Shown piece after piece: positions 1-61,194 of a stretch of 61,194 nt of DNA. The notes under the pieces are model-generated. The model ran no database searches, was not told the DNA's origin, and saw only the letters and a program-made list of their open reading frames with translations. The position numbers were made by a program, and so were the translations under genes. The stretch is from an uncultured Chthonomonas sp. (lineage in GTDB: Bacteria; Armatimonadota; Chthonomonadetes; Chthonomonadales; CAJBBX01). The number at the start of each line of letters is the position of its first letter. Within the stretch, counting starts at the first letter, position 1. The stretch spans positions 1 to 61,194 of the forward strand of contig CAJBBX010000043.1 in NCBI GenBank assembly GCA_903951425.1, given 5' to 3'.

Positions 1-900
1 GTGCTCTCCAAGGGCACCATCTCGGTGGTTGAGCCGTCCGTCATGGAAGCAACGCTCTCCGAGCTTCGCCTTCGCCCGCCGCTGACGTCGATCCAAGCCA
101 AGCAGCTGGCCGCTAAGCTTGGCACGCGGCTGATCATGATCGGCACGATCACGGAGTACGGCCAGCCCAGGGGCTCAAGCCCGGCCCTGACGGTCGCCAT
201 GAACGCCCGCATCGTCGATACGACCACGGATTCGATTGTCTGGGCAGCTGCCGCCACGAAGACCGGCAAGCCCGATGACAGCCTCTTCGGTAGCGGTATT
301 CCTCCGTCCCTGACCAAGCTCACCCATCAGAGCGTCGAGCAGCTGTTGAAGCTGCTGGAGAAGGCCAAGGCGGAGATCACGCGTTCCGCCGGACCGCCCG
401 GACCGGTTCCTGCAGCGCCCGGCGACGGTGGCGTCCAGCCGAACCAGACGGCCCCGGCGGCGCCGACATCCAACGAAACCAGCGTGACTGCCGATCCGGC
501 GAGGACTGCCGACGAGTCCAAGGAACTGACCACCGAGGAGATGGCGGCATACCTGCCGTCAGATCTTGGCGGCGCCAAGCGCGCCAGCGTCACCGAGGCC
601 GACAACTGCGTCCGGTCGCTGGACGCCATCTACCAGGCGCGGAACACCCAGATGCATGTTCGCCTGACCGACCAGGTGAAGGCGACGGACGCGGCAGCGG
701 TCGCCAAGGTTGCGGGCAAGGATGGTACGGCAGGCCCTCTGGGGCCTGTAACGGGCTACACGACCACCTCGGAGTTCGGCTTCGTCCACGTGAACGCCGC
801 TGCCGGCCGCTTCACCTTCGCGATCAAAGGACCGGCCGACGAGACCGAGTTGATACAGAAGATCGCTTCAGCGCTGGCCAAGTCGCTCAAGGCGCAGTAA
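1..900 (+). CDS. CsgG-like envelope protein, 5' end cut by window
   Basis: The frame is open from base 1, so the true start (and any signal peptide) is probably outside the window; the GTG at base 1 need not be the start. The first 125 residues resemble the CsgG/FlgO-type fold of outer-membrane-associated lipoproteins: a stretch around LGTRLIMIGTITEY is followed by a strand with NARIVDTTTDSIVWAA. A Pro/Ala/Thr-rich linker follows (about 130-180), then a C-terminal domain (about 183-299) I do not recognise. CsgG family members form oligomeric outer-membrane channels or periplasmic assembly factors. The gene lies 35 bases before a tetraheme cytochrome and heads the visible part of the cytochrome cassette. 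Family assignment is by pattern only and the exact role is unknown. Confidence 0.5.
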   Translation: MLSKGTISVVEPSVMEATLSELRLRPPLTSIQAKQLAAKLGTRLIMIGTITEYGQPRGSSPALTVAMNARIVDTTTDSIVWAAAATKTGKPDDSLFGSGIPPSLTKLTHQSVEQLLKLLEKAKAEITRSAGPPGPVPAAPGDGGVQPNQTAPAAPTSNETSVTADPARTADESKELTTEEMAAYLPSDLGGAKRASVTEADNCVRSLDAIYQARNTQMHVRLTDQVKATDAAAVAKVAGKDGTAGPLGPVTGYTTTSEFGFVHVNAAAGRFTFAIKGPADETELIQKIASALAKSLKAQ

Positions 901-935
901 GGCAGAGCCCACACGGGTTGAGGAGAGCACACTCG

Positions 936-1640
936 ATGCGGACCGATACGATGCGGCGCGCGCTGGTCGCTGCGCTGATGGTGGCGCCCATGCTGGCGCT
1001 ATTGCTGTTGCCTGACCTTGGGCGCGCGTTTGGCCAGGCCACTCCGAAGAAGCAGACCAAGACCACGAAGACCACGAAGAAGGCGCCTGCCAAGCCCGCC
1101 GGCAAGCCCGCGGTCGCGCCGAAGACGCCTGCGAAGCCTGCGGACAAGCTCGCGCCCGCCAAGCCGGACGCGACCCCTGCCAAGCCCGACGCCGCGCCGG
1201 CCGAGAAGACCGAGCCGGCCAAGCCCGAGGAGACCAAGCCGGAGGAGGGCAAGGCGGAGAAGACCGAACCGGCCAAGGAGGGCGCCGCGGCCGCGGCGAC
1301 CGGCGCCGCGCCTGCCGACGCCACCTACATTGGACCTTCCGCTTGCCAGGTCTGCCACGCAGACACCCACAAGAGCTGGCAGAAGAAGGCGCACTCGTCC
1401 GCCTTCGACCTCTTGGTGGCACGCAAGCAGGAGAAGAACGCCGCCTGCATCAAGTGCCACACGACCGGGTATGGCCGGGGCGGCTTCGTTGATGCCGAGA
1501 AGACCCCCGACCTCAGGGGCGTGACCTGCGAGTCGTGCCACGGTCCCGGTAGCGAGCACAATGGCGAAAAAGAGAAGATCACCCGAGTGCCTCCGGCGAC
1601 GGTATGCACCGACTGCCACATGAAGTCCAACATCCACTAA
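936..1640 (+). CDS. tetraheme c-type cytochrome (cytochrome c554-like) with long Lys/Pro/Ala linker
   Basis: Start chosen at ATG 936 because AGGAGA at 921-926 sits nine bases upstream; a TTG at 918 is less likely. The product is 234 residues. It has a signal peptide (hydrophobic stretch about 8-26), a low-complexity linker of repeated Lys-Pro-Ala-Glu units (about 36-125), then a compact C-terminal domain with four CxxCH heme sites: CQVCH, CIKCH, CESCH and CTDCH. The GPSACQVCH start and the CESCHGPG segment are typical of the cytochrome c554 family. Expected location is the periplasm or outer envelope, passing electrons. The linker could let the heme domain reach across the periplasm or cell wall, which is inference. 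It is followed after 33 bases by a 16-heme cytochrome, so the two probably act in one electron-transfer chain. Confidence 0.85.
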   Translation: MRTDTMRRALVAALMVAPMLALLLLPDLGRAFGQATPKKQTKTTKTTKKAPAKPAGKPAVAPKTPAKPADKLAPAKPDATPAKPDAAPAEKTEPAKPEETKPEEGKAEKTEPAKEGAAAAATGAAPADATYIGPSACQVCHADTHKSWQKKAHSSAFDLLVARKQEKNAACIKCHTTGYGRGGFVDAEKTPDLRGVTCESCHGPGSEHNGEKEKITRVPPATVCTDCHMKSNIH

Positions 1641-1673
1641 TTGGGGTCTAAGACCCTGACCGGGAGAGAAGCG

Positions 1674-3062
1674 ATGTCGAAGCGGGCCAACACGAGGGCC
1701 AGACTTGGGGCCGGCTTCGCCGCCGCGCTGGCGAGCTTGGTCGCACTCATTGCCGTCGGGAACGCACAGGTGGCAGTGACGACCGCTAAGGCGTCCTACG
1801 TGGGGTCGGCGGGCTGTATTAGGTGCCATGCCTCCATGGTCGCGGCGCACGCGAAGGGGCCTCACGGTGGCCTGATCGCTCCCCTCCCGGAGTCGATGCG
1901 GGGCTGCGAGAGCTGCCACGGCCCCGGTAGCCTGCATGCGACCGGCGACAAGACCGCGATCATCAACCCGGCCAAGGTGAGCGTACATGAGAGCGACGCT
2001 TCTTGCCTTGTGTGCCATGGCGCCAACGCCGGCCCGTCGGCGCCCCCTAAGGCCCAGAAGCTCGTTCAGTTGAGTTGGATGAGGGGACGCCATCCACGGA
2101 AAGACGTGGGCTGCGTCGCCTGCCACTCTGAGCACAAGGGGGGCGAGAAGCAGCTCAAGAAGGCCAAGTCGGAGCTCTGCTACTCGTGCCATAACCGCAT
2201 GGTCGGGCAGGCCGGCGACTTCCAGCACGCCGCGGTGCAGAAGGGGAACTGCCTGGACTGCCACGATGCGCACGCGTCGGGCAGGCCGTCCCTGGTGAAG
2301 AGCGGCGTCGATGCCACCTGCCGCAAGTGCCACGATGTCGCCAAGCCGGCGATGGACAAGGCGCATGGAGGCCTTGTGGGTGCGACGACCCGGTGCGTCA
2401 GTTGCCACTCGCCGCACATCAAGGACAAGGCCACGCACGGCCTGCCGTCCAATGCACACAAGCCGTACGCCGACCGGAGCTGCGGGCAGTGCCATGCAGC
2501 GCCGACCGCGGCGAAGACGGCTCCCCTCAAGGCGCCCGTCACTGAGCTCTGCGGCAAATGCCATGCGGCCGGCAAGATGGACGCCCTGTCGGCCTCGCAC
2601 CCGCCAGTGAGGCAGAAGCTGTGTACCACGTGCCATACCCCGCACGCATCTCGCCTGGCCAGCCCGCCGTTGTTCAAGGCCAAGCCGGACTTCGTGTGCC
2701 TCTCATGCCACAAGCAGGTGGACACGGCGCTGCAGAAGAAGTACCAGCATGCGCCCGTGGAGGCCGGGAACTGCACGAGCTGCCACTACGGTCACAAGAG
2801 CCCCGTGGAGAAGCTCCTTATCAAGGCGCCCATGGACCTATGCCAGGGCTGCCATCCTGACCAGCGAAAGTTCACGCACCCCGTCGGCGTGAAGGACGAC
2901 AACGGCCGCAAGGTCGTGATTGTGGACCCGCGCAACAAGAGGCAATTGACCTGTGCGAGTTGCCACGACGTCCACGGCGGCCCGCATGAGTACATCTCCC
3001 AGGCCGACTGGCGGCGCGATCTGTGCGTCCAGTGTCACAAAGGCGGGATGAAGGACCAATGA
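1674..3062 (+). CDS. secreted 16-heme c-type cytochrome
   Basis: Start at ATG 1674 after GGAGAG (1663-1668). The product is 462 residues with a signal peptide (about 1-32). I count sixteen CxxCH motifs spread evenly to the C-terminus: CIRCH, CESCH, CLVCH, CVACH, CYSCH, CLDCH, CRKCH, CVSCH, CGQCH, CGKCH, CTTCH, CLSCH, CTSCH, CQGCH, CASCH and CVQCH. Many are followed by xxH (for example CHSEH, CHDAH, CHSPH, CHTPH, CHDVH), as in doubled-CXXCH / DmsE-type proteins where the extra His may be a distal heme ligand. There are about 29 residues per heme, typical of a multiheme wire with little other structure. The stop overlaps the next start by ATGA. Likely role: periplasmic or extracellular electron conduit; the partner reductase or oxidase is not visible. 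Confidence 0.9.
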   Translation: MSKRANTRARLGAGFAAALASLVALIAVGNAQVAVTTAKASYVGSAGCIRCHASMVAAHAKGPHGGLIAPLPESMRGCESCHGPGSLHATGDKTAIINPAKVSVHESDASCLVCHGANAGPSAPPKAQKLVQLSWMRGRHPRKDVGCVACHSEHKGGEKQLKKAKSELCYSCHNRMVGQAGDFQHAAVQKGNCLDCHDAHASGRPSLVKSGVDATCRKCHDVAKPAMDKAHGGLVGATTRCVSCHSPHIKDKATHGLPSNAHKPYADRSCGQCHAAPTAAKTAPLKAPVTELCGKCHAAGKMDALSASHPPVRQKLCTTCHTPHASRLASPPLFKAKPDFVCLSCHKQVDTALQKKYQHAPVEAGNCTSCHYGHKSPVEKLLIKAPMDLCQGCHPDQRKFTHPVGVKDDNGRKVVIVDPRNKRQLTCASCHDVHGGPHEYISQADWRRDLCVQCHKGGMKDQ

Positions 3063-4045
3063 GCCGGCGAGTCATGCTCGGGATCGTGGTTTTGCTGTTG
3101 TGGGCCCACGCGGGCTCCTCCGCGGGCGCGCAGGGCGTGGTCCCGAAGCGGCTGCTCTTCGTGGTGGGTCGTGCGTTCGGCAAGGACTTCAGTGGCCCGT
3201 CCGGCGTATGGTATGACGCGAAGCACGGCGAGATATACGTCGCGGATACGGGCAACCACCGGCTGGTGGTCCTCGACGACCGCGGCATGCCCAAGGCCGA
3301 GCTCATGCGGACCGTCGAGAGGGCCGGGAGTACCAAGCCGATCGCCGGTGAGCCGAGCCGCATCGCCGTGAACTCGGGCGGAGATATGTTCGTGGTCGAT
3401 GTGCTTGCGGACTATGTGGACATGTGCGACTACCGCGGCCGGAGCCTTCGCCAGATCAGCCTCCGCGATTTCGCCGAGGCCGCCAAGCGGGTCGGCGCGC
3501 CCGCGAATGAGCCTGTTAGCCCTCTGGACCTGAAGGCCACGGCCGTCACGGTCGACAGCAAGGACAACATCTACATAGCCTGCAGGGCGCGGATCTATGT
3601 GTTCAGCCCGACATTCAAGCTGCTCCGAGCCATCGGCGCCAAGGGCTCAGAGCCGGGCCAGTTCACGGCGATTACATCGCTGTGGGTTGACGCCGCCGGC
3701 TTGATCTACGTGACCGACGCCAGGGCCCTGGCCGTACACGTTCTAGCCGCTGACGGCACGGTCCTCGTGGCCTTCGGCCAGCATGACTCAGGAGTAACCA
3801 ATTTCGGGTTGCCGATCGGGATCACCACCGACCTCCGGGGCAATATCTGGGTAGCCGATACGCTCCGCCACATCGTCAGCGTCTTCCGCCGAACAGGCAA
3901 CAAGGTCGAGTACCTGGACTACATCGGTACGCTCGGGACGCGGGGCGGCGAGTTCGCCTACCCCAGCGGGCTCACGGCCTCCTCCACCGGCAGGATGCTG
4001 GTCGTGGACCGTGTCGGTTGTCGGGTCCAGTGCTTCGAGATGTAG
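3059..4045 (+). CDS. exported NHL-repeat beta-propeller protein
   Basis: The ATG at 3059 overlaps the stop of the 16-heme gene (ATGA), with AAGG at 3051-3054 just upstream, so translation is probably coupled. The 328-residue protein has a signal peptide (about 1-25) and at least five NHL blades. Recurrent motifs include GPSGVWYD, GEIYVADTGNHRLVVLD, DNIYIACRARIYVF, GLIYVTD, NIWVADTLRHIVSVF and GEFAYPSGLT. NHL propellers usually bind ligands or proteins rather than catalyse. NHL proteins are often encoded beside multiheme cytochromes in metal-reducing bacteria, so a role as scaffold or docking partner of the cytochromes is a reasonable inference. It is the last gene of the cassette; the next gene is convergent. 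Confidence 0.8.
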   Translation: MSRRVMLGIVVLLLWAHAGSSAGAQGVVPKRLLFVVGRAFGKDFSGPSGVWYDAKHGEIYVADTGNHRLVVLDDRGMPKAELMRTVERAGSTKPIAGEPSRIAVNSGGDMFVVDVLADYVDMCDYRGRSLRQISLRDFAEAAKRVGAPANEPVSPLDLKATAVTVDSKDNIYIACRARIYVFSPTFKLLRAIGAKGSEPGQFTAITSLWVDAAGLIYVTDARALAVHVLAADGTVLVAFGQHDSGVTNFGLPIGITTDLRGNIWVADTLRHIVSVFRRTGNKVEYLDYIGTLGTRGGEFAYPSGLTASSTGRMLVVDRVGCRVQCFEM

Positions 4046-4078
4046 ACCCGCGGCCGGTGCGCCGTGCTGGACGCTGTC

Positions 4079-4092
4079 GCGTGGAACCACGC
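4079..4092. terminator. small hairpin between convergent genes
   Basis: GCGTG and CACGC form a five-base-pair stem around GAAC in the 50-base gap between the NHL gene and the convergent histidine kinase. It has no T-run, so it is at best a weak two-way terminator. Confidence 0.3.
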
Positions 4093-4095
4093 CCC

Positions 4096-6477
4096 CTAGC
4101 CGGGCGGCTGTGGCCGAGGCGCCCATCTCTCGAGCTTTTCTCGTAGCTCCTGCACGCGGACAGGCTTGGAAACATAGTCGTCCATGCCTGCACGGAGGCA
4201 CTTCTCCCGGTACCCATCCATGGCGTGCGCGGTCATCGCGATGACGGGCACGTAGCGGCCGGTCTCCTGCTCGGTTCGCCGGATCTCAGCGGTAGTCTCG
4301 AACCCGTTCATGCCTGGCATCTGCACATCCATGAGGACCACATCGAATGGAGCGCGTCCAAGCGCGGCGAGCGCTTCGGGGCCACTGGATACGGCCTCGA
4401 CCCGGCATCCCAGGCGTTCAAGTTGCCGCGCCGCAACGCGCTGGTTCACGATGTTGTCTTCAACGACGAGAACGCGAAGCCCGAGCGGCGCGGGCTCTGT
4501 CGGGTCCGGTGCGGGCGGCCCATCGGAGGCGCGATCGTCCGCGCGCATCCCCATGACCCCCGCAAGCGTGTCGCGCAGGTGCGATTGGCGGACCGGCTTG
4601 GTCAGGCAGGCTGCGAAGCTCGGGCCCGCTGCATCAGTAGCCGGGTTCCGAGGGCCCATCGACGACATCAGCACGATCGGGATCGAGGCTAGCCTCGGGT
4701 CCGCCGCCATCGCGGTTGCGACGCCAGCCCCGTCGATATCGGGCATCTGCATGTCAAGGAGCACCAGTGCATAGGCGCCCGGACGGCCGCGCAGCATGGC
4801 GAGCGCCTCGGCGCCGCCGGGCGCCTGGGATGCGCGGCAACCCCAGGTGAGTAGCTGGGCCAGCAGGATGCGCCGGTTGGTGGCGTTGTCATCCACCACC
4901 AGGATCGGCAGGTCGGACAACACCGCGGGCGCGGCGCTGGGTTCGTCGCCGGCCGTGTGGCGCGGCAGGTTGAGCTCGACCCAGAACGTGCTGCCCCTGC
5001 CCGGTTCGCTCTCCAAGCCGATCCGCCCGCCGAGTAGCTCGACCAGTTGCCGCGAGATCGCCAGGCCGAGGCCGGTTCCGCCGTAGCGGCGCGTCGTGCT
5101 CCCGTCAGCCTGGGTGAAGCTGTCGAAGATCGCCGCGTGTCGGTCCGACGGAATGCCGACCCCGGTGTCCGTGACCGTGATGCGGAAGTGCGCCGTGCTC
5201 GGTGTCTGGTCGAGCAATCGGGCCTCCATGGAGACCTCACCTGCATGGGTGAACTTAATGGCGTTGCCGACTAGGTTCGTGAGGACCTGCCGCAACCGGC
5301 CCGGATCGCCCTCAAGGAACTCGGGCAGGTGGCCGGAGACCACGCAGGTGAGCTCGATGTCCTTTTCCCAGGCCCTCGGCGCCAGCATCTCGGCCACATC
5401 CTCCATCAGGCGGCGGAGGTCGAACGCCACCACGTCGATGGTGAGCTTGCCGGCTTCGATCTTGCTGAAGTCGAGGATATCGTTGATCACCGTAAGGAGC
5501 GCATCGGCGCTGCTCTGGATGGTCTCCGTGATGTCCCTTTGCTCCGGGGTCTGATGCGTCTCCAGGAGCATGCCGGTCATGCCGATGATGCCGTTCATCG
5601 GCGTGCGAATCTCGTGGCTCATGTTGGCAAGGAACTCGGACTTCACCCGGGACGCCTGCAGCGCCTGGTCGCGCGCCTCCGATAGCTGGCCGAGCGCACC
5701 CGTCAGGGTCTCCTCGGCTCGCTTCCGGTCTGCGATCTCCGCGCTGAGCGATGCGTCCCGGCGCTCTACCTGGGAGAGCATCTCGTTGAACGAGGTGACC
5801 AGCGTGCCTACTTCGTCGCGGCTCTCGCTCGGTACGCGGGTGGAGTAGTCCTTCTTGAGCGCGACCTCATTGGCGGCTTCGGCGAGGCGTAGGATCGGTT
5901 GCGCGATGATCCGCTGGAAGAAGAATGAGAGCCGATAGGCCACAGCCAGAGCTATGACCAGTATGGCGACCACGATCCAGGCGAACCGCCCGAAGCGCTC
6001 CTGTCCCGCCTTCAGGTCCGACCGAAGCAAGACCGTCCCGATGGTGTTGCCGCCGACCAGCACCGGTCGAACGCACTCCAGGTAGCCGCCCTTGAATTGG
6101 TGAGGAACCGTGGGCGGCGGCGATGGGAGGCGAACGCGCCCTTGCCCTGCTCGGACATAGTCCGCTACGGGACGCCCCGCGGAGTCGTACAGGCATGCCG
6201 CGACAATGTGCGGGTCGGAGTCCAGCACGGCCAGCGTGTCGCGTGCGCCCTTCTCGTCGCTGAACGCCAGCGAGGCGGTGCAACTCTCCGCCGTGATGGC
6301 CGCCTGGGTGCTCAGGTTCCGAACCAGGTCCCTGCGGAAGACGACGACGGCCTCGGTGACGAGGGCGGCGCAGACCAGCGCCAGCACCACTGCGCTGGTA
6401 CACATCAGTGCAACGGTCAGCTTCCGTTGGATCGGCAAGTCCCGGAAGGGCCCCATGTGTACCGGGCCCTTGCTCAT
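4096..6477 (-). CDS. hybrid sensor histidine kinase with two receiver domains
   Basis: 793 residues. Order: TM1 (about 20-45), periplasmic CHASE8-like sensor (about 50-155), TM2 (about 165-187), HAMP (about 190-243), short coiled coil, HisKA with H288 in [12 protein letters not shown], HATPase with N405 (NLVGNAIKF) and the DTGVGI and [10 protein letters not shown] boxes, then two REC domains. REC1 has D529/D530, acceptor D575 and K627. REC2 has D674, acceptor D717 and K771. All key residues look intact. The start overlaps the stop of the YfiR-type gene by ATGA, so the two are co-translated. The TonB-receptor/YfiR/kinase order suggests sensing of an outer-membrane or periplasmic signal. No DNA-binding output domain is present, so the phosphate probably goes to a partner elsewhere or is held in the REC domains. 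Confidence 0.92.
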
Positions 6478-7091
6478 GGTCCGATCACACGCCGAGCCAC
6501 TTTGAGCAGGCGCCCGCTCGGCTTCAGGCCGGACTTGGAGGCGGAGGCCAGGTTCACCTCGAACCCCACCCGGCGCTCAGCCACGACGAACCGGATCATC
6601 CCGCCGGCGCCCAGGAACTGCTCAGCTTCGCCCACGGTGAGGACGGGGGCTCCACGCAGGTCCGACAGCAGGTCGGCGTGTCGCGCATGCTCGAAAGCGC
6701 TGATGAAGAGCACATGGCACGACTTCATCTGGTCGACCTTGGTGACGCGGCGGTAGACCATCGGCCTCCCACCGACCGACTCGCCTCGGATTGTACTCTC
6801 CAGGCGCCCGGCGAACGGATCCTCGCCGAGGACGCCGATGATGAACGGCGAACCGGAGGCCGCGAACGCCGCCGCCGGCCAGGTCACGAAGTTCGCGAAG
6901 TTGTACAGGAACGCCGCCTTGACGTCGTACTCGGAGGCCACGCGCGGCGCCTGGGCATCGGCCGGCCTGGTGCCGGCGAGCGACGCACAGAAGAACAGGC
7001 CCGTCGCGATGAGCGCGCGGACGGCGGTCCACTGCGTGCGCACGGCCCGCCGTTGTCTTTGCGCGGTGTTGAAGCTGTCGCGTTGCTGCAT
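6474..7091 (-). CDS. YfiR/DUF4154-family periplasmic protein
   Basis: Start at ATG 7091, twelve bases after the stop of the TonB-receptor gene; 205 residues. It has an N-terminal signal segment (about 16-42, ending ADAQA). The mature part begins [20 protein letters not shown], the hallmark opening of the YfiR/DUF4154 family, followed by the conserved GVLGEDPF stretch and a late motif with [18 protein letters not shown]. YfiR-type proteins are small periplasmic regulators that inhibit a membrane signalling partner (in Pseudomonas, a diguanylate cyclase). Here the neighbour is a hybrid kinase whose start overlaps this stop by four bases, so I infer that it modulates that kinase's periplasmic sensor. 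Confidence 0.85.
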
Positions 7092-7102
7092 GTTGGGTTG
7101 CC

Positions 7103-9160
7103 CTACAGCCTGTGCGTGACCTTCAGCTGGATCGTCCGCCCGTCCTGACGGACCGCGTCCTGCTGGAAGTCCTCGGGCACCGGATCCGCGTAGCGCGTGT
7201 TGAGCAGGTTCCGGAGGCACAGCGACCACTCGGCGCCGCTGGCGGAGCTCGCGCTGGAGATCGCCAGGTTGGCTACGGCGTACGCGCCGCAGTTGCCGCC
7301 GCGTGCGGTCTTTCGGCTGCCCATGGCATGCAGTTCGAACCCGGCAGTAAGCCCGCCACGAAGCGGGGCCGCCAGGCTGAGCTGCATCAGGTGCATCGGC
7401 GAGTTGCTGAGCCGATACCCCGTCGTGGTGTCGGTGCAGTCGGCGAACGTGTAGCTCAGGCGTCCGCGCAAGCCGTTGGCCCACCGGCCCTGGATCTCCA
7501 GTTCCGCGCCACGGGCCCGGGCGCCGCCCAGATTATCGTTGTAGAACTCGCCTGTCTCAGGGTCGTAGGCCTGACCGATCAGGCGGCCGATGTCGCTCAG
7601 GAACATGGCCGCGCCCGCACGCAGGTGGGCGTTGATGCCGTGCTCGACCGCAAGCTCCAGGGCGCGTGTGGTCTCCGGCTGAAGGTCCGGGTTTGACCTG
7701 TACCCAGGCATGATGTTCCCATACTCGTAGTAGTTCGGCGCCCGAACGGCCTGACCGTAGAGCAGTTTTACCGTGGTGTCGTGGCCGGCGCTCTGGATCA
7801 GGGCCGCGCGCGGCGTGACCGTGCTGCGGAACCGGCTGAACCAGTCGTACCGGAGGCCCGCGTTCAGGGCGAGCCCGGCGGTCAGCGGAACCGTGTCCTG
7901 GATGTAGGCGCCGGCGGTCTGGGCGTTGTCGCGGTTGTCGCGCCAGACGTTGGGCGGGTCGTCGTCGAGGTTCCTGAGGTGGAGCAGCGGGTCCCACCGG
8001 AACTCGCTTCCCAGCATCACCTCGTGCCTGCCCCAGAGCGTCTTACTGACCTGGGCCTCGGCGCCGAGGCTGCGGGCCGTGTCCAGTTCGATGTTCAGCG
8101 TTCGGTCGCCCAGGAGCGGCGGCACGCCGTAGTTGTACTCATAGGGGAACTGCTGTCGCCCGGCGTAGTGGTCGTAGTAGGCCCGCACGCGGATATCCAG
8201 CTGGTTGGCGTACTCGTGGTCATACCGCAGGTCGACGAACGCCCGTTCGTCCGCGGTGGTATAGGTCGGATCGCCGAAGAGGGTGCCGTACGGCGCGTTG
8301 GGCACGTGCTTGCTGCGGCGGCCATAGACGGCGGCCAGGGCGTAGTCGCCGCGGCGCACTTCGCCGAACAGGCTGCCGCCCGACTCGCCGTTCATGTTGT
8401 CGGCGACACCGTCGTTAACCATTTTGAACTCGGGGTAGACGAGGCGGGCCGGTCCGGCGCTTCCGGCGATCGTGCCCGAGACGGTGACCTCGGCGCCGCC
8501 TGCAAGCCGGCTTCCGTAGGTCACTCGACCGTCGTAGGCGCCGAAGGTGGCTCCGCTCGCCGAGAGCTCGGCGCCGCCGATGTTGCCTCCGCGCCGGGTG
8601 ACCACGTTGATGACGGCAAAGAAGGCGTTGTTCCCATACAGCGAAGAAGCCGGACCGCGGATGACCTCTATCCTCTCGACCAGCGCCATGTCCAGCGGGA
8701 ACTCAGTGCCGGCGAAGTTGCTGTCGTAGACGGCATCATTGATGCGGTGCCCGTTTATCGTAACCGGCGTGCGGCCGCCGAAGTCGCCGGGCCGGTTGAA
8801 GCCGCGAACTCCGATGAAGTCGTAGGCCCGGTCGTTCGTCACATAGAGGCCATGGACACTGCGTAGCGCGTCCGCCAGGGTGCGGTAGCCGAACTGCCGG
8901 ATGTCGTCGCACGTGATTATCGTGACCGAGGACGGCGCCTCGGTGGTCCTCTGTGCGCGCTGCGAGGCGCCGTAGACGATGCCGACCTCGACCTGGGCCA
9001 GATCCTCCAGGCTCAGGCGCTTGAGCGGGGCGGGCGGCACGGTCTGGGACTGGCCCGCCGCAGGGGCGACGCCAACCGCCACCGCCGCAGTGAGGCAGGC
9101 GAGGAGGCGGCCCGGCATACACCTGTGCAGCGAGCGGCCCGGATATGCTGAAGTGGACAT
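7103..9160 (-). CDS. TonB-dependent outer-membrane receptor
   Basis: A signal peptide is followed by a plug domain: VEVGIVYGASQRAQRTTEAPSSV is near the N-terminus, then LADALRSVHGLYV, GVRGFNRPGDFGGRTPV and VERIEVIRGPASSLYGNNAFFAVINV. A long beta-barrel ends in a terminal strand with IQLKVTHRL. ATG 9160 is preferred (GGGGGA about 12 bases upstream), giving 685 residues; GTG 9187 and ATG 9118 are alternatives. The size fits vitamin B12, siderophore or small-ligand receptors of the CirA/BtuB type. The substrate cannot be read from sequence. It is the first gene of a TonB-receptor, YfiR, kinase operon, an arrangement that suggests receptor activity and signalling are linked. Two tight hairpins lie in its leader. 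Confidence 0.9.
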   Translation of the reverse strand: MSTSAYPGRSLHRCMPGRLLACLTAAVAVGVAPAAGQSQTVPPAPLKRLSLEDLAQVEVGIVYGASQRAQRTTEAPSSVTIITCDDIRQFGYRTLADALRSVHGLYVTNDRAYDFIGVRGFNRPGDFGGRTPVTINGHRINDAVYDSNFAGTEFPLDMALVERIEVIRGPASSLYGNNAFFAVINVVTRRGGNIGGAELSASGATFGAYDGRVTYGSRLAGGAEVTVSGTIAGSAGPARLVYPEFKMVNDGVADNMNGESGGSLFGEVRRGDYALAAVYGRRSKHVPNAPYGTLFGDPTYTTADERAFVDLRYDHEYANQLDIRVRAYYDHYAGRQQFPYEYNYGVPPLLGDRTLNIELDTARSLGAEAQVSKTLWGRHEVMLGSEFRWDPLLHLRNLDDDPPNVWRDNRDNAQTAGAYIQDTVPLTAGLALNAGLRYDWFSRFRSTVTPRAALIQSAGHDTTVKLLYGQAVRAPNYYEYGNIMPGYRSNPDLQPETTRALELAVEHGINAHLRAGAAMFLSDIGRLIGQAYDPETGEFYNDNLGGARARGAELEIQGRWANGLRGRLSYTFADCTDTTTGYRLSNSPMHLMQLSLAAPLRGGLTAGFELHAMGSRKTARGGNCGAYAVANLAISSASSASGAEWSLCLRNLLNTRYADPVPEDFQQDAVRQDGRTIQLKVTHRL

Positions 9161-9190
9161 CAAGCTAGCGCTTCCCCCATGCCGCACCAG

Positions 9191-9225
9191 ACCGTGCAGG
9201 CACGGTTGCCGGGCGCCCGCCCGGC
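9191..9225 (-). promoter_or_regulatory. two adjacent perfect hairpins in leader of TonB-receptor gene
   Basis: ACCGTGC (9191-9197) pairs with GCACGGT (9200-9206), and GCCGGGCG (9208-9215) pairs with CGCCCGGC (9218-9225). They sit 31-66 bases upstream of the chosen start. The rest of the gap 9161-9480 is GC-rich and shows nothing else I can name. I looked for cobalamin, TPP and c-di-GMP riboswitch cores and did not find them. The hairpins may be an RNA leader structure or simply GC-rich palindromes. Confidence 0.35.
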
Positions 9226-9480
9226 CCAGCAGGCGCCCGCCCGCGACGGCGCATCGCGCGTGCCTCGTCGGCCTATTGAGTCAGTCTGACCTCCAGACGG
9301 GGCGAACCGGAACGTACGAAGGCTCGAGGGCCACCGGCGGAGCGCGCCGACGTGCCCTTGGGGGGGTCGCCGGACGGCGGGTCCGTACGGAAGCCCCTTG
9401 TGCTGCGTTGATCTGGAGGAGGCGAAGGAGCGGGCTGATACCCGATCAGGGCGCGTGTGTCGCTCCGGCAGTGCCGGCCT

Positions 9481-10005
9481 TCAACTGCGGAGGCAGGGCT
9501 GGTGGTTGATGCACTGAACAAGCTCACCCACCGTGGTCACCTTGCCGGCGAGGGGGTTCTTCTCAAGCCCGGCCAGGTCGTAGCCGGCTCGTTCGGCGAC
9601 CAGCACGGCGACGTCTTCCAGGTCCTCGTCGTCCAGGTGCAGGTCCTCGGCAATCCGATCGGTCGCTCGGAGCGGGAAGGCCGGGTTCGCGCTGCCCAGA
9701 CATGCCTGCAGCTCCTCGTAGACGGCCCGGATGATCCATGTATCGACGGAGCGGCAGTCGAAGTCCCGTGCGAAGGCGCCGATATCTCCGTCGCCGCGCC
9801 TCGAGGCCAGGTCCCGCAGTGTGCGACGGTAGGCGATGTTGTGGGCAAGCGACGCAACGGCGATGAGGGCCGGCAGGGCAAGCAGCCACGGAGCCAGGTA
9901 GCAGGCCCACGCGAACCCCAGCAGCATGGCGGCAAGGAGCGCGTAGCCCGCGGGCGTCACGGGCTGGAGCGATGCGGCCGGCATGCGTCTGGACGGAACC
10001 CTCAT
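9481..10005 (-). CDS. two-TM membrane protein with acyl-carrier-like C-terminal domain
   Basis: Start at ATG 10005, fourteen bases downstream of the GH78 stop; 174 residues. Two hydrophobic segments (about residues 18-50, GYALLAAMLLGFAW and LLALPALIAVASL) form an N-terminal hairpin, followed by a cytoplasmic part. The C-terminal 80 residues (RIAEDLHLDDEDLEDVAVLVAER) follow the helix pattern of acyl carrier or DUF1493-like domains, but the usual DSL serine is replaced (LDDEDLED), so it should not carry phosphopantetheine. No function is known to me. It may be co-transcribed with the rhamnosidase by proximity only. Confidence 0.6.
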   Translation of the reverse strand: MRVPSRRMPAASLQPVTPAGYALLAAMLLGFAWACYLAPWLLALPALIAVASLAHNIAYRRTLRDLASRRGDGDIGAFARDFDCRSVDTWIIRAVYEELQACLGSANPAFPLRATDRIAEDLHLDDEDLEDVAVLVAERAGYDLAGLEKNPLAGKVTTVGELVQCINHQPCLRS

Positions 10006-10018
10006 GGCATACGCGCCC

Positions 10019-12697
10019 CTACCGCGCCTTCCCCGCCCTGAACGCATACCGCCCGGATCCTACGCTATAGACCGCGAAGCCGCCTTGGCGGCCCACGGCG
10101 GTAACGCCAGGGGACTTGGCTGCCGGCGTCCCTCCCTCGGTGACAGTGGCGCCGGACGGGGCGGGTACGCTGATGATGGCCTCGGCGTTGGGCGGAACCG
10201 TCACATCCATCTGCAGCCCTTGGGCCGAGCGGCGCCACCTGACCTCGATGCGCCCGTGTTGCGAGTCGTAGCTACCCTGGGCCCACTTCAGTTGCCTGGT
10301 GACGCCGGGCTTAATGATGAACGACCCGTAGCCGGGGCGGCTCGGGTCGGGCCGGATTCCCGCAGCTCCCTCGATGAACCACTGGCCGATGGAGAGGAAG
10401 GAGCTGTGGAGTAGCGAGTTCTGGCCGTCCCACTGCTCCCAGATGGTGGTGGCGCCCTGCGTCAGCATGTGGCCCCAACCGGGGTAGTCGGTCTGCCGCG
10501 CCATAAGGCAGACCAGGTCATCACGGCCCATGGCCAGCAGTTGCTGGATCAGGAAGTAGGTTCCGTGGATGCCGGTGTCGACGTGGCCGCGCTTAACGTC
10601 GGTGATCTCGCGCACCAGGTTCGCCTCAACAGCCGGGCGGAGCTCGGCCGGCGTCACGCCCGTCAGCAGCGGAAGAGCCAGGTTCAGCTGCCCGCCTGCC
10701 GCGTAGGTGCGTTCGGCCGGGCGGTAGAAGCGGGCATGCACCGCCGCAGCGCAGGCCTCGGCCCGGGCGGCGTAGGTGCGGGCATCGGCATGCCGGCCCA
10801 GCAGATCGGCCACGCGGGCGGCGATGCGCAGGTTGTAGACCTGGTAGCAGTTGTTGTAGAAGAGCGTTGAGAGGGCGTCCACGCGGTTGGCGCCCTGGTC
10901 GCGGCCCGGCGGCACCCAGTCGCCCAGGAAGTCCCACTCGCCGCCCCACTTCTCCAGTAGGCCGTTGCGGGTGTGCGTCTGCAGGAAGGCGAGCCAGCGC
11001 TGCATGGTGGGGTAGTTGGCTGCCAGTACGGCCGTATCGCCTGTGGCACGGTAGAGGGCCCATGGCATGGTGACGCAGATGCCGCTCCAGGAGGGGCCGC
11101 CGCCGCCATTGTAGGTCGGCGCGGTGTAGGGGAGGTCGCCGTTGGGCTGCTGCACGTCGCGCCAGTCCTGGAGCCACTTGGTGTAGAAGGCGCCCATGCC
11201 GTAGTTGCGCATGGCCGCCTCCATGGTGGCGTGGGCGTCGCCGCCGTAGCCCATGCGCTCGCGGTGCGGGCAGTCGACGGTGTAGCCGCTGATGCTGAGC
11301 GACTCGAACGTGTGGAGCGTAGTGTCGTAGATGCGATTGAGCAGCTCGTCAGAGCAGCGGAACCTGGTGGCGCGCTCGTAGCCGCTCCGCACGAGCCAAC
11401 CGCGCACGTCGTCGCGCTCGGGCGCCTGGTCGATGCCAGTCACGGTGACCCACCGGCCCGCCACGTAGTTGAAGCGATTGCGGAAGAGGCCCCAGCCGTC
11501 CGGGCCGAGGACCAACTCGCTCCGCTGGCGGAAGCTGTCGTCGTCGCCCGGGCGCTCGGAGACGGTGATGGTGGCCACGCCGCCCGGCTTGCCGTGCAGG
11601 CGCAGGGCCAGCCAGCCGCTGAAGCTGAGGCCCATATCGATGCGGCATCCGTTCGGTCGCCGAGTGATGGAAGCGGGTCGGTACTCGCGTACCTTGCGGT
11701 TGGGCTCCAGCATCTCGGCCGAGAGGGTCACCTTCAGGTCGCGGAGCGCTACCGGCTCCCAGCCCACCGAGGCGTCATCGGAGCACCACCCGGCCGGCGC
11801 GTCGGGCGTCTCCACGCGCTCTCCGCCGTGGGTGGGGAAGCCGCCGATGGCCCACGTTCGCGAGGGGCGCCAGTGCCAGCCTGCGTCGGTGACCAGCGTG
11901 GTCCGGCCGGAGGCGGTCCAGGCGTCGAGCCGGGCGATGGCCAGCGAGTGGTGCGGCTGCCGAAAGCGGTCAAATCCGCCCCATCCCGAGGCAAGCCAGA
12001 GCCCCACGGTGTTGCGGCCGGGGCGCAGGTAGGGTGCCACGTCGTAGGTGACGGCGCGGACGCGTTTGCCCATCTCGCTGATGCTGGGGCTGAGGATCGC
12101 GTCGCCAACGCGCCGTCCGTTGATCCAGAGCTCGTGGAAGCCCAGCGAGCCGACCGTCATCTCGGCGCGCGACGGTTCGGCCGGGAGGTCGAAGGCGTGC
12201 CGGAAGAGTGGCGCGTTGCGGCCCGGGCCCGCCATGGGCGCCGAGGCGCCGATCCACTCGGCCGCCCAGTCGCCACGCTTCAGCAGGCCCATGCTCCAGC
12301 TACCGGGTGCGCTCCATGCCGAGGGGCGGCGGGCCTCGTCCCAGAGGCGGACCTTCCAGAATGCCCGGGTGCGCGTGGCCAACGATCGGCCCGCGTAGGG
12401 CACGAAGGTGGAGGTGGAGGATCGCACCGTGCCGCTGTCCCACAGGTCGCCCTTGCCGGCCGCCAGCGCGGCCGGGCTGGACGCCACCAGCACTCGGTAG
12501 GCCGTCTGCCGGGCGCCGCGCTGCGCCGGGACGCTGGTTGCCGACTGCCAGGCGAGGCGCGGCCGGAGTGTGTCGATGCCCAGCGGGTTGCTCAGGTACT
12601 CACAGGTGAGCCGGACCGGGCGCAGCGGCGACAGGGCCGTAGCGGCGGGCGCGGGTCCGACGATGAGGGCCAGGAGGCAGGCGAGAACCGAGGGCAT
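10019..12697 (-). CDS. secreted alpha-L-rhamnosidase-like glycoside hydrolase (GH78)
   Basis: Start at ATG 12697, with AAAGGA upstream; a GTG at 12715 is less likely. 892 residues with a signal peptide (MPSVLACLLALIVGPAPAAT). N-terminal beta-sandwich domains carry the GH78 hallmark LTCEYLSNPLGIDTLRPRLAW and the RAFWKVRLWD motif. The (alpha/alpha)6 catalytic barrel contains DCPHRERMGYGGDAH (about 474-488), which matches the conserved DCPxR..GW.GDA site, and IWEQWDG (about 750). The C-terminal beta-sandwich has GSFIIKPGV. Length fits the family (about 880-1000). It removes terminal alpha-L-rhamnose from plant pectin (RG-I), glycosides or bacterial polysaccharides. Exported, probably periplasmic or surface-located. 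The family also includes enzymes on other deoxy-sugars, so exact specificity is open. Confidence 0.9.
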   Translation of the reverse strand: MPSVLACLLALIVGPAPAATALSPLRPVRLTCEYLSNPLGIDTLRPRLAWQSATSVPAQRGARQTAYRVLVASSPAALAAGKGDLWDSGTVRSSTSTFVPYAGRSLATRTRAFWKVRLWDEARRPSAWSAPGSWSMGLLKRGDWAAEWIGASAPMAGPGRNAPLFRHAFDLPAEPSRAEMTVGSLGFHELWINGRRVGDAILSPSISEMGKRVRAVTYDVAPYLRPGRNTVGLWLASGWGGFDRFRQPHHSLAIARLDAWTASGRTTLVTDAGWHWRPSRTWAIGGFPTHGGERVETPDAPAGWCSDDASVGWEPVALRDLKVTLSAEMLEPNRKVREYRPASITRRPNGCRIDMGLSFSGWLALRLHGKPGGVATITVSERPGDDDSFRQRSELVLGPDGWGLFRNRFNYVAGRWVTVTGIDQAPERDDVRGWLVRSGYERATRFRCSDELLNRIYDTTLHTFESLSISGYTVDCPHRERMGYGGDAHATMEAAMRNYGMGAFYTKWLQDWRDVQQPNGDLPYTAPTYNGGGGPSWSGICVTMPWALYRATGDTAVLAANYPTMQRWLAFLQTHTRNGLLEKWGGEWDFLGDWVPPGRDQGANRVDALSTLFYNNCYQVYNLRIAARVADLLGRHADARTYAARAEACAAAVHARFYRPAERTYAAGGQLNLALPLLTGVTPAELRPAVEANLVREITDVKRGHVDTGIHGTYFLIQQLLAMGRDDLVCLMARQTDYPGWGHMLTQGATTIWEQWDGQNSLLHSSFLSIGQWFIEGAAGIRPDPSRPGYGSFIIKPGVTRQLKWAQGSYDSQHGRIEVRWRRSAQGLQMDVTVPPNAEAIISVPAPSGATVTEGGTPAAKSPGVTAVGRQGGFAVYSVGSGRYAFRAGKAR

Positions 12698-12920
12698 GGA
12701 GATGCGTCCTTTCACGCCGGGCCGGCAGGCGGCTGCGGCACTGCCCTAAGCATACCGGACCGAGGCGTGGGGCGTCGTCAGATGGCGTCTGCCCGAGGAT
12801 GGCGCCGAATCGGTCCTGTGCAGGCGCACTCGAGCGGTTGCCGGTGGTATATCAGGTGTGGAGAGCGCCGGTTGGCTGGGTTCCGGCCGGGGAGCGAACC
12901 TACTGGAAGGAGCCTACGAC

Positions 12921-13481
12921 TTGAGAGTGCAGTCCGCGATCATCACCATTCTTGGAGCGTCCGCCGCCGTTGCGTTGCTCATGTACGGTTGTGCCGGCGA
13001 GCCGCCGAAGAAGCCCGGCGGCGCCACGCCTCCGCCGCCACCCGTGTCCGCCGCCAACACCAAGTTGGCGCCGGGCGCAACGGCGGGTGAGAGCGCCGAT
13101 CCTCATGCCGGCATGGACATGGGGGCTATGAAGCCGCAAGTCGGTGCCGGCGCCGCAGTGCCGAACCCGCACTCCGCCGAGAGCGGCGGCGAAGAGGACG
13201 CGAGCGTGACCGCAGCCGTGAAGGCCGCAGCCGATGCCGAGGCGGCGCTGAAGGCCAGCCCCGGTGATGCAGCGCTTAAGAAGAAGACCTCCGTAGCCGT
13301 GACCGCTGCAGGCGATGCGATGATGATGAAGTCGACGCTGCCATCCAAGCCAAAGTACCGCGGGGCGCTCCGGTTCTTCCGCCGAGGCGTGGAGCTGGAC
13401 AGCACGAACAAGCAGGCAGCGGGCGGCCGCGACCTCATCGAGGGCATCTACACGAGCATGGGTATGCCTGTACCCAAGTAG
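12921..13481 (+). CDS. small lipoprotein-like exported protein, unknown function
   Basis: I chose the TTG start at 12921 because GGAAGGA (12905-12911) lies nine bases upstream. The product is 186 residues and begins with a hydrophobic segment ending LLMYGC, which resembles a lipobox with an atypical -2 residue. A Pro/Ala/Gly-rich region with Met/His clusters follows (HAGMDMGAM, about 55-70), then a helical part (about 95-186) with VKAAADAEAALKASPGDAALKKKT and ALRFFRRGVELDSTNKQAAGGRDLIEGIY. The latter looks like one or two TPR-type helical pairs. Function unknown. A His/Met cluster can bind copper, but this is only a thought. Confidence 0.65.
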   Translation: MRVQSAIITILGASAAVALLMYGCAGEPPKKPGGATPPPPPVSAANTKLAPGATAGESADPHAGMDMGAMKPQVGAGAAVPNPHSAESGGEEDASVTAAVKAAADAEAALKASPGDAALKKKTSVAVTAAGDAMMMKSTLPSKPKYRGALRFFRRGVELDSTNKQAAGGRDLIEGIYTSMGMPVPK

Positions 13482-13500
13482 GGGATCGGACCGGCGCGGC

Positions 13501-14121
13501 TCAGATGGGCTTGGCCGCGCCAGTCTCCTCCGGCGTCTCTGCGGCCGCATCGAACAGCATGCCCTCATAGAGCTCGGCCAACTCGATGGTGCAGCCCAGG
13601 CTCGGCGCCTCGATCACTGACGCGAGCCCTTCGGCGGAGGAATAGAGCCACCTGCCGCCGTCGGCCCGGCTGAAGACCTCGACGAGCGGCTGGTCCTGGC
13701 TCACGAGGATGTAGTCCTTTAGTGATGCGATTCCCTGGTAACGCCGGAACTTGGCGCCCCGGTCACAGGCCTGGGTGCTGGGCGAAAGAACTTCAACCAG
13801 CCTGGTCGGGTTCAACATCGTGTCGCCCTGATCGTCCTCCAGCAAGACCTCGCCACAGACGACCGATAGGTCCGGGTAGGTGTACTGGCCGGGCTCGCCG
13901 GCCTGAACGCGCAGGTCGGAGGTGAACGCCTGACAGCCGCATGCACGTAGCCGCTCGTAGAGGAGGCCCGATAGTCGGGCGCCGAGGGCCGCATGCGCCC
14001 GGCTCGCGCCCGACATGGCGACCAGACGCCCGTCGATGAGCTCGTGCTTCGCGTCACTACGCCGCTCGAAGGCCAGGTAAGCGTCCGGCGTCCACTGGTC
14101 CGGGTTCCCCGCAAGGCTCAT
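13501..14121 (-). CDS. Uma2-family (DUF820) PD-(D/E)XK nuclease-fold protein
   Basis: 206 residues. Conserved Uma2 layout: WTPDAYLAFERR, then KHELIDGRLVAMSGAS, SDLRVQ, and the core YPDLSVVCGEV...RLVEVLSPSTQACDRGAKFRRYQGIASLKDYILVSQ. The Asp in YPDLSVV and the Glu in VEVLSPST fit the PD-(D/E)XK metal site, so the fold looks intact. Uma2 proteins are very common in multicopy in Cyanobacteria, Armatimonadota, Chloroflexota and Planctomycetota, and their job is unsettled. Divergent from a zinc-ribbon gene, with 154 bases between. Confidence 0.88.
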   Translation of the reverse strand: MSLAGNPDQWTPDAYLAFERRSDAKHELIDGRLVAMSGASRAHAALGARLSGLLYERLRACGCQAFTSDLRVQAGEPGQYTYPDLSVVCGEVLLEDDQGDTMLNPTRLVEVLSPSTQACDRGAKFRRYQGIASLKDYILVSQDQPLVEVFSRADGGRWLYSSAEGLASVIEAPSLGCTIELAELYEGMLFDAAAETPEETGAAKPI

Positions 14122-14275
14122 TTGGGACCCCCAATGGCCCGTCGCCGTCTGTCGGCAACCGGACCTCTGCCTCGATACACCAGCTACTATCCACGAACTC
14201 CGCGGTTGCTCCGTCCATCGGCAAGTCGATGCGCTTGGGGTACCCTCCCTCGAGTTGCCAGGCTTGGGGGATCAT

Positions 14276-14800
14276 ATGACCGAACGGCTCTGCCCGGACT
14301 GCCACCGGGCGCTGACTATGCGTGAGTTCGAGGGCTTGCAGTTGGACGTCTGCGGCGAGTGCGCCGGCATCTGGTTCGACCGGCTCGAGTTCGACGAGCT
14401 CCGCAAGCAGGGCCGCCGGGCGGCGCACCAGGTCGAGGCCGCCGTGCAACCCGTGCCAGACCACACGCGGCGCAAGCGGCCCGAGCGCTGGTGCCCTATC
14501 TGCCCGCGCCCGCTGCGCCACTTCCCCTACGAGGGCACCCACGTCGAGGTGGACGGCTGCCCCTTCTGTGGCGGCATGTGGGTGCAGGATGCCGCGCTGG
14601 AGCAGATGGTCCTGGTGCTCACAGCCCCGCCCTCGGCGCGGATGCCGGGCGAGCGCCCCCGTCAGCAGATCGACGCCGACCGACTGCTGGCCGAGGCCAC
14701 CATGGAGCACGAGCGGTTCATGGCCCGTGCGCAGGCGGCCACGGCGTTCTTCAAGGCCATGGGACGTCGGAACGGCTACCGGGCGTGGTGGGGATGGTAG
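14276..14800 (+). CDS. TFIIB-type double zinc-ribbon protein
   Basis: ATG 14276 is preceded by GGGGGA (14266-14271); 174 residues. Two zf-TFIIB ribbons are visible. The first has CPDCHRALTMREFEGLQLDVCGECAGIWFD. The second has CPICPRPLRHFPYEGTHVEVDGCPFCGGMWV. In each, two CxxC pairs are separated by about 20 residues and followed by GxWxD/Q, the classic signature of this family. The C-terminal tail is charged and helical (about 130-174). Bacterial zf-TFIIB proteins are small metal-binding proteins of unknown role. The stop overlaps the start of the beta-helix gene by a few bases, so the two are probably translated together even though their functions look unrelated. Confidence 0.85.
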   Translation: MTERLCPDCHRALTMREFEGLQLDVCGECAGIWFDRLEFDELRKQGRRAAHQVEAAVQPVPDHTRRKRPERWCPICPRPLRHFPYEGTHVEVDGCPFCGGMWVQDAALEQMVLVLTAPPSARMPGERPRQQIDADRLLAEATMEHERFMARAQAATAFFKAMGRRNGYRAWWGW

Positions 14801-16644
14801 CCGTGGGGCGCGCCCGCGCCGTCCTGCACATGGTGGTCCGGGCTCTGATGTCGGCGGCGCCGGCTGTGGCCGCATCGGCGACGGCAACCACGCTCCATGT
14901 CTCGCAGAGCCCTCTCGCCGCTGTGCCGGTCACGCTTCAGGTTCGGACCCTCGCAGAGGCTGCGGCACGGGTGCACGCGGGCGATCGGGTGGTCATCCAC
15001 CGCGGGACCTACCGCGAGGCGGTGACCATCGAGGCCGACGGGACCCGCGAGAGGCCCATCCGGTTCGAGGCCGCGCCCAACGCCGTGGTGGTCGTCACCG
15101 GCGCGGATCGCCTCCTCGACTGGCGCAAGGAGCCGGCGTCGGAGGGCGAGAACGTCTACTCGGCTCCGTGGCCCCATCGGTTCATAGGATGGTCGCCCAC
15201 CGGCACGCATCCGGCGGACGACTACCACAAGCTCATCGGACGCGCCGAGCAGGTCTTCGTCAACGCCTATGCCCTGCACCAGGTCCTGTCGCGCGGGCAG
15301 GTCGGCCGCGGGACCTTCTACGCCGACCTTGAGGGCAGGCGGCTCACCGTGCAAGCCTCGAACAACGCCGCGCTGGGTTCGGACCCGGCATGGAGCCCGC
15401 GCGTCGAGGCGAGCGTGCGCCAGACGCTGTGGGATGTGCGCGGCGACTACGTCCTCACGCGCGGCATGACCTTCCGCTACGGCGCCACGCAGGCGCAGCA
15501 GGCCCTCGTGCGGCTCGGAGGGGCGGGCGACGCCATCGAGGACTGTACCATCGAGCAGTCGAACACCGATGGCGGCGATTTCCGAGGGCCCGGCCAGGCG
15601 GTGCGCCGGTGCCGCTTCCTCGACAACGGCCAGGACGGCTTCACGGCAGGCAACGCCCACGGACTGCTGATCAGCGACTGCATCATACGCAACAACAACA
15701 CGAAGAACTTCGATCGGCGTTGGGGCGCCGGCGGCTGTAAGGTCGTGCTTTCGCGTGGCGTCGTCATCGAGCGATCGCAGTTCACGCGCAACCGGGGCCA
15801 CGGCATCTGGTTTGACATCGGCATCGAGGCCAGCGTGGTGCGCAACTGCCTGATCGCCGACAACGAGGATGCGGGCATCTTCTATGAGATCAGCTACGGG
15901 TTGCACGCCCATGACAACGTGATCGCGCGCAACGGCCTGCTCAGTGCGGGCGGGGCATGGGGCGCCAACGGCGGCATCGCGCTCTCGTCGTCGCCCGACT
16001 GCCTCATCGAGCGGAACCTCTTCTTCGCCAACAAGGAGGGCTTCCAGTTCCGTGAGCAGATGCGCCGGACGGCGCGCATCGGCGCCGCAGAGGGTGCGCC
16101 GGAGGTCTGGATCTGGAACCACCATAGCACCGTGCGCGGCAACCTGTTCGCGTTCAACCGCGACGCCCAGGTCTGGGGCTGGTGGACCACCTTCGACGAG
16201 CGGCACTGGCCGAAGCGGATGCAGACTACCCGGCGCGAGCGGCCCTCCTACGTGCCCGAGGCCGACTTCGCCCGCGAGTACCAGGCCGCGCTGGACGGCG
16301 GCGCCCCGCAGGGCCTCAGCCTGGAGGCGCTGGCGCTCGGGTTCAGCGGGAACGTCTACGCGGTGGAGGAGGGGCAGGGCCTCTTCCAATGGGCTGCCCC
16401 GTGGCTCCGCAACCGGCGGTACACCAGGCTGGACGACGTCCGAAGCGAGCTCGGCCTTGAGCAGGGCGGCGTTGCCGCGGTTGTGGCGTTCGCAGACCCG
16501 CTGCGCGACGACTTCCGCCTGCCCGCCGACGCCTCGGCGCAGCTGCGCAACGCCGCCCCTCGAGGGTTTGTACCGGGCGCTCAAGTGGGCGTCACGGCTC
16601 CGGTCGCCGGGGCCAGAACCCGCCGAAAGGGGTCGGCGCGATGA
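14794..16644 (+). CDS. secreted right-handed parallel beta-helix protein
   Basis: ATG 14794 overlaps the end of the zinc-ribbon gene and follows a GGTGGGG stretch; 616 residues. The N-terminus has a signal-like segment ending SAAPAVAAS. Then come motifs of the DUF1565/beta-helix start (LAEAAARVHAGDRVVIHRGTYREAVTIEADGT and PIRFEAAP), and about ten coils from residue 215 (GDAIEDCTIEQ, QAVRRCRFLDN, HGLLISDCIIRN, VVIERSQFTRN, SVVRNCLIADNED, HAHDNVIARN, CLIERNLFFANK, STVRGNLFAFN). This fold is used by pectate lyases, polysaccharide lyases and mannuronan epimerases; I cannot see a family-specific catalytic site. Its stop overlaps the start of the DUF4838 gene (ATGA), so both likely work on the same glycan. 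Confidence 0.85.
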   Translation: MVAVGRARAVLHMVVRALMSAAPAVAASATATTLHVSQSPLAAVPVTLQVRTLAEAAARVHAGDRVVIHRGTYREAVTIEADGTRERPIRFEAAPNAVVVVTGADRLLDWRKEPASEGENVYSAPWPHRFIGWSPTGTHPADDYHKLIGRAEQVFVNAYALHQVLSRGQVGRGTFYADLEGRRLTVQASNNAALGSDPAWSPRVEASVRQTLWDVRGDYVLTRGMTFRYGATQAQQALVRLGGAGDAIEDCTIEQSNTDGGDFRGPGQAVRRCRFLDNGQDGFTAGNAHGLLISDCIIRNNNTKNFDRRWGAGGCKVVLSRGVVIERSQFTRNRGHGIWFDIGIEASVVRNCLIADNEDAGIFYEISYGLHAHDNVIARNGLLSAGGAWGANGGIALSSSPDCLIERNLFFANKEGFQFREQMRRTARIGAAEGAPEVWIWNHHSTVRGNLFAFNRDAQVWGWWTTFDERHWPKRMQTTRRERPSYVPEADFAREYQAALDGGAPQGLSLEALALGFSGNVYAVEEGQGLFQWAAPWLRNRRYTRLDDVRSELGLEQGGVAAVVAFADPLRDDFRLPADASAQLRNAAPRGFVPGAQVGVTAPVAGARTRRKGSAR

Positions 16645-19166
16645 TGACAGGCTCTCGTGCCGTCGTAGGCGTCCTGCTTGCGGCGTTGCCGGCGCTGGCC
16701 GCCGTCGGAGCGCGGGCCCGGCCTTCGCGCGGCCCCGTCACGCTGGCAAAGGAGGGTGCGCCTGCTGCAACCATCGTGACGGCGCGGGATGCCGCCCCGG
16801 CTGCGCGGTTCGCCGCCCGGGAGCTACAGTGGCACCTCCAGCGGGTCACGGGAGCGACGCTGCCTATCGTCGATGACGCCGCGCCCGACAAGGGGCTACG
16901 CATCCTGGTGGGAGACAGCGCCGCCGCCCGGCGCCTGGGGTATCAGGGATCGCGGCTGGCCGGGCAGAGCTATCTGGTCCGCGTCGCGCGAAGCGGCATC
17001 GTCCTGCTGGGCCGCGACGACCGCCAGGGCGATAAGCCCGCTTGGGATCAGGGCATCCAGCCTCCCGCCACGGCGAAGGGACGGTTCGGACGCGGGCGTC
17101 TCTTCGACGGCAACCGGAACATGCTCACCATTCCGTACCCCGGCATCAGCGATGACGAAGGGACGCTGGAGGCATGGGTGAGCCTGGCGTCGGACAAGCC
17201 CGATGCGGACGGCACCATCCTGCGGGTCGACGGCTCGGGGCCTTGGAGCTACCACATCCTGCAGCAACTGCAGAACGAGAACCGGGTGCAGTACCGAACG
17301 TATGACGGCGCGACCGTCCGCACTGTGGAGTCGGAGCCGCTGGCGCCGGGCTGGCACCATGTCATGGCGACTTACAGCGTCACTTCGGGCAAGATCGAGC
17401 TGGTGGTGGACGGCGCCTCGGCCGGAACCGCGCCCTACGGCCGCACCCACTGCGCCGGGTGCGCGGTCGCCGTAGGCGGTGTGGCCTCTGCCGGCGTGGG
17501 CAACCCCTTCGGGGGCGTCATCGATGACGTGCGCATCTCCAGCGTCGCCCGGCGGCCGGAGATCGATGGTCCGCAGGCTCCGCTGGAGGCGGATGAGGCC
17601 ACGACGGCGCTCCTGCACCTGGACGAGCCCGGCGAGCCCATGGACAGCAGCGGCCGTCCGGCCGTTATGCCGCTACCGTCCTTCTTCGGCAACCACGGCA
17701 CGCTCAGCGCGGTGTACGACTTCCTTGAGCGCTGCTGCGAGGTCCGCTGGTACCTGCCCGGCGAACTGGGCATGGTCTGCCCGCGCAGGCCCACGCTCTC
17801 CCTGCGGCCCGTCACCGTGCGCCGTGCGCCGGACATGGCCTACCGGTGGATCACCCCCACATCGCTCCTCCTGCCCACGCCGGCCACCACGGTGGAGGCG
17901 CGGGAGGCCGACCTCTGGAAGCTTCGTATGCGCCTGGGCGGCGAGCCGTTCAGCGCCAGCCACTCGTTCTATGGGTACTACAGCCGCTTCCTGAAGACGC
18001 ACCCCGAGTGGTTCGCCCAGGGCTACGAGGGCCAGCCGCCGCAGATGTGCTACACGAACCCCGGCTTCGTCCGGCAGGTGGTGCAGGACGCCCGCGACGC
18101 GTTCAGCGGCAAGGGCGCTCCGCCCGGCGCCATGGCCATGGGCGACATGTTCGCGCTCTGTCCCATGGACAACAACCAGTGGTGCAAGTGCCCCACCTGC
18201 CAGGCCGCGCTGAACCGGTCCGAGGAGGCCAACAAGCAGTTCAACAACGGCCGGGCCTCGGAGTACATCTGGGGCTTCGTGAACCGTGTCGCCCGCGAGG
18301 TCCGCAAGACGCACCCCAAGGGCCGCATCGTGGGGCTCGCCTATTGGGAGTATGCCTATGCGCCGAAGCAGAAGCTGGAGCCCAACGTGGTTCCCATGCT
18401 CTGCCTCCACGTGCGCAACTGGTGGTGCCCTTCCATGGAGGCCAACGACCGGAAGGTGCTGACCCAGTACACGAGCGGCGGGCGGCTCTCACACAGGCCG
18501 GTCTACCTCTGGCTCTATTACAACTTCCCGGCGCTGCTCGGCCAGAGCGGGAAGTTCAACGTCTTCCCCGGCTACTTCGCCAAGACACTGGCGCGGCAGA
18601 TGGAGACGTACCACCGGCTGGGCATCCGAGGCATCTTCATGGAGCACTCGCCGGAGTTCGGCCACAGCCTGCTGCACGATACACCGGACATGTGGCTCAC
18701 CTGGAAGCTGGCCGACGACCCGTCGCTCAGCGCGCGGGCGCTGGTGGCCGAGTTCTTCCGCCGGTACTACGGCGCCGCAGAGAAGCCCATGCGTACGCTC
18801 TATGGCGCCATCGAGGAGATCGTCGCGACCCCGGCCAACTACCCGCTCTCCGTGCGCCTCTCGCCGGCGCACCACCACCAGAGCGAGGAGTTGGCCTGGG
18901 GAACCCTTGGGACGCCCAGCCGCATGGCCTACCTGGCGCAACAGATGCAGCTGGCAAAGGCGGCGGCGCGGACGCCCGAGGAGAAGGCGCGCGTGGCCCA
19001 GTTCGAGGAGGGCATCTGGCTCCCCATGGTCGAGGGGGCGGCCAAGTGGGCGGCCTCGGGCAAGGCCGTGACCGCCGAGGAGGCGCCCCCGCCGACGCTG
19101 GTGAAGGCTACCAGACGCACCCCCGCGCGGCCACGGACCAGGAGGCAACCACGGCGTCGCCGCTGA
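16641..19166 (+). CDS. DUF4838 glycosidase-like protein with an inserted LamG domain
   Basis: The start overlaps the previous stop (ATGA); 841 residues with a signal peptide (about 1-27). Residues 35-135 match the N-terminal GH20b/GH67-type domain (AARFAARELQWHLQRVTGATLPI and GIVLLGRDD). A LamG-like jelly roll is inserted at about 143-326 (GTLEAWVSL, YHILQQLQNENRVQYRTYDG, WHHVMATYSVTSGKIELVVDG, GGVIDDVRISSVAR), after which the interrupted domain resumes (FFGNHGTLSAVYDFLERCCEVRWYLPGELG). The DUF4838 TIM-like core follows (FYGYYSRFLKTHPEWFAQ, CPMDNNQWCKCPTCQ, GLAYWEYAYAPK). The family is related to alpha-glucuronidases, but the reaction is not established. The tail is rich in Arg and overlaps the convergent gene by 59 bases. 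Confidence 0.85.
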   Translation: MMTGSRAVVGVLLAALPALAAVGARARPSRGPVTLAKEGAPAATIVTARDAAPAARFAARELQWHLQRVTGATLPIVDDAAPDKGLRILVGDSAAARRLGYQGSRLAGQSYLVRVARSGIVLLGRDDRQGDKPAWDQGIQPPATAKGRFGRGRLFDGNRNMLTIPYPGISDDEGTLEAWVSLASDKPDADGTILRVDGSGPWSYHILQQLQNENRVQYRTYDGATVRTVESEPLAPGWHHVMATYSVTSGKIELVVDGASAGTAPYGRTHCAGCAVAVGGVASAGVGNPFGGVIDDVRISSVARRPEIDGPQAPLEADEATTALLHLDEPGEPMDSSGRPAVMPLPSFFGNHGTLSAVYDFLERCCEVRWYLPGELGMVCPRRPTLSLRPVTVRRAPDMAYRWITPTSLLLPTPATTVEAREADLWKLRMRLGGEPFSASHSFYGYYSRFLKTHPEWFAQGYEGQPPQMCYTNPGFVRQVVQDARDAFSGKGAPPGAMAMGDMFALCPMDNNQWCKCPTCQAALNRSEEANKQFNNGRASEYIWGFVNRVAREVRKTHPKGRIVGLAYWEYAYAPKQKLEPNVVPMLCLHVRNWWCPSMEANDRKVLTQYTSGGRLSHRPVYLWLYYNFPALLGQSGKFNVFPGYFAKTLARQMETYHRLGIRGIFMEHSPEFGHSLLHDTPDMWLTWKLADDPSLSARALVAEFFRRYYGAAEKPMRTLYGAIEEIVATPANYPLSVRLSPAHHHQSEELAWGTLGTPSRMAYLAQQMQLAKAAARTPEEKARVAQFEEGIWLPMVEGAAKWAASGKAVTAEEAPPPTLVKATRRTPARPRTRRQPRRRR

Positions 19167-20181
19167 CGACGTTGAGGTGGTCGGCCAGGTTCACGGACGG
19201 GCAGACGTGCGCCGGCACGAGCCGGACCCTGTCGCCCACGTTCAATCCGTCGGCGTCGGCGCCCGTGACGAAGCCGTGCTCCTCGCTGAGGCGGCGGACC
19301 AGCAGGTCGCGCCCGTCCAGGTCGGCGGCTGCGAGCCCGTCGGGCGTTCGGTCGCTGCTGAAGCACTTGCTGCCGGCGTCCACGATGGCCAGTCCCGGCT
19401 CCGGGCGGTCGACCACCGTGGCCAACACGCTCAGCGCGATGCTCGACCAGGGCATCACGGGCCGCGTCCGGGCCAGTGAGAGGTCGCCGAAGACGTAGGT
19501 GCCCGGCCGCACTGCATAGACGTCGTCCATCTGCGCCATGGTCTCGGCGGTCACGCTGCATCCAGGCCAGAGCGGTAGCGCCGGGTCCAGCGCGTCGCGC
19601 ACGGCGGAGGCAGCACGCAGGGCTTCCGCCGCGCAGGCCTCGGGCCGCTCGGGCGATGTGTAGGCGTGCCCCTCGTGCGTGTAGAGCCCGTGCAGGCGCA
19701 TGGCGGGGCACGCCGCGACGCAGGCGGCCAGGCGTCGCGCGGAGGCCACCTCCCGGACGCCCTCGCGCCCCAGGCCCGTGTCCACCGCCATCAGCACCGG
19801 CAGCCGCAGCCCGGCGGCTCGAAGCAGTGCCTCCAGCGCCGGGAAGTGCGCCTCGCTGGTGCAGGGTACGATCAGCTCGTCCAGCCGCTCGGCCAGCGCG
19901 CGTAGGCGCGGCGCCAGGCCCGGGCCCACCAGCGAGTGCGCCACGAAGAGCCGCCGCACGCCGCAGGGAAGGAGCGCCTCGGCCTCGCTCAGCTTCGCGC
20001 AGCAGAGCCCAGCCGCGCCCGCCTCAAGCTGCATCCGGGCGATCTCGATGCACTTGTGGGTCTTGGCGTGGGGCCAGAGCTCCACCCCGCCCGCGTGGCA
20101 AGCGCGCTGCATCCGGTCGATATTCCCCCGCAGGCGGTCGATGTCGACGAGCAGGGCGGGGGTGTGGAGGTCGTAGGTCAT
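19108..20181 (-). CDS. D-threonine aldolase / D-serine dehydratase-like PLP enzyme
   Basis: Start at ATG 20181 (MTYDLHTPALLVDIDRL); 357 residues. The alanine-racemase-type N-terminal barrel has the PLP lysine in PHAKTHK (about K40), plus VDTGLGREGV and HGLYTHEGHAY. The C-terminal DSD1-type domain has LSEEHGFV and VRLVPAHVCPSVNL, the His and Cys that bind the divalent metal in D-threonine aldolase and eukaryotic-type D-serine dehydratase. It cleaves or deaminates D-hydroxy amino acids; which one cannot be told here. The 3' end overlaps the convergent DUF4838 gene. A 21-base pyrimidine run on the plus strand (20258-20278) lies upstream, between this gene and the stop of the gene above it. Confidence 0.85.
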   Translation of the reverse strand: MTYDLHTPALLVDIDRLRGNIDRMQRACHAGGVELWPHAKTHKCIEIARMQLEAGAAGLCCAKLSEAEALLPCGVRRLFVAHSLVGPGLAPRLRALAERLDELIVPCTSEAHFPALEALLRAAGLRLPVLMAVDTGLGREGVREVASARRLAACVAACPAMRLHGLYTHEGHAYTSPERPEACAAEALRAASAVRDALDPALPLWPGCSVTAETMAQMDDVYAVRPGTYVFGDLSLARTRPVMPWSSIALSVLATVVDRPEPGLAIVDAGSKCFSSDRTPDGLAAADLDGRDLLVRRLSEEHGFVTGADADGLNVGDRVRLVPAHVCPSVNLADHLNVVSGDAVVASWSVAARGCVW

Positions 20182-20286
20182 GCGCGGAGGGACCGGCGGC
20201 GCAACGGCGAGACGGACCCTACTGACATGATTGACCACTGAGACGCGTGCCTTTTCACCCCTTCTTCCCTTCTCCCCTACACCACT

Positions 20287-21753
20287 TCACCGTCCCACCA
20301 CGGTCACGCTCTGCTCCTCCAGCACCGCAGCGGGCTTGTCGTCGTAGAGCCGCCTGCCCGGGTCGTCCGGTATGTTCCTGGCTGTGACGCGTAGCCGCTT
20401 GCCGGGCTTGGCGGCGCGGTCCAGCGTCAGGATGACCAGGGAGCCGTCTACTCGCGCCGAGGCCGGCTGCCGGCCCTCCACCTTGTAGCGCGATGCCTGG
20501 GCCGCGTCGGCGCCGAGGCGCTTGGTGAAGCTGAGCGTGAGCGCGTTTCCGTTCAGTGTGGCGGCGGCGATGCGGGGCGGGTCGCTGTACATGTAGCCGC
20601 CGATGAAGTACTCGTAGAGCGTCGTCGACCGGGCGCCGAGCTTCTCGCACTCGGCCTCGAACCGGCGCACCCAGGTCCAGTCCCACCGGTTCTGCTTCTG
20701 CGATCCGATGTCGGCTTGGATCAGCACGGGGATGCGCGGCGACTGGGCCAGCAGCGGGTCGATGAAGGGCTTGTAGGCGCGCACGTAGTCCGGCGGCAGG
20801 TCGCCGCGTATCCAGTCGGGCCAGTGCGTCTGGAGACCGTGCAGGTCCGGGCGCACCGTGCGGGCCACGAGCGCGGCGTCCTCGCCGCTATCCTCCAGCA
20901 CGCGGCGGAGGCCGTCGGGCTGGGCCAGCGCCAGCGTCCAGGTGCAGACCGGCACGCCCGGCGACGAGGCGCGCAGACCTCCCGGCCCGTTCACCAGGTC
21001 GTCCAGAAACCCGGTCAGTGTGTCGCGCCGGAACTCCAGCCACTTGCGCCAGAGGCCGGGATCGCGCTCGGGCGAGCGGGGCGAGGCGGCATCCAGGATG
21101 TCGGGCAGGCCCGCCTCGCCGGGGATCCGCTTGGCGAATTCGGCCTTGCAGGCGCCGCAGAAGCAGGCGTAGGCCGGCGACTCCTTGCCGGGGTACTCAG
21201 GCCAGTGGGGCTCGGCGATCTCAAGCCCGTCGAAGCCGCCGCGGGCCAGGATGGCCGCCATGTTGGCCTTCTTCCAGCACCGGTAGTCGGCGTTGTTCAG
21301 GCAGAGCCGCGTGTAGCCGTCGTTGAGCGCCTTGCCCTGCAGGTCGGTGCGGGTGACCATCTTCCAGGCCTCCCATCCGGCGGGGAGGTCGGCGGTGGTG
21401 TAGCACCCGTTGCCGAAGACGAGGCACCAGACACCGATGCCCTGCCGGTGGAATGCCTCCACGAGCCGGGGATCGGCCTTGTCGGCGCTGGTGACCACGT
21501 AGTGGACTACCCTGTAGCCGTTGGCCCGTATCTCGGCTGCGATGCTCTCCGGCGAGCGGTCCTTGTAGTATCCGAACGCCGGGTCCACCTGCACGCTCGG
21601 CCCCAGCATGGGGTATCGTCCGGCCCGGCCTTGCCGGGAGATGCGCCGGGGAGCTTCGTTCTGCACGAACGTGCCCGAGACGCGCGGAGGAGTGGGCGCG
21701 GCCGCCGACCCAGCCAGTGCGGCGCCGGCCGCCAAAGCAATGAGGGTAACCAT
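20287..21753 (-). CDS. secreted TIM-barrel glycosidase-like protein, family not recognised
   Basis: ATG 21753 opens a signal peptide (MVTLIALAAGAALAGSAAA); 488 residues. The body looks like a TIM barrel: GYRVVHYVVTSADKADPRLVEAFHRQGIGVWCLVFGNG, then GFDGLEIAEPHWPEYPG with candidate acidic residues, a CFCGACKAEFAKR Cys pair, and LIQADIGSQKQNRWDWTWVRRFEAECEKLGA. The last 90 residues form a beta-sandwich (LTLSFTKRLGADAAQASRYKVEG, LVILTLDRAAKPGKRLRVTARNI), typical of a C-terminal accessory domain. It resembles hypothetical glycosyl-hydrolase-like proteins seen in Planctomycetota and Armatimonadota. I assign no CAZy family. Its upstream region holds the hairpin repeats. Confidence 0.6.
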   Translation of the reverse strand: MVTLIALAAGAALAGSAAAPTPPRVSGTFVQNEAPRRISRQGRAGRYPMLGPSVQVDPAFGYYKDRSPESIAAEIRANGYRVVHYVVTSADKADPRLVEAFHRQGIGVWCLVFGNGCYTTADLPAGWEAWKMVTRTDLQGKALNDGYTRLCLNNADYRCWKKANMAAILARGGFDGLEIAEPHWPEYPGKESPAYACFCGACKAEFAKRIPGEAGLPDILDAASPRSPERDPGLWRKWLEFRRDTLTGFLDDLVNGPGGLRASSPGVPVCTWTLALAQPDGLRRVLEDSGEDAALVARTVRPDLHGLQTHWPDWIRGDLPPDYVRAYKPFIDPLLAQSPRIPVLIQADIGSQKQNRWDWTWVRRFEAECEKLGARSTTLYEYFIGGYMYSDPPRIAAATLNGNALTLSFTKRLGADAAQASRYKVEGRQPASARVDGSLVILTLDRAAKPGKRLRVTARNIPDDPGRRLYDDKPAAVLEEQSVTVVGR

Positions 21754-21844
21754 ACCGGCATGATACAGCCCAGCGGACACGTAGTCAACAGGGCAGGGCG
21801 CATCTCGCCGCCCTGGACCGTCGGTCGCACGCGCCGCCCCAGCC

Positions 21845-22010
21845 GTCATCCTGACGCGAAGCGGAAGGATCCCCCGGCATGAGCCACCGGACCCGCGGGA
21901 CCACCCCGCCCCGCCGTTCCTGGCGACGCCAACGGAAGCGCCGTGCAACGCGGATGCGCGGCGGGCAGCCTACGGGGGGTCCTTCGGCCAGACGGCGGCC
22001 TCAGGATGAC
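21845..22010. repeat. inverted pair of short hairpin repeats (REP-like)
   Basis: Unit 1 at 21845-21875 reads GTCATCCTGA then an inner CGC-GAA-GCG stem-loop, then GAAGGATC. Unit 2, on the other strand at 21974-22010, reads GTCATCCTGA, an inner GGCC/GGCC stem, then GAAGGAC. The outer stem (ATCC/GGAT) and inner stem are separated by a TGA/GAA internal loop. The two units face each other about 100 bases apart. Two more units with different but still paired stems lie at 60688-60814. Confidence 0.65.
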
Positions 22011-22034
22011 GGCATGGGAGGCAGGGCGCCTGTG

Positions 22035-22186
22035 TCAAGAGGGCCACTTCTCTGCCTTAGGAAAGTGGCCCCCTTGAGCCCTACACCGTCAAGAGGGCCA
22101 CTTCTCTGCCTCAGGAAAGTGGCCCCCTTGAGCCCTACACCGTCAAGAGGGCCACTTCTCCGACGTAGGAAAGTGGCCTTCTTGAG
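22035..22186. repeat. three tandem 54-bp hairpin repeats
   Basis: Copies start at 22035, 22089 and 22143, exactly 54 bases apart. Each begins TCAAGAGGGCCACTT and closes with AAGTGGCC-NN-CTTGA, forming a 15-bp stem with one mismatch or wobble and a 13-base loop (CTCTGCCTTAGGA in copy 1). Copy 3 differs in both loop and 3' arm (TT in place of CC), and its arm change converts an A-C mismatch into A-T. An 11-base spacer separates copies. They lie in the gap 21754-22217, downstream of hisG and upstream of the minus-strand glycosidase-like gene. No coding sequence was seen in this gap. Confidence 0.9.
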
Positions 22187-22190
22187 CCTC

Positions 22191-22213
22191 AGCCGACGCC
22201 TCCGGCGTCGGCT
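22191..22213 (-). terminator. hairpin just downstream of hisG
   Basis: AGCCGACGCC (22191-22200) and GGCGTCGGCT (22204-22213) form a perfect 10-bp stem with a three-base loop, starting five bases past the hisG stop. No T-run follows on the minus strand, so it is a terminator-like or mRNA-stabilising hairpin. Confidence 0.6.
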
Positions 22214-22217
22214 ACGC

Positions 22218-23090
22218 CTAGTGGACGACCTTGTTCAGCGGGTACTCCACCAGGCCTTCGGCGCCGGCACGCTTCAGGGCGGGCAGGAGGTCGCGGACGA
22301 TGGCCTCCTCCACGATGATCTCCACCGCCACCCAGTCCCGGTCGGAGAGCGGCGAGACCGTGGGGCGGCGTAGGGCCGGGAGGATGGCGTTGACGGCGTC
22401 CAGGCCGGCGCGGGGCACGTTCATCTTCAGGCCCACCAGCTCGTCGGCGTTCAGCGCGCCCCGGAGCAGCATGGCCATGTTCTCCAGCTTGGCGCGCTTG
22501 GCGTCGTCGGCCCAGGCCGCGTGGGAGGCGATCAGCCGCGTGGTGCTGATCTGCATGGTCTCCACGATGCGCAGGTTGTGCGCCCGCAGCGAGCTGCCCG
22601 TCTCGGTGTTCACCACGATGGCATCCACCAGCGTGGGCACCTTGATCTCGCAGGCGCCCCAGGAGAACTCCACCGACGCGGTGACGCCGTGCTGGGCCAG
22701 GTAGCGTTCGGTGAGGCGGACGTACTCGGTGGCGATCCGCTTGCCCTCGAGGTCCTTGACGCTCTGGACCGGTGCGTCGTTGGCCACGGCAATGACCACG
22801 CGGATGGGGTTGCGGGTCACCTTGGAGTAGGTGAGTTCGGCCACCTCGACGATGTCGGAGCCGTTGTCCTCGATCCAATCCTTGCCCGTGAGGCCCGCAT
22901 CCAGGATGCCGCCCTCTACGTAGCGGGGAATCTCCTGCGGACGCATGAGGAGCGGCTCGATCTCTTGGTCGTCGACGCTGGGATGGTAGGACCGCCCGCT
23001 GGACATGCGGAAGTTCCACCCGGCCCGCTTGAACAGGCTGAAGGTGGCGTCTTGCAGGCTGCCTTTCGGTATGCCGATCTTAAGCTTCAC
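22218..23090 (-). CDS. hisG: ATP phosphoribosyltransferase, long form
   Basis: 290 residues, GTG start at 23090 with GGAG eleven bases upstream. It catalyses the first step of histidine synthesis: ATP + PRPP to phosphoribosyl-ATP. Family marks: [21 protein letters not shown] at the N-terminus, [24 protein letters not shown], the PRPP-loop region ([15 protein letters not shown]), and a C-terminal ACT-like regulatory domain (about 215-290, [24 protein letters not shown]). That places it in the long, hexameric, histidine-inhibited HisG group that needs no HisZ. No other his genes are nearby, so the pathway is scattered in this genome. Confidence 0.95.
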
Positions 23091-23226
23091 GAGCAGTCAA
23101 TCTCCGTTTCAGGTTGAGGGCGTCGGCACTGTGACCGATGCGGCCGTACATTATAGACCGCGCGCAGCCGGCGGCCGAGGCAGGAACCGGGCGCGGCGGC
23201 GGCTAACTCTCCTGCGGAGGTACGCC

Positions 23227-26200
23227 ATGCGCCCACTGCTTGTCTTGCTTGCCGCCGCCGTCCTGGCGCCGGCCGTATCGGGTGCGCCGCGGTACCCCGA
23301 TGACCGCATGGCGGCCTACCATGCCACGCTGGCGGCCATCAGCGAGGTCCGTCCCAACGCCGGCGTGCTCACGTACGCCATGGACGCGCCCACCTATATG
23401 GATCACTACGGACTGGCGCGGCTCGCCGTTGGCGTGGAGGCCGGTGGTCGCACGCGCTGGGCCTCCGAGGCGAAGGAGGTCGAGGTCCGCGACATCCCCG
23501 GCGGCGTGCGTGCGACCTGGCGCGTGGCGGGCGTGAAGGTCGAGACGAGCCTGCTGGCCCTGCCTGTGGGGCGGCGCGAGCAGAAGTGGCAGGGAGCCGC
23601 GCTCTTCGGTGTGAGCACGTCGCCTCGCACGCCGGTGACGGTGCGCCTCTCAGGCCCTGCCCGTGTGGGTCCATCGGCGCCTCGGACCGCGTGGCTTGCC
23701 GGCGAGGCGGCGGGTGCATGGCGAGCGGGACCGCGCGTCGGGACCTTCCTGATGCAGGGCGACGCCGTCCCGATCTCTACCGCCGTCCGGGCGTGGGACG
23801 GCGCCGACGCGCCCTCCGCCGGTCTGGCTGAGATTCGGATGCGCGCCGGGAGGGGCCGCGTGATGGTCGCCTTCGCCGCCACGGATACCGAGGCGTCGGC
23901 GCTGGCGGCTTCCGACCCAGCGCCGCTCCTCTCGCGCCACTCCGCCACCTACCGGATGCTCCTTGCGTCGAAGATCGCCACGCCGGACCCCACGCTGGAC
24001 GCCGCCTTCCGCAGCGCCATCCTCACGTTGGACTACAACTGGCTCCGCCCGCTGGGTTGGGTCGAGTGCATCCACCATTGGCACGCGCTCTGGCACATGC
24101 AGCACTCGCCGGGCGCCACCTGGATCGGCCAGGCCGACCGGGCGCGTGAGTGCCTCCTGAGCCATGCCGAACACCTGATGCCCTCGGGCGCCGCGCCGCA
24201 GTTCTTCCCCGGAGGCCAGACGCACCGCGACTTCGGCGGGAGCAACCAGTTCTTCCTATGGCAGGCCCGCAACTACCTGCGGCAGACCGGCGACACGGCC
24301 ACCATACTTCGCCTGGCCCCGGCGCTGGACGCTGTCATCGCCCAGACCTGGCGCGAGAGCGACCCGGACGGTGACGGCCTGCTCGGCTGGGGCCAGCAGA
24401 TCGGCAACCAGGAGGACTATGTCTCGACCCCGGGGAACGGCGCGACGCCCACGATGGAGGGCATCCAGATGCTCCTCGCACGGGCCGAGATCGCCGCGGC
24501 CCTGGGCGACGCCGCCACCGCCCGCCGCCTGAACCGCCGCGCCTCCGAGCTGGCCGCCGCGCTGCGAGAGCGGCTCTGGATGCCCGACCTGGGCCGCTAC
24601 GCCTTCTTCGAGGACCCGCAGGGCGCCCTCCGGCCCGACGGCCAGTACCACACCATGCTCTACCCGGCGATCTACGGCCTGGCCGACGCCGAGGATGCCT
24701 GGTCGGGCGTCCGTCAGGTGCGCGACCGCCTCACCGATGCCGACGGCGCGGTCTACTGCTCGGCCAACTTCCCGTGGCACGCCGTGGGTACCTGGGGCAT
24801 GCAGGCCGGTGTGGCGCAGCAGCCCTGGGCCGCCATGGGCCTTGCGGCCGTGGGCCTGCGCAACGAGACCTGGCGCCCCCTTCATGCCGCCGCGGCCTGG
24901 GCGCAGGATACCAACCACCGCGGCGCGTGGCCGGAGATTTCGACGGAGCCCACGGCCGCCTACTTCTCGCCGCCCGCCGGGCTCTACCTGCAGGCGGTGG
25001 TCGAGGCGCTCTTCGGCCTCCGCGCCGACCTGCCGCGCGGCGAGGTGACCGTCTCGCCCAGCTTTCCGGACGCCTGGCCCTCGGCCTCGCTCGTCCTGCC
25101 CGAGTACCGCGCCTCCTACCGCCGCCTCACCGGCCCGCCGATGTCCGGCGCGGTCTGGCGGGTCCGCTACACGCTGGAGACCACGCGCCCGCTCCGGCGC
25201 AGGCTGTCGTGGCGCGTGCCCGTGGGCCGCGCGGCGAGCCTCACCTGCGACGGCAAGCCGCTCCCGTGCCGCCTGCAACCCGGCGTGGACTGTGCCCTGC
25301 TCACCGCATCGGCCCCGGCGTCGCGCCGCACCGTCTTCGACCTGGCCCTTCGCATCGACGGCGTCAGCCTCCAGCACCCCGGCTCGGTGGCCGAGGGCGA
25401 CCTGCTGACGATCCGGGCGACGGGTGGCGTCATCACCGGCGTCGATGACCGATGCGGTGTCCTGCGCGATGTGAGCCTTGCCGGCGGCGCGTTGCGCGGG
25501 CGCGTGCGATCGGGGCTACTTGCGGCCTACACCGGGTTCGGCAGGCTGGGACAGCTCACGTTCAGCCGCCGAACGTTCTTCGTCCGGGTCCGCACGGCCG
25601 CCGGCGCCGAGGCCACGCTTGCCGCCACCGTGGCCCTGTTGCCGCGTCTGGAGGCATCCGGAGCGTTCATCTGCAGGCCCGGCGGCGGCCTCACGCTGCG
25701 CAACAACACGGCGGTGGCGGTTCGGGGCACGGCCCTCCTGCGTTGCGCTGCGGGTGAGTTCGCGCTGCCCGTGTCCCTGCCGCCACGCACCGAAGCGCGC
25801 GCGCCATTCGTGCTGCCGGTCGACCGGGCCGCCCTGCTCAGCCCCGGCGACAACCAGGTGGACCTCCTCTGGCCCGACGGGTCCCGGACGGCCTTCACCG
25901 CGCCGGGCCCCGCCGAAGCGGGTGTGGCGGCCTGGCGCTCCGGGCGCATGGTGGCGGCTCCGCTCGCCGCCGACCTGCTGCAGCCGGACACCGACCGGCC
26001 GCAGTGGCGCATCTGGTACGCCTACGGACACTGGCCCTGGGCCGGTTCGCGTCCGCCCGCTACGGAGATCGCCCTCCACAAGCGGCTGGAACTCCCCAAC
26101 GGATGGGTCTTTGAGCCCGCGGGCCGCAAGCTGGCGCCGGTCTCCCGGCGCGTGGGACGCCCGCACATCAGCGTGCCGCTGCCGTCGGGTCCCTGCCGCC

Positions 26201-27123
26201 GAGTGGCCCTGCTGGTGGCGCCCATGCTCGACAACCACGACACCTTCACCACCGTGGCGCGGGTGACGGTGCGCGGTCCCGACGGGCCGTTGGCCGTCCG
26301 CACGTTGCGCTTCCCCGGCGACCTGGACTGGTGGTGCCCAGCCGAGGTGGTGGGCGACTTCGCTACGGCTCGGGGGCCGCGTAAGGGGCCCCACGGCCTG
26401 CTCCCGGCACTGGCGCCCAACGCCTCGGACTGGCCGGATGGGCGCCCGCCCGCCTTCCCGCAGCCGGCATTCTGGGCATCGTCGCACGTCCACGCCACGC
26501 CCTCCTGCGTCTTCAACGTGGTTGAGATGGACTTGCCGCATGCGGTCGAGGCCACGTCGGTTGAGGTTGAAACGCTGACCGAGGACGCCTGCCTGGCCGT
26601 GGCCGCCGTCACCGCCGAGATGTCCACGGGCCACACCGCGCTGGCCGGCACGCCCTACCTGCCCCCGCCGAACCTGCGCGAACCCAGGACCCTCTTCGCG
26701 CTGCGCCGCACGGGCGACCTGGAGGGTTGGAGCGTGACCGGAGACTTCAGCGTGGCGGCTGTGCCCTCGCTCTTTGCCACCGCGACCCTGAACTCGTTGG
26801 CATCGAGCGGCGAGGCGGGAGTGGGATCGGCCACGTCGCCGGTATTCACACTGGATGCGCCCTGCCTGCGGGTCAGGCTCCAGGGCGGGCGTTCGCTTGC
26901 CCCCGCCGGCCCCGGCACGCTTGCCGTGCGGCTCCTGGACGCCGTCGACGGCCGGGAGTTGGCGGTTCTGCGCCCCAGCTCATCGCACCTCCTCGCCGAG
27001 GCGTCCATCGACGTGGGCGCCTGGCAAGGCCGCAAGGTCCGGTTGGTGCTGGAGGACCGCAACAGCCAGCCCAGCTACGCCTGGATCGGCATTTCGGATG
27101 TCACGCTCGGGCCGAGGCCCTGA
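23227..27123 (+). CDS. very large secreted six-hairpin glycosidase
   Basis: ATG 23227 follows GGAGG (23216-23220); 1298 residues with a signal peptide (MRPLLVLLAAAVLAPAVSG). After an N-terminal beta-sandwich (about 25-245) comes an (alpha/alpha)6 barrel (about 260-620) with the motifs LDYNWLRPLGWVECIHHWHALWHMQ, FGGSNQFFLWQARNYLRQTGD, DPDGDGLLGWGQQIGNQEDY and WPEISTEPTAAYFSPPAGLYLQAVVEALFGL, as in GH94/GH63/GH116-like and debranching-type enzymes. A beta-sandwich and several further beta domains run to the C-terminus (about 650-1298), probably for binding. I cannot assign one CAZy family. Sulfatase follows after 16 bases, so the two likely act on the same substrate. Confidence 0.7.
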   Translation: MRPLLVLLAAAVLAPAVSGAPRYPDDRMAAYHATLAAISEVRPNAGVLTYAMDAPTYMDHYGLARLAVGVEAGGRTRWASEAKEVEVRDIPGGVRATWRVAGVKVETSLLALPVGRREQKWQGAALFGVSTSPRTPVTVRLSGPARVGPSAPRTAWLAGEAAGAWRAGPRVGTFLMQGDAVPISTAVRAWDGADAPSAGLAEIRMRAGRGRVMVAFAATDTEASALAASDPAPLLSRHSATYRMLLASKIATPDPTLDAAFRSAILTLDYNWLRPLGWVECIHHWHALWHMQHSPGATWIGQADRARECLLSHAEHLMPSGAAPQFFPGGQTHRDFGGSNQFFLWQARNYLRQTGDTATILRLAPALDAVIAQTWRESDPDGDGLLGWGQQIGNQEDYVSTPGNGATPTMEGIQMLLARAEIAAALGDAATARRLNRRASELAAALRERLWMPDLGRYAFFEDPQGALRPDGQYHTMLYPAIYGLADAEDAWSGVRQVRDRLTDADGAVYCSANFPWHAVGTWGMQAGVAQQPWAAMGLAAVGLRNETWRPLHAAAAWAQDTNHRGAWPEISTEPTAAYFSPPAGLYLQAVVEALFGLRADLPRGEVTVSPSFPDAWPSASLVLPEYRASYRRLTGPPMSGAVWRVRYTLETTRPLRRRLSWRVPVGRAASLTCDGKPLPCRLQPGVDCALLTASAPASRRTVFDLALRIDGVSLQHPGSVAEGDLLTIRATGGVITGVDDRCGVLRDVSLAGGALRGRVRSGLLAAYTGFGRLGQLTFSRRTFFVRVRTAAGAEATLAATVALLPRLEASGAFICRPGGGLTLRNNTAVAVRGTALLRCAAGEFALPVSLPPRTEARAPFVLPVDRAALLSPGDNQVDLLWPDGSRTAFTAPGPAEAGVAAWRSGRMVAAPLAADLLQPDTDRPQWRIWYAYGHWPWAGSRPPATEIALHKRLELPNGWVFEPAGRKLAPVSRRVGRPHISVPLPSGPCRRVALLVAPMLDNHDTFTTVARVTVRGPDGPLAVRTLRFPGDLDWWCPAEVVGDFATARGPRKGPHGLLPALAPNASDWPDGRPPAFPQPAFWASSHVHATPSCVFNVVEMDLPHAVEATSVEVETLTEDACLAVAAVTAEMSTGHTALAGTPYLPPPNLREPRTLFALRRTGDLEGWSVTGDFSVAAVPSLFATATLNSLASSGEAGVGSATSPVFTLDAPCLRVRLQGGRSLAPAGPGTLAVRLLDAVDGRELAVLRPSSSHLLAEASIDVGAWQGRKVRLVLEDRNSQPSYAWIGISDVTLGPRP

Positions 27124-27139
27124 CCCCAAGGGAGACCCC

Positions 27140-28489
27140 ATGAAGCCATCGCACCCCAACATCGTCTTCGTCTTCGGCGACCAGTGGCGCGCCCAGGCGT
27201 TGGGCTACGCCGGCGATCCCAACGTCCGCACGCCCAATTTGGACGCCTTCGCGACCCGGTCGCTTCGCTTCACGCAGTCCATCTCCACATGCCCGGTCTG
27301 CTGCCCGTGGCGGGCTACCCTCATGACCGGCCAGAACCCGCTGACCCACGGCGTCTTCGTCAACGACGTGCCCGTCCGGGGTGAGCCGGCCTACCTGGCC
27401 CAGTGGCTGGGCGAGGCGGGCTACGATACGGCCTACATCGGCAAGTGGCACGTCGACGGGCACGGCCGCTCCTCCTACATCCCGCCCGAGCGGCGCAAGG
27501 GGTTCCGCCACTGGCGCGCGCAGGAGTGTACGCACGACTACAACGCCTCTGGCTACTACGCCGACGACCCGGCGCCGCTCCGCTGGCCCGGCTACGATGC
27601 CGAGGCGCAGACTGAGGAGGCTATCCGCTACCTCCGCTCGGCCGGCGACCGCGGCCCCTTCATGATGATGCTCTCCTGGGGCCCGCCGCACGACCCCTAC
27701 GGCACTGCGCCGGAGCGCTACCGGGCGATGTACGATCCGACAGGCCTCGTCCTGCGCCCCAACGTGCCCAACGAGCGCGAAGGCGAGACGCGGGCCAAGA
27801 TCGCCGGCTACTACGCCCACTGCTCGGCGCTGGACGCTTGCTTCGGTCGCCTGGCCGACGCCCTGGAGACGCTGGGGCTGGCCGACGACACGCTGCTGGT
27901 CTTTACCTCGGACCATGGCGACATGCTCGGCTCGCACCTCCAGTGGAACAAGCAGCGCCCCTTCGAGGAGTCGATCCTGACGCCCATGCTCATGCGCTGG
28001 CCGTCGGGCTTCGGCACGACGCCGCGCACGGTGACAAACCAGGTCGCCTCGGCCGACATCATGCCGACGCTCATCGGCCTCGCCGGCGTGCCGGTTCCGG
28101 CCACCGTGGAGGGGCGCGACCTGAGCGAGGCGATCCGGCGCAACCTGCCGCCCGACCCCGACGAGGCCACGCTCATCGAGTTGCCCGCCTGCTTCCACCA
28201 GTACGCCTACTACAACGGCGGTCGCGACTGGCGCGGCCTGCGGACCGCGCGCCACACCTACGTCATCGACCACGAGGGCCCGTGGATGCTCTTCGACAAC
28301 GTGTCGGACCCGTACCAGATGCGTAACCTGGTGTCGGAGCCCCTGGCGTCGGACGTGCGGAGCCGGCTGGATCGCCGCCTGCGCACCATGCTCGAGGCCC
28401 GAGGCGACCGGCTCGAGCGGGGCGCGGACCTGATCCGCCGAGCGGGGTACAGCACCGACCAGCGCGGCGACCCGGTCTACAGCCCGTAG
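27140..28489 (+). CDS. sulfatase, Cys-type (C-x-P-x-R)
   Basis: ATG 27140 after AAGGGAG; 449 residues. It hydrolyses sulfate esters, probably on sugars. D14 in VFGDQWR is a metal ligand. The modification motif is C54-C55-P56-W57-R58, so C54 should become formylglycine. TAYIGKWH carries the conserved Lys and His, and VFTSDHGDMLG the second metal pair. No signal peptide is visible, which is unusual for a sulfatase that would need periplasmic substrate. It could act on imported sulfated oligosaccharides or be exported in another way. Sixteen bases downstream of the six-hairpin glycosidase; probably same operon. Confidence 0.92.
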   Translation: MKPSHPNIVFVFGDQWRAQALGYAGDPNVRTPNLDAFATRSLRFTQSISTCPVCCPWRATLMTGQNPLTHGVFVNDVPVRGEPAYLAQWLGEAGYDTAYIGKWHVDGHGRSSYIPPERRKGFRHWRAQECTHDYNASGYYADDPAPLRWPGYDAEAQTEEAIRYLRSAGDRGPFMMMLSWGPPHDPYGTAPERYRAMYDPTGLVLRPNVPNEREGETRAKIAGYYAHCSALDACFGRLADALETLGLADDTLLVFTSDHGDMLGSHLQWNKQRPFEESILTPMLMRWPSGFGTTPRTVTNQVASADIMPTLIGLAGVPVPATVEGRDLSEAIRRNLPPDPDEATLIELPACFHQYAYYNGGRDWRGLRTARHTYVIDHEGPWMLFDNVSDPYQMRNLVSEPLASDVRSRLDRRLRTMLEARGDRLERGADLIRRAGYSTDQRGDPVYSP

Positions 28490-28491
28490 CC

Positions 28492-31400
28492 CTACGGGTC
28501 GTAGACCTTCCGTCCCAGCCGGATGGCCTCGCGGTTGCGTAGCTCGGTCCGCAGGCGCGCCTCGGCTCGGGCCAGCCGTGCGGCGTCGGTGGGGTTGGGC
28601 TGGAAGCCCGGCATGTCGGCGCGGGGCCGCCGGGCCAGCATGGCCGCTCCGGCGCGGATGATGCCGAGGGCCTCGCGGCGCTGGGGGCCGCCCTCCGGCA
28701 GGCGGTCGAGCAGCGGGCTCAGCTCAGGCCGCTCGAAGCTCACCAGCGGGCCGGGGTAGCGATCGAAGCTGCCGTTGGCGGCGATGGGCGCGCCGATCAG
28801 CTCCTCCAGTCGGCGCATCTGGCCGGGGTCCAGCGGGCAGCGGCCGGTCCAGTGGTCAGGGTAGGCGCAGGCGTAGGTGGGGTAGTAGGGCGCGTTCAGG
28901 TCGACCCAGGTCCGGATGCGGTCGAGGCTCTCGGCGTCGAGCCGCAGCCCGTTGTGATCGCCCGAGACGGCCTTCACCAGCGGGCTGGCGTGCGATCCCC
29001 AGCTCATGGCGGGCTGGATCTGCGCAGGTCCCGCGCCCACGGCGCCCGTGTAGCCCTTGCGCCAGAGCTCCACGTAGGCGGTGTTGAAGACGAAGTCGCG
29101 GTCGGCCGCCAGATTCAGCTTGCGGCCTGCCGGCCTGCCGTAGTCGTGGCAGCTCACGCAGTGCTTGTCGAAGACGGGCTGCACCTCGGCCATGAAGCTG
29201 AACTCCCGTGCCGGACCGCGCCAGGACTCCAGGGCGCTGGGAGCGCGGAGGAGGGCCATGGGCTGCCTCCGGTCGGCAGGCGGCGCCGATCGCCGCTCCT
29301 CATGGCACCCCACGCAACCCGCCCGCTCGCCGGAGTGGACCATGGCGGCGCTCCGCATGGACTGGACCATACGCCCCTGCGCATCCAGCAGCTGGAAGTA
29401 GACCAGCGTGTCGGCGGGCACGTTGAAGTAGGCCGAGCCATCGGCCTCCACGGGCACGCTGCCCAAGATGCGCTTGCTCTCCAGCGAATGCCAGTTCATG
29501 CCCGGCGCGGTGTAGCCCTGGCCGAACCAGGATCCGGGCGACCAGAACCGCTTGGGCGGCGCCTCCACCACGCGGAGGCTCTTCACCGTGCCCCGCGCAA
29601 CTCCGGCCATGTGGGTGCCCTGGTAGACATCGGCCACGTAGAAGGCGCCGGCTCCGCCCGTGTAGTCTCGCCTGCGCGGGATCACCGGCGGCCGTGGGCG
29701 GGCGGTCAGCGGCATGGGGTCGTAGCAGCCCGCGCCCTCGGTGTGCAGCAGGATTTCGTTGCCGAAGAGGTCCAGCAGGTAGATGCCGGTCTGCTCGCCC
29801 TGCCCGGTCATCCGCGAGCAGAGGAAGTACTTCGCGCTGAGCGGGTAGGGGTCGGCGTACTTCACACGCAACTGGGCGAAGGCATCGCAGTCGAAAGGCG
29901 GCCCCTCATGCACCAGCCGCATGGCGTCGGCGGGCCAGATGCGCACGACGGGCTTGCGCCCGTTGAGGCCCAGCGTCGGGTCCACCAGCGCCAGCGCGCC
30001 CCAGAGGCGGTCGTGGTGCGGGCCGAAGATGCAGAGCGCCGTGCGGCTGCCGGGCACGATGCGCGGGGTGTAGGCCGCGGCGGGCGACGATGCGTTGTTT
30101 CCCCAGTAGATGGCCTGGTTGGTGCCGTCCGGGTTCACGGTCCAGAGACCGTGCGCGTCGCCGAAGTTGCGGTCCACGTATTCCCAGCGTGCGTAGAGGA
30201 TGCGCCCGTCCGGCATCAGCGAGGCCTGGTTCTGGAAGAGGTTGTTGTGCTCGATCTGCTGGATGTTGGCGCCGTCGGCGTCCATGCGGTAGAGGTTGGC
30301 CGCGTGGTCGCGGGAGCACTGGTTGAACTTGGGGTCCCGCGTGGCGGAGAAGGCGATGCCGCCGTCGGGCAGGTAGATGGGGTCGAAGTCCGAGACGCCC
30401 TCGGCGCGGGTGAGTTGCCGCCTCCCGGAGCCGTCGGCGTTCATCTCCCAGAGGTGGTAGTCCTCATCGGCGTTGCGGCGCAGGGCAAAGAGGACGCGCT
30501 TGCCGTCGAAGCTCACCTCAGGGTCGCGCACCATGCCCTCGGGCAGGCTGGCCAGTGTCCGTACCCGGCCGCCGTGCCCCAGGTCCAGGGCCTTGATCGC
30601 GCCGCCGCCCTGGAACGCCGTGTTGTGCATGACGCCCCGGTCCGGGTTGAACTCACCGGTATGGAAGAGCGTGTCGATGGCGTGGTAGTGGCTCCGGTAT
30701 GGCGGACGCGCCACGAAGACGATGGGCCGGCCGCTCACAAGCGGGTTGGCGATGAGCGCCTCGCGCCGCAACGCGTCGAAGGCCTTGGTGGCGCCGGCGG
30801 GCGGCTCACCATCGGCCATCAGTCTGCGCCGCAGGGCCGCCAGTCGTGCCCGGTACGCCGCGCCGTTGGGGTAGCGCGAGCCGAACGTGCGCGTCAGGTC
30901 ATCGATGGCCCTAGAGAGCGACTCCATGGCTGCTTCGGTCGGGCCGCCGGCTGCTCCAGGACCGGGCAGGGCGAGGCCCTCCATCTCGAGCCAGACCACG
31001 TCCCAGCACTCGCGGCCCAGGTTGTCGTGCGTCAGCGTGATGCGCCGCACCTCGTAGTCGAAGGTGAACCGCTCGTCGTAGAGGCTTACGTCGCGGGGCG
31101 CCAGCGTCCGCTGCACCAGCACGTGGTCGACGCCCTGGGCATCGGTGGCCGTCACGGTGAGCTTCATGCCGTCCAGCGTCTGCGCGGCGGCGGAGTCGGT
31201 CAGCCCGTAGCGAAGGCGCCAGGTGCAGTCTCGGGGCCACGCCACGTCCCACGAGGCGTTCATGACGTTGCCGTCCGGGAAGGCCAGCATGAAGAGGCCC
31301 TTGCGCCGCTCGCCGCGCACCATCCCCTCGCCGGAGGCCAGAAACCCGCGGTTGTCGCTGTCCCACTCATACCCGGCCGCCAGTTGGTGCCCCGCGCCGT

Positions 31401-31575
31401 TGTTGGCACAGGTCTCCCGCCAGACGTAGTTGTGCCGCGCCGCGTCGGTGATGCGCGCCTTCTCCAGCCGCAGCGGGGCAGGGGAGTTCCCAGCGGGCGC
31501 GGGGCCCGTGGCGCAGAGCGCGGGCAGCAGTCCCAGCGCCGGCATCCAGATCCAGGCAGAGCGCATCTTGGGCAA
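28492..31575 (-). CDS. HzsA-related protein: PD40 propeller and two c-heme sites
   Basis: I chose the TTG start at 31575 because GAGGAG is seven bases upstream; ATG 31566 is the alternative. 1027 residues with a signal peptide (about 1-30). The middle holds WD/PD40-type blades (EVSFDGKRVLFALRRN, DFDPIYLPDGGIAFSATRD, NLYRMDADGANIQQI, LMPDGRILYARWEYVDRN) as in hydrazine-synthase-alpha-like proteins. Later come WGALALVDPTLGLNGRKPVVRIWP and two heme motifs, CVGCH (about residue 750) and CVSCH (about 803). HzsA-type homologues of this size are common in Planctomycetota, Verrucomicrobiota and Armatimonadota outside anammox. No HzsBC-like genes are nearby. Probably a secreted redox protein of unknown reaction, convergent with the sulfatase. 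Confidence 0.8.
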   Translation of the reverse strand: MPKMRSAWIWMPALGLLPALCATGPAPAGNSPAPLRLEKARITDAARHNYVWRETCANNGAGHQLAAGYEWDSDNRGFLASGEGMVRGERRKGLFMLAFPDGNVMNASWDVAWPRDCTWRLRYGLTDSAAAQTLDGMKLTVTATDAQGVDHVLVQRTLAPRDVSLYDERFTFDYEVRRITLTHDNLGRECWDVVWLEMEGLALPGPGAAGGPTEAAMESLSRAIDDLTRTFGSRYPNGAAYRARLAALRRRLMADGEPPAGATKAFDALRREALIANPLVSGRPIVFVARPPYRSHYHAIDTLFHTGEFNPDRGVMHNTAFQGGGAIKALDLGHGGRVRTLASLPEGMVRDPEVSFDGKRVLFALRRNADEDYHLWEMNADGSGRRQLTRAEGVSDFDPIYLPDGGIAFSATRDPKFNQCSRDHAANLYRMDADGANIQQIEHNNLFQNQASLMPDGRILYARWEYVDRNFGDAHGLWTVNPDGTNQAIYWGNNASSPAAAYTPRIVPGSRTALCIFGPHHDRLWGALALVDPTLGLNGRKPVVRIWPADAMRLVHEGPPFDCDAFAQLRVKYADPYPLSAKYFLCSRMTGQGEQTGIYLLDLFGNEILLHTEGAGCYDPMPLTARPRPPVIPRRRDYTGGAGAFYVADVYQGTHMAGVARGTVKSLRVVEAPPKRFWSPGSWFGQGYTAPGMNWHSLESKRILGSVPVEADGSAYFNVPADTLVYFQLLDAQGRMVQSMRSAAMVHSGERAGCVGCHEERRSAPPADRRQPMALLRAPSALESWRGPAREFSFMAEVQPVFDKHCVSCHDYGRPAGRKLNLAADRDFVFNTAYVELWRKGYTGAVGAGPAQIQPAMSWGSHASPLVKAVSGDHNGLRLDAESLDRIRTWVDLNAPYYPTYACAYPDHWTGRCPLDPGQMRRLEELIGAPIAANGSFDRYPGPLVSFERPELSPLLDRLPEGGPQRREALGIIRAGAAMLARRPRADMPGFQPNPTDAARLARAEARLRTELRNREAIRLGRKVYDP

Positions 31576-31702
31576 CGGGCGTCTCCTCACCGGGGTCTGT
31601 GCAGGGCCCCTCGGCAGTTGCAGCCATACCATACCGCACCGCGGCAGGTATAACACCGTCAGTGTCGGGCCCCGGTTCGGGCGCCGGCCGAAGGGGTGCG
31701 AC

Positions 31703-33460
31703 ATGCGCGTTCTGGCCTGCCTCTGCCTGCTCTGGGCGGCGATGCCCGCCGTTGCGGGGCCGAACCTGATACCCGGCGACCGCTGGGACAACCATGCGCA
31801 GGGCAATGTCACGCTCAAGGTGTCGCCTGCCCAGGGCGCGCCGGCAGGCGTAGCCTCCGTGATCACGATCACCACGAGCTGCGCCACGGAGCCCTACTAC
31901 CTCGCGCAGATATCGCGGACCATACCCGGCGACCTGAAGGCCGGGAGCCGCCTCCGCTTCACCTTCTGGGCGCGGTCCGCCACTCGGAGCCCCATGCGCG
32001 CCACTGTGGAGCGCACTACCCCGCCCTACACCGGCGTGGTCGAGCTCAACATTGAGCCCGGCGCCGAGTGGAAGCGCTACACGGGCATGGGCGCCACCGA
32101 GGGCTACGGGCTCGACGGCCTCTCGGCGCACTTCCAGACCGGGCGCGGGCCCGGCGAGATCGAGATCGCGGGGGTGACCGTGGAGAACCTGGGACCCGAC
32201 CCGGCCATCGTGCGGGCCGAAGCCGCCTGCAAGTCCGACGCCGTGCGCCGTCGCATCCGGCAGCTCCGCACCGGCGTCCTGGAGGTAATCGTGCGCGACC
32301 GACGCGGTCGGCCGGTCCCCAATGCCTCGGTGTCGGTCCGCGAGACGCGCAGCGACTTCCTCTTCGGCTGCAACATCTTCGGCCTCCGCCCGACCGATAC
32401 CGGCGCCGCGCAGGCCGAGTACCAGCGCCGGTTCACGGAACTCTTCAACTACGCCACGCTCCCCTTCTACTGGGGCGCGTTCGAGCCTGAGCAGGGCCGC
32501 CCGCAGCATGAGCGGCTCACCGCCATGGCACGCTGGTGTGCCGACCACGGCCTCGCCGCCAAGGGGCACCCGCTGATCTGGCACGAGGTCTATCCAGGCT
32601 GGGCGCCCAAGGATCCCGACGCCGCGGCCACGCTGCTCCACGACCGCGTAAAGGACATCCTCCCGCGCTATGCGGGCACGGTGAGATACTGGGACGTGCT
32701 GAACGAGGCCAACGTCGCCCCCACCTACGCCCAGACCGGCGAGGGCGCCTGGATCAAGCGCGAGGGCGCCGCACCGGTGGTGGCCAAGGCCCTCGGTTGG
32801 GCGCGCGAGGCCGGCAAGGGGCTCGGCAACACCTACCTGTACAACGACTTTGACACCGGTGACGCCAACGCCGCCCTGCTCGCCGAGCTCGCCCGCATGA
32901 AGGCCCTGCCCGACGCCATCGGCATCCAGAGCCACATGCACTCTGGCCAGTGGCCCATGGAGCGCGTCTGGGCCGTGACGGAGCGCTTCGCCCAGTTCGG
33001 CAAGCCGATCCACTACACCGAGGCCACGGTCGTGAGCGCGCCGCCCCGGACCTTCGACTTCGCCAAGCCGCCCACGGACTGGGCCACTACCCCCGAGGGG
33101 GAGGCCGCCCAGGCCGACTACGTGAAGCGCTTCTACTCGCTCCTCTTCAGCCACCCCTCCGTGCAGGCCATCACCTACTGGGACTTCAGCGATGCGTGGG
33201 CCTGGCTGAACGCGCCCGCCGGCTTCCTGCGCAAGGACATGAGCCCCAAGCCCGCCTACGACGCCCTGAAGCAGCTCATCCGGGGCGAGTGGTGGACCGA
33301 CGCCAAGGCGGCCACCGGCGCTTCGGGTCGTTGCTCGGTCCAGGCGTTCTACGGAAGCTACGCGATCAGCGTCACGGCCCTCGGCGGCCGAAGCGCACGC
33401 GCCGAGGCCCGCTTCCCGCAGGGCACGGGCAGGTTGATCGTGGAGGTCCGCCTGCCCTGA
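31703..33460 (+). CDS. secreted endo-beta-1,4-xylanase-like enzyme (GH10)
   Basis: ATG 31703 (MRVLACLCLLWAAMPAVA signal peptide); 585 residues. N-terminal carbohydrate-binding-like domain (about 20-165) with a TFWARS.. motif typical of CBM4/9-type modules, then a short Ig-like linker domain with GRPVPNASVSV, then the GH10 barrel (about 215-540). Landmarks: FGCNIF, HPLIWHE, acid/base E335 in WDVLNEAN, nucleophile E440 in IHYTEATV. HPLIWH and NEAN match the family. It cuts the xylan main chain outside the cell. Convergent with the arabinofuranosidase-like gene, six bases apart, which fits a joint arabinoxylan role. Confidence 0.9.
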   Translation: MRVLACLCLLWAAMPAVAGPNLIPGDRWDNHAQGNVTLKVSPAQGAPAGVASVITITTSCATEPYYLAQISRTIPGDLKAGSRLRFTFWARSATRSPMRATVERTTPPYTGVVELNIEPGAEWKRYTGMGATEGYGLDGLSAHFQTGRGPGEIEIAGVTVENLGPDPAIVRAEAACKSDAVRRRIRQLRTGVLEVIVRDRRGRPVPNASVSVRETRSDFLFGCNIFGLRPTDTGAAQAEYQRRFTELFNYATLPFYWGAFEPEQGRPQHERLTAMARWCADHGLAAKGHPLIWHEVYPGWAPKDPDAAATLLHDRVKDILPRYAGTVRYWDVLNEANVAPTYAQTGEGAWIKREGAAPVVAKALGWAREAGKGLGNTYLYNDFDTGDANAALLAELARMKALPDAIGIQSHMHSGQWPMERVWAVTERFAQFGKPIHYTEATVVSAPPRTFDFAKPPTDWATTPEGEAAQADYVKRFYSLLFSHPSVQAITYWDFSDAWAWLNAPAGFLRKDMSPKPAYDALKQLIRGEWWTDAKAATGASGRCSVQAFYGSYAISVTALGGRSARAEARFPQGTGRLIVEVRLP

Positions 33461-33466
33461 CGGGCC

Positions 33467-35893
33467 TCAGCGGACCTGCATCACCGTGAACGAGGTGGGC
33501 GGGAATGTGCGGCGGACCGCGCCGTCCCGCATCGCCTCCTCCGTGGTGACCGGCGCGACGGCATTGGGGTCGGACGCGCTGTTGGCCGCCTCCAGCGGCG
33601 CGGCGAGGGTTCGCACCATAGCGCGGCCCCGCCCGCGCAGACCCTGCACGCGCACGTCGCAGGTGATGGCCTCTCCGGTGCGGTTCAGCACGCGGATCGT
33701 CGTGCGCTTGCCGTCCTCGCTCCGTAGCGCGGTGGCCTCCAGCCCGACGGCGGTGACCTCGGCCTCCACCAAGAGGGGCTGGGTGGCCTGGGAGACCATC
33801 TGCGTCACCCAGCCGGGCGGCTGCAGCCAGACCGAGCGCAGGTTCAGGAAGAGCAGGCCCTGGTCCCAAGCGTTGTCGTTCTGGCCGTCGGGCTGCAGGC
33901 AATTGGCGCTGGTGACCGCGGGCAGGTCCAGCCGCTCGCATACGGCGATGGCCGCGGCATTGCTCAGCGCCCGGCGCTGGCGGTGGTTGCCCGAGTTGAA
34001 CTCGAAGACCGCCACGCGGTGGCGTGCGCCGTCGGCCAGGCGGCCCAGTGCGGCGATATAGCTGGGCAATGCCGCCAGGTCGCGTGAGTCGCCGGGGCCG
34101 TCCGTGCCGATGTGGACGTCGAACCAGACCTCGCGGTTGTGCCGTTTGGCCAGGTCCAGGATGGCCCGGTGACCCTCCATGTCGCGGATGCCCGACGCCG
34201 CGCCGGTGATGCGCGCCGGGTCGGTGATGGGGTCGCCGTAAGCGAAGTCGCCCACCACCAGGATGATGTCACGGTCCTTGGCCCAGATCGCCTCCGCAAG
34301 CCGCGCGAAGGTGGAGGCGTAGGCGGCGTCCACGCGCTCCTCGTTGCCCAGCTCCAGGTACTTCAATCCGAAGGGGCGCCCGTAGCCGTTCGCCACGCGC
34401 TTGCGCCCCCAAGGGCTGTCCGCCGGGCCGTTGGCATACTCGATAAAGTCGGCCATGTCCTGCGGCGTCTCGCCCATGTTGAAGGCGGGGATGCAGACGA
34501 ACCCCTGGGCGCGGCAGAGCGCCATGAAGTCGATGATGCCCCAGCCGTTGCTGGACCACGGGTACCACGTCCCCGCGCAGGGCGGACGCAACTCGCGCGG
34601 ACCGATCATCTTCTTCCACCGGTACTCGGGATGGTTGATCATGGAGCCGCCGTAGCGCAGCACGGTGATGCCCTGCCGCTTCAGGCCGTCGGCCACATCC
34701 CGCCGCACGGGGAGGCCCGGCAAACGGCCCCACGCGCCCGGATGGAGCGCTGCGTATCCCAGCGTCACCTCGCCGGGCGCGCGCAGCTCCAGCGTCAGGC
34801 GGGCGCCGTCAAGCGTGCGCGCGGGCGTCAGGCGGAAGGTCGTGCGCGGCTTGCCGGGAGTGACCCGGATGCGCGTCTCCGCGGTCGGGATGCCCCCCGA
34901 GCCTCCCTCCAGCGCCACCCAGAGGTCGGTCGGGCTCGTAACACGGGCCAGCAGCACTCCCTCGTAGGGCTTGCCGGCCTGCAGATGGAGGCCCCAGCGG
35001 TTCAGGCCCCGGTTCTCGATGCCCACCACGCCTTCGCCTGACTCGAAGCGTATCCTCTGGCTCTGGGCGCCCAGCATCGGCTCCCGGCGCACGATCTCGA
35101 AGCCGCCCAGCGCCGTGCCGCGCAGCACCGGCCTCCACATGCGGCTCACGGCATCCACCGGCGCGGGCTGCGCGAGAGGGAGCGCCTGTTCCCGGCCGGC
35201 CACCGTGACCTTCAGGTTGCGGTAGTGGGCCACTCGTTGCCATGGCCGCAGGGCCACGCTGCCCGCCGGTAGCGCGTCGGGGCCGTCGTCGTGCCGCGCC
35301 ACGTGGCGGCCGTCCACCCAGACATCGAACGCCGAGCCCTCCAGCCTCACCCGCACGCTGATCCACCGCCCCGCGGGCACGGGGCAGGGGACATCGCCGA
35401 AGTGGCGCCAGTCGTGCCTGTGGCGGCCCAGCGTCACCGCCTGCGCCTGGGCGTCCAGCGAGACCTCGTACCCGTCGAACTCATCCACGCCGCCGCCTGC
35501 GCCCGAAACGCGGAGGATCAGTCCCGCCTTGCCCGGCCCGCCCTCCGGCAGGAGCATCTCCACGGAAACCTCGCCGTCGCGGAAGGGCGCCGCGTCGCTC
35601 ACCAGCTTGGGGCCGTCAGGACCCGAGGCGCGCACCTCGCCGGCCTCCACGCGCCACTCGCCGCCGTAGGCCCGGAACCCGGCGATAGCCGCCTGTGGAG
35701 CGGGCTCCTGGAAGCTCTCGCCGTAGAGCATCTGGCTGTAGATACCGCCGTACACCTCGTGGTTCACGTCCTCCAGGCAGGCGCCCGTGAGGAGGCGCGA
35801 CACGCGGTGGACCACGCGATCCGGGTGGACGGTGACGCCCGGCCCTTCGGCCAGTGCGACAGACAGGACTGCCGGCAGCAGTAGCGCGCCCAT
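33467..35893 (-). CDS. secreted GH51-like alpha-L-arabinofuranosidase
   Basis: ATG 35893 after GAGGTC; 808 residues with a signal peptide ending VALAEG. A family-16-like concanavalin domain sits near residues 70-190 (GEVSVEMLLPEG, WISVRVRLEGSAFDVWVDGRHVA), inserted between the N-terminal strand and the rest. The barrel (about 420-700) has GITVLRYGGSMINHPEYRWK, acid/base Glu in YLELGNEER, and the likely nucleophile in VAVFEFNSGNHRQR. The C-terminal beta-sandwich is about 700-808. FEFN replaces the usual DEWN/GEWG context, so the enzyme belongs to a divergent branch. Expected role: removing arabinose side chains from arabinoxylan or arabinan. It overlaps the upstream Cys-rich gene's stop. Confidence 0.85.
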   Translation of the reverse strand: MGALLLPAVLSVALAEGPGVTVHPDRVVHRVSRLLTGACLEDVNHEVYGGIYSQMLYGESFQEPAPQAAIAGFRAYGGEWRVEAGEVRASGPDGPKLVSDAAPFRDGEVSVEMLLPEGGPGKAGLILRVSGAGGGVDEFDGYEVSLDAQAQAVTLGRHRHDWRHFGDVPCPVPAGRWISVRVRLEGSAFDVWVDGRHVARHDDGPDALPAGSVALRPWQRVAHYRNLKVTVAGREQALPLAQPAPVDAVSRMWRPVLRGTALGGFEIVRREPMLGAQSQRIRFESGEGVVGIENRGLNRWGLHLQAGKPYEGVLLARVTSPTDLWVALEGGSGGIPTAETRIRVTPGKPRTTFRLTPARTLDGARLTLELRAPGEVTLGYAALHPGAWGRLPGLPVRRDVADGLKRQGITVLRYGGSMINHPEYRWKKMIGPRELRPPCAGTWYPWSSNGWGIIDFMALCRAQGFVCIPAFNMGETPQDMADFIEYANGPADSPWGRKRVANGYGRPFGLKYLELGNEERVDAAYASTFARLAEAIWAKDRDIILVVGDFAYGDPITDPARITGAASGIRDMEGHRAILDLAKRHNREVWFDVHIGTDGPGDSRDLAALPSYIAALGRLADGARHRVAVFEFNSGNHRQRRALSNAAAIAVCERLDLPAVTSANCLQPDGQNDNAWDQGLLFLNLRSVWLQPPGWVTQMVSQATQPLLVEAEVTAVGLEATALRSEDGKRTTIRVLNRTGEAITCDVRVQGLRGRGRAMVRTLAAPLEAANSASDPNAVAPVTTEEAMRDGAVRRTFPPTSFTVMQVR

Positions 35894-35901
35894 CGCCGAC
35901 C

Positions 35902-36483
35902 TCAATCCAGGATCTCGAAGTCGAATGAGCAGGGCGACTTGCCGCCGCTGCTCAGCGCCGAGGAGCGCACCCAGCCCCGCAGGTGCCGCCCCAGCGCGAA
36001 CTGCAGGTGGCGCTTTACGTGGCCCTGGCAGCATTGGCAGTAGGTGGCCGACATGGAGGCGCCGGGCGCTCGGATGCAGGAGCATCGGTACTCCTCCCAC
36101 TCGCTGGGCTGGAACTCCACGCGGATGCGTCCGTCCGGCTGCATGGCCACCGAATGGCCGAAGACGAGCGGCTCGGCGTCGGCCGCCGCCACGCGCTCCT
36201 CCAGCGTGCCTCCGGCCTGGCCGATGGCCTTGCTCAGACGGAGCCGTTTGCCGCCCAGGCAGCAGGCGCACCGCTCGCGCACCGCCACGCGCCGGTCCGC
36301 CTCGATCAGCGAGTCCATCCGGTCCATGGCCGTGGCGAACCAGGCGGCCATGGCGTCCGGAGCCGTGTGTGCGGTAAGGGCCTCGCCGCCGTCGAGTATC
36401 TGCTCCGACACGTCGGGCGCCACGCCCTCGCGCTTCAGCGCGGCTGCCAGCCTCTTGATGCGTCCGTCACGGTACTCGGCCAT
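35902..36483 (-). CDS. Cys-rich protein, DUF6144-like
   Basis: ATG 36483 follows GGAGG with seven bases spacing; 193 residues. It carries several Cys clusters: RCACCLGGKRLRL, RCSCIRAPG and YCQCCQGHVKRHLQFALGRHL, with conserved His near the last. The remainder is helical. The pattern resembles DUF6144-type proteins I know only as uncharacterised. The clusters could bind zinc or an iron-sulfur centre. Its stop lies nine bases before the GH51 start, and it is divergent from the J-domain-like gene. Confidence 0.6.
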   Translation of the reverse strand: MAEYRDGRIKRLAAALKREGVAPDVSEQILDGGEALTAHTAPDAMAAWFATAMDRMDSLIEADRRVAVRERCACCLGGKRLRLSKAIGQAGGTLEERVAAADAEPLVFGHSVAMQPDGRIRVEFQPSEWEEYRCSCIRAPGASMSATYCQCCQGHVKRHLQFALGRHLRGWVRSSALSSGGKSPCSFDFEILD

Positions 36484-36685
36484 GGTGCGCCTCCTTGCCC
36501 CGGTTGCGCCCGATTTCGACGCGGCGCGGCGGGAGTCCTGCCGGGAGGGGCGGCGACCCCGTCTGCCGATTTTGCAGTCTCGTTTCCGCATTTGGCCCGG
36601 CGCCGACAGTGTACTGATGTCAGTGCCTCGGCTACAGGCTCGGGCGGCATCGGAAACGATGGCTTGGACGAAGGAGCGGGGACCC

Positions 36686-37528
36686 ATGGGATCAGCAAAC
36701 GGTGACGACGGACCCGGCCCGGACGTGGTGCGGCATCCCGACTCAGTGCGTCTGGCGGAAGCCTGCGAGCTGCTGCACGCGGAACTGGTCTCGCTGTTGG
36801 TCGAGCGCGAGCATCTGGTTCATGTGGTGCGCCACAGCCTGGAGGCGCTCTATCTGGCTGACTTCGGCCCGCTCAAGCATGAGCTGCTGACGCTGCAGGT
36901 GACCAACCGGCGCATGGTGCGCAGGCTCGAGCTCATGCAGTCCGCCCTGAACCGGGGCGCCTTGCCCGGCCTCGTGGAGGTCGACAGGGTCCTCGATGCG
37001 GAGTTCATTGAGTGGGAGGTGCGGCTCCACCGGGAGCGGGCGAAGATCGACACGGCGCTCGAGATGCTGTCGCAGACGGTCACCCCGGATGAGGAGCGCG
37101 CCTTGCGGAGCCTGTTCCGTACCCTTGCGCTGAAGCTGCACGCCGACGTGAACCCCAACCAGACCCCCGAGGCGGCCCAGCTATGGCTGGCCATCCAGGA
37201 CGCCTATGGGTCCGGTGACCTGGGCCGAATGAAGGCGCTGGCGCTACTGGCCGAGGGGCATGGGCTCCCGCCGCCGGCGCTGGACAGCTTGGAGGCCCCG
37301 CGGGTGCGCCGAGCGGAACTGCAGTCGCAGGTCGGCGGCGTGGTGGCGAGGCTGGCAGAGATCAGGGCCACATGGCCGTTCACCCTGATCGCGTGCATCG
37401 AGGACGAGACGTGGGTCGAGGAGCAGCGCGCCGTGATCCGTGCGTCGATCGACGCGGAAAAGGAGCGCCGAGTAGACCTGATGCTGGCGCTGGCCGGCAT
37501 CGAGAGCGAGGCCATCAGTGGGCGCTGA
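36686..37528 (+). CDS. helical protein with degenerate J-domain (HAD instead of HPD)
   Basis: ATG 36686 after AAGGAG (36671-36676); 280 residues. Mostly helical and charged with a likely coiled-coil region (about 20-140). At about 148-190 it has FRTLALKLHADVNPNQTPEAAQLWLAIQDAYGSGDLGRMKAL, which follows the J-domain pattern of KLHPDKNP plus an AYxxGDLxRL helix. The HPD tripeptide that activates DnaK is changed to HAD, so activation of Hsp70 is doubtful. The last 11 bases overlap the HIRAN gene, so the pair is translated together. Confidence 0.65.
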   Translation: MGSANGDDGPGPDVVRHPDSVRLAEACELLHAELVSLLVEREHLVHVVRHSLEALYLADFGPLKHELLTLQVTNRRMVRRLELMQSALNRGALPGLVEVDRVLDAEFIEWEVRLHRERAKIDTALEMLSQTVTPDEERALRSLFRTLALKLHADVNPNQTPEAAQLWLAIQDAYGSGDLGRMKALALLAEGHGLPPPALDSLEAPRVRRAELQSQVGGVVARLAEIRATWPFTLIACIEDETWVEEQRAVIRASIDAEKERRVDLMLALAGIESEAISGR

Positions 37529-37916
37529 CCTGACGATCGTCGGCGGCGGGCATGTGGGCCTGGTGGTCGGACCGGACCGCGAGGGCGGGCTGGCCCTGCC
37601 CTACGGCCGGCGGGTGAAGCTGCTGCGGTGCCATGTGGCTGGTACCGGCTATGCCGACCTCGAGGATGAGGAGCCGAGGTTGCAGGTCGGCGAGTGCCTG
37701 GTCCTGCTGCGCGAACCGGCGAACAGGCATGACCCCATGGCCATCCGAGTGCTCAGCTCCCGGCGCAGGAAGCTCGGGTACGTGCCCGCCGACAGCAACG
37801 AGGTGCTCGCCCGCCTGATGGACGCGGGCAAGCGCCTGACGGCCGCCCTCGTGAGCAAGGAATGGGACGGCGGGTGGCTGCACCTGGAGATGGAGATCGC
37901 CCTCGAGGAGATCTGA
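37518..37916 (+). CDS. stand-alone HIRAN-domain protein
   Basis: 132 residues starting at ATG 37518 inside the previous gene. The HIRAN pattern is clear: VAGTGYADLEDEEPRLQVGECLVLLREPANRHDPMAIRVLSSRRRKLGYVPADSNEVLARLMDAGKRLTAALVSKEW. In eukaryotes this domain binds the 3' end of single-stranded DNA at stalled forks (HLTF). Bacterial stand-alone versions are little studied. No SNF2 helicase is attached or adjacent; the only partner visible is the degenerate J-domain protein. Confidence 0.85.
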   Translation: MGADLTIVGGGHVGLVVGPDREGGLALPYGRRVKLLRCHVAGTGYADLEDEEPRLQVGECLVLLREPANRHDPMAIRVLSSRRRKLGYVPADSNEVLARLMDAGKRLTAALVSKEWDGGWLHLEMEIALEEI

Positions 37917-37973
37917 GGCGGGACGGGCGGGCTGCCGGCGCATCCGGGGCGAGGGTGCAGTGGAACCGCACTG

Positions 37974-38000
37974 GAGGTCGTTCGCGCTACTCAGGATGAC
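37974..38000 (-). repeat. possible decayed copy of the hairpin repeat
   Basis: Read on the minus strand it starts GTCATCCTGA and has an inner GCGCG-like segment and GAA, but the closing arm does not pair with ATCC. It resembles the units at 21845 and 60688 in only the first half, so it could be a broken copy or chance. The rest of the 37917-38150 gap holds only the SOD hairpin. Confidence 0.3.
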
Positions 38001-38088
38001 GGGCTGGTGGCGGGTATTGCTGGGTATTCGGTGGGGTTGCAGGGGCGAGCGCTCGGTGACCGCAGAGGCCGAGGCCGCCTGATGCACA

Positions 38089-38120
38089 GAGGGGCCGGGA
38101 CTGCGTTGTCCCGACCCCTC
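38089..38120 (-). terminator. hairpin downstream of sodA
   Basis: GAGGGGCCGGGAC (38089-38101) and GTCCCGACCCCTC (38108-38120) form a 13-bp stem (one C/A-type mismatch that becomes G-U on the minus strand) with a six-base loop, 31 bases past the SOD stop. Terminator-like; no clear T-run. Confidence 0.55.
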
Positions 38121-38150
38121 GATGTGATGCGTTTGGCCCAGCGCCGGACG

Positions 38151-38765
38151 CTACTTCGCGGCGGCGAAGCGCTTGGCGACCTCGTCCCAGTTCACCACGT
38201 TCCACCAAGCCGTCAGGTAGTCGGGGCGGCGGTTCTGGTACTTGAGGTAGTAGGCGTGCTCCCAGACGTCGATGGTCAGGATCGGCGCCAGGCCGTCCGT
38301 GATGGGCGAGTCCTGGTTCGCGGTGCTGAGGATGGCCAGGTTCTTCTTGTCGTCCAGCACAACCCAGGCCCAGCCGCTGCCGAAGCGCGTGGCGCCGCTG
38401 GCGTTGACCTGCTTGGACATCTCGGCGATGCTGCCGAAGGAGCCGTTGATGGCCTCCAGCAACTCGCCGGTGGGGGCCGTCGGGCCGCCGGGCTTCATCA
38501 AATCCCAGAAGAGGGTGTGGTTGCAGTGGCCGCCGCCGTTGTTGCGAACCTTGGTGCGGATCGCCTCGGGCACCTGCCCCAGCCCCTTCAGCAACTCCTC
38601 GATGCTCTTGGCCTGGAGGTCCGGATGGTCCTTAAGGGCGTCGTTCAGGTTGTTGACGTAGGCCGCGTGATGCTTGTCGTGGTGGATCTCCATCGTCTTG
38701 GCATCGATGTGCGGCTCAAGCGCGTCGAAAGCGTAGGGTAGCGCGGGTAGCGTGAAGGTGGCCAT
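38151..38765 (-). CDS. superoxide dismutase, Mn/Fe family
   Basis: ATG 38765 with GAGGAG seven bases upstream; 204 residues. It dismutates superoxide in the cytoplasm. Metal ligands: H28 in [13 protein letters not shown], the second His of [13 protein letters not shown], and Asp and His of [11 protein letters not shown]; all present. [11 protein letters not shown] and TANQDSP (Gln following Asn) are the usual Mn-type marks, so Mn or cambialistic use is likely. Divergent from fmdB-Nramp-UspA, 232 bases apart. A hairpin terminator-like element lies downstream. Confidence 0.93.
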
Positions 38766-38880
38766 TTCATGTCTCCTCATAGTTCTCGTGCGAAGGTCTT
38801 CATGCCCGCGGCGCTCGTGACCTGCGCCGTCGGGCGGCTACAAGTTCATACGCATGGAGGCGACCGCCGTTTCCCGTTCG

Positions 38881-38939
38881 CCGCACGGTTTTTTAGCATG
38901 GCTACATACTTGCTCCGTGCGGAGCCGAGGCGGCCTCGG
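38881..38939. promoter_or_regulatory. cluster of inverted repeats in the sodA/fmdB divergent region
   Basis: CCGCACGG (38881-38888) and CCGTGCGG (38915-38922) are 8-bp inverted repeats flanking a T-rich 26-base stretch containing TAGCATGGCTA. Two tight palindromes follow: GCTCCG-TG-CGGAGC (38912-38925) and CCGAGGC-G-GCCTCGG (38925-38939). The position between two stress genes suits an operator or leader structure. I cannot name a regulator. Confidence 0.4.
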
Positions 38940-38997
38940 GTGTCAGGGGTAGAATGTTGCACACGATGCCCCTGTCGGGCTGCAAGGAGTTCCGGCC

Positions 38998-39360
38998 ATG
39001 CCGATCTTTGAGTACGACTGCAAGCAGTGCGGCCGCAGGTACAGTGCGCTGGTGGGTGTGCTCGCTAATCCGAAGCCCGCCGCGTGCCCGCGATGCGGCA
39101 GCCAGGACGCCGAGAAGCGCGTCTCCCGCTTTGCGCGGCTCCGTTCCGAGGATGAGACCATGGAGAGCCTCTGCGACGAAGCCTCCTACGGCGACCTGGA
39201 GAACGACCCCAAGGCCATCAAGAAGTGGGTCAAGGACATGAGCGCCGCCATGGATGAGGATATGGGCGGCGATCTGGAGCAGGCCTTCGAAGAGGAGATG
39301 GAGAAGGGCGATGATGCCGGGGCGGATGGCGGCGGGGGCGGCTCCGAGCCGGAGCTATAG
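38998..39360 (+). CDS. FmdB-family zinc-ribbon protein
   Basis: 120 residues, ATG 38998 following AAGGAG. Starts MPIFEYDCKQCGRRYSALVG, with the second CxxC in CPRCGSQDAEKRVS, the FmdB (CxxC_CxxC_SSSS) zinc ribbon. The rest is acidic and helical, ending in Gly/Glu-rich sequence, longer than the minimal 80-residue members. Function unknown; FmdB proteins are often linked to formamidase regulation. It lies three bases upstream of the Nramp gene and probably shares its transcript. Confidence 0.85.
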   Translation: MPIFEYDCKQCGRRYSALVGVLANPKPAACPRCGSQDAEKRVSRFARLRSEDETMESLCDEASYGDLENDPKAIKKWVKDMSAAMDEDMGGDLEQAFEEEMEKGDDAGADGGGGGSEPEL

Positions 39361-39363
39361 CCC

Positions 39364-40665
39364 ATGAGCCAGGGCGCGCCCGAGGGCCGGATGTCCAACG
39401 CCGGAGTGCAGAAGGCCGCCGAGGGCGTACTTGCCGGCGACGAGAAGAGGGGCTGCGCCGGTCGCCTCCTGCCGTTCCTGGGTCCTGCCTTCGTGGCTTC
39501 GGTGGCCTACGTCGACCCGGGCAACTTCGCTACCAACATCCAGGCCGGCGCCCGCTTCGGCTATATGCTGATATGGGTCATCGTGGCCAGCAATCTTATG
39601 GCCATGCTGGTCCAGACCCTGTCGGCCAAGCTGGGCATCGCCACCGGCTCCAACCTGGCGGAGGTATGCCGCGACCGGTTGCCGCGCTGGATGGTCTGGA
39701 TGATGTGGGTGCTGGCCGAGCTGGTCGCCATGGCCACCGACCTGGCCGAGTTTCTTGGCGCGGCCGTGGGTCTGCAACTGCTCTTCCACATCCCCCTGCT
39801 ATGGGGCGGCATCATCACGGCGTTTGCCACGTTCGTCATCCTCGGCCTCGAGCATCGGGGCTTCCGGCCGCTGGAGGCCGTCATCGCGGTCATGGTGGGC
39901 GTCATCGCCCTCTGTTACGTGGCCGAGACGCTGCTGGGCCGACCGGACTGGGGCGCCATCGGCCGTGCGACCGTGATGCCGCGCTTCGATGGCCCCGAGA
40001 GTGTCGTGCTGGCCTCAGGCATCCTGGGCGCCACGGTGATGCCCCACGTTATCTTCCTTCACTCGGCGCTGACCCAGGGCCGTATCGTCACGCGCCACCC
40101 GGACCTGCTCAAGCGGCTGGTGCGCTTCGAGATCGCGGATATAGTCATGGCCATGGGGCTGGCGGGGTTCGTCAACGCGGCCATGTTGATCATGGCGGCA
40201 TCCACCTTCCACGCCCAGGGCCTCAGCGGCGTCGCCACCATCGAGGAGGCGCACCGCACCCTGACCCCGTTGCTGGGGCCGCTCTCCAGCGCCTTCTTCG
40301 GCGTCTCGCTGCTGGCCGCGGGGCTCTCCTCCTCGGCCGTGGGCACTATGGCGGGCCAGGTCATCATGCAGGGGTTCCTTAAGCACAAGGTCCCGCTGTG
40401 GATCCGGCGCGGCGTCACCATGGCACCCTCCATCGCGGTGATGGCAATGGGTTTGGACCCGACCCAGGTGCTCATCGCGAGCCAGGTGGTGCTGAGCTTC
40501 GGCGTCCCCTTCGCGTTGGCCCCGCTGGTGCTGTTTACGTCGAACCGCTCACTCATGGGCGTCTTGGTGAACGGCAAGGCCACCACTGTTGCGGCCTGGG
40601 CCGTGACCGCGGTGATCGTATCGCTTAACCTTTACATCATCTATAAGGTCGTTACCGGAGGATAG
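39364..40665 (+). CDS. Nramp-family Mn2+/Fe2+ transporter
   Basis: 433 residues. About eleven hydrophobic helices with a cytoplasmic N-terminus. Metal-binding marks of the family: AYVDPGNFATN in TM1 (Asp and Asn ligands) and ILGATVMPHVIFLHSAL in TM6 (Met-Pro-His). Proton-coupled import of manganese or iron across the inner membrane. Lies between fmdB and a UspA gene, and opposite sodA, which suits a manganese supply for the Mn-type SOD. Symbol mntH is plausible but I have no proof of substrate. Confidence 0.92.
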   Translation: MSQGAPEGRMSNAGVQKAAEGVLAGDEKRGCAGRLLPFLGPAFVASVAYVDPGNFATNIQAGARFGYMLIWVIVASNLMAMLVQTLSAKLGIATGSNLAEVCRDRLPRWMVWMMWVLAELVAMATDLAEFLGAAVGLQLLFHIPLLWGGIITAFATFVILGLEHRGFRPLEAVIAVMVGVIALCYVAETLLGRPDWGAIGRATVMPRFDGPESVVLASGILGATVMPHVIFLHSALTQGRIVTRHPDLLKRLVRFEIADIVMAMGLAGFVNAAMLIMAASTFHAQGLSGVATIEEAHRTLTPLLGPLSSAFFGVSLLAAGLSSSAVGTMAGQVIMQGFLKHKVPLWIRRGVTMAPSIAVMAMGLDPTQVLIASQVVLSFGVPFALAPLVLFTSNRSLMGVLVNGKATTVAAWAVTAVIVSLNLYIIYKVVTGG

Positions 40666-40667
40666 CC

Positions 40668-41588
40668 ATGCCCGGGCGAGACGCCTGCATCGTTCGCAGA
40701 ATCCTGGCGCCGTTGGACGGGTCGCGGCTGGCCGAGGCCGTGCTCCCGTCGCTTATCGCGCTGGCGACGCGGTTCGGCGCCGAGGTGGCCCTGCTGCATG
40801 TGCTAGAGGAGAGACCGCCCGCCACCATCCACGGCGAGGCGCACCTCGCCGACCTGCAGGCCGCCGAGGGGTACCTGCAGCGGGCGGCTTCCAGGCTGGC
40901 CGATGCCGGCGTCAGTGTTGAACTACACGCGCACGAGACCCGCGAAGGTAGCGTTGCGGGCAGCATCGTCCAGCACGCCGTCGAGATGGCTCCCGATCTG
41001 GTGGTCCTCTGCGCTCATGGTAGTGGTGGCCTTCGCGACCTGTTCATCGGCCGCATCGCGCAGCAGGTACTCCAGCGCGGCGCCTGGCCGATTCTCATGC
41101 TTCAGCCCGCGGCGGACGGCTCGCCCGTGCCCTTCGAGCTTTCGGACATCCTCGCGCCCGTGGACGGCGAGCACGACCAGAGCGGTGCGTTGCGGCTGGC
41201 ATCAGCGCTGGCGTGCGCGTTCGGGGCGACCCTCCATCTAGCCCTGGCCGTGCCCACGCCGGAGACGCTCGCGGACGCTCGCCGCCGCACCGGGATCACC
41301 CTTCCGCGAACCATGCGTGCCATCCTCGACCTCGCCGAGGAGGGCGCCGCCCGCGACCTGGCAGCCATGGCCGCGCCCTGCGCCCAGCGCGGCGCCACCG
41401 TCCGAACGACCGTCCTGCGGGGCGAAACCGTGGCCTCCCTGACGGGGTACGCCGACCAGATCGAGGCGGGGCTGGTGGTCCTGGCCACCCACGGCAGCAC
41501 CGGCATCGAGGCCATCGTGGAGGCCAGCGTGGCCCCGCGCATGGCCGCCAGGCTGGGGAGGCCCATCCTGTTCGTCAAGGAGGCCTGA
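40668..41588 (+). CDS. double universal stress protein (UspA x2)
   Basis: 306 residues with two UspA modules (about 8-150 and 155-305). First: VRRILAPLDGSRLAEAVLPSLIALA, ending VVLCAHGSGGLRDLFIGRIAQQVLQRGAWPILM. Second: DILAPVDGEHDQSGALRLASALA, ending LVVLATHGSTGIEAIVEASVAPRMAARLGRPILFV. The GxxG...S/T-P-type ATP-loop is present in both in relaxed form. It follows the Nramp gene by two bases, and the next gene begins five bases after it, so a long transcript may run on. Confidence 0.9.
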   Translation: MPGRDACIVRRILAPLDGSRLAEAVLPSLIALATRFGAEVALLHVLEERPPATIHGEAHLADLQAAEGYLQRAASRLADAGVSVELHAHETREGSVAGSIVQHAVEMAPDLVVLCAHGSGGLRDLFIGRIAQQVLQRGAWPILMLQPAADGSPVPFELSDILAPVDGEHDQSGALRLASALACAFGATLHLALAVPTPETLADARRRTGITLPRTMRAILDLAEEGAARDLAAMAAPCAQRGATVRTTVLRGETVASLTGYADQIEAGLVVLATHGSTGIEAIVEASVAPRMAARLGRPILFVKEA

Positions 41589-41593
41589 CGCCC

Positions 41594-44224
41594 ATGCTGC
41601 TCGCTCTCGCGCCTCCCCCGCCGCCTGCCGCCACCGTGCGCATGGCCTACGCGCCGGGCCTCTGGGTGGCCGACGGCGGCGACGCCCGGCGAGCCGAGCC
41701 CGGTTCCGAGGCGCCGAGCCTGGAGATCCGCTGGGGCTCCGTGCGCTACCCCCTGCCCGGGCAGGATCGCACGGCGTGGCTGGCGGCCATGGAGGCGATG
41801 CGGCGACAGGCGCGCAGCCGGCCGCTGACCGATATCGCCGTGACCTACACCGGCACGCGGGCCTGGGTTCGCCTGCAACCCGAAGCCGCCCGCAAGGTGG
41901 CCCTGAAGCCCGGCGAGACGGTGACGCTGACGGCCGATGTGACGCCGCTGGCCGGCAACGCGCGCCTCTGCCTGGCATTCGATTACATCGATGGCAAGAG
42001 CGGCGCCTGGGCGGGCTGGTCGACCGTTCGGACCTCTGCGCATGCGGGTGCGCCGGGCCGGCGGGGCCGAGTGCGGCTGGCCGCCGAGGTGCCGGAACTC
42101 CCGGCCGGAGCCATTGCGGTGCCCATCCTCGGCCAGGATGGCACGTTCGACGCGGCGCCCGGCAGGTGGACGCTGCACTCCGTGGAGATGGACATGCCAG
42201 GCCCGGCAGGGCGCGTGGCAACGCTGGGTAGCCCCGGATCGCGAGCCGCCAGGCTGGATCGCAGCATCTACGGCCGGCGCGACCTTGCTTGGGGCGCGGG
42301 CAACTTCACCTGCGCCTTCGCGTTCCTCTATGACGCCGCGCTCTGCAGCCCTGAGACAGGTAAGCTCACGGTTGACGCCTGGATCGACGACCTGGAGCGG
42401 CGTGTGGGGCATGTCGATTCGCTGGTGCTGTGGCACGCCTACCCACGCATCGGCGTGGACGATCGCAACCAGTTCGACTTCTACCGCGACCTCCCCGGCG
42501 GCTTGCAGGGCCTGCGCGACCTCACCCGGCGGATGCGCGCACGTGGCACGCGCTGCTTCATCGACTACAACCCCTGGGACACGGGCACGCGCCGCGAGGC
42601 AGGCACCGACACCGAGGCGCTGGCTGCTTTGGTACTCGAGATGGAGGCTGACGGCATCTTCCTCGACACCATGACCGCCGCGCCGGCGGACCTTCGCGCC
42701 GCCATCGACGCCGGGAGGCCCGGGGTCATCTTCGAGCCCGAGGGAGCGCCTCCGTTGGAGCAGACCAGCCTCTGTAGCTCCAGTTGGGCGCAGTGGGGCC
42801 CGGCCTACGACGAGCCCTCCGTGATGCTGCTGAAGTGGATCGAGCCGCGCCACATGCAGCACCGCATCCAGCGCTGGTCGCGGACCCACCAGTCCGAGAT
42901 TGACGAGGCGTGGCTCAACGGTTCTGGCATGATGGTCTGGGAGAACGTCTTCGGGAGCTGGGTTCCGTGGAGCGCTGAGGACTGCGCGGCGTGGAAGCGC
43001 GCATCTGGCATCCTGCGCTCCTTCACGCCCGAGTTGGCATCCGATCGCTGGGAGCCCGCCGTGCCTACGCTGCGTGCAGGCGCTTTCGCGTCGCGGTGGC
43101 GCTCCAACGGCCTGGAACTGACCCTGACGCTGGACCGGAGCGGCGCCGGCGGGCCGCTGGTCCGCACTGCCGCACGGCGTGCCGGCGCCCAGGCGTGGGA
43201 CCTCTGGACGGGCCGGGAGCTGGCCATCGGTCCGGACGGCGGCATCAGCGTCGAGCCGAGCCGCTACGCCGCCGTCGCCGTGGCATGGACCCGCGTAGCC
43301 AGGGAGCGCGTGCGCCGCATCGCCGCGGAATTCGCGCCGCCTGACGCCCCTGCCGCGACTGAGCCTGAGGCCGCGCTGCTCCAGCGGCTGGCCGCCGCCA
43401 TGGCGCCCCGCCCGCCGCAGGCGTGTGAGCCGCTGCCGCCCGGGGCGCCGCTGCCCGCCGGCATGGTGCGCGTCGATGCCGGCCGAGCCCGCATGCGGCT
43501 GCATCATGAGCGTCGAGAGTGCGGCTGCTACGCCGATCCGGGCCTACCGTCCGAGCGTCTGTCGAGCCTCCTCGTGGGCCTCCCGCACAATGAGGCGCTG
43601 ACCCACGACTTCGCCGTGGACGTAGCCGCATTCGCCGTCGACGAGGCCCTGGTCACCAATGGCCAGTACGCCGCATTCCTCAAGGCGACCGGCTACCGTC
43701 CGGCCTGTGCGGACAGCTTCCTGCGTCACTGGGGCGGCGACGCCTGCCCGGCAGGCGCCGAGGAGTTGCCCGTGGTCTACGTGGACCTGAGCGACGCCCG
43801 GGCCTATGCACGATGGGCGGGCAAGCGTATCCCCACCGAGGCCGAGTGGCAGCGCGCGGCGCAGGGCGATACCGGGCGCGTGTGGCCCTGGGGCGACGCC
43901 TTCGACGCAGCGCGGTGCGCAGGCCCACGGCCGGAGCCGGTGCGGGCGCATCCCGACGGTCGGAGTATCTGGGGCTGCTATGACATGGCGGGCAACGTCT
44001 GGCAACTGACGGAGAGCGAGAGGAGCGACGGCTACACGCGCTCCTGTATCGTCCGGGGCGGGTCCGGCTTTGACGCGCCCGGTTCGCTCTGGTACGTGCA
44101 CGGGGGGCCACAGCGGCTCGACTCGCACACGCGGTTCCTGCTCATGCATCCGGGGCTGGACCGTTGCGCCACCATCGGGTTCCGCTGTGTCCGCGACCTG
44201 GCGCCGCCGGCCGTCGCGCCGTGA
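41594..44224 (+). CDS. fusion: TIM-barrel glycosidase-like protein with C-terminal FGE-sulfatase fold
   Basis: ATG 41594 is five bases after the UspA stop; 876 residues. No clear signal peptide. The N-terminal part (about 1-200) is a beta-sandwich; about 220-500 is a TIM-like barrel (IDDLERRVGHVDSLVLWHAYPRIGVDDRNQFDFYRDLPGG, GTRCFIDYNPWDTG and DGIFLDTM). From about 615 to 870 comes an FGE/SUMF1-type domain: DFAVDVAAFAVDEALVTNGQYAAFLKATGY, WAGKRIPTEAEWQRAAQG, GCYDMAGNVWQLTES and RGGSGFDAPGS...TIGFRCVRD. The active-site Cys pair expected after RGGSW (LCHDSYC in true FGE) is absent, so it is not an FGE catalyst but probably a binding module. Its stop overlaps the GNAT start (GTGA). Confidence 0.75.
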   Translation: MLLALAPPPPPAATVRMAYAPGLWVADGGDARRAEPGSEAPSLEIRWGSVRYPLPGQDRTAWLAAMEAMRRQARSRPLTDIAVTYTGTRAWVRLQPEAARKVALKPGETVTLTADVTPLAGNARLCLAFDYIDGKSGAWAGWSTVRTSAHAGAPGRRGRVRLAAEVPELPAGAIAVPILGQDGTFDAAPGRWTLHSVEMDMPGPAGRVATLGSPGSRAARLDRSIYGRRDLAWGAGNFTCAFAFLYDAALCSPETGKLTVDAWIDDLERRVGHVDSLVLWHAYPRIGVDDRNQFDFYRDLPGGLQGLRDLTRRMRARGTRCFIDYNPWDTGTRREAGTDTEALAALVLEMEADGIFLDTMTAAPADLRAAIDAGRPGVIFEPEGAPPLEQTSLCSSSWAQWGPAYDEPSVMLLKWIEPRHMQHRIQRWSRTHQSEIDEAWLNGSGMMVWENVFGSWVPWSAEDCAAWKRASGILRSFTPELASDRWEPAVPTLRAGAFASRWRSNGLELTLTLDRSGAGGPLVRTAARRAGAQAWDLWTGRELAIGPDGGISVEPSRYAAVAVAWTRVARERVRRIAAEFAPPDAPAATEPEAALLQRLAAAMAPRPPQACEPLPPGAPLPAGMVRVDAGRARMRLHHERRECGCYADPGLPSERLSSLLVGLPHNEALTHDFAVDVAAFAVDEALVTNGQYAAFLKATGYRPACADSFLRHWGGDACPAGAEELPVVYVDLSDARAYARWAGKRIPTEAEWQRAAQGDTGRVWPWGDAFDAARCAGPRPEPVRAHPDGRSIWGCYDMAGNVWQLTESERSDGYTRSCIVRGGSGFDAPGSLWYVHGGPQRLDSHTRFLLMHPGLDRCATIGFRCVRDLAPPAVAP

Positions 44225-44721
44225 GGCTCTCCCTTCCGCGCCTGTTCAATAAGCAGGCGGTGTCGAGGCAGTCCGAACTACCCGACGTGGGTCCGCTACA
44301 GGAGGGTGACCTCTGCCTCACGCTGGAGCGGCGGCTGGACGGAGACCCAGACCGTGGCTGGTACCCCTGCTACCGGTTCTCCATGCTCCATGCCGCCAAT
44401 GGCGCGCTCATGGGCCGCATCGATCTGAGGGTAGGGGACTCGCCCACTATCCAGCAGTACTCGGGGCACATCGGATACCACGTCTACCCGTCCTACCGCG
44501 GCAAGCGCCGGGCAGAGCGGGCCGTGCGGCTATTGCTGCCGCTGGCCCGCAAGCTGGGGTTCCCGGCGCTGTGGATCACGTGCAACCCGGAGAACGCCGC
44601 GTCGCGCATCACCTGCGAGCGGCTGGGTGCGACCTTCATCGAGACCGTGGACCTGCCGCCGGGCAACGACATGTATGAGCGGGGCGAACGCCGGAAGATG
44701 CGCTTCAGGCTGGAGCTGTAG
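44221..44721 (+). CDS. GNAT-family N-acetyltransferase
   Basis: The GTG start at 44221 overlaps the previous stop; 166 residues. The C-terminal half carries the GNAT core: IGYHVYPSYRGKRRAERAVRLLLPLARKLGFPALWITCNPENAASRITCERLGATFIETVDLP, with the R/Q-x-x-G-x-G/A acetyl-CoA segment in relaxed form (RGKRRAE) and the ENxxSxxxxERLGA helix. Substrate is unknown; similar proteins act on small molecules or amino groups of tRNA- or protein-bound amino acids. Confidence 0.8.
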   Translation: MRLSLPRLFNKQAVSRQSELPDVGPLQEGDLCLTLERRLDGDPDRGWYPCYRFSMLHAANGALMGRIDLRVGDSPTIQQYSGHIGYHVYPSYRGKRRAERAVRLLLPLARKLGFPALWITCNPENAASRITCERLGATFIETVDLPPGNDMYERGERRKMRFRLEL

Positions 44722-44743
44722 CGCATCCTCCTCGTCTCGGGGG

Positions 44744-45622
44744 CTACTTCCCCAGGTGCCTTTCCACCCAGTCGGCCAGCGTCGAGGCTTCATCCTCGAT
44801 GCCGGGCCAGCCGTGGGCCTTCCCCGGGCGTACCTGGAGGTCCGCCGGAACGCCCATCTCCTTGAGCTTCTGCATGATCAGCTTGCTCTGTTGGATCGGC
44901 ACCAGCAGGTCGGCGTCGCCGTGGATGATGAGCGTGGGCGCCGTCTCCTTGCTCACCCCGTAGATGGGCGAGATCTCCCGTGCGATCTCGATCTTGCGCT
45001 CCGGGGTGGTCTTCTCGTCCACGCCGAAGGCCGGCCAGAAGCTCTTCAGCAGCGGGTTGTCGATGGCGCGCTGGCCCTCTTTGTAGTAGTTCAGGAAGTC
45101 GCAGGGCGGGAAGAAGCAGGCCACAGCCTGCACGCGGCTGGAGGCGCGGTCGATGGGGTCCTTGGCGTCGGCCGGCCCCGGGGAGCCGCAGCAACCCATC
45201 ATGAGTGACAGGTGCCCGCCCGCGCTGCCGCCGCAAGCCGCAAGCTTATTGGGGTCGACGCCCCAGTCGGCCGCCCGGGTGCGTATGAAGCGCACGGCGC
45301 GGCTCACATCAGCCACCGCCTCGGCCACGGTGAAACGCGGCGCGGAACCGTGGCAGACCTGGAACATGGTCATGCCGCGGCTTGTAAACGCCTTGGCGAC
45401 CTCCGGGTTAATGCTGCTGTGGTTGCTCACCCAGCCGCCGGAGACCATCCACACAATGCCGATGCCGTTGGGCTTCTCTGGCTTGAAGACGTCCATGGTC
45501 AGAGCCATTCCGAGCTTGTGGCCGTAGACCACGTCCTGGACGCGGGTCTGGTCGGCTGATGCGGCGAGCGTGGCGGTGACAAGCACCACCACCGCCACTA
45601 GGCGTGCGAAGAGGCGGGTCAT
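44744..45622 (-). CDS. secreted alpha/beta-hydrolase (esterase/lipase BD-FAE type)
   Basis: ATG 45622 (MTRLFARLVAVVVLVTATLAASA signal peptide); 292 residues. Catalytic serine in GGSAGGH (G-x-S-x-G). The oxyanion region is IVWMVSGGWVSNHSS. A C-terminal His is seen in RPGKAHGWPG and an Asp in HGDADLLVP, so the triad is complete. The family (bifunctional deacetylase-feruloyl esterase-like, dienelactone-hydrolase-like) often deacylates plant polysaccharides, which fits the xylanase genes of this window, but other substrates are possible. Confidence 0.85.
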   Translation of the reverse strand: MTRLFARLVAVVVLVTATLAASADQTRVQDVVYGHKLGMALTMDVFKPEKPNGIGIVWMVSGGWVSNHSSINPEVAKAFTSRGMTMFQVCHGSAPRFTVAEAVADVSRAVRFIRTRAADWGVDPNKLAACGGSAGGHLSLMMGCCGSPGPADAKDPIDRASSRVQAVACFFPPCDFLNYYKEGQRAIDNPLLKSFWPAFGVDEKTTPERKIEIAREISPIYGVSKETAPTLIIHGDADLLVPIQQSKLIMQKLKEMGVPADLQVRPGKAHGWPGIEDEASTLADWVERHLGK

Positions 45623-45653
45623 GTGTCGGTTAGCTCCCATGGCCGCGAGGCGG

Positions 45654-46973
45654 CTAGTCGCAGATGAAGGGTACGCGCAGTCGGAGCACGGTGCCTCGCC
45701 CCTCTTCGCTATGCCCCTCAAGCCGCCCTTTGTGCGCCCGGGCGGCGTTGAAGACGATGCGTGTGCCCAGTCCGGTGCCGGTCTTCTTGGTGCTGGTCGG
45801 GTCGCCGCGGAGGATGCGCTCCAGCACATGCGGGGGCATCCCCTTGCCTGTATCGGCGACCTCGATGATCAGGCATCGGCCGCAAGGGAAGCCGGCGTCC
45901 TCCGCGCAGCGGACATCAACGGTGACCGAGCCGCCCGGAGGCGTCTCCGGGATCGCGTTGTTCACCAGGTTGAAGATCGCGCTCCGCATGAAGAAGCGAT
46001 CGACGCGGCAGGGGCCCGAGGCATCGACGCGGGCGTGGAGGGCGACGTCGCCGGCCTTGGCCAGCGGCTCGAGCTCGCGTAGCTGGTCGGCAACAAGGGC
46101 CGCCACGTCGGTCATCTCCAGGTTCGGCTCGGTAGAGATGCCCTTCATGACGTCCGAGATGCGCTTCGTGTGCTCCTGCACGATTTGTACCTGGTCCAGG
46201 ACGATGGCCAGTTGCTCTGCGTAGCCCCGGCGCACGTACCGGGCGGCGTGGCTGACGCTCTCGCGGATATCCTCGGGCGCCGAAGCCAGCACTGCATCGA
46301 GGTCGCTGAACATGGCGTCGAGGTCCGGTTTCAGCATGACGGCGGCCATGTAGATGGGCGCCACCTTGTTCTTGATGTCGTGGCTCAGGTCGCCCACGGC
46401 GGTGGCGATGCGGGCCTGCTCCGCCCTACGGTGGAGGTCGGCGTTCAGGATCGCGGTGGCGGCGATGGCCCCGACGATCTCCAGGACGGCAAGGTCGGTA
46501 TCGTCGAATCCGCCCGAGCGCTTGTTCAGCAACTGCATGATGCCCACGGGCGTGCCTGCCTGGTGGACCAGCGGCACGGTGACCATGTTGCGCGTGGTGA
46601 AGCCCACGGCCTCGCCGATGTCGGCGCGGTGGGCGGGCTGGTCTGCCGGGGCGTTCTCGATCACGGCCGCCCCGTTGCGGAAGACCTTCCCGGCGATGCC
46701 CTCGGAGGCGCCGAAGGAGTGGCCCAACAGCTCGCGGGAGCTCTCCGGGCCCACCACGTGTCGGAAGACCAGCCGATCGTCAGCCTCGCGGTACAGCAGG
46801 ATGGAGCCCGCCGAAGCCTCCACCACGCCCATGGAGACGTCGAGGATGTCGCGTAGCCGGTCATCGACGTCCAACTGGGCGGCGAGCAGGCGGGTGATAT
46901 GATGGACTGCCTCGATCTGGCGGTCGCGGGTCGAGAGGTCGTGTGTGGGCCGGCTGGGGCTCTGGCTGGGCAT
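45654..46973 (-). CDS. cytosolic GAF-domain sensor histidine kinase
   Basis: ATG 46973 follows AGGAGG at 11 bases; 439 residues. GAF domain about 25-190 (ILDVSMGVVEASAGSILLYRE, GASEGIAGKVFRNG, VPLVHQAGTPVGIMQLLNKR), then the HisKA-like segment with the phosphoacceptor His in VGDLSHDIKNKVAPIY, then HATPase with N in FNLVNNAIPETPPGG, the ADTGKGM box and TGTGLGTRIVFNAA. No transmembrane segment. It may sense a small cytosolic molecule. No response regulator is nearby. Its gene diverges from ispE over 107 bases. Confidence 0.9.
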   Translation of the reverse strand: MPSQSPSRPTHDLSTRDRQIEAVHHITRLLAAQLDVDDRLRDILDVSMGVVEASAGSILLYREADDRLVFRHVVGPESSRELLGHSFGASEGIAGKVFRNGAAVIENAPADQPAHRADIGEAVGFTTRNMVTVPLVHQAGTPVGIMQLLNKRSGGFDDTDLAVLEIVGAIAATAILNADLHRRAEQARIATAVGDLSHDIKNKVAPIYMAAVMLKPDLDAMFSDLDAVLASAPEDIRESVSHAARYVRRGYAEQLAIVLDQVQIVQEHTKRISDVMKGISTEPNLEMTDVAALVADQLRELEPLAKAGDVALHARVDASGPCRVDRFFMRSAIFNLVNNAIPETPPGGSVTVDVRCAEDAGFPCGRCLIIEVADTGKGMPPHVLERILRGDPTSTKKTGTGLGTRIVFNAARAHKGRLEGHSEEGRGTVLRLRVPFICD

Positions 46974-47022
46974 GGCGACGAGGCCCTCCTGGCGAGTGGC
47001 GGCGGCGAATGCGCTAAGGTAC

Positions 47023-47028
47023 AGTATA
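47023..47028 (-). promoter_or_regulatory. possible -10 element of the GAF kinase gene
   Basis: On the minus strand this reads TATACT, five of six bases of the sigma-70 -10 box, in an otherwise GC-rich gap, 50 bases before the start. No convincing -35 box was found at the right distance. Confidence 0.3.
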
Positions 47029-47080
47029 GCAGTCGCTGAGACGGGCACGGCGACGGCCGCCTCGACCGTAGGACACGCTC

Positions 47081-47963
47081 TTGATCCGCATTCACGCCTT
47101 CGCCAAGGTCAACTACACGCTGGACGTGCTGAGCCCGCGGCCCGACGGCTACCACAACCTTGCGTCCGTGATGCAGAGCATCTCGCTCGGCGATGCGGTG
47201 GAGGCGGAACGCGCCGGCGGAGGCATCACGCTGACCTGCGACGCGCCGGGCGTGCCCCGCGACGACCGGAACCTGGCGGTGGCGGCCGTTCGGGCGCTCT
47301 TGGCGCACCATCGCCGCACCGACGGCATCGCGTTGCGCCTGCGGAAGCGCATCCCCGCCGAGGCCGGGCTGGGTGGCGGAAGCTCCGACGCGGCCGCGGC
47401 CCTGCGTGCCGTCGACGCCCTGCTAGAGCTGCATACGCCTGTCGAGGGGCTGGCGCAGGTGGCCTCGGCGATCGGTTCCGATGTGCCCTTCTTCCTCACA
47501 GGGGGCGCCGCATCGGTCCGTGGCCGCGGCGAGCGGGTGCAGCCGCTGCCTGACGGACCGGAACTGCATTTCGTGATCGTGAAGCCTGCTGTGGGCGTCT
47601 CCACCGGCAGGGCCTACGCCGCCCTGGACGCCAAGCCGGAGCGCCGCTCGGCTCGCGGCACCCGGCGGATGGAGGGAGGCCCTCGGCATCGGCGATCCGG
47701 CCGCGGTGGTGCGCCGGATGACCAACGACTTCGAGGAGGTCGTCCTGGCCCAGTCGCCCGAGGTCGCCGCGGCCTATGACAGCCTGCTCATGGCCCGGGC
47801 CTCGCGGGCGCTGCTCTGTGGTAGCGGCGCCTGCGTACTGGGTGTGGCCGCCTCCGCAGGGGATGCCGAGGCGATCGGTGCCCGCCTGCGGGTCTCCGGT
47901 ATGCAGGTCCACGTCTGCAAGACCCTGACACGGGAGCAAGCCATGGTGATCGATATTGAGTAG
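47081..47963 (+). pseudogene. ispE: 4-diphosphocytidyl-2-C-methyl-D-erythritol kinase, frameshifted
   Basis: TTG start at 47081. Frame 1 runs through AFAKVNYTLDVLSPRPDGYHNL, the GHMP ATP motif PAEAGLGGGSSDAAAALRA, GSDVPFFLTGGAASVRGRGE, and VSTGRAYAALDA. It should continue as ALGIGDPAAVVRRMTNDFEEVVL, but that sequence lies in the next frame and runs to 47963. Removing one G from the run at 47674-47676 would join the halves into a normal-length IspE (about 293 residues). IspE is essential in the MEP isoprenoid pathway, so either this copy is broken or, more likely, an extra G is an assembly or sequencing error. Confidence 0.85.
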
Positions 47964-48717
47964 CTGCCCTGCCATCGTACTCGCCGGAGGGCCGGCACAC
48001 CCGGAGATCGCCGCGGCGGCGGGCGTGACCCACCGCGCCGATATTCCCTACAACGGTCGCCGCATGGTTGACTTCGTAGTTGACGCGCTGGCGGCATCGC
48101 CCGCCGTGGACGGCGTCGCCGTGGTGGGTCCGCTGCCACCGGACGGACGTTACACCGTGGCTGGCGACCGCGGCGGCTTCGTGCCGAACATCTACTCCGG
48201 GTTGGAGGTCACGCACACCGACGCGCCCTTCGTGCTGCTTGCCACCTGCGACATCCCCTTCCTCACTGCCGAATCCGTCACCGACTTCGTCGAGGCCGCT
48301 CTGCCGCTGGATGCCGACCTGGTCTGGCCCGTGGTGACCGTTGAGGCCTGCTACGCACGCTATCCAGGCATCAAGCGCACCGCGCTGACGCTGCACGAAG
48401 GCAACTACACCGGCGGCAACCTGATGCTGCTCAAGCCCTCGTTCCTGCGATCCAACGAACCACGCATCTCCCAGGCCTTCGCGGCTCGCAAGAGCCCGCT
48501 GAGGCTAGGCGCCATGTTGGGGCCGGGTACGCTCATGCGGGTGCTCCTCACCCTGGCGCTCAAGCGGCCATTCGCCGATATCGCGTCGCTGGAGCAGGCC
48601 GTCTCTCGGCTCATCGGCGGCAAGGCCCGCGCCGTGGTGAGCGGCTTCCCCGAACTGGCGACCGACATCGACCGTGCCGGCGATCTGGCCGCGCTTCAGG
48701 CGAACGGAGGAGTCTGA
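47956..48717 (+). CDS. MobA-like nucleotidyltransferase
   Basis: A TTG start at 47956 overlaps the end of ispE; 253 residues. The N-terminus PAIVLAGG is the nucleotide-binding start of NTP-transferase folds, followed by DIPYNGRRMVDFVVDAL and LLATCDIPFLT, whose Asp is the metal ligand. Later motifs: YTGGNLMLLKP and a C-terminal TDIDRAGDL, typical of MobA/MocA-like guanylyl- or cytidylyltransferases. The normal LAGGxSxRxG loop is shortened here (LAGGPAHPEI). The substrate is unknown. Location after ispE could be chance. Confidence 0.8.
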   Translation: MSSCPAIVLAGGPAHPEIAAAAGVTHRADIPYNGRRMVDFVVDALAASPAVDGVAVVGPLPPDGRYTVAGDRGGFVPNIYSGLEVTHTDAPFVLLATCDIPFLTAESVTDFVEAALPLDADLVWPVVTVEACYARYPGIKRTALTLHEGNYTGGNLMLLKPSFLRSNEPRISQAFAARKSPLRLGAMLGPGTLMRVLLTLALKRPFADIASLEQAVSRLIGGKARAVVSGFPELATDIDRAGDLAALQANGGV

Positions 48718-48718
48718 G

Positions 48719-49846
48719 ATGGTGATGGCAACGGTGGTGGCGGCCATGGCGCTGGCGGCTATGCCGGCGAACGGCAAGCCGGAGGGCAGACAGCCGGAAG
48801 TGTGGATGAACATGGTGCAACTGGAGCCCCTGGGCCGCCCAGGCGCCCGATGGGACTTCGTGAAGCGCCGGCTGACCGTGCTTGAGTTTGCCATCAATGC
48901 GGTGGCATTTCTGACTCCCGAGGAGGATCTCCGGGGCATTGTGGAGCAGTGCAACCGCAACGGCATCAAGATTGCGTTAGAGTGCGGCTACTTCGACTGG
49001 AAGAGCCAGACCGCCGACTTCACCGCACCGAGTCCCAAGGGCATCTCGGACACGGTTCGCACGACCATGGCGCCTGGTGTGGGCGAGGAGACGGCCCGAT
49101 CCGAGATCAGCAAGATCCAGAACCTGGTTCGCGTAGGGGCGAAGATCGCCTACCTGAACCTGGACGGGCCCGTGCGCCGCATGTTCTGGCCCGGCTCCGA
49201 CGTGGGCCGCGGCGACATCCCCGGCCTCGCCTCGGTGGACCAGTGCGTCACGGAGTTGGTGGCCTACATGCGAACCGTGGCCAAAGCGTTCCCTGGCATC
49301 CAGTTCTACGTCCTGACCAACTTCCCTAACTGGGGCTGGCGCGGCGAGCCATCCTACTGGGGCGGCATGTTCTATGGCGACTACTACGACGTGCTGCGCA
49401 AGACGCTGGACGGTTGCCGCGCGGCCCGGGTCCCCCTGCGCGGCGTGACGGCCGATAACCCGTATGAGTACATCGTCGGGATGCAGTCGCACAAGGCCTG
49501 GGCGTCCATGAAGGGCGAAGCCCAACCCACCAAGCCGGTCGACGTGGCGAAGGTGGATTGGATGCGCCGCCTGCTGGATCTCGAGAAGACCGTGAAGTCG
49601 CGGGGCCTCCGGTTCAACCTCATCGTGAACTCGCAGGGCGGCGGAGACGCCTCCGAGGAGGCCTTCCAGCGGACCACGCTGAAGTACCTGGAGACCTACC
49701 TGGCAGCGGGCGGCAAGGCCGACGGCCTCATCTTCCAGACGTGGTACAAGTTCCCTAGCAAGGCGGAGCCGGAAGACGAGCCCTACACCATGACCAACCT
49801 GCTGAAGACCGCCATCCAGCGGCTGGAGGGCGGCGCGGCCCGTTAG
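48719..49846 (+). CDS. exported TIM-barrel-like protein, family not recognised
   Basis: ATG 48719 after GGAGGAG; 375 residues. The start (MVMATVVAAMALAAMPANG) is signal-like. A likely TIM-barrel: KIALECGYFDWKS, VGAKIAYLNLDGPVRRMFWPGSDVGRG, GIQFYVLTNFPNWGWRG, MFYGDYYDVLRKTLDGCRAARVPLRGVTADNPYEY, LRFNLIVNSQGGGDASEEA and DGLIFQTWYKFP. No catalytic pattern is certain. Four bases of its 3' end overlap the LysE gene on the other strand. I would call it a hypothetical glycosidase-like protein. Confidence 0.6.
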   Translation: MVMATVVAAMALAAMPANGKPEGRQPEVWMNMVQLEPLGRPGARWDFVKRRLTVLEFAINAVAFLTPEEDLRGIVEQCNRNGIKIALECGYFDWKSQTADFTAPSPKGISDTVRTTMAPGVGEETARSEISKIQNLVRVGAKIAYLNLDGPVRRMFWPGSDVGRGDIPGLASVDQCVTELVAYMRTVAKAFPGIQFYVLTNFPNWGWRGEPSYWGGMFYGDYYDVLRKTLDGCRAARVPLRGVTADNPYEYIVGMQSHKAWASMKGEAQPTKPVDVAKVDWMRRLLDLEKTVKSRGLRFNLIVNSQGGGDASEEAFQRTTLKYLETYLAAGGKADGLIFQTWYKFPSKAEPEDEPYTMTNLLKTAIQRLEGGAAR

Positions 49847-50451
49847 CGGAGGCTGCCCACCAGGTTGCTGGCCCCGAGGATCGCCAACACCGCCGCCGAG
49901 ATCGGCAGGAGGGCGCGCATACGTCCGGGCGCCAGCCCATGCAGGCCGCCGATGGCAGCGATGGTGAGCGCGTTGCCCAGGGTGAGCGTCGCGTAGAACG
50001 CCGCCACGACGGCTATGGCAGCTGCGGGTTCCCCTGGCCATCGCCGAAGGACTTCCGGCCCGAGGACCAGGCTCCATCCCAGGTAGGGGCCGGGGTTCAG
50101 CACATTCACGAGGACGGCCTGGGCCAGGCTGCGCGGAGCGGCGCCTGGCTTCTCCTGCCCTGTGCAGTCGGTTGCGGCGCGGGTCCCACGGAGCGTCAGG
50201 ATGGCCAGTGCGAGCAGCGCCACGCCGCCTGCCCCCTGCAGGCCGCGCTGCATACCCTCCGACACATGCCGCAGAACAGACAGCACCGCCAGCGCGATGA
50301 AGCCGTCGCTCACCAGCGGCGCCAGGCTTGCCGGGAGCGTTCGGCGCCACCCAACCTGGGCCACCCGCGAAAGGAAGTAGGCCTGCATGGGCCCCGGCTG
50401 CACCACGCAGGCGAAGCCGAACCCGAGACCCAGCAGCAGACTGCGAACCAT
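49843..50451 (-). CDS. LysE-family amino-acid exporter
   Basis: 202 residues, about six hydrophobic helices. LysE/RhtB signature in the first helix, GFGFACVVQPGPMQAYFLSR, and a second family motif NVLNPGPYLGWSLV. Mostly exports amino acids or related small molecules across the inner membrane. Substrate not assignable. It overlaps the convergent gene at 48719-49846 by four bases. Confidence 0.88.
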   Translation of the reverse strand: MVRSLLLGLGFGFACVVQPGPMQAYFLSRVAQVGWRRTLPASLAPLVSDGFIALAVLSVLRHVSEGMQRGLQGAGGVALLALAILTLRGTRAATDCTGQEKPGAAPRSLAQAVLVNVLNPGPYLGWSLVLGPEVLRRWPGEPAAAIAVVAAFYATLTLGNALTIAAIGGLHGLAPGRMRALLPISAAVLAILGASNLVGSLR

Positions 50452-50490
50452 GGTGGCTGTGCGCCGTCCTTTCGCCGTGCCGGTATGGGA

Positions 50491-50519
50491 AGGCCCGCCC
50501 CAACGGTCGAGGCGGGCCT
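50491..50519 (-). terminator. hairpin downstream of the pilin / small-protein pair
   Basis: AGGCCCGCC (50491-50499) pairs perfectly with GGCGGGCCT (50511-50519), loop eleven bases, 24 bases past the stop of the small TM-protein gene. Terminator-like without T-run. Confidence 0.55.
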
Positions 50520-50542
50520 GATGGAACAGTGACCGGCGCAGT

Positions 50543-50896
50543 CTACCTCGGCGCGCCGGGCGGTGGGAAGCCCCCCGACATCGGGCTGTTGCCCATGCCC
50601 ATGCTCATGCCACCCGATGTCGAAACGGGCGCACCGGCCGGAGCCATGCCGCTGCCAGAGCCCACGCCGGGCCGGCCCTGACCCGACGCGTTGGGCGACA
50701 CCATGCCGCCGGACGGCGTAACGACGCCACCGGACGATGCCATGGGTGCGCCCGTGGTGTTGACGGCCCGCGGGCCGCCACCCGGCGACATCTTGTAGGG
50801 CGCCGGACGGGCCGCCTTGTAGCCAAAACCGACCACCACCGCGAGCACCGCCACCAGGGCGATGACGATGATCACGGGGCTAACCTCTGTCTTCAT
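50543..50896 (-). CDS. single-TM small protein with Gly/Pro/Met-rich tail
   Basis: 117 residues. Residues 8-28 (IIVIALVAVLAVVVGFGY) form one transmembrane helix; the rest is low complexity rich in Gly, Pro, Met, Ser. Similar short proteins are often found beside DUF1559 pilins in this phylum. Function unknown. It starts 27 bases after the pilin stop, so is probably in the same transcript. Confidence 0.7.
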   Translation of the reverse strand: MKTEVSPVIIVIALVAVLAVVVGFGYKAARPAPYKMSPGGGPRAVNTTGAPMASSGGVVTPSGGMVSPNASGQGRPGVGSGSGMAPAGAPVSTSGGMSMGMGNSPMSGGFPPPGAPR

Positions 50897-50923
50897 GGGT
50901 TGCTCTTTTCGGGTGGCCGATGC

Positions 50924-51712
<789 letters not shown>

Positions 51713-51827
51713 ACGGATGGCTTCCTTTCTTCTCGGCGGCGTTGAACGCCGCTCTCGGTTGCCCGCCATGATAACACCGCCAGCCAACTTTGGCAAGTGC
51801 GACCGTCCGCTCAAGCCGTCACGCGCC

Positions 51828-52682
51828 TCACCGCACGTCGAGGAAGCTGCCCTGCTGAAGCTGAGCGAAGGCCTGGCGTAGCTCATTGTCGGTGTTCATG
51901 GCGATGGGGCCGCGCCACGCTACCGGCTCACGGAGAGGACGGCCCGAGACGAGCAGGAAGCGCGTTCCGGTCTCGCCGGCCTCCACCACGACTTCGTTGC
52001 CGCCGTCGAAGAGCACAAGGGTCCGATTGCCCGCGACGGGCGAAGAGGGGTCGGCGAACCGGGCCGAGCCGTCGAACACGTAGGCAAATGCGTTCGCCGC
52101 GTCGTCCACCGGCAACGCCTTGCGGGCGCCCGCCGGCACGGTCACGTCCAGATAGGTTGGGTTCGCGGCGATGCCCTCGACCGGCCCGGTCACGCCCCAA
52201 AGCTCCCCGCATACCACCCGTGCGACCACGCCGTCGCCCTCCGACGCCTCGGGTATCCCGCAGGAGGGGATGTCCTGGTAGCGGGGCGCGCACATCTTGG
52301 CGGCCGCCGGCAGGTTGGCCCAAAGTTGGAAGCCGTACATCCGGCCCTGGGCGTCGCCCCGGGGCATCTCCTGGTGCATGATGCCTCGGCCGGCGGTCAT
52401 CCACTGCACGTCTCCGGGACCGATCTCACCCGCGTTGCCGATGCTGTCGGCGTGGGCCACCGAACCGGCGAGTACGTAGGTGATCGTCTCGATCCCCCGG
52501 TGCGGGTGCCATGGGAAGCCGGCGGCGTAGTCCTCGCTGCGATCACCGCGGAAGTCGTCCAGGAGAAGGAACGGATCGGTCTCGTCCGTATCACCGAACC
52601 CGAATGCCCTGCGCAGGCGCACTCCGGCGCCTTCCAACGTAGGAGCCGACTGTGTAGCACGGCTAACTGGGCGGATCGTCAT
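51828..52682 (-). CDS. pirin-family bicupin protein
   Basis: 284 residues. Metal-binding His in [24 protein letters not shown], plus [18 protein letters not shown] with the final His and Glu, all intact. Second cupin about 170-270 ([11 protein letters not shown]). Pirins are iron proteins; some act as quercetin 2,3-dioxygenase and others are linked to stress regulation. Actual job here unknown. Its start is 164 bases from the divergent propeller-phosphoesterase. Confidence 0.92.
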
Positions 52683-52846
52683 GGCTTTCTCCCTACAGCC
52701 GGATGCGCTCGGCGCGATTTGGTCTATGCTTACTACGACGGGTGCGACGGCCCGGTTAGCCGGGGCTGCCGACCCAGTACGCCTCGCCTCAGGGTGGGGC
52801 CGAAATGCGCGGGATCGGCGCCGCCGGTCGCCGCCGGAGAGCTGCT

Positions 52847-55381
52847 ATGGCGTTCAGGTTCATCGGGATGTCGGCGACTGCGGTCGCCGCGATCGTTGCT
52901 GCCTCTGCCGGCGGCAACCGCGGTGATGACGCGCCGCCCAGGGTCGGGTTCCAGCAGGACGGGTCAGTCTTCGTCTCCACTAACCAGACCATCACGCCGG
53001 CCGGGTTGCTGAACCGCACCGAGGGGGCGCGCCCCAAGGATGTGGCCACGGCGCCGGACGGAAGCTGTGTCGCGGTCCTTGCCACCAGCCGTATCATCTT
53101 CTACGCCCCCGACGGCAGGCAGGTCGAGCAGGTGGGCTTCGGCGCGGGTCCATTGGGGCTCGCGTGGACCCCCGATAGCCAGTCGCTCTATGCCTCGGCA
53201 AGCGATGGCAAGGTTTTCAAGCTGATCCGCTCCGGCGACAAGTGGACCGTCGGCGCCCGCATCGTGGTGGCCGAGGGTAAGCTTGCGCCTCAGCCTGCGG
53301 GCCTGGCCGTCTCGCCGGACGGCGCCACGCTCTACGTCGCGCTGGGGATGCGCAACGCCGTGGCGGTGGTGGATCTTCGCTCCCTCACCGTGTCGTCGAC
53401 CGTCCCCGTAGGCGTCTGCCCCTACCACGTCGCCCTTTCGCCTGATGGCCGCACGCTGCTGGTGGCCAATCGCGGCGGACGGCCTGCACGGCCGGGCAGT
53501 AGTGGCTCGGCGCTCTCCGCCGGCGCGGCCCTGGCCATTGACCGCCGCACCGACGCTGCACGGCGCGGTACGGTCACGATCATCGATACGACGACGCTGG
53601 CGATGCAACACCTCGACGTGGGTCGGCAGCCCTCCGGCATGGCCGTCTCACCCGACGGCCGGACCGCCTGGGTAGCCAACTCCGACAGCGACGATCTGAG
53701 CGTGATCGATCTGGTCCGCCGCCGCGTCGTCCGAACGCTTTCCCTGAGGCCCGCCGACGACCCCGGCTTCGGCCAGATGCCCACCGGAGTGGCCCTGAGC
53801 CGGGATGGCCAACGGCTCTACGTCACCTGCGGCGGCGCCAATGCGCTGGCTGTGGTGGAAGCCGGCGACACGACCCGCGTGCTTGGATGGGCGCCCTCGG
53901 CCTGGTATCCCATCGACGTGGCGCTCTGCGGCGACAAGATCGTTGTCGCCTGCTCCAAGGGCGTCGGCAGCAGGCCGATCGCTAAGACCAATCGCTTCGG
54001 CGTCCACGACAACGTCGGTTCGGTTCAGTTCCTGGGCGAGGCCGACCTGAGCGCCCTTGATGCCCTGAACCATAGGGTTGCGGCCAACAACAAGTGGGGT
54101 ATCGAGCCCGGGCCGCGCCGGGGAATGGAGCCGCGGCCTGTGCCCGAGCGCGTGGGCGAGCCCTCGGTCTTCAGGCACGTCGTCTACATCATCAAAGAGA
54201 ACCACACCTACGACACCACGCTGGGCGACATCAAGGAGGGCAACGGCGACCCGGCGCTGACGATCTTCGGTGAGAACGTGACGCCGAACCAGCATGCCCT
54301 GGCTAGGCAGTTCGTGTTGCTCGACAACACCTACACCAGCGGCACCAACTCCGCGGACGGCCACCAGTGGGTCTCCTCCTCCGTGGCCAACGGATATATG
54401 GAGCAGAACTACCAGTCCTACGCTCGCAGCTATCCCTACGACGGCGGCGACGCCCTGGCCTACTCGCCGGCGGGCTTCCTCTGGAATGCCGCCGCCGCCC
54501 GGGGCCTCAGCGTGCGCGTCTACGGCGAGTTCGTGAATAGGCCCAAGGTGCTGGCGCCGGATGGCAGGAAGAAGCCGACGTGGACCGACCTCTGGCGCGA
54601 CTACCAGTCGGGCGCCAACCAGTACACCATCAAGGCCGAGACCGACAACGCGGCCCTGCGCCGCTTCTTGCACCCGCGCTTCATCGGCTTCCCGCAGACT
54701 GTTTCCGATCAGTGGCGCGCCGACCAGTACCTCGCCGACCTGACCCAGTTCGAGCGCACAGGCAAGATGCCGGCCCTCTCGATCATGCTCCTGCCCAACG
54801 ACCACACCTCCGGAACCTCGCCGGGCATGCCGACGCCGCGTGCCGCTGTGGCCGACAACGACCTGGCGCTGGGCCGCATCGTGGAGGCCATCTCCCGGTC
54901 GCGCTTCTGGAAGGAGACGCTCATCCTCGCCATGGAGGATGATTCGCAGCTTGGCGTCGACCATGTGGACGGCCACCGGACCCTTGCGTTCTGCATCTCG
55001 CCGTACACGCGGCGCGGCGCCGTCGTGAGCGAGCCGTACACCCATACCTCCATCGCACGGACCATCGGGCTGGTGCTGGGTATCCCGCCGATGAACCGGT
55101 TCGACCGCACCGCACGGCCCATGTCGGCTTGCTTCACCGGCGTCCCGGACTACGCGCCCTACACCCACCTTGCCGCTCGCGTGAAGCTGGACGAGATGAA
55201 CCCCGCCGCCGCCGCGCTTCGGGGCGAGGCGCGCCGCCTGGCGGTGGCCTCGGGCAGGCAGGACTTCAGCGACGTAGACCGGGCGGACGCCAAGGTAGTC
55301 GCACGGGCGGTTTGGCTCTCCCGCAAGCCGACCCAGCCCTTCCCGTGGGACCACTATCACCCAGTCGAGGACGACGACTGA
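52847..55381 (+). CDS. exported YVTN beta-propeller plus phosphoesterase-family protein
   Basis: ATG 52847 after GGAGAG; 844 residues, signal-like start (FIGMSATAVAAIVAASAGG). Residues 60-380 form a seven-blade-type propeller (LAVSPDGATLYVALGMRNAVAVVDLRS, VALSPDGRTLLVANRG, MAVSPDGRTAWVANSDSDDLSVIDL, VALSRDGQRLYVTCGGANALAVV). From about 445 a phosphoesterase domain follows: HVVYIIKENHTYDTTLGDI, DNTYTSGTNSADGHQWV and LSIMLLPNDHTSGTSPGMPTP, then ILAMEDDSQLGVDHVDGHRT, as in acid phosphatase / non-haemolytic phospholipase C relatives. Substrate unknown. The stop overlaps the GH109-like start (TGATG). Confidence 0.88.
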   Translation: MAFRFIGMSATAVAAIVAASAGGNRGDDAPPRVGFQQDGSVFVSTNQTITPAGLLNRTEGARPKDVATAPDGSCVAVLATSRIIFYAPDGRQVEQVGFGAGPLGLAWTPDSQSLYASASDGKVFKLIRSGDKWTVGARIVVAEGKLAPQPAGLAVSPDGATLYVALGMRNAVAVVDLRSLTVSSTVPVGVCPYHVALSPDGRTLLVANRGGRPARPGSSGSALSAGAALAIDRRTDAARRGTVTIIDTTTLAMQHLDVGRQPSGMAVSPDGRTAWVANSDSDDLSVIDLVRRRVVRTLSLRPADDPGFGQMPTGVALSRDGQRLYVTCGGANALAVVEAGDTTRVLGWAPSAWYPIDVALCGDKIVVACSKGVGSRPIAKTNRFGVHDNVGSVQFLGEADLSALDALNHRVAANNKWGIEPGPRRGMEPRPVPERVGEPSVFRHVVYIIKENHTYDTTLGDIKEGNGDPALTIFGENVTPNQHALARQFVLLDNTYTSGTNSADGHQWVSSSVANGYMEQNYQSYARSYPYDGGDALAYSPAGFLWNAAAARGLSVRVYGEFVNRPKVLAPDGRKKPTWTDLWRDYQSGANQYTIKAETDNAALRRFLHPRFIGFPQTVSDQWRADQYLADLTQFERTGKMPALSIMLLPNDHTSGTSPGMPTPRAAVADNDLALGRIVEAISRSRFWKETLILAMEDDSQLGVDHVDGHRTLAFCISPYTRRGAVVSEPYTHTSIARTIGLVLGIPPMNRFDRTARPMSACFTGVPDYAPYTHLAARVKLDEMNPAAAALRGEARRLAVASGRQDFSDVDRADAKVVARAVWLSRKPTQPFPWDHYHPVEDDD

Positions 55382-56673
55382 TGCCCACTCTTAGCCGCAA
55401 AGAGGCGTTGGGCGCCGGCGCGCTGGCCATCGGCGCGGCGGCGGGTGCGCTCGGCGAGCCCGCGGCACCAACCGTGCGCGTGGGCGTGGTGGGAGTGGGC
55501 GGCCGCGGCTCCGGCCTGCTGGGCATGATGCTCCAGATGCCCGACGTGGTCGTACCTGCCCTCTGCGACATCGACCGAGCGAGGCTGGATGCCGCCCAGG
55601 CCATGGTAGCGGCTTCCGGCCGGCCCAGGCCCATCGGCTACTCCAGCGGCGACGAGGCCTACCGGCAGATGATGGAGCGCGACGACTTGGACGCCGTCGT
55701 CATCGCCACGCCCTGGAACTGGCACACGCCCATGGCCGTCCGCGCCATGGAGCGAGGCATCTACGCGGCGGTGGAGGTGCCCTGCTCGCTCTCCGTGGCC
55801 GAGTGCTGGGAGTTGGTTAACACGTCCGAGAAGACCGGCGTGCCCTGCATGATGCTGGAGAACTGGAGCTTCCGGCGCGACAACCTGGCGGTCCTGCAGA
55901 TGATCCGCAAGGGCCTGCTCGGTGAGATGGTCCACTGCCACTGCGCCCACTCGCACGACTGCATCGACCACTGGTTCTTCGACCCACAGGGCGTTGACCG
56001 CTGGCCGGCCCGCTTCTTGGTCGAGCACAACCGCGACCAGTATCCCACCCACAGCCTTGGCCCGGTGCTCAGCTGGATGGACATCAACTGCGGCGACGTC
56101 TTCGCCTCGGTCACCTCCACCGCCACCGATTCGCGGGCCATCAACGCCTACTTCGCCCGCCGGTTCGGTCCGGAGCACCCCGGCGCCAAGCGGCGCTACA
56201 AGCAGGGCGATATCGTGACGTCGGTCATCCGAACCGCACTCGGCAAGAGCGTTGTGGTCAACTTCGACATGCAGCTGCCGCGCCCCTACGACAATCGATG
56301 GATGGTGCAGGGGACGCTGGGCGTCTACGATGAGGACCAGAAGTCTGTCTACATCACGGGCCGCAGCCCCGCCTATCACCAGTGGGAACCGTTCGAGCCC
56401 TATCAGTCCGAGTTCGACCATCCCTGGTGGCGCTCCGGCGGCGCTCCGGCGGCGGCGGCGCACGGCGGCACCGACTCGCTGGAGCTACGGCTCTTCCTGA
56501 ATTCGGTGAAGGCCCGGATCCAAACGCCCATCGACGTCTACGACTCCGTCACTATGAGCGCCCTCGTGGCCCTCTCCGGCGAGTCGATCGCCCGCAAGAG
56601 CGCCCCGGTGAAGTGGCCCGACTTCACGCGGGGCAAATGGAAGCAGCGCAAGCCCGCGTTCGGTTTGGTCTGA
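55381..56673 (+). CDS. Gfo/Idh/MocA oxidoreductase, GH109-like
   Basis: 430 residues, start shares a base with the previous stop. The N-terminus SRKEALGAGALAIGAAAGAL is a weak Tat-type signal (Arg-Lys). Rossmann motif VGVVGVGGRGSGLLGMML, then ALCDIDRARL, DLDAVVIATPWNWHTPMAVRAMERGIYAAVEVPCS. That is the GH109 pattern, in which NAD works in alpha-N-acetylgalactosaminidase action. C-terminal domain holds HDCIDHWFFDPQG, HSLGPVLSWMDINCGD and NFDMQLPRPYDNRWMVQGTLG. Could be an N-acetylgalactosaminidase or a related sugar oxidoreductase. Probably co-transcribed with the phosphoesterase. Confidence 0.88.
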   Translation: MPTLSRKEALGAGALAIGAAAGALGEPAAPTVRVGVVGVGGRGSGLLGMMLQMPDVVVPALCDIDRARLDAAQAMVAASGRPRPIGYSSGDEAYRQMMERDDLDAVVIATPWNWHTPMAVRAMERGIYAAVEVPCSLSVAECWELVNTSEKTGVPCMMLENWSFRRDNLAVLQMIRKGLLGEMVHCHCAHSHDCIDHWFFDPQGVDRWPARFLVEHNRDQYPTHSLGPVLSWMDINCGDVFASVTSTATDSRAINAYFARRFGPEHPGAKRRYKQGDIVTSVIRTALGKSVVVNFDMQLPRPYDNRWMVQGTLGVYDEDQKSVYITGRSPAYHQWEPFEPYQSEFDHPWWRSGGAPAAAAHGGTDSLELRLFLNSVKARIQTPIDVYDSVTMSALVALSGESIARKSAPVKWPDFTRGKWKQRKPAFGLV

Positions 56674-56691
56674 GAACGGTACCGCCCTGCG

Positions 56692-59600
56692 CTACGGAGC
56701 CATCGTGACGATCGCCGAGCCGCTACTGGGTTGGTATGCGTTGTCTCCGTCGAACGTGGCGGTCATCGTGTAGGCGCCGTAGCCGGCAAACCACGAGGAT
56801 CCGACCCAGACCCAGCCTCGGCTACTGGTGGGCGCCTCACACAGGATCGTGCCGCCGTACCGAAGGGCGATCATCTTCCCGGCCAACGGCGCCATATCCG
56901 GGGTCCTGCGAAGGTATGCCTGAAGCTCAAGTTGCTGCCCCAGGCCTGCGTGTATGGTGCGCGGCCCGAGCCAGAGCATGGTCGGCGCCTTCGATACCGC
57001 CAGAGCAGCCGTGCCGCTCGATGGACGGAACCCGCCGTCGCCTGCCCATTGCACCCGCAGCGTCCGGTCGCCGGCGCCGACGGCCTCGGGGATTACCGGG
57101 GTCAGCAGGGCGCGGCCCTGGTAGTTGGTGGTCGCGGAGCCCATCGCGACGCCGTTGACCTCGAACTCCAGCACCTTGCCCGCTACGGGCGCCCGACTGG
57201 GGAGGCGATAGAGGTATCCCCGAACGACAGCCTTGCCACAGAGCACGGCCGTGGCGTCCGGCGCCACCACTTCGGTGTCGTAGGTGTCGGCGGCCAGGTG
57301 CGCGGAGCCCCAGCTCGCGAGGTAGGCGTTGTCGCCGGCGAAGGCCAGATCGAGCCTTCGGCCGGCAGGCCCATCCGCGACGATCCAGTCGAGGACGGCC
57401 TCGCCGCCGGCACTGGTTGTGGCGGAGCCGATCGCGACGCCGTCCACCGTGAACCTGAGGCTCTTTCCCCCGATGAAGGTCTTGGTCTCCCACTCGTACA
57501 GGTAGGCCTTCAGGCGCACCGTGTCGGTGATGGCGCCGACCCTGTCAGGGACGTAGATGGCCGTCTGGACCCCCTGTCGAACGGTCAGAGTGGCGACCCC
57601 GTCTGCCGGCTCATATTCGTTGTCGCCCGCGAACACCGCGCGGATTTCGCGAGTCTGTGGGCCTGCCTGGACCGGCATCGTTGCCCAGGCTAGCCCGGCC
57701 GCATTGGTGGCATGCCACCCGAGCGGCGTACCGTCGATCAGGAAGGTCACCATCTTGCCGACAAGCGGGGCGCCATCATCTGCCTGGCGCAACGTGGCTC
57801 TCAGGGCTGCCGATCTACCGGGCGAGGTGGCCGCATCGGCGGCAGTGATGGCGGTTCTGATGCCTCGGGCGTCGACTGCGAGCGTGCCCAGGCCGGTGCT
57901 CGGCTCGAAGTCGACGTCACCGCCAAAGGCGGCCGTGATGGTCTGGCTCCCCCAGGTCGGCGGCGTGTACGACAACCGCACCGTACCGTCGGCGTCGGCG
58001 ATGGCCGAGCCTATGGGCACGCCGTCCACAGCGAAGGTCGTTGGCGCGCCGGCGATGCCGACCTTGCGGCCGTCGTTTGCCGTGTTGGTTACAACTGCGA
58101 CCAGGTCGAGGGGTTCCCGGGCGAACCCGGCGGCATCGGCCATATCAGTCGCCGTGTTGCCGCGAACGACCTTGAATGACCTGCTCCCGCCTGCCGGCGC
58201 GTAGTCTGCATCGCCGTCCAATGTGCCGACGAGCGTGTGCGAACCAACGGAACCCCGCGCGATCCGGTATGGGAATCGAGCGCAGCCGGTCGAGTCCGTA
58301 ACAGGGTCCGGCTGCAAGGCGACACCGTCCAGTGCCATGTGGACTGCTCTACCGGGTACCGGTGAGCCGTTAGCCCATGCCTCTGCCCGCCACTCCACGC
58401 CATCTCCTACACCGTAGGTTGACGCGCTTGGATACCCGTACACGTTGAGCGCCACTATATGAAGACGATTCCATTTGTATAGCCAAATGCGTAAGCGTGG
58501 ATCAACCATATCGCCCATATCAGCTCCGGTGGCGTAGATGTTGCCCGAGGCATCAACGGTCACTGCAGTGGCGCTGCCGAGGGTGCCCAGTATGCCTCCC
58601 CACGTAAGCGCTCGGCCGTCAGCCCGGAGCTTGGCGATGAAGGCGTAGTTCCACCGTTGCGCGTCGCCCAGGAAGCCCGCCTGTTCGGTCATGCCCGCAA
58701 TGAATGCCGCGCCGTCGGCATCCAGGGCGATGCAGTAGCCGTCGTCGTCACGTGCGCCACCCATGAATGTGCTGTACACAAGGGCGCCACCGTCGGCGGT
58801 GAGCCTGGTGACGAATATGTCGGACTGGTAATCGAACCAATCCTCGTAGTGCGTGTCGTAAGCGCCCGCGGTCGTGGGGAAGTTCGGCGAGAACGTCCTG
58901 CCGGTAACGGTGGCACGGTTGTCGCTGTCAAGGGCGATGGCGTAGCCGTAGTCGCCCGAGGATCCACCGAGGAAGGTGCTGAAGGCCAGGCCTGTGCCGT
59001 CGGGGTTCAGCTTGGTCACAAACACATCATATAAGTTGTACGACCTGTCAAATGCCCCCGGCGTCGTGGGGTAGTCGGCCGACTGCGTCGTTCCGACGAC
59101 ATGCGCACACCCGCCCGCATCGACTGTCAGGTCTCCGGGCTCGTCGTTCGCGGCGCCACCAAGGTAGGTGCCGTAGACCAGAGACCGTATGTCTGCGGAG
59201 AGCTTCGCGACGAAGGCGTCCCCTCCCCCGAACGGCGTGACGGCGAACGCTCCCGGCGTGGTCGGGAAGTCGGCGGAGGCAGTCGGGCCGGCAACGTAGA
59301 CGGAACCTGCGTCGTCCAGCGCTAGGCCGCTTGTAGCTTCGTCGGCGGAGCCGCCCAGGTAGGTGCTGCCGACCAGCGTGGAGCCGTCGGCGGAGAGGCG
59401 GGCGACGAAGGCGTCGCGTCCGCCGCTGTGGGTCGCATCAAACGCCGCCACGGTAGGGAAGTCGGCTGAGCGCGTTGAGCCGCAAACAGTGGCCGAGCCG
59501 AAGCGGTCGACAACGATGTCCGATGGGCTGTCCTCGCCGGAGCCACCCACGTAGGTGCAGTAGACATAGCCGGAGCCATCGGGTGCTAGCTTCGCGACGA

Positions 59601-60459
59601 AGGCGTCAGTACCCCCGTTGTGCGTCGTATCGAACGCACCGATGGTAACCGGAAAGCCGGCACCGGTGTCGCCGGTCAGGTAGGCAGAGCCGACGGCGTC
59701 CCCGGCCACATCCGAGCACCCGGCCTCCAGGAGCCGGCCATACTCCAGCACCGGGTCCACCACCAGCGGCCGCGACGTGTCATACCGGGCCACCTGGAAC
59801 GCCACGCTGTTGCGCTCCAGCTTGTAGCTGCAGGCGACCTGCTTGCGGACGCCGTACACCGTCTGGTAGGCGTAGGGGCGGTTCAGCGTCACGTCACCGC
59901 AGGCGGTTGACGCGACCAGTGCGCCGCCGCGCGCCTTCAGCGACTTCGCGCCGGAGAGCGCCAGGCGGATACGCGAGGGGTCGGCGCCGGGCTCCACGAC
60001 GAAGTCGTACTCCAGCGCGTTGCCCGTTCCGGCGCCGTAGGTCACCAGGTCGATGCCGGGGTAGACGCCGGCCATGCGGACGCCGGAGTAGGTGGGGATG
60101 CTGGTGCGCCACTTCTTGGGGTCGTTGCCCATGAAGTAGTTCACGATGCCGGGGAGCTTCTTCACGCCCACGGTGGCCACGCGGGGGTTTGCGCCCTGCA
60201 GCTTCAGCCGGAGCGCCGCCGCCTTGCCCTTGCCCCGCAGCGACAGCACCATCTCGCGCTTAGTCAGGAAGAGCGTGCCCTGCCCCGTCCGAGCCACAAA
60301 CTCCACCTGCCGCGGCCAGCGCCCGGTGTTCCTCTCGAAGGCCACGCCCAGGTGGGGCATGGAGACCCGGGGCTGATCAGGCGGCGCAGCGGACGCTCCC
60401 GCAGCCGCAAGCACGAAACACGTACTGATCAGAGCACTCAGCGCAACCGGTGACACCAT
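56692..60459 (-). CDS. large secreted SBBP-repeat / Ig-like surface protein
   Basis: ATG 60459 with GGGAGG five bases upstream; 1255 residues with a signal peptide ending GASAA. Residues 30-250 are an N-terminal domain with VEFVARTGQGTLFLTKREMVLSL, common before SBBP repeats. About 260-650 hold SBBP blades (DAFVAKLAPDGSGYVYCTYVGGSGEDS, DAFVARLSADGSTLVGSTYLGGSADEA, DVFVTKLNPDGTGLAFSTFLGG and others). From about 680 to the end there are about six Ig-like repeats of 90-100 residues, each with a GKxxxFxVDGxxIGSAxTxxxG motif and a FAGDxxY strand. Expected location: cell surface or secreted; may bind polymer or other cells. The next gene upstream carries a related Ig repeat. Confidence 0.88.
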   Translation of the reverse strand: MVSPVALSALISTCFVLAAAGASAAPPDQPRVSMPHLGVAFERNTGRWPRQVEFVARTGQGTLFLTKREMVLSLRGKGKAAALRLKLQGANPRVATVGVKKLPGIVNYFMGNDPKKWRTSIPTYSGVRMAGVYPGIDLVTYGAGTGNALEYDFVVEPGADPSRIRLALSGAKSLKARGGALVASTACGDVTLNRPYAYQTVYGVRKQVACSYKLERNSVAFQVARYDTSRPLVVDPVLEYGRLLEAGCSDVAGDAVGSAYLTGDTGAGFPVTIGAFDTTHNGGTDAFVAKLAPDGSGYVYCTYVGGSGEDSPSDIVVDRFGSATVCGSTRSADFPTVAAFDATHSGGRDAFVARLSADGSTLVGSTYLGGSADEATSGLALDDAGSVYVAGPTASADFPTTPGAFAVTPFGGGDAFVAKLSADIRSLVYGTYLGGAANDEPGDLTVDAGGCAHVVGTTQSADYPTTPGAFDRSYNLYDVFVTKLNPDGTGLAFSTFLGGSSGDYGYAIALDSDNRATVTGRTFSPNFPTTAGAYDTHYEDWFDYQSDIFVTRLTADGGALVYSTFMGGARDDDGYCIALDADGAAFIAGMTEQAGFLGDAQRWNYAFIAKLRADGRALTWGGILGTLGSATAVTVDASGNIYATGADMGDMVDPRLRIWLYKWNRLHIVALNVYGYPSASTYGVGDGVEWRAEAWANGSPVPGRAVHMALDGVALQPDPVTDSTGCARFPYRIARGSVGSHTLVGTLDGDADYAPAGGSRSFKVVRGNTATDMADAAGFAREPLDLVAVVTNTANDGRKVGIAGAPTTFAVDGVPIGSAIADADGTVRLSYTPPTWGSQTITAAFGGDVDFEPSTGLGTLAVDARGIRTAITAADAATSPGRSAALRATLRQADDGAPLVGKMVTFLIDGTPLGWHATNAAGLAWATMPVQAGPQTREIRAVFAGDNEYEPADGVATLTVRQGVQTAIYVPDRVGAITDTVRLKAYLYEWETKTFIGGKSLRFTVDGVAIGSATTSAGGEAVLDWIVADGPAGRRLDLAFAGDNAYLASWGSAHLAADTYDTEVVAPDATAVLCGKAVVRGYLYRLPSRAPVAGKVLEFEVNGVAMGSATTNYQGRALLTPVIPEAVGAGDRTLRVQWAGDGGFRPSSGTAALAVSKAPTMLWLGPRTIHAGLGQQLELQAYLRRTPDMAPLAGKMIALRYGGTILCEAPTSSRGWVWVGSSWFAGYGAYTMTATFDGDNAYQPSSGSAIVTMAP

Positions 60460-60594
60460 GACAACCTCCCGCATCGGGTTAACAGGAATCGAAACCTTCG
60501 GTACGGTGGCATACTGCCGCTGGCTTTGTCAAGGGGTACTGGCGGAGGTGCGGCGGGCGCGGCCGTGGGTCTCGATACGCCTGTCCGCTGGACT

Positions 60595-60856
60595 GCGAAC
60601 AGGCACTCGACCGACGGTTTGGGCCAGTGGGACGGCGGTCCGGCACTTGGCCGACGGTCTGGAGGAGGGGCGGCATTTGCCCCTGACGTCGCCCTGAACG
60701 AAGTGAAGGGCCCCGCTCCATCGCCGCGGTGGCTTGCACCAAAGGCCCGCGCTTCGCGCCTGGGTACAAGGGTGCGGTGCACGGGTCGGGGTGCTTCGCT
60801 CCGCTCAGCACGACCGTCAAGGGCGGCGAACCGGCACTCCACCGACGGCTACGGCC
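60595..60856. repeat. three diverged copies of a 23-31 base repeat
   Basis: Copy A 60595-60625 and copy C 60826-60856 agree at 26 of 31 bases (core GGCACTC-ACCGACGG). A shorter copy B at about 60640-60662 shares GGCACTTGGCCGACGG. They lie in the gap 60460-60904, which otherwise has no gene I can see. Confidence 0.65.
60688..60814. repeat. second inverted pair of short hairpin repeats
   Basis: Unit 3 at 60688-60714 reads GTCGCCCTGA with inner AC-GAA-GT, then GAAGGGCCCC. Unit 4 on the other strand at 60787-60814 reads GTCGTGCTGA with inner GC-GGA-GC, then GAAGCACC. Outer stems are GCCC/GGGC and GTGC/GCAC, where units 1 and 2 have ATCC/GGAT-type, yet all keep the TGA/GAA internal loop. Confidence 0.6.
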
Positions 60857-60881
60857 CCGGAGCGGGTTGCCCCGGGGCCGT
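60851..60881 (-). terminator. strong GC hairpin after the Ig-repeat gene
   Basis: ACGGCCCCGG (60851-60860) pairs perfectly with CCGGGGCCGT (60872-60881), loop eleven bases; it begins 24 bases past the stop of the partial Ig-repeat gene on the minus strand. Confidence 0.6.
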
Positions 60882-60904
60882 TGTCGCACGTCAGCCGGTA
60901 GCGT

Positions 60905-61194
60905 CTACGGCACCACGTTGAACGCCGTGTTGGCCGTCACCGCTACGTACCATGCGTCGCCGGCGAACTCGGCTGTGGCGGTGTGGGCGCCGGTGGCCTC
61001 GCCCGCTGGGATGGACCAGTTGACCGTGGCCCAGCCGTCGGCCGCGACATTGGCGGAGCCGATGGTGGAGCCGTTCACCTTGAACGTGATCGACTTGCCG
61101 GGCTGGATCACGTAGTCCGGCAGGCTTCGCACGTAGGCCTTCAGCGGGTGGACCGTGCCCCGCTTGCCTGAGCGGACGTAGGGCCAGATGTAGA
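60905..61194 (-). CDS. C-terminal end of an Ig-repeat surface protein (5' end outside window)
   Basis: The frame is open to the window end, so only about the last 95 residues are seen. They form one complete Ig-like module: an upstream TYR-rich strand (YIWPYVRSG), LKAYVRSLPDYVIQPGKSITFKVNGSTIGSANVAADG, then the FAGDAWYVAVTANTAFNV strand. It matches the repeat of the neighbouring 1255-residue protein (GKSLRFTVDGVAIGSATT and FAGDNAYLAS). The two genes are probably paralogues in tandem on the minus strand. Confidence 0.8.
   Translation of the reverse strand, partial: YIWPYVRSGKRGTVHPLKAYVRSLPDYVIQPGKSITFKVNGSTIGSANVAADGWATVNWSIPAGEATGAHTATAEFAGDAWYVAVTANTAFNVVP

Follow-up and report, generated by a model that had tools for sequence, protein, structure and literature searches.

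An eight-gene locus for probable electron export via nanowire-type cytochromes in a lake bacterium of the Armatimonadota

In the osc operon of Geobacter, OscD is reportedly a β-propeller and OscEFG reportedly channel-like (Shen et al. 2025, Cell Chem Biol). According to PMC13194489, the operon combines hexaheme cytochrome genes with OscD, which is concerned with morphology, OscE/F/G, which serve secretion, and OscH, which serves folding. By what means cells export and anchor cytochrome filaments and supply them with electrons has been described as an open question (PMC12307469). In OmcS, the six hemes are held by 12 His ligands, one of which is supplied by the neighbouring subunit (PMC6584659). 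A filament has not been demonstrated for most OmcS homologues, and filament formers and paralogues are indistinguishable by sequence (PMC12977616).

In the present work, we examine a locus from an uncultured member of the Armatimonadota in which candidate filament cytochromes are encoded together with an extended MtrA-like wire and a barrel predicted to lie in the outer membrane. We consider it likely that its eight genes constitute a system for extracellular electron transfer that is built on OmcS-type hexahemes, resembles the Geobacter osc operon and includes a cytochrome-Ig-barrel fusion. The cluster would probably let a lake bacterium of this phylum export electrons via nanowire-type cytochromes. 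Lac Pavin, in which the host genus occurs, is a ferruginous meromictic lake, and the presence of the genus there makes iron respiration by uncultured Armatimonadota a testable idea.

The window, that is, the whole stretch of 61,194 nucleotides, begins with the following genes:

1-900, + strand: 3' part of a GNA1162/CsgG-superfamily gene (P0001), 5'-truncated at the contig start
936-1640, + strand: exported tetraheme cytochrome c gene (P0002), Cytochrome_C554-like
1674-3062, + strand: exported 16-heme cytochrome c gene (P0003), MtrA/DmsE-like, with doubled CXXCH motifs
3059-4045, + strand: secreted NHL β-propeller gene (P0004), the last gene of the cluster
4096-6477, − strand: histidine-kinase gene, converging on the NHL propeller gene

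An earlier note on this DNA had described exported tetraheme and 16-heme cytochromes and an ATGA-coupled NHL propeller, all of which are borne out by motif counts, Pfam scores and overlap coordinates. The tetraheme gene starts at ATG 936 (GAGGAG upstream) and not at TTG 918, and its product consists of a signal peptide, a Lys/Pro/Ala-rich spacer of ~90 residues and four CXXCH motifs (Cytochrome_C554, 53.2 bits). The 16-heme protein carries 16 CXXCH within 462 aa and scores 188 bits with PF09699 (doubled CXXCH); all of the 16 heme sites are invariant across five orthologues with identities down to 36%. The top match of its profile against the PDB is MtrA (6R2Q_A, E 2.5e-35), and by this comparison the protein is a homologue of MtrA. 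A scan of the named genomes with it returned one close relative only. The NHL propeller (78 bits) is joined to the 16-heme gene by an ATGA junction, the ATG at 3059-3061 overlapping the TGA at 3060-3062. Sec-type signal sequences were read by eye at the N termini of P0002, P0003 and P0004.

The earlier note had also remarked that no porin is visible. There is indeed no porin gene within 1-4045, but the apparent absence from the locus is an artefact: because a contig (C43) of a draft genome starts at base 1, the lack of a porin in the window is uninformative about the locus. The missing 5' half was found at the end of another contig of the same genome (C157), which holds the first 68 codons of P0001. 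About 14 bp are absent between the two contigs, a gap that is bridged by a contig of the same genus, and in genome G012 the locus is uninterrupted on a single contig. Read from C157 into C43, the order is hexaheme, hexaheme, PD40/TolB-like propeller, 1736-aa protein, GNA1162-like protein, tetraheme, 16-heme and NHL propeller, with all eight genes in one direction. A predicted outer-membrane β-barrel domain is thus encoded directly upstream of the CsgG-like gene, on C157, which runs against the porin-free conduit that the note had suggested.

A same-genus copy of the locus is present in a Lac Pavin Armatimonadetes MAG. Contamination in binning was considered and rejected, since a second MAG of the genus has the same order at about 91% identity. 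Searching plasmids with the GNA1162-like protein and with the hexaheme yielded no useful match.

The two upstream hexahemes each have six CXXCH motifs, and up to E 1 their profile matches no PDB entries other than those of OmcS (6EF8/6NEF, E 5.6e-10). In an alignment of 16 Armatimonadota hexahemes (one row lacking the N terminus), 12 His are invariant, namely the six of the CXXCH motifs and six others. By these matches the proteins are homologous to OmcS and possess all 12 of the expected ligand His, and they would accordingly be candidates for extracellular filaments. Together with the MtrA-like 16-heme protein, these two OmcS-like hexahemes in the other half of the locus lend good support to the extracellular electron transfer proposed in the earlier note. 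Among the literature matches listed, no report of OmcS-type genes in Armatimonadota was found.

In the 1736-aa protein, a signal and nine heme motifs are followed by Ig-like domains and, at the C terminus, by a domain of ~550 aa with the marks of an outer-membrane β-barrel: it ends in Phe, is rich in S/T/G/N and is almost without Cys. The β alternation of this domain gives z values of 2.7-3.2 for single sequences and about 4 for the average of two orthologues, against 1.35-4.15 for known E. coli and window barrels and at most 0.7 for soluble controls, but the Ig-like domain reaches 2.96 too, so the score neither separates a barrel from an Ig-like domain nor excludes another β fold. Searches of Pfam, NCBIfam and the PDB with the domain profile matched no barrel family, and the AF2 model, made from one sequence only, has a pLDDT of 28.6. 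The domain does align by profile to stand-alone exported proteins of ~565 aa (486 columns, E 2.2e-4), which three other Armatimonadota genomes (G032, G232 and G275) encode by a gene of its own that is flanked by a 7-9-heme gene and the GNA1162-like gene. On this basis the fused domain is homologous to the stand-alone protein of sister lineages, and we predict that it is an outer-membrane β-barrel.

That sister lineages have the barrel in fused and in split form links it to the multiheme protein and makes for a concrete filament-base hypothesis. Tentatively, the 1736-aa protein, with its nine hemes, a stalk of Ig-like domains and the barrel, may be a single-chain outer-membrane conduit or docking port that takes up the 16-heme wire on the inside, while on the outside an OmcS-type filament is seeded by it or anchored to it. 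The functions of porin, terminal cytochrome and filament base would then be combined in a single protein; we regard this as possible rather than probable. No lipobox was seen by eye on the 9-heme part, and no description of a cytochrome-Ig-barrel fusion in one giant protein was found in the literature.

For the locus as a whole, we infer the following electron path and helper roles. The tetraheme protein and the 16-heme MtrA-like wire would carry electrons across the periplasm to the barrel, and the 9-heme/barrel protein would serve in the outer membrane as conduit, exit port or both. Once exported, the hexahemes would stack head to tail in the manner of OmcS, while the GNA1162-like protein and both propellers might assist export, assembly or anchoring. 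A NapC/NirT quinol dehydrogenase (PF03264) was not found in the genome.

The likeness to the osc (omcS companion) operon of Geobacter sulfurreducens, drawn from gene descriptions, lies in the presence of several OmcS-type hexaheme genes with putative helper genes. In the present locus, propeller genes and a predicted barrel are clustered with the hexahemes. In contrast to osc, it has a tetraheme cytochrome and an MtrA-like one with 16 hemes, an additional propeller of the NHL type, a GNA1162-like protein and a barrel that is fused to a 9-heme Ig protein. An OscH-type prolyl isomerase is not among the eight genes of the locus, each of which fits another family. With MtrCAB and porin-cytochrome systems it shares an MtrA homologue and a predicted large barrel in the same locus; however, the wire has 16 hemes compared to 10 in MtrA, the barrel falls outside the MtrB/PioB family and forms one polypeptide with nine hemes, and there is no extracellular multiheme lipoprotein (MtrC) here. 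The OetABI cassettes of syntrophic sulfate reducers likewise encode an OmcS-like cytochrome together with a porin-cytochrome conduit, but there OetB is a separate extracellular lipoprotein, and the phylum and gene set are different (PMC10553843). Cyc2 also joins an N-terminal c-type cytochrome to a C-terminal barrel in one chain, but it has a single heme and its barrel is predicted to have 16 strands (PMC8406198), whereas the present protein has nine hemes as well as Ig-like domains, and its ~550-aa domain has no detectable family match.

Several other explanations have to be weighed. According to one, the 9-heme/barrel/GNA1162-like set is an osc-like secretion or assembly port for the hexahemes only, the filament being charged directly by periplasmic cytochromes. 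OscE/F/G are described as needed for OmcS secretion in Geobacter (PMC13194489), PpcA-E have been proposed as direct chargers of OmcS filaments (PMC10954620), and a further, porin-cytochrome-like set is encoded elsewhere in the genome, at C187. On the other hand, a secretion channel would not need as many redox components as are given by a barrel with nine hemes of its own and a co-encoded MtrA-like 16-heme protein, and we consider this explanation somewhat unlikely. Another scenario is a porin-cytochrome conduit with the hexahemes acting as single extracellular reductases and not as filaments. Here, the invariance in the tested hexahemes of 12 out of 12 ligand His expected of an OmcS-type subunit argues against this scenario, and the single-reductase case appears unlikely. 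A soluble periplasmic respiratory set of the nitrite/DMSO/TMAO type is highly improbable, since the cytochromes are weakly similar to NrfB and DmsE models but, in the genomes that were inspected, no gene of the locus was seen to encode a molybdopterin reductase or NrfA. The earlier note had named a soluble reductase or a canonical MtrB porin upstream as what would speak against its proposal; neither turned up, the profile search showing the MtrB family (PF11854) to be absent from the genome.

Finally, a conduit without a porin could have the CsgG-like protein as its pore in the outer membrane, the partner role that the note had suggested for it. The full-length orthologue is marginal on the CsgG Pfam model, with 20.8 bits at a cut-off of 20.8, but the GNA1162-like Pfam family is matched in all six members at E <= 0.1, the PDB entry 4HRV is matched with E 1.6e-9, the protein has no lipobox in this lineage, and the barrel-like domain is encoded by the adjoining gene. 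The alignment to E. coli CsgG is non-significant, and within it an insert of ~20 residues in E. coli CsgG, which we take to be its first transmembrane hairpin (TM1), has no counterpart; the low-confidence AF2 model (two sequences, pLDDT 35) has only a short loop at that place. We therefore consider the pore role very improbable, and no paper joining CsgG with multiheme electron transfer was found in the literature search.

The label CsgG-like holds to the extent that the protein shares a broad α/β superfamily with the CsgG curli secretion channel, but the resemblance is weak, and by these matches the protein belongs with the GNA1162-like lipoproteins. It has an N-terminal α/β domain, after which comes a further conserved domain at the C terminus. 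The truncated copy in the window stays below both cut-offs (CsgG, 15.9 against 20.8 bits; PF05643, GNA1162-like, 17.3 against the gathering cut-off of 25.9), while the full-length orthologue reaches 26.3 bits with PF05643, the scores in G001, G012 and G032 being 26.3, 27.3 and 45.3 bits, respectively.

The cytochrome genes of the window lie at its left edge, and base 1 of the window coincides with the start of contig C43 in the draft genome (G000; 6.08 Mb, 188 contigs, completeness 100). The genes concerned are the following:

1-900, + strand: CsgG-like/GNA1162-like gene, 3' end only; Pfam 17.3 (GNA1162-like) and 15.9 (CsgG), each under cut-off
936-1640, + strand: tetraheme cytochrome; ATG at 936 with GAGGAG upstream; Cytochrome_C554, 53 bits (Pfam)
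1674-3062, + strand: 16-heme cytochrome; doubled CXXCH, 188 bits (Pfam)
3059-4045, + strand: NHL propeller, its ATG overlapping the stop of the 16-heme gene; NHL, 78 bits (Pfam)
4096-6477, - strand: histidine kinase gene, converging on the cytochrome cluster

Because of this converging gene, the cluster ends after the NHL propeller. The - strand genes that converge on the cluster, at 4096-9187, encode a hybrid histidine kinase, what may by eye be a YfiR/DUF4154-like protein, and a TonB-dependent receptor.

Relatives were sought with the 16-heme protein across 61 related genomes, and close copies were found in G001, G012, G014 and G032, the one in G001 (same genus; Armatimonadetes MAG, Lac Pavin, contig JAPLCQ010000104.1) being 91% identical. 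In G012, a single contig carries two hexahemes, a PD40/TolB-like propeller, a 1719-aa 9-heme protein, the CsgG-like protein, the tetraheme, the 16-heme and the NHL protein, in this order. Searching G000 itself with the G012 proteins places genes 1-4 at the end of another contig, C157, which also holds the first 68 codons of the CsgG-like gene; judged from G001, C43 picks up 14 bases on. The G001 locus is also broken, within the giant gene, and C157 bridges that break. The two halves and the G012 order show thus that what the earlier note took for a cassette without a porin is half of an eight-gene locus, misread because of the contig break at window base 1, with a predicted barrel encoded on C157. 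The locus is real and conserved, and it is probably important.

Immediately upstream of the hexahemes on C157 (L053:5579-7580, a stretch around the locus) are a histidine kinase and a NarL-like response regulator, possible regulators of the locus; such a pair is present in G001 too, and near the cluster in G275. In G032, the split version of the locus has as its neighbour (stretch L059:5446-6864) a gene for the cytochrome c maturation protein ResB (PF05140, 239 bits).

The giant protein of C157, 1736 residues long, begins with a signal sequence, carries nine CXXCH motifs at about residues 75-530, and has a Gly-rich linker and a C-terminal domain of ~550 residues; Big_1/invasin-like Ig domains were scored on the G012 and G001 copies. 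From its sequence, the C-terminal domain is predicted to be an outer-membrane barrel. It contains 39-43% Ser/Thr/Gly/Asn and 0-1 Cys, and its last residue is Phe. Its polar/apolar alternation gives z of 2.7-3.2 per sequence, and about 4 for the average of two orthologues, to be compared with 1.35-4.15 for known barrels (E. coli LptD, OmpF, FadL and BtuB) and the TonB receptor of the window, and with at most 0.7 for SurA, the propellers, the 9-heme part, the CsgG-like protein and five soluble proteins of E. coli. The Ig-like stretch of the giant protein scores 2.96, however, so that the test reports amphipathic beta structure and not specifically a barrel. Gene order is an argument for the barrel that is independent of this score. 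A stand-alone protein of ~565 residues occurs in G032, G232 and G275 (signal sequence visible in the first two), its gene directly between a 9-, 8- or 7-heme gene and the GNA1162-like gene, and the fused domain matches its profile along 486 columns, with E 2.2e-4. The predicted barrel is thus a protein of its own in sister lineages and part of one chain with the multiheme protein in G000, G001, G012 and G014. Of 291 Armatimonadota genomes, 4 match the profile of the fused barrel.

What makes the locus interesting is this predicted cytochrome-barrel fusion, together with its split counterparts and the phylum in which it occurs. Neither a nine-heme/Ig/barrel fusion nor an OmcS-type locus in Armatimonadota was found in the mainly open-access literature searched. 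A known cytochrome-porin fusion, Cyc2, has one heme, compared with nine here, and the N terminus of its barrel has been argued to be periplasmic, the usual topology (PMC8406198). With that topology, the nine hemes and Ig stalk of the giant protein would be inside; with an autotransporter-like one, they would be outside.

The CsgG-like protein had been suggested as the pore, which the comparisons do not bear out. All six members of its family match GNA1162-like in Pfam (the G032 copy with 45.3 bits), and the family matches PDB 4HRV (E 1.6e-9). Alignment with E. coli CsgG does not reach significance, and ESNVKSGGVGARYFGIGADTQYQLDQ, the stretch of CsgG that we take to be the first membrane hairpin, is mostly unmatched. 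A pore role is unlikely on these alignments, and the simplest reading is an accessory protein, periplasmic or outer-membrane; by eye, a lipobox is present in G032 and G232 and absent in G000, G001, G012 and G014. The only clear CsgG-family match of the G000 genome (C174:68671-69174, 68.7 bits) is unrelated in position to the cytochrome locus.

For the tetraheme of this genus, a ~90-residue Lys/Pro/Ala-rich spacer follows the signal sequence; the G012 orthologue (138 aa) has none. Linkers of this kind can reach across the periplasm, TonB being an example. In the 16-heme protein, all 16 heme sites are invariant in five orthologues of 36-91% identity, so the heme count is not due to chance. Its best PDB match, at E 2.5e-35, is MtrA, chain A of the Shewanella Mtr complex 6R2Q, a chain that the PDB wrongly labels 'Cystathionine beta-synthase' (PMC7198977). 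The 16-heme protein is best described as a putative MtrA/DmsE-like wire, six hemes longer.

The hexaheme family is present in 9/291 Armatimonadota genomes, and the sole PDB match of its profile up to E 1 is OmcS (E 5.6e-10, over most of the OmcS length). An alignment of 16 Armatimonadota hexahemes, one of them a partial row in which three N-terminal sites are missing and a fourth is incomplete, has exactly 12 invariant His, six in CXXCH and six outside. In OmcS, all 12 axial ligands are His, 11 from the same subunit and one from the neighbour (PMC6584659). We infer that the Armatimonadota hexahemes form filaments; from sequence, those members of the OmcS family that make wires cannot be told from those that do not (PMC12977616).

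The locus most likely serves extracellular electron transfer. The OmcS-type hexahemes would be exported and then stacked outside the cell, and the 16-heme wire would feed them through a barrel-based conduit. On the electron donor side, a search of the G000 genome for NapC/NirT proteins gave no match. In general make-up, the locus resembles the osc (omcS companion) operon of G. sulfurreducens as that operon is described, and it may belong to the same type. The original osc paper is said to describe OscD as beta-propeller-like, OscEFG as channel-like and OscH as a prolyl isomerase; none of the latter type was seen in the Armatimonadota locus. In two other sources, omcS, omcT and oscC are hexahemes, and the assigned roles are nanowire morphology for OscD, secretion for OscE/F/G and folding for OscH (PMC13194489; PMC12977616). 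In OetABI cassettes, too, OmcS-like proteins are encoded together with a porin conduit (PMC10553843), as is proposed for the present locus.

A separate porin-cytochrome-like set is found on contig C187 of G000 (stretch L026:5276-9553, - strand), with an MtrA/DmsE-like 350-aa protein having 9 CXXCH, a ~525-aa domain that has a barrel-like pattern and a C-terminal Phe, and a lipobox protein with 8 hemes. It is conserved in G002, of the same genus, a genome with no match to the putative nanowire locus. Another cytochrome cluster of the phylum (G040:C92, stretch L028) encodes a 28-heme protein, a 10-heme MtrA-like protein, a possible barrel of 555 residues and an 8-heme lipoprotein.
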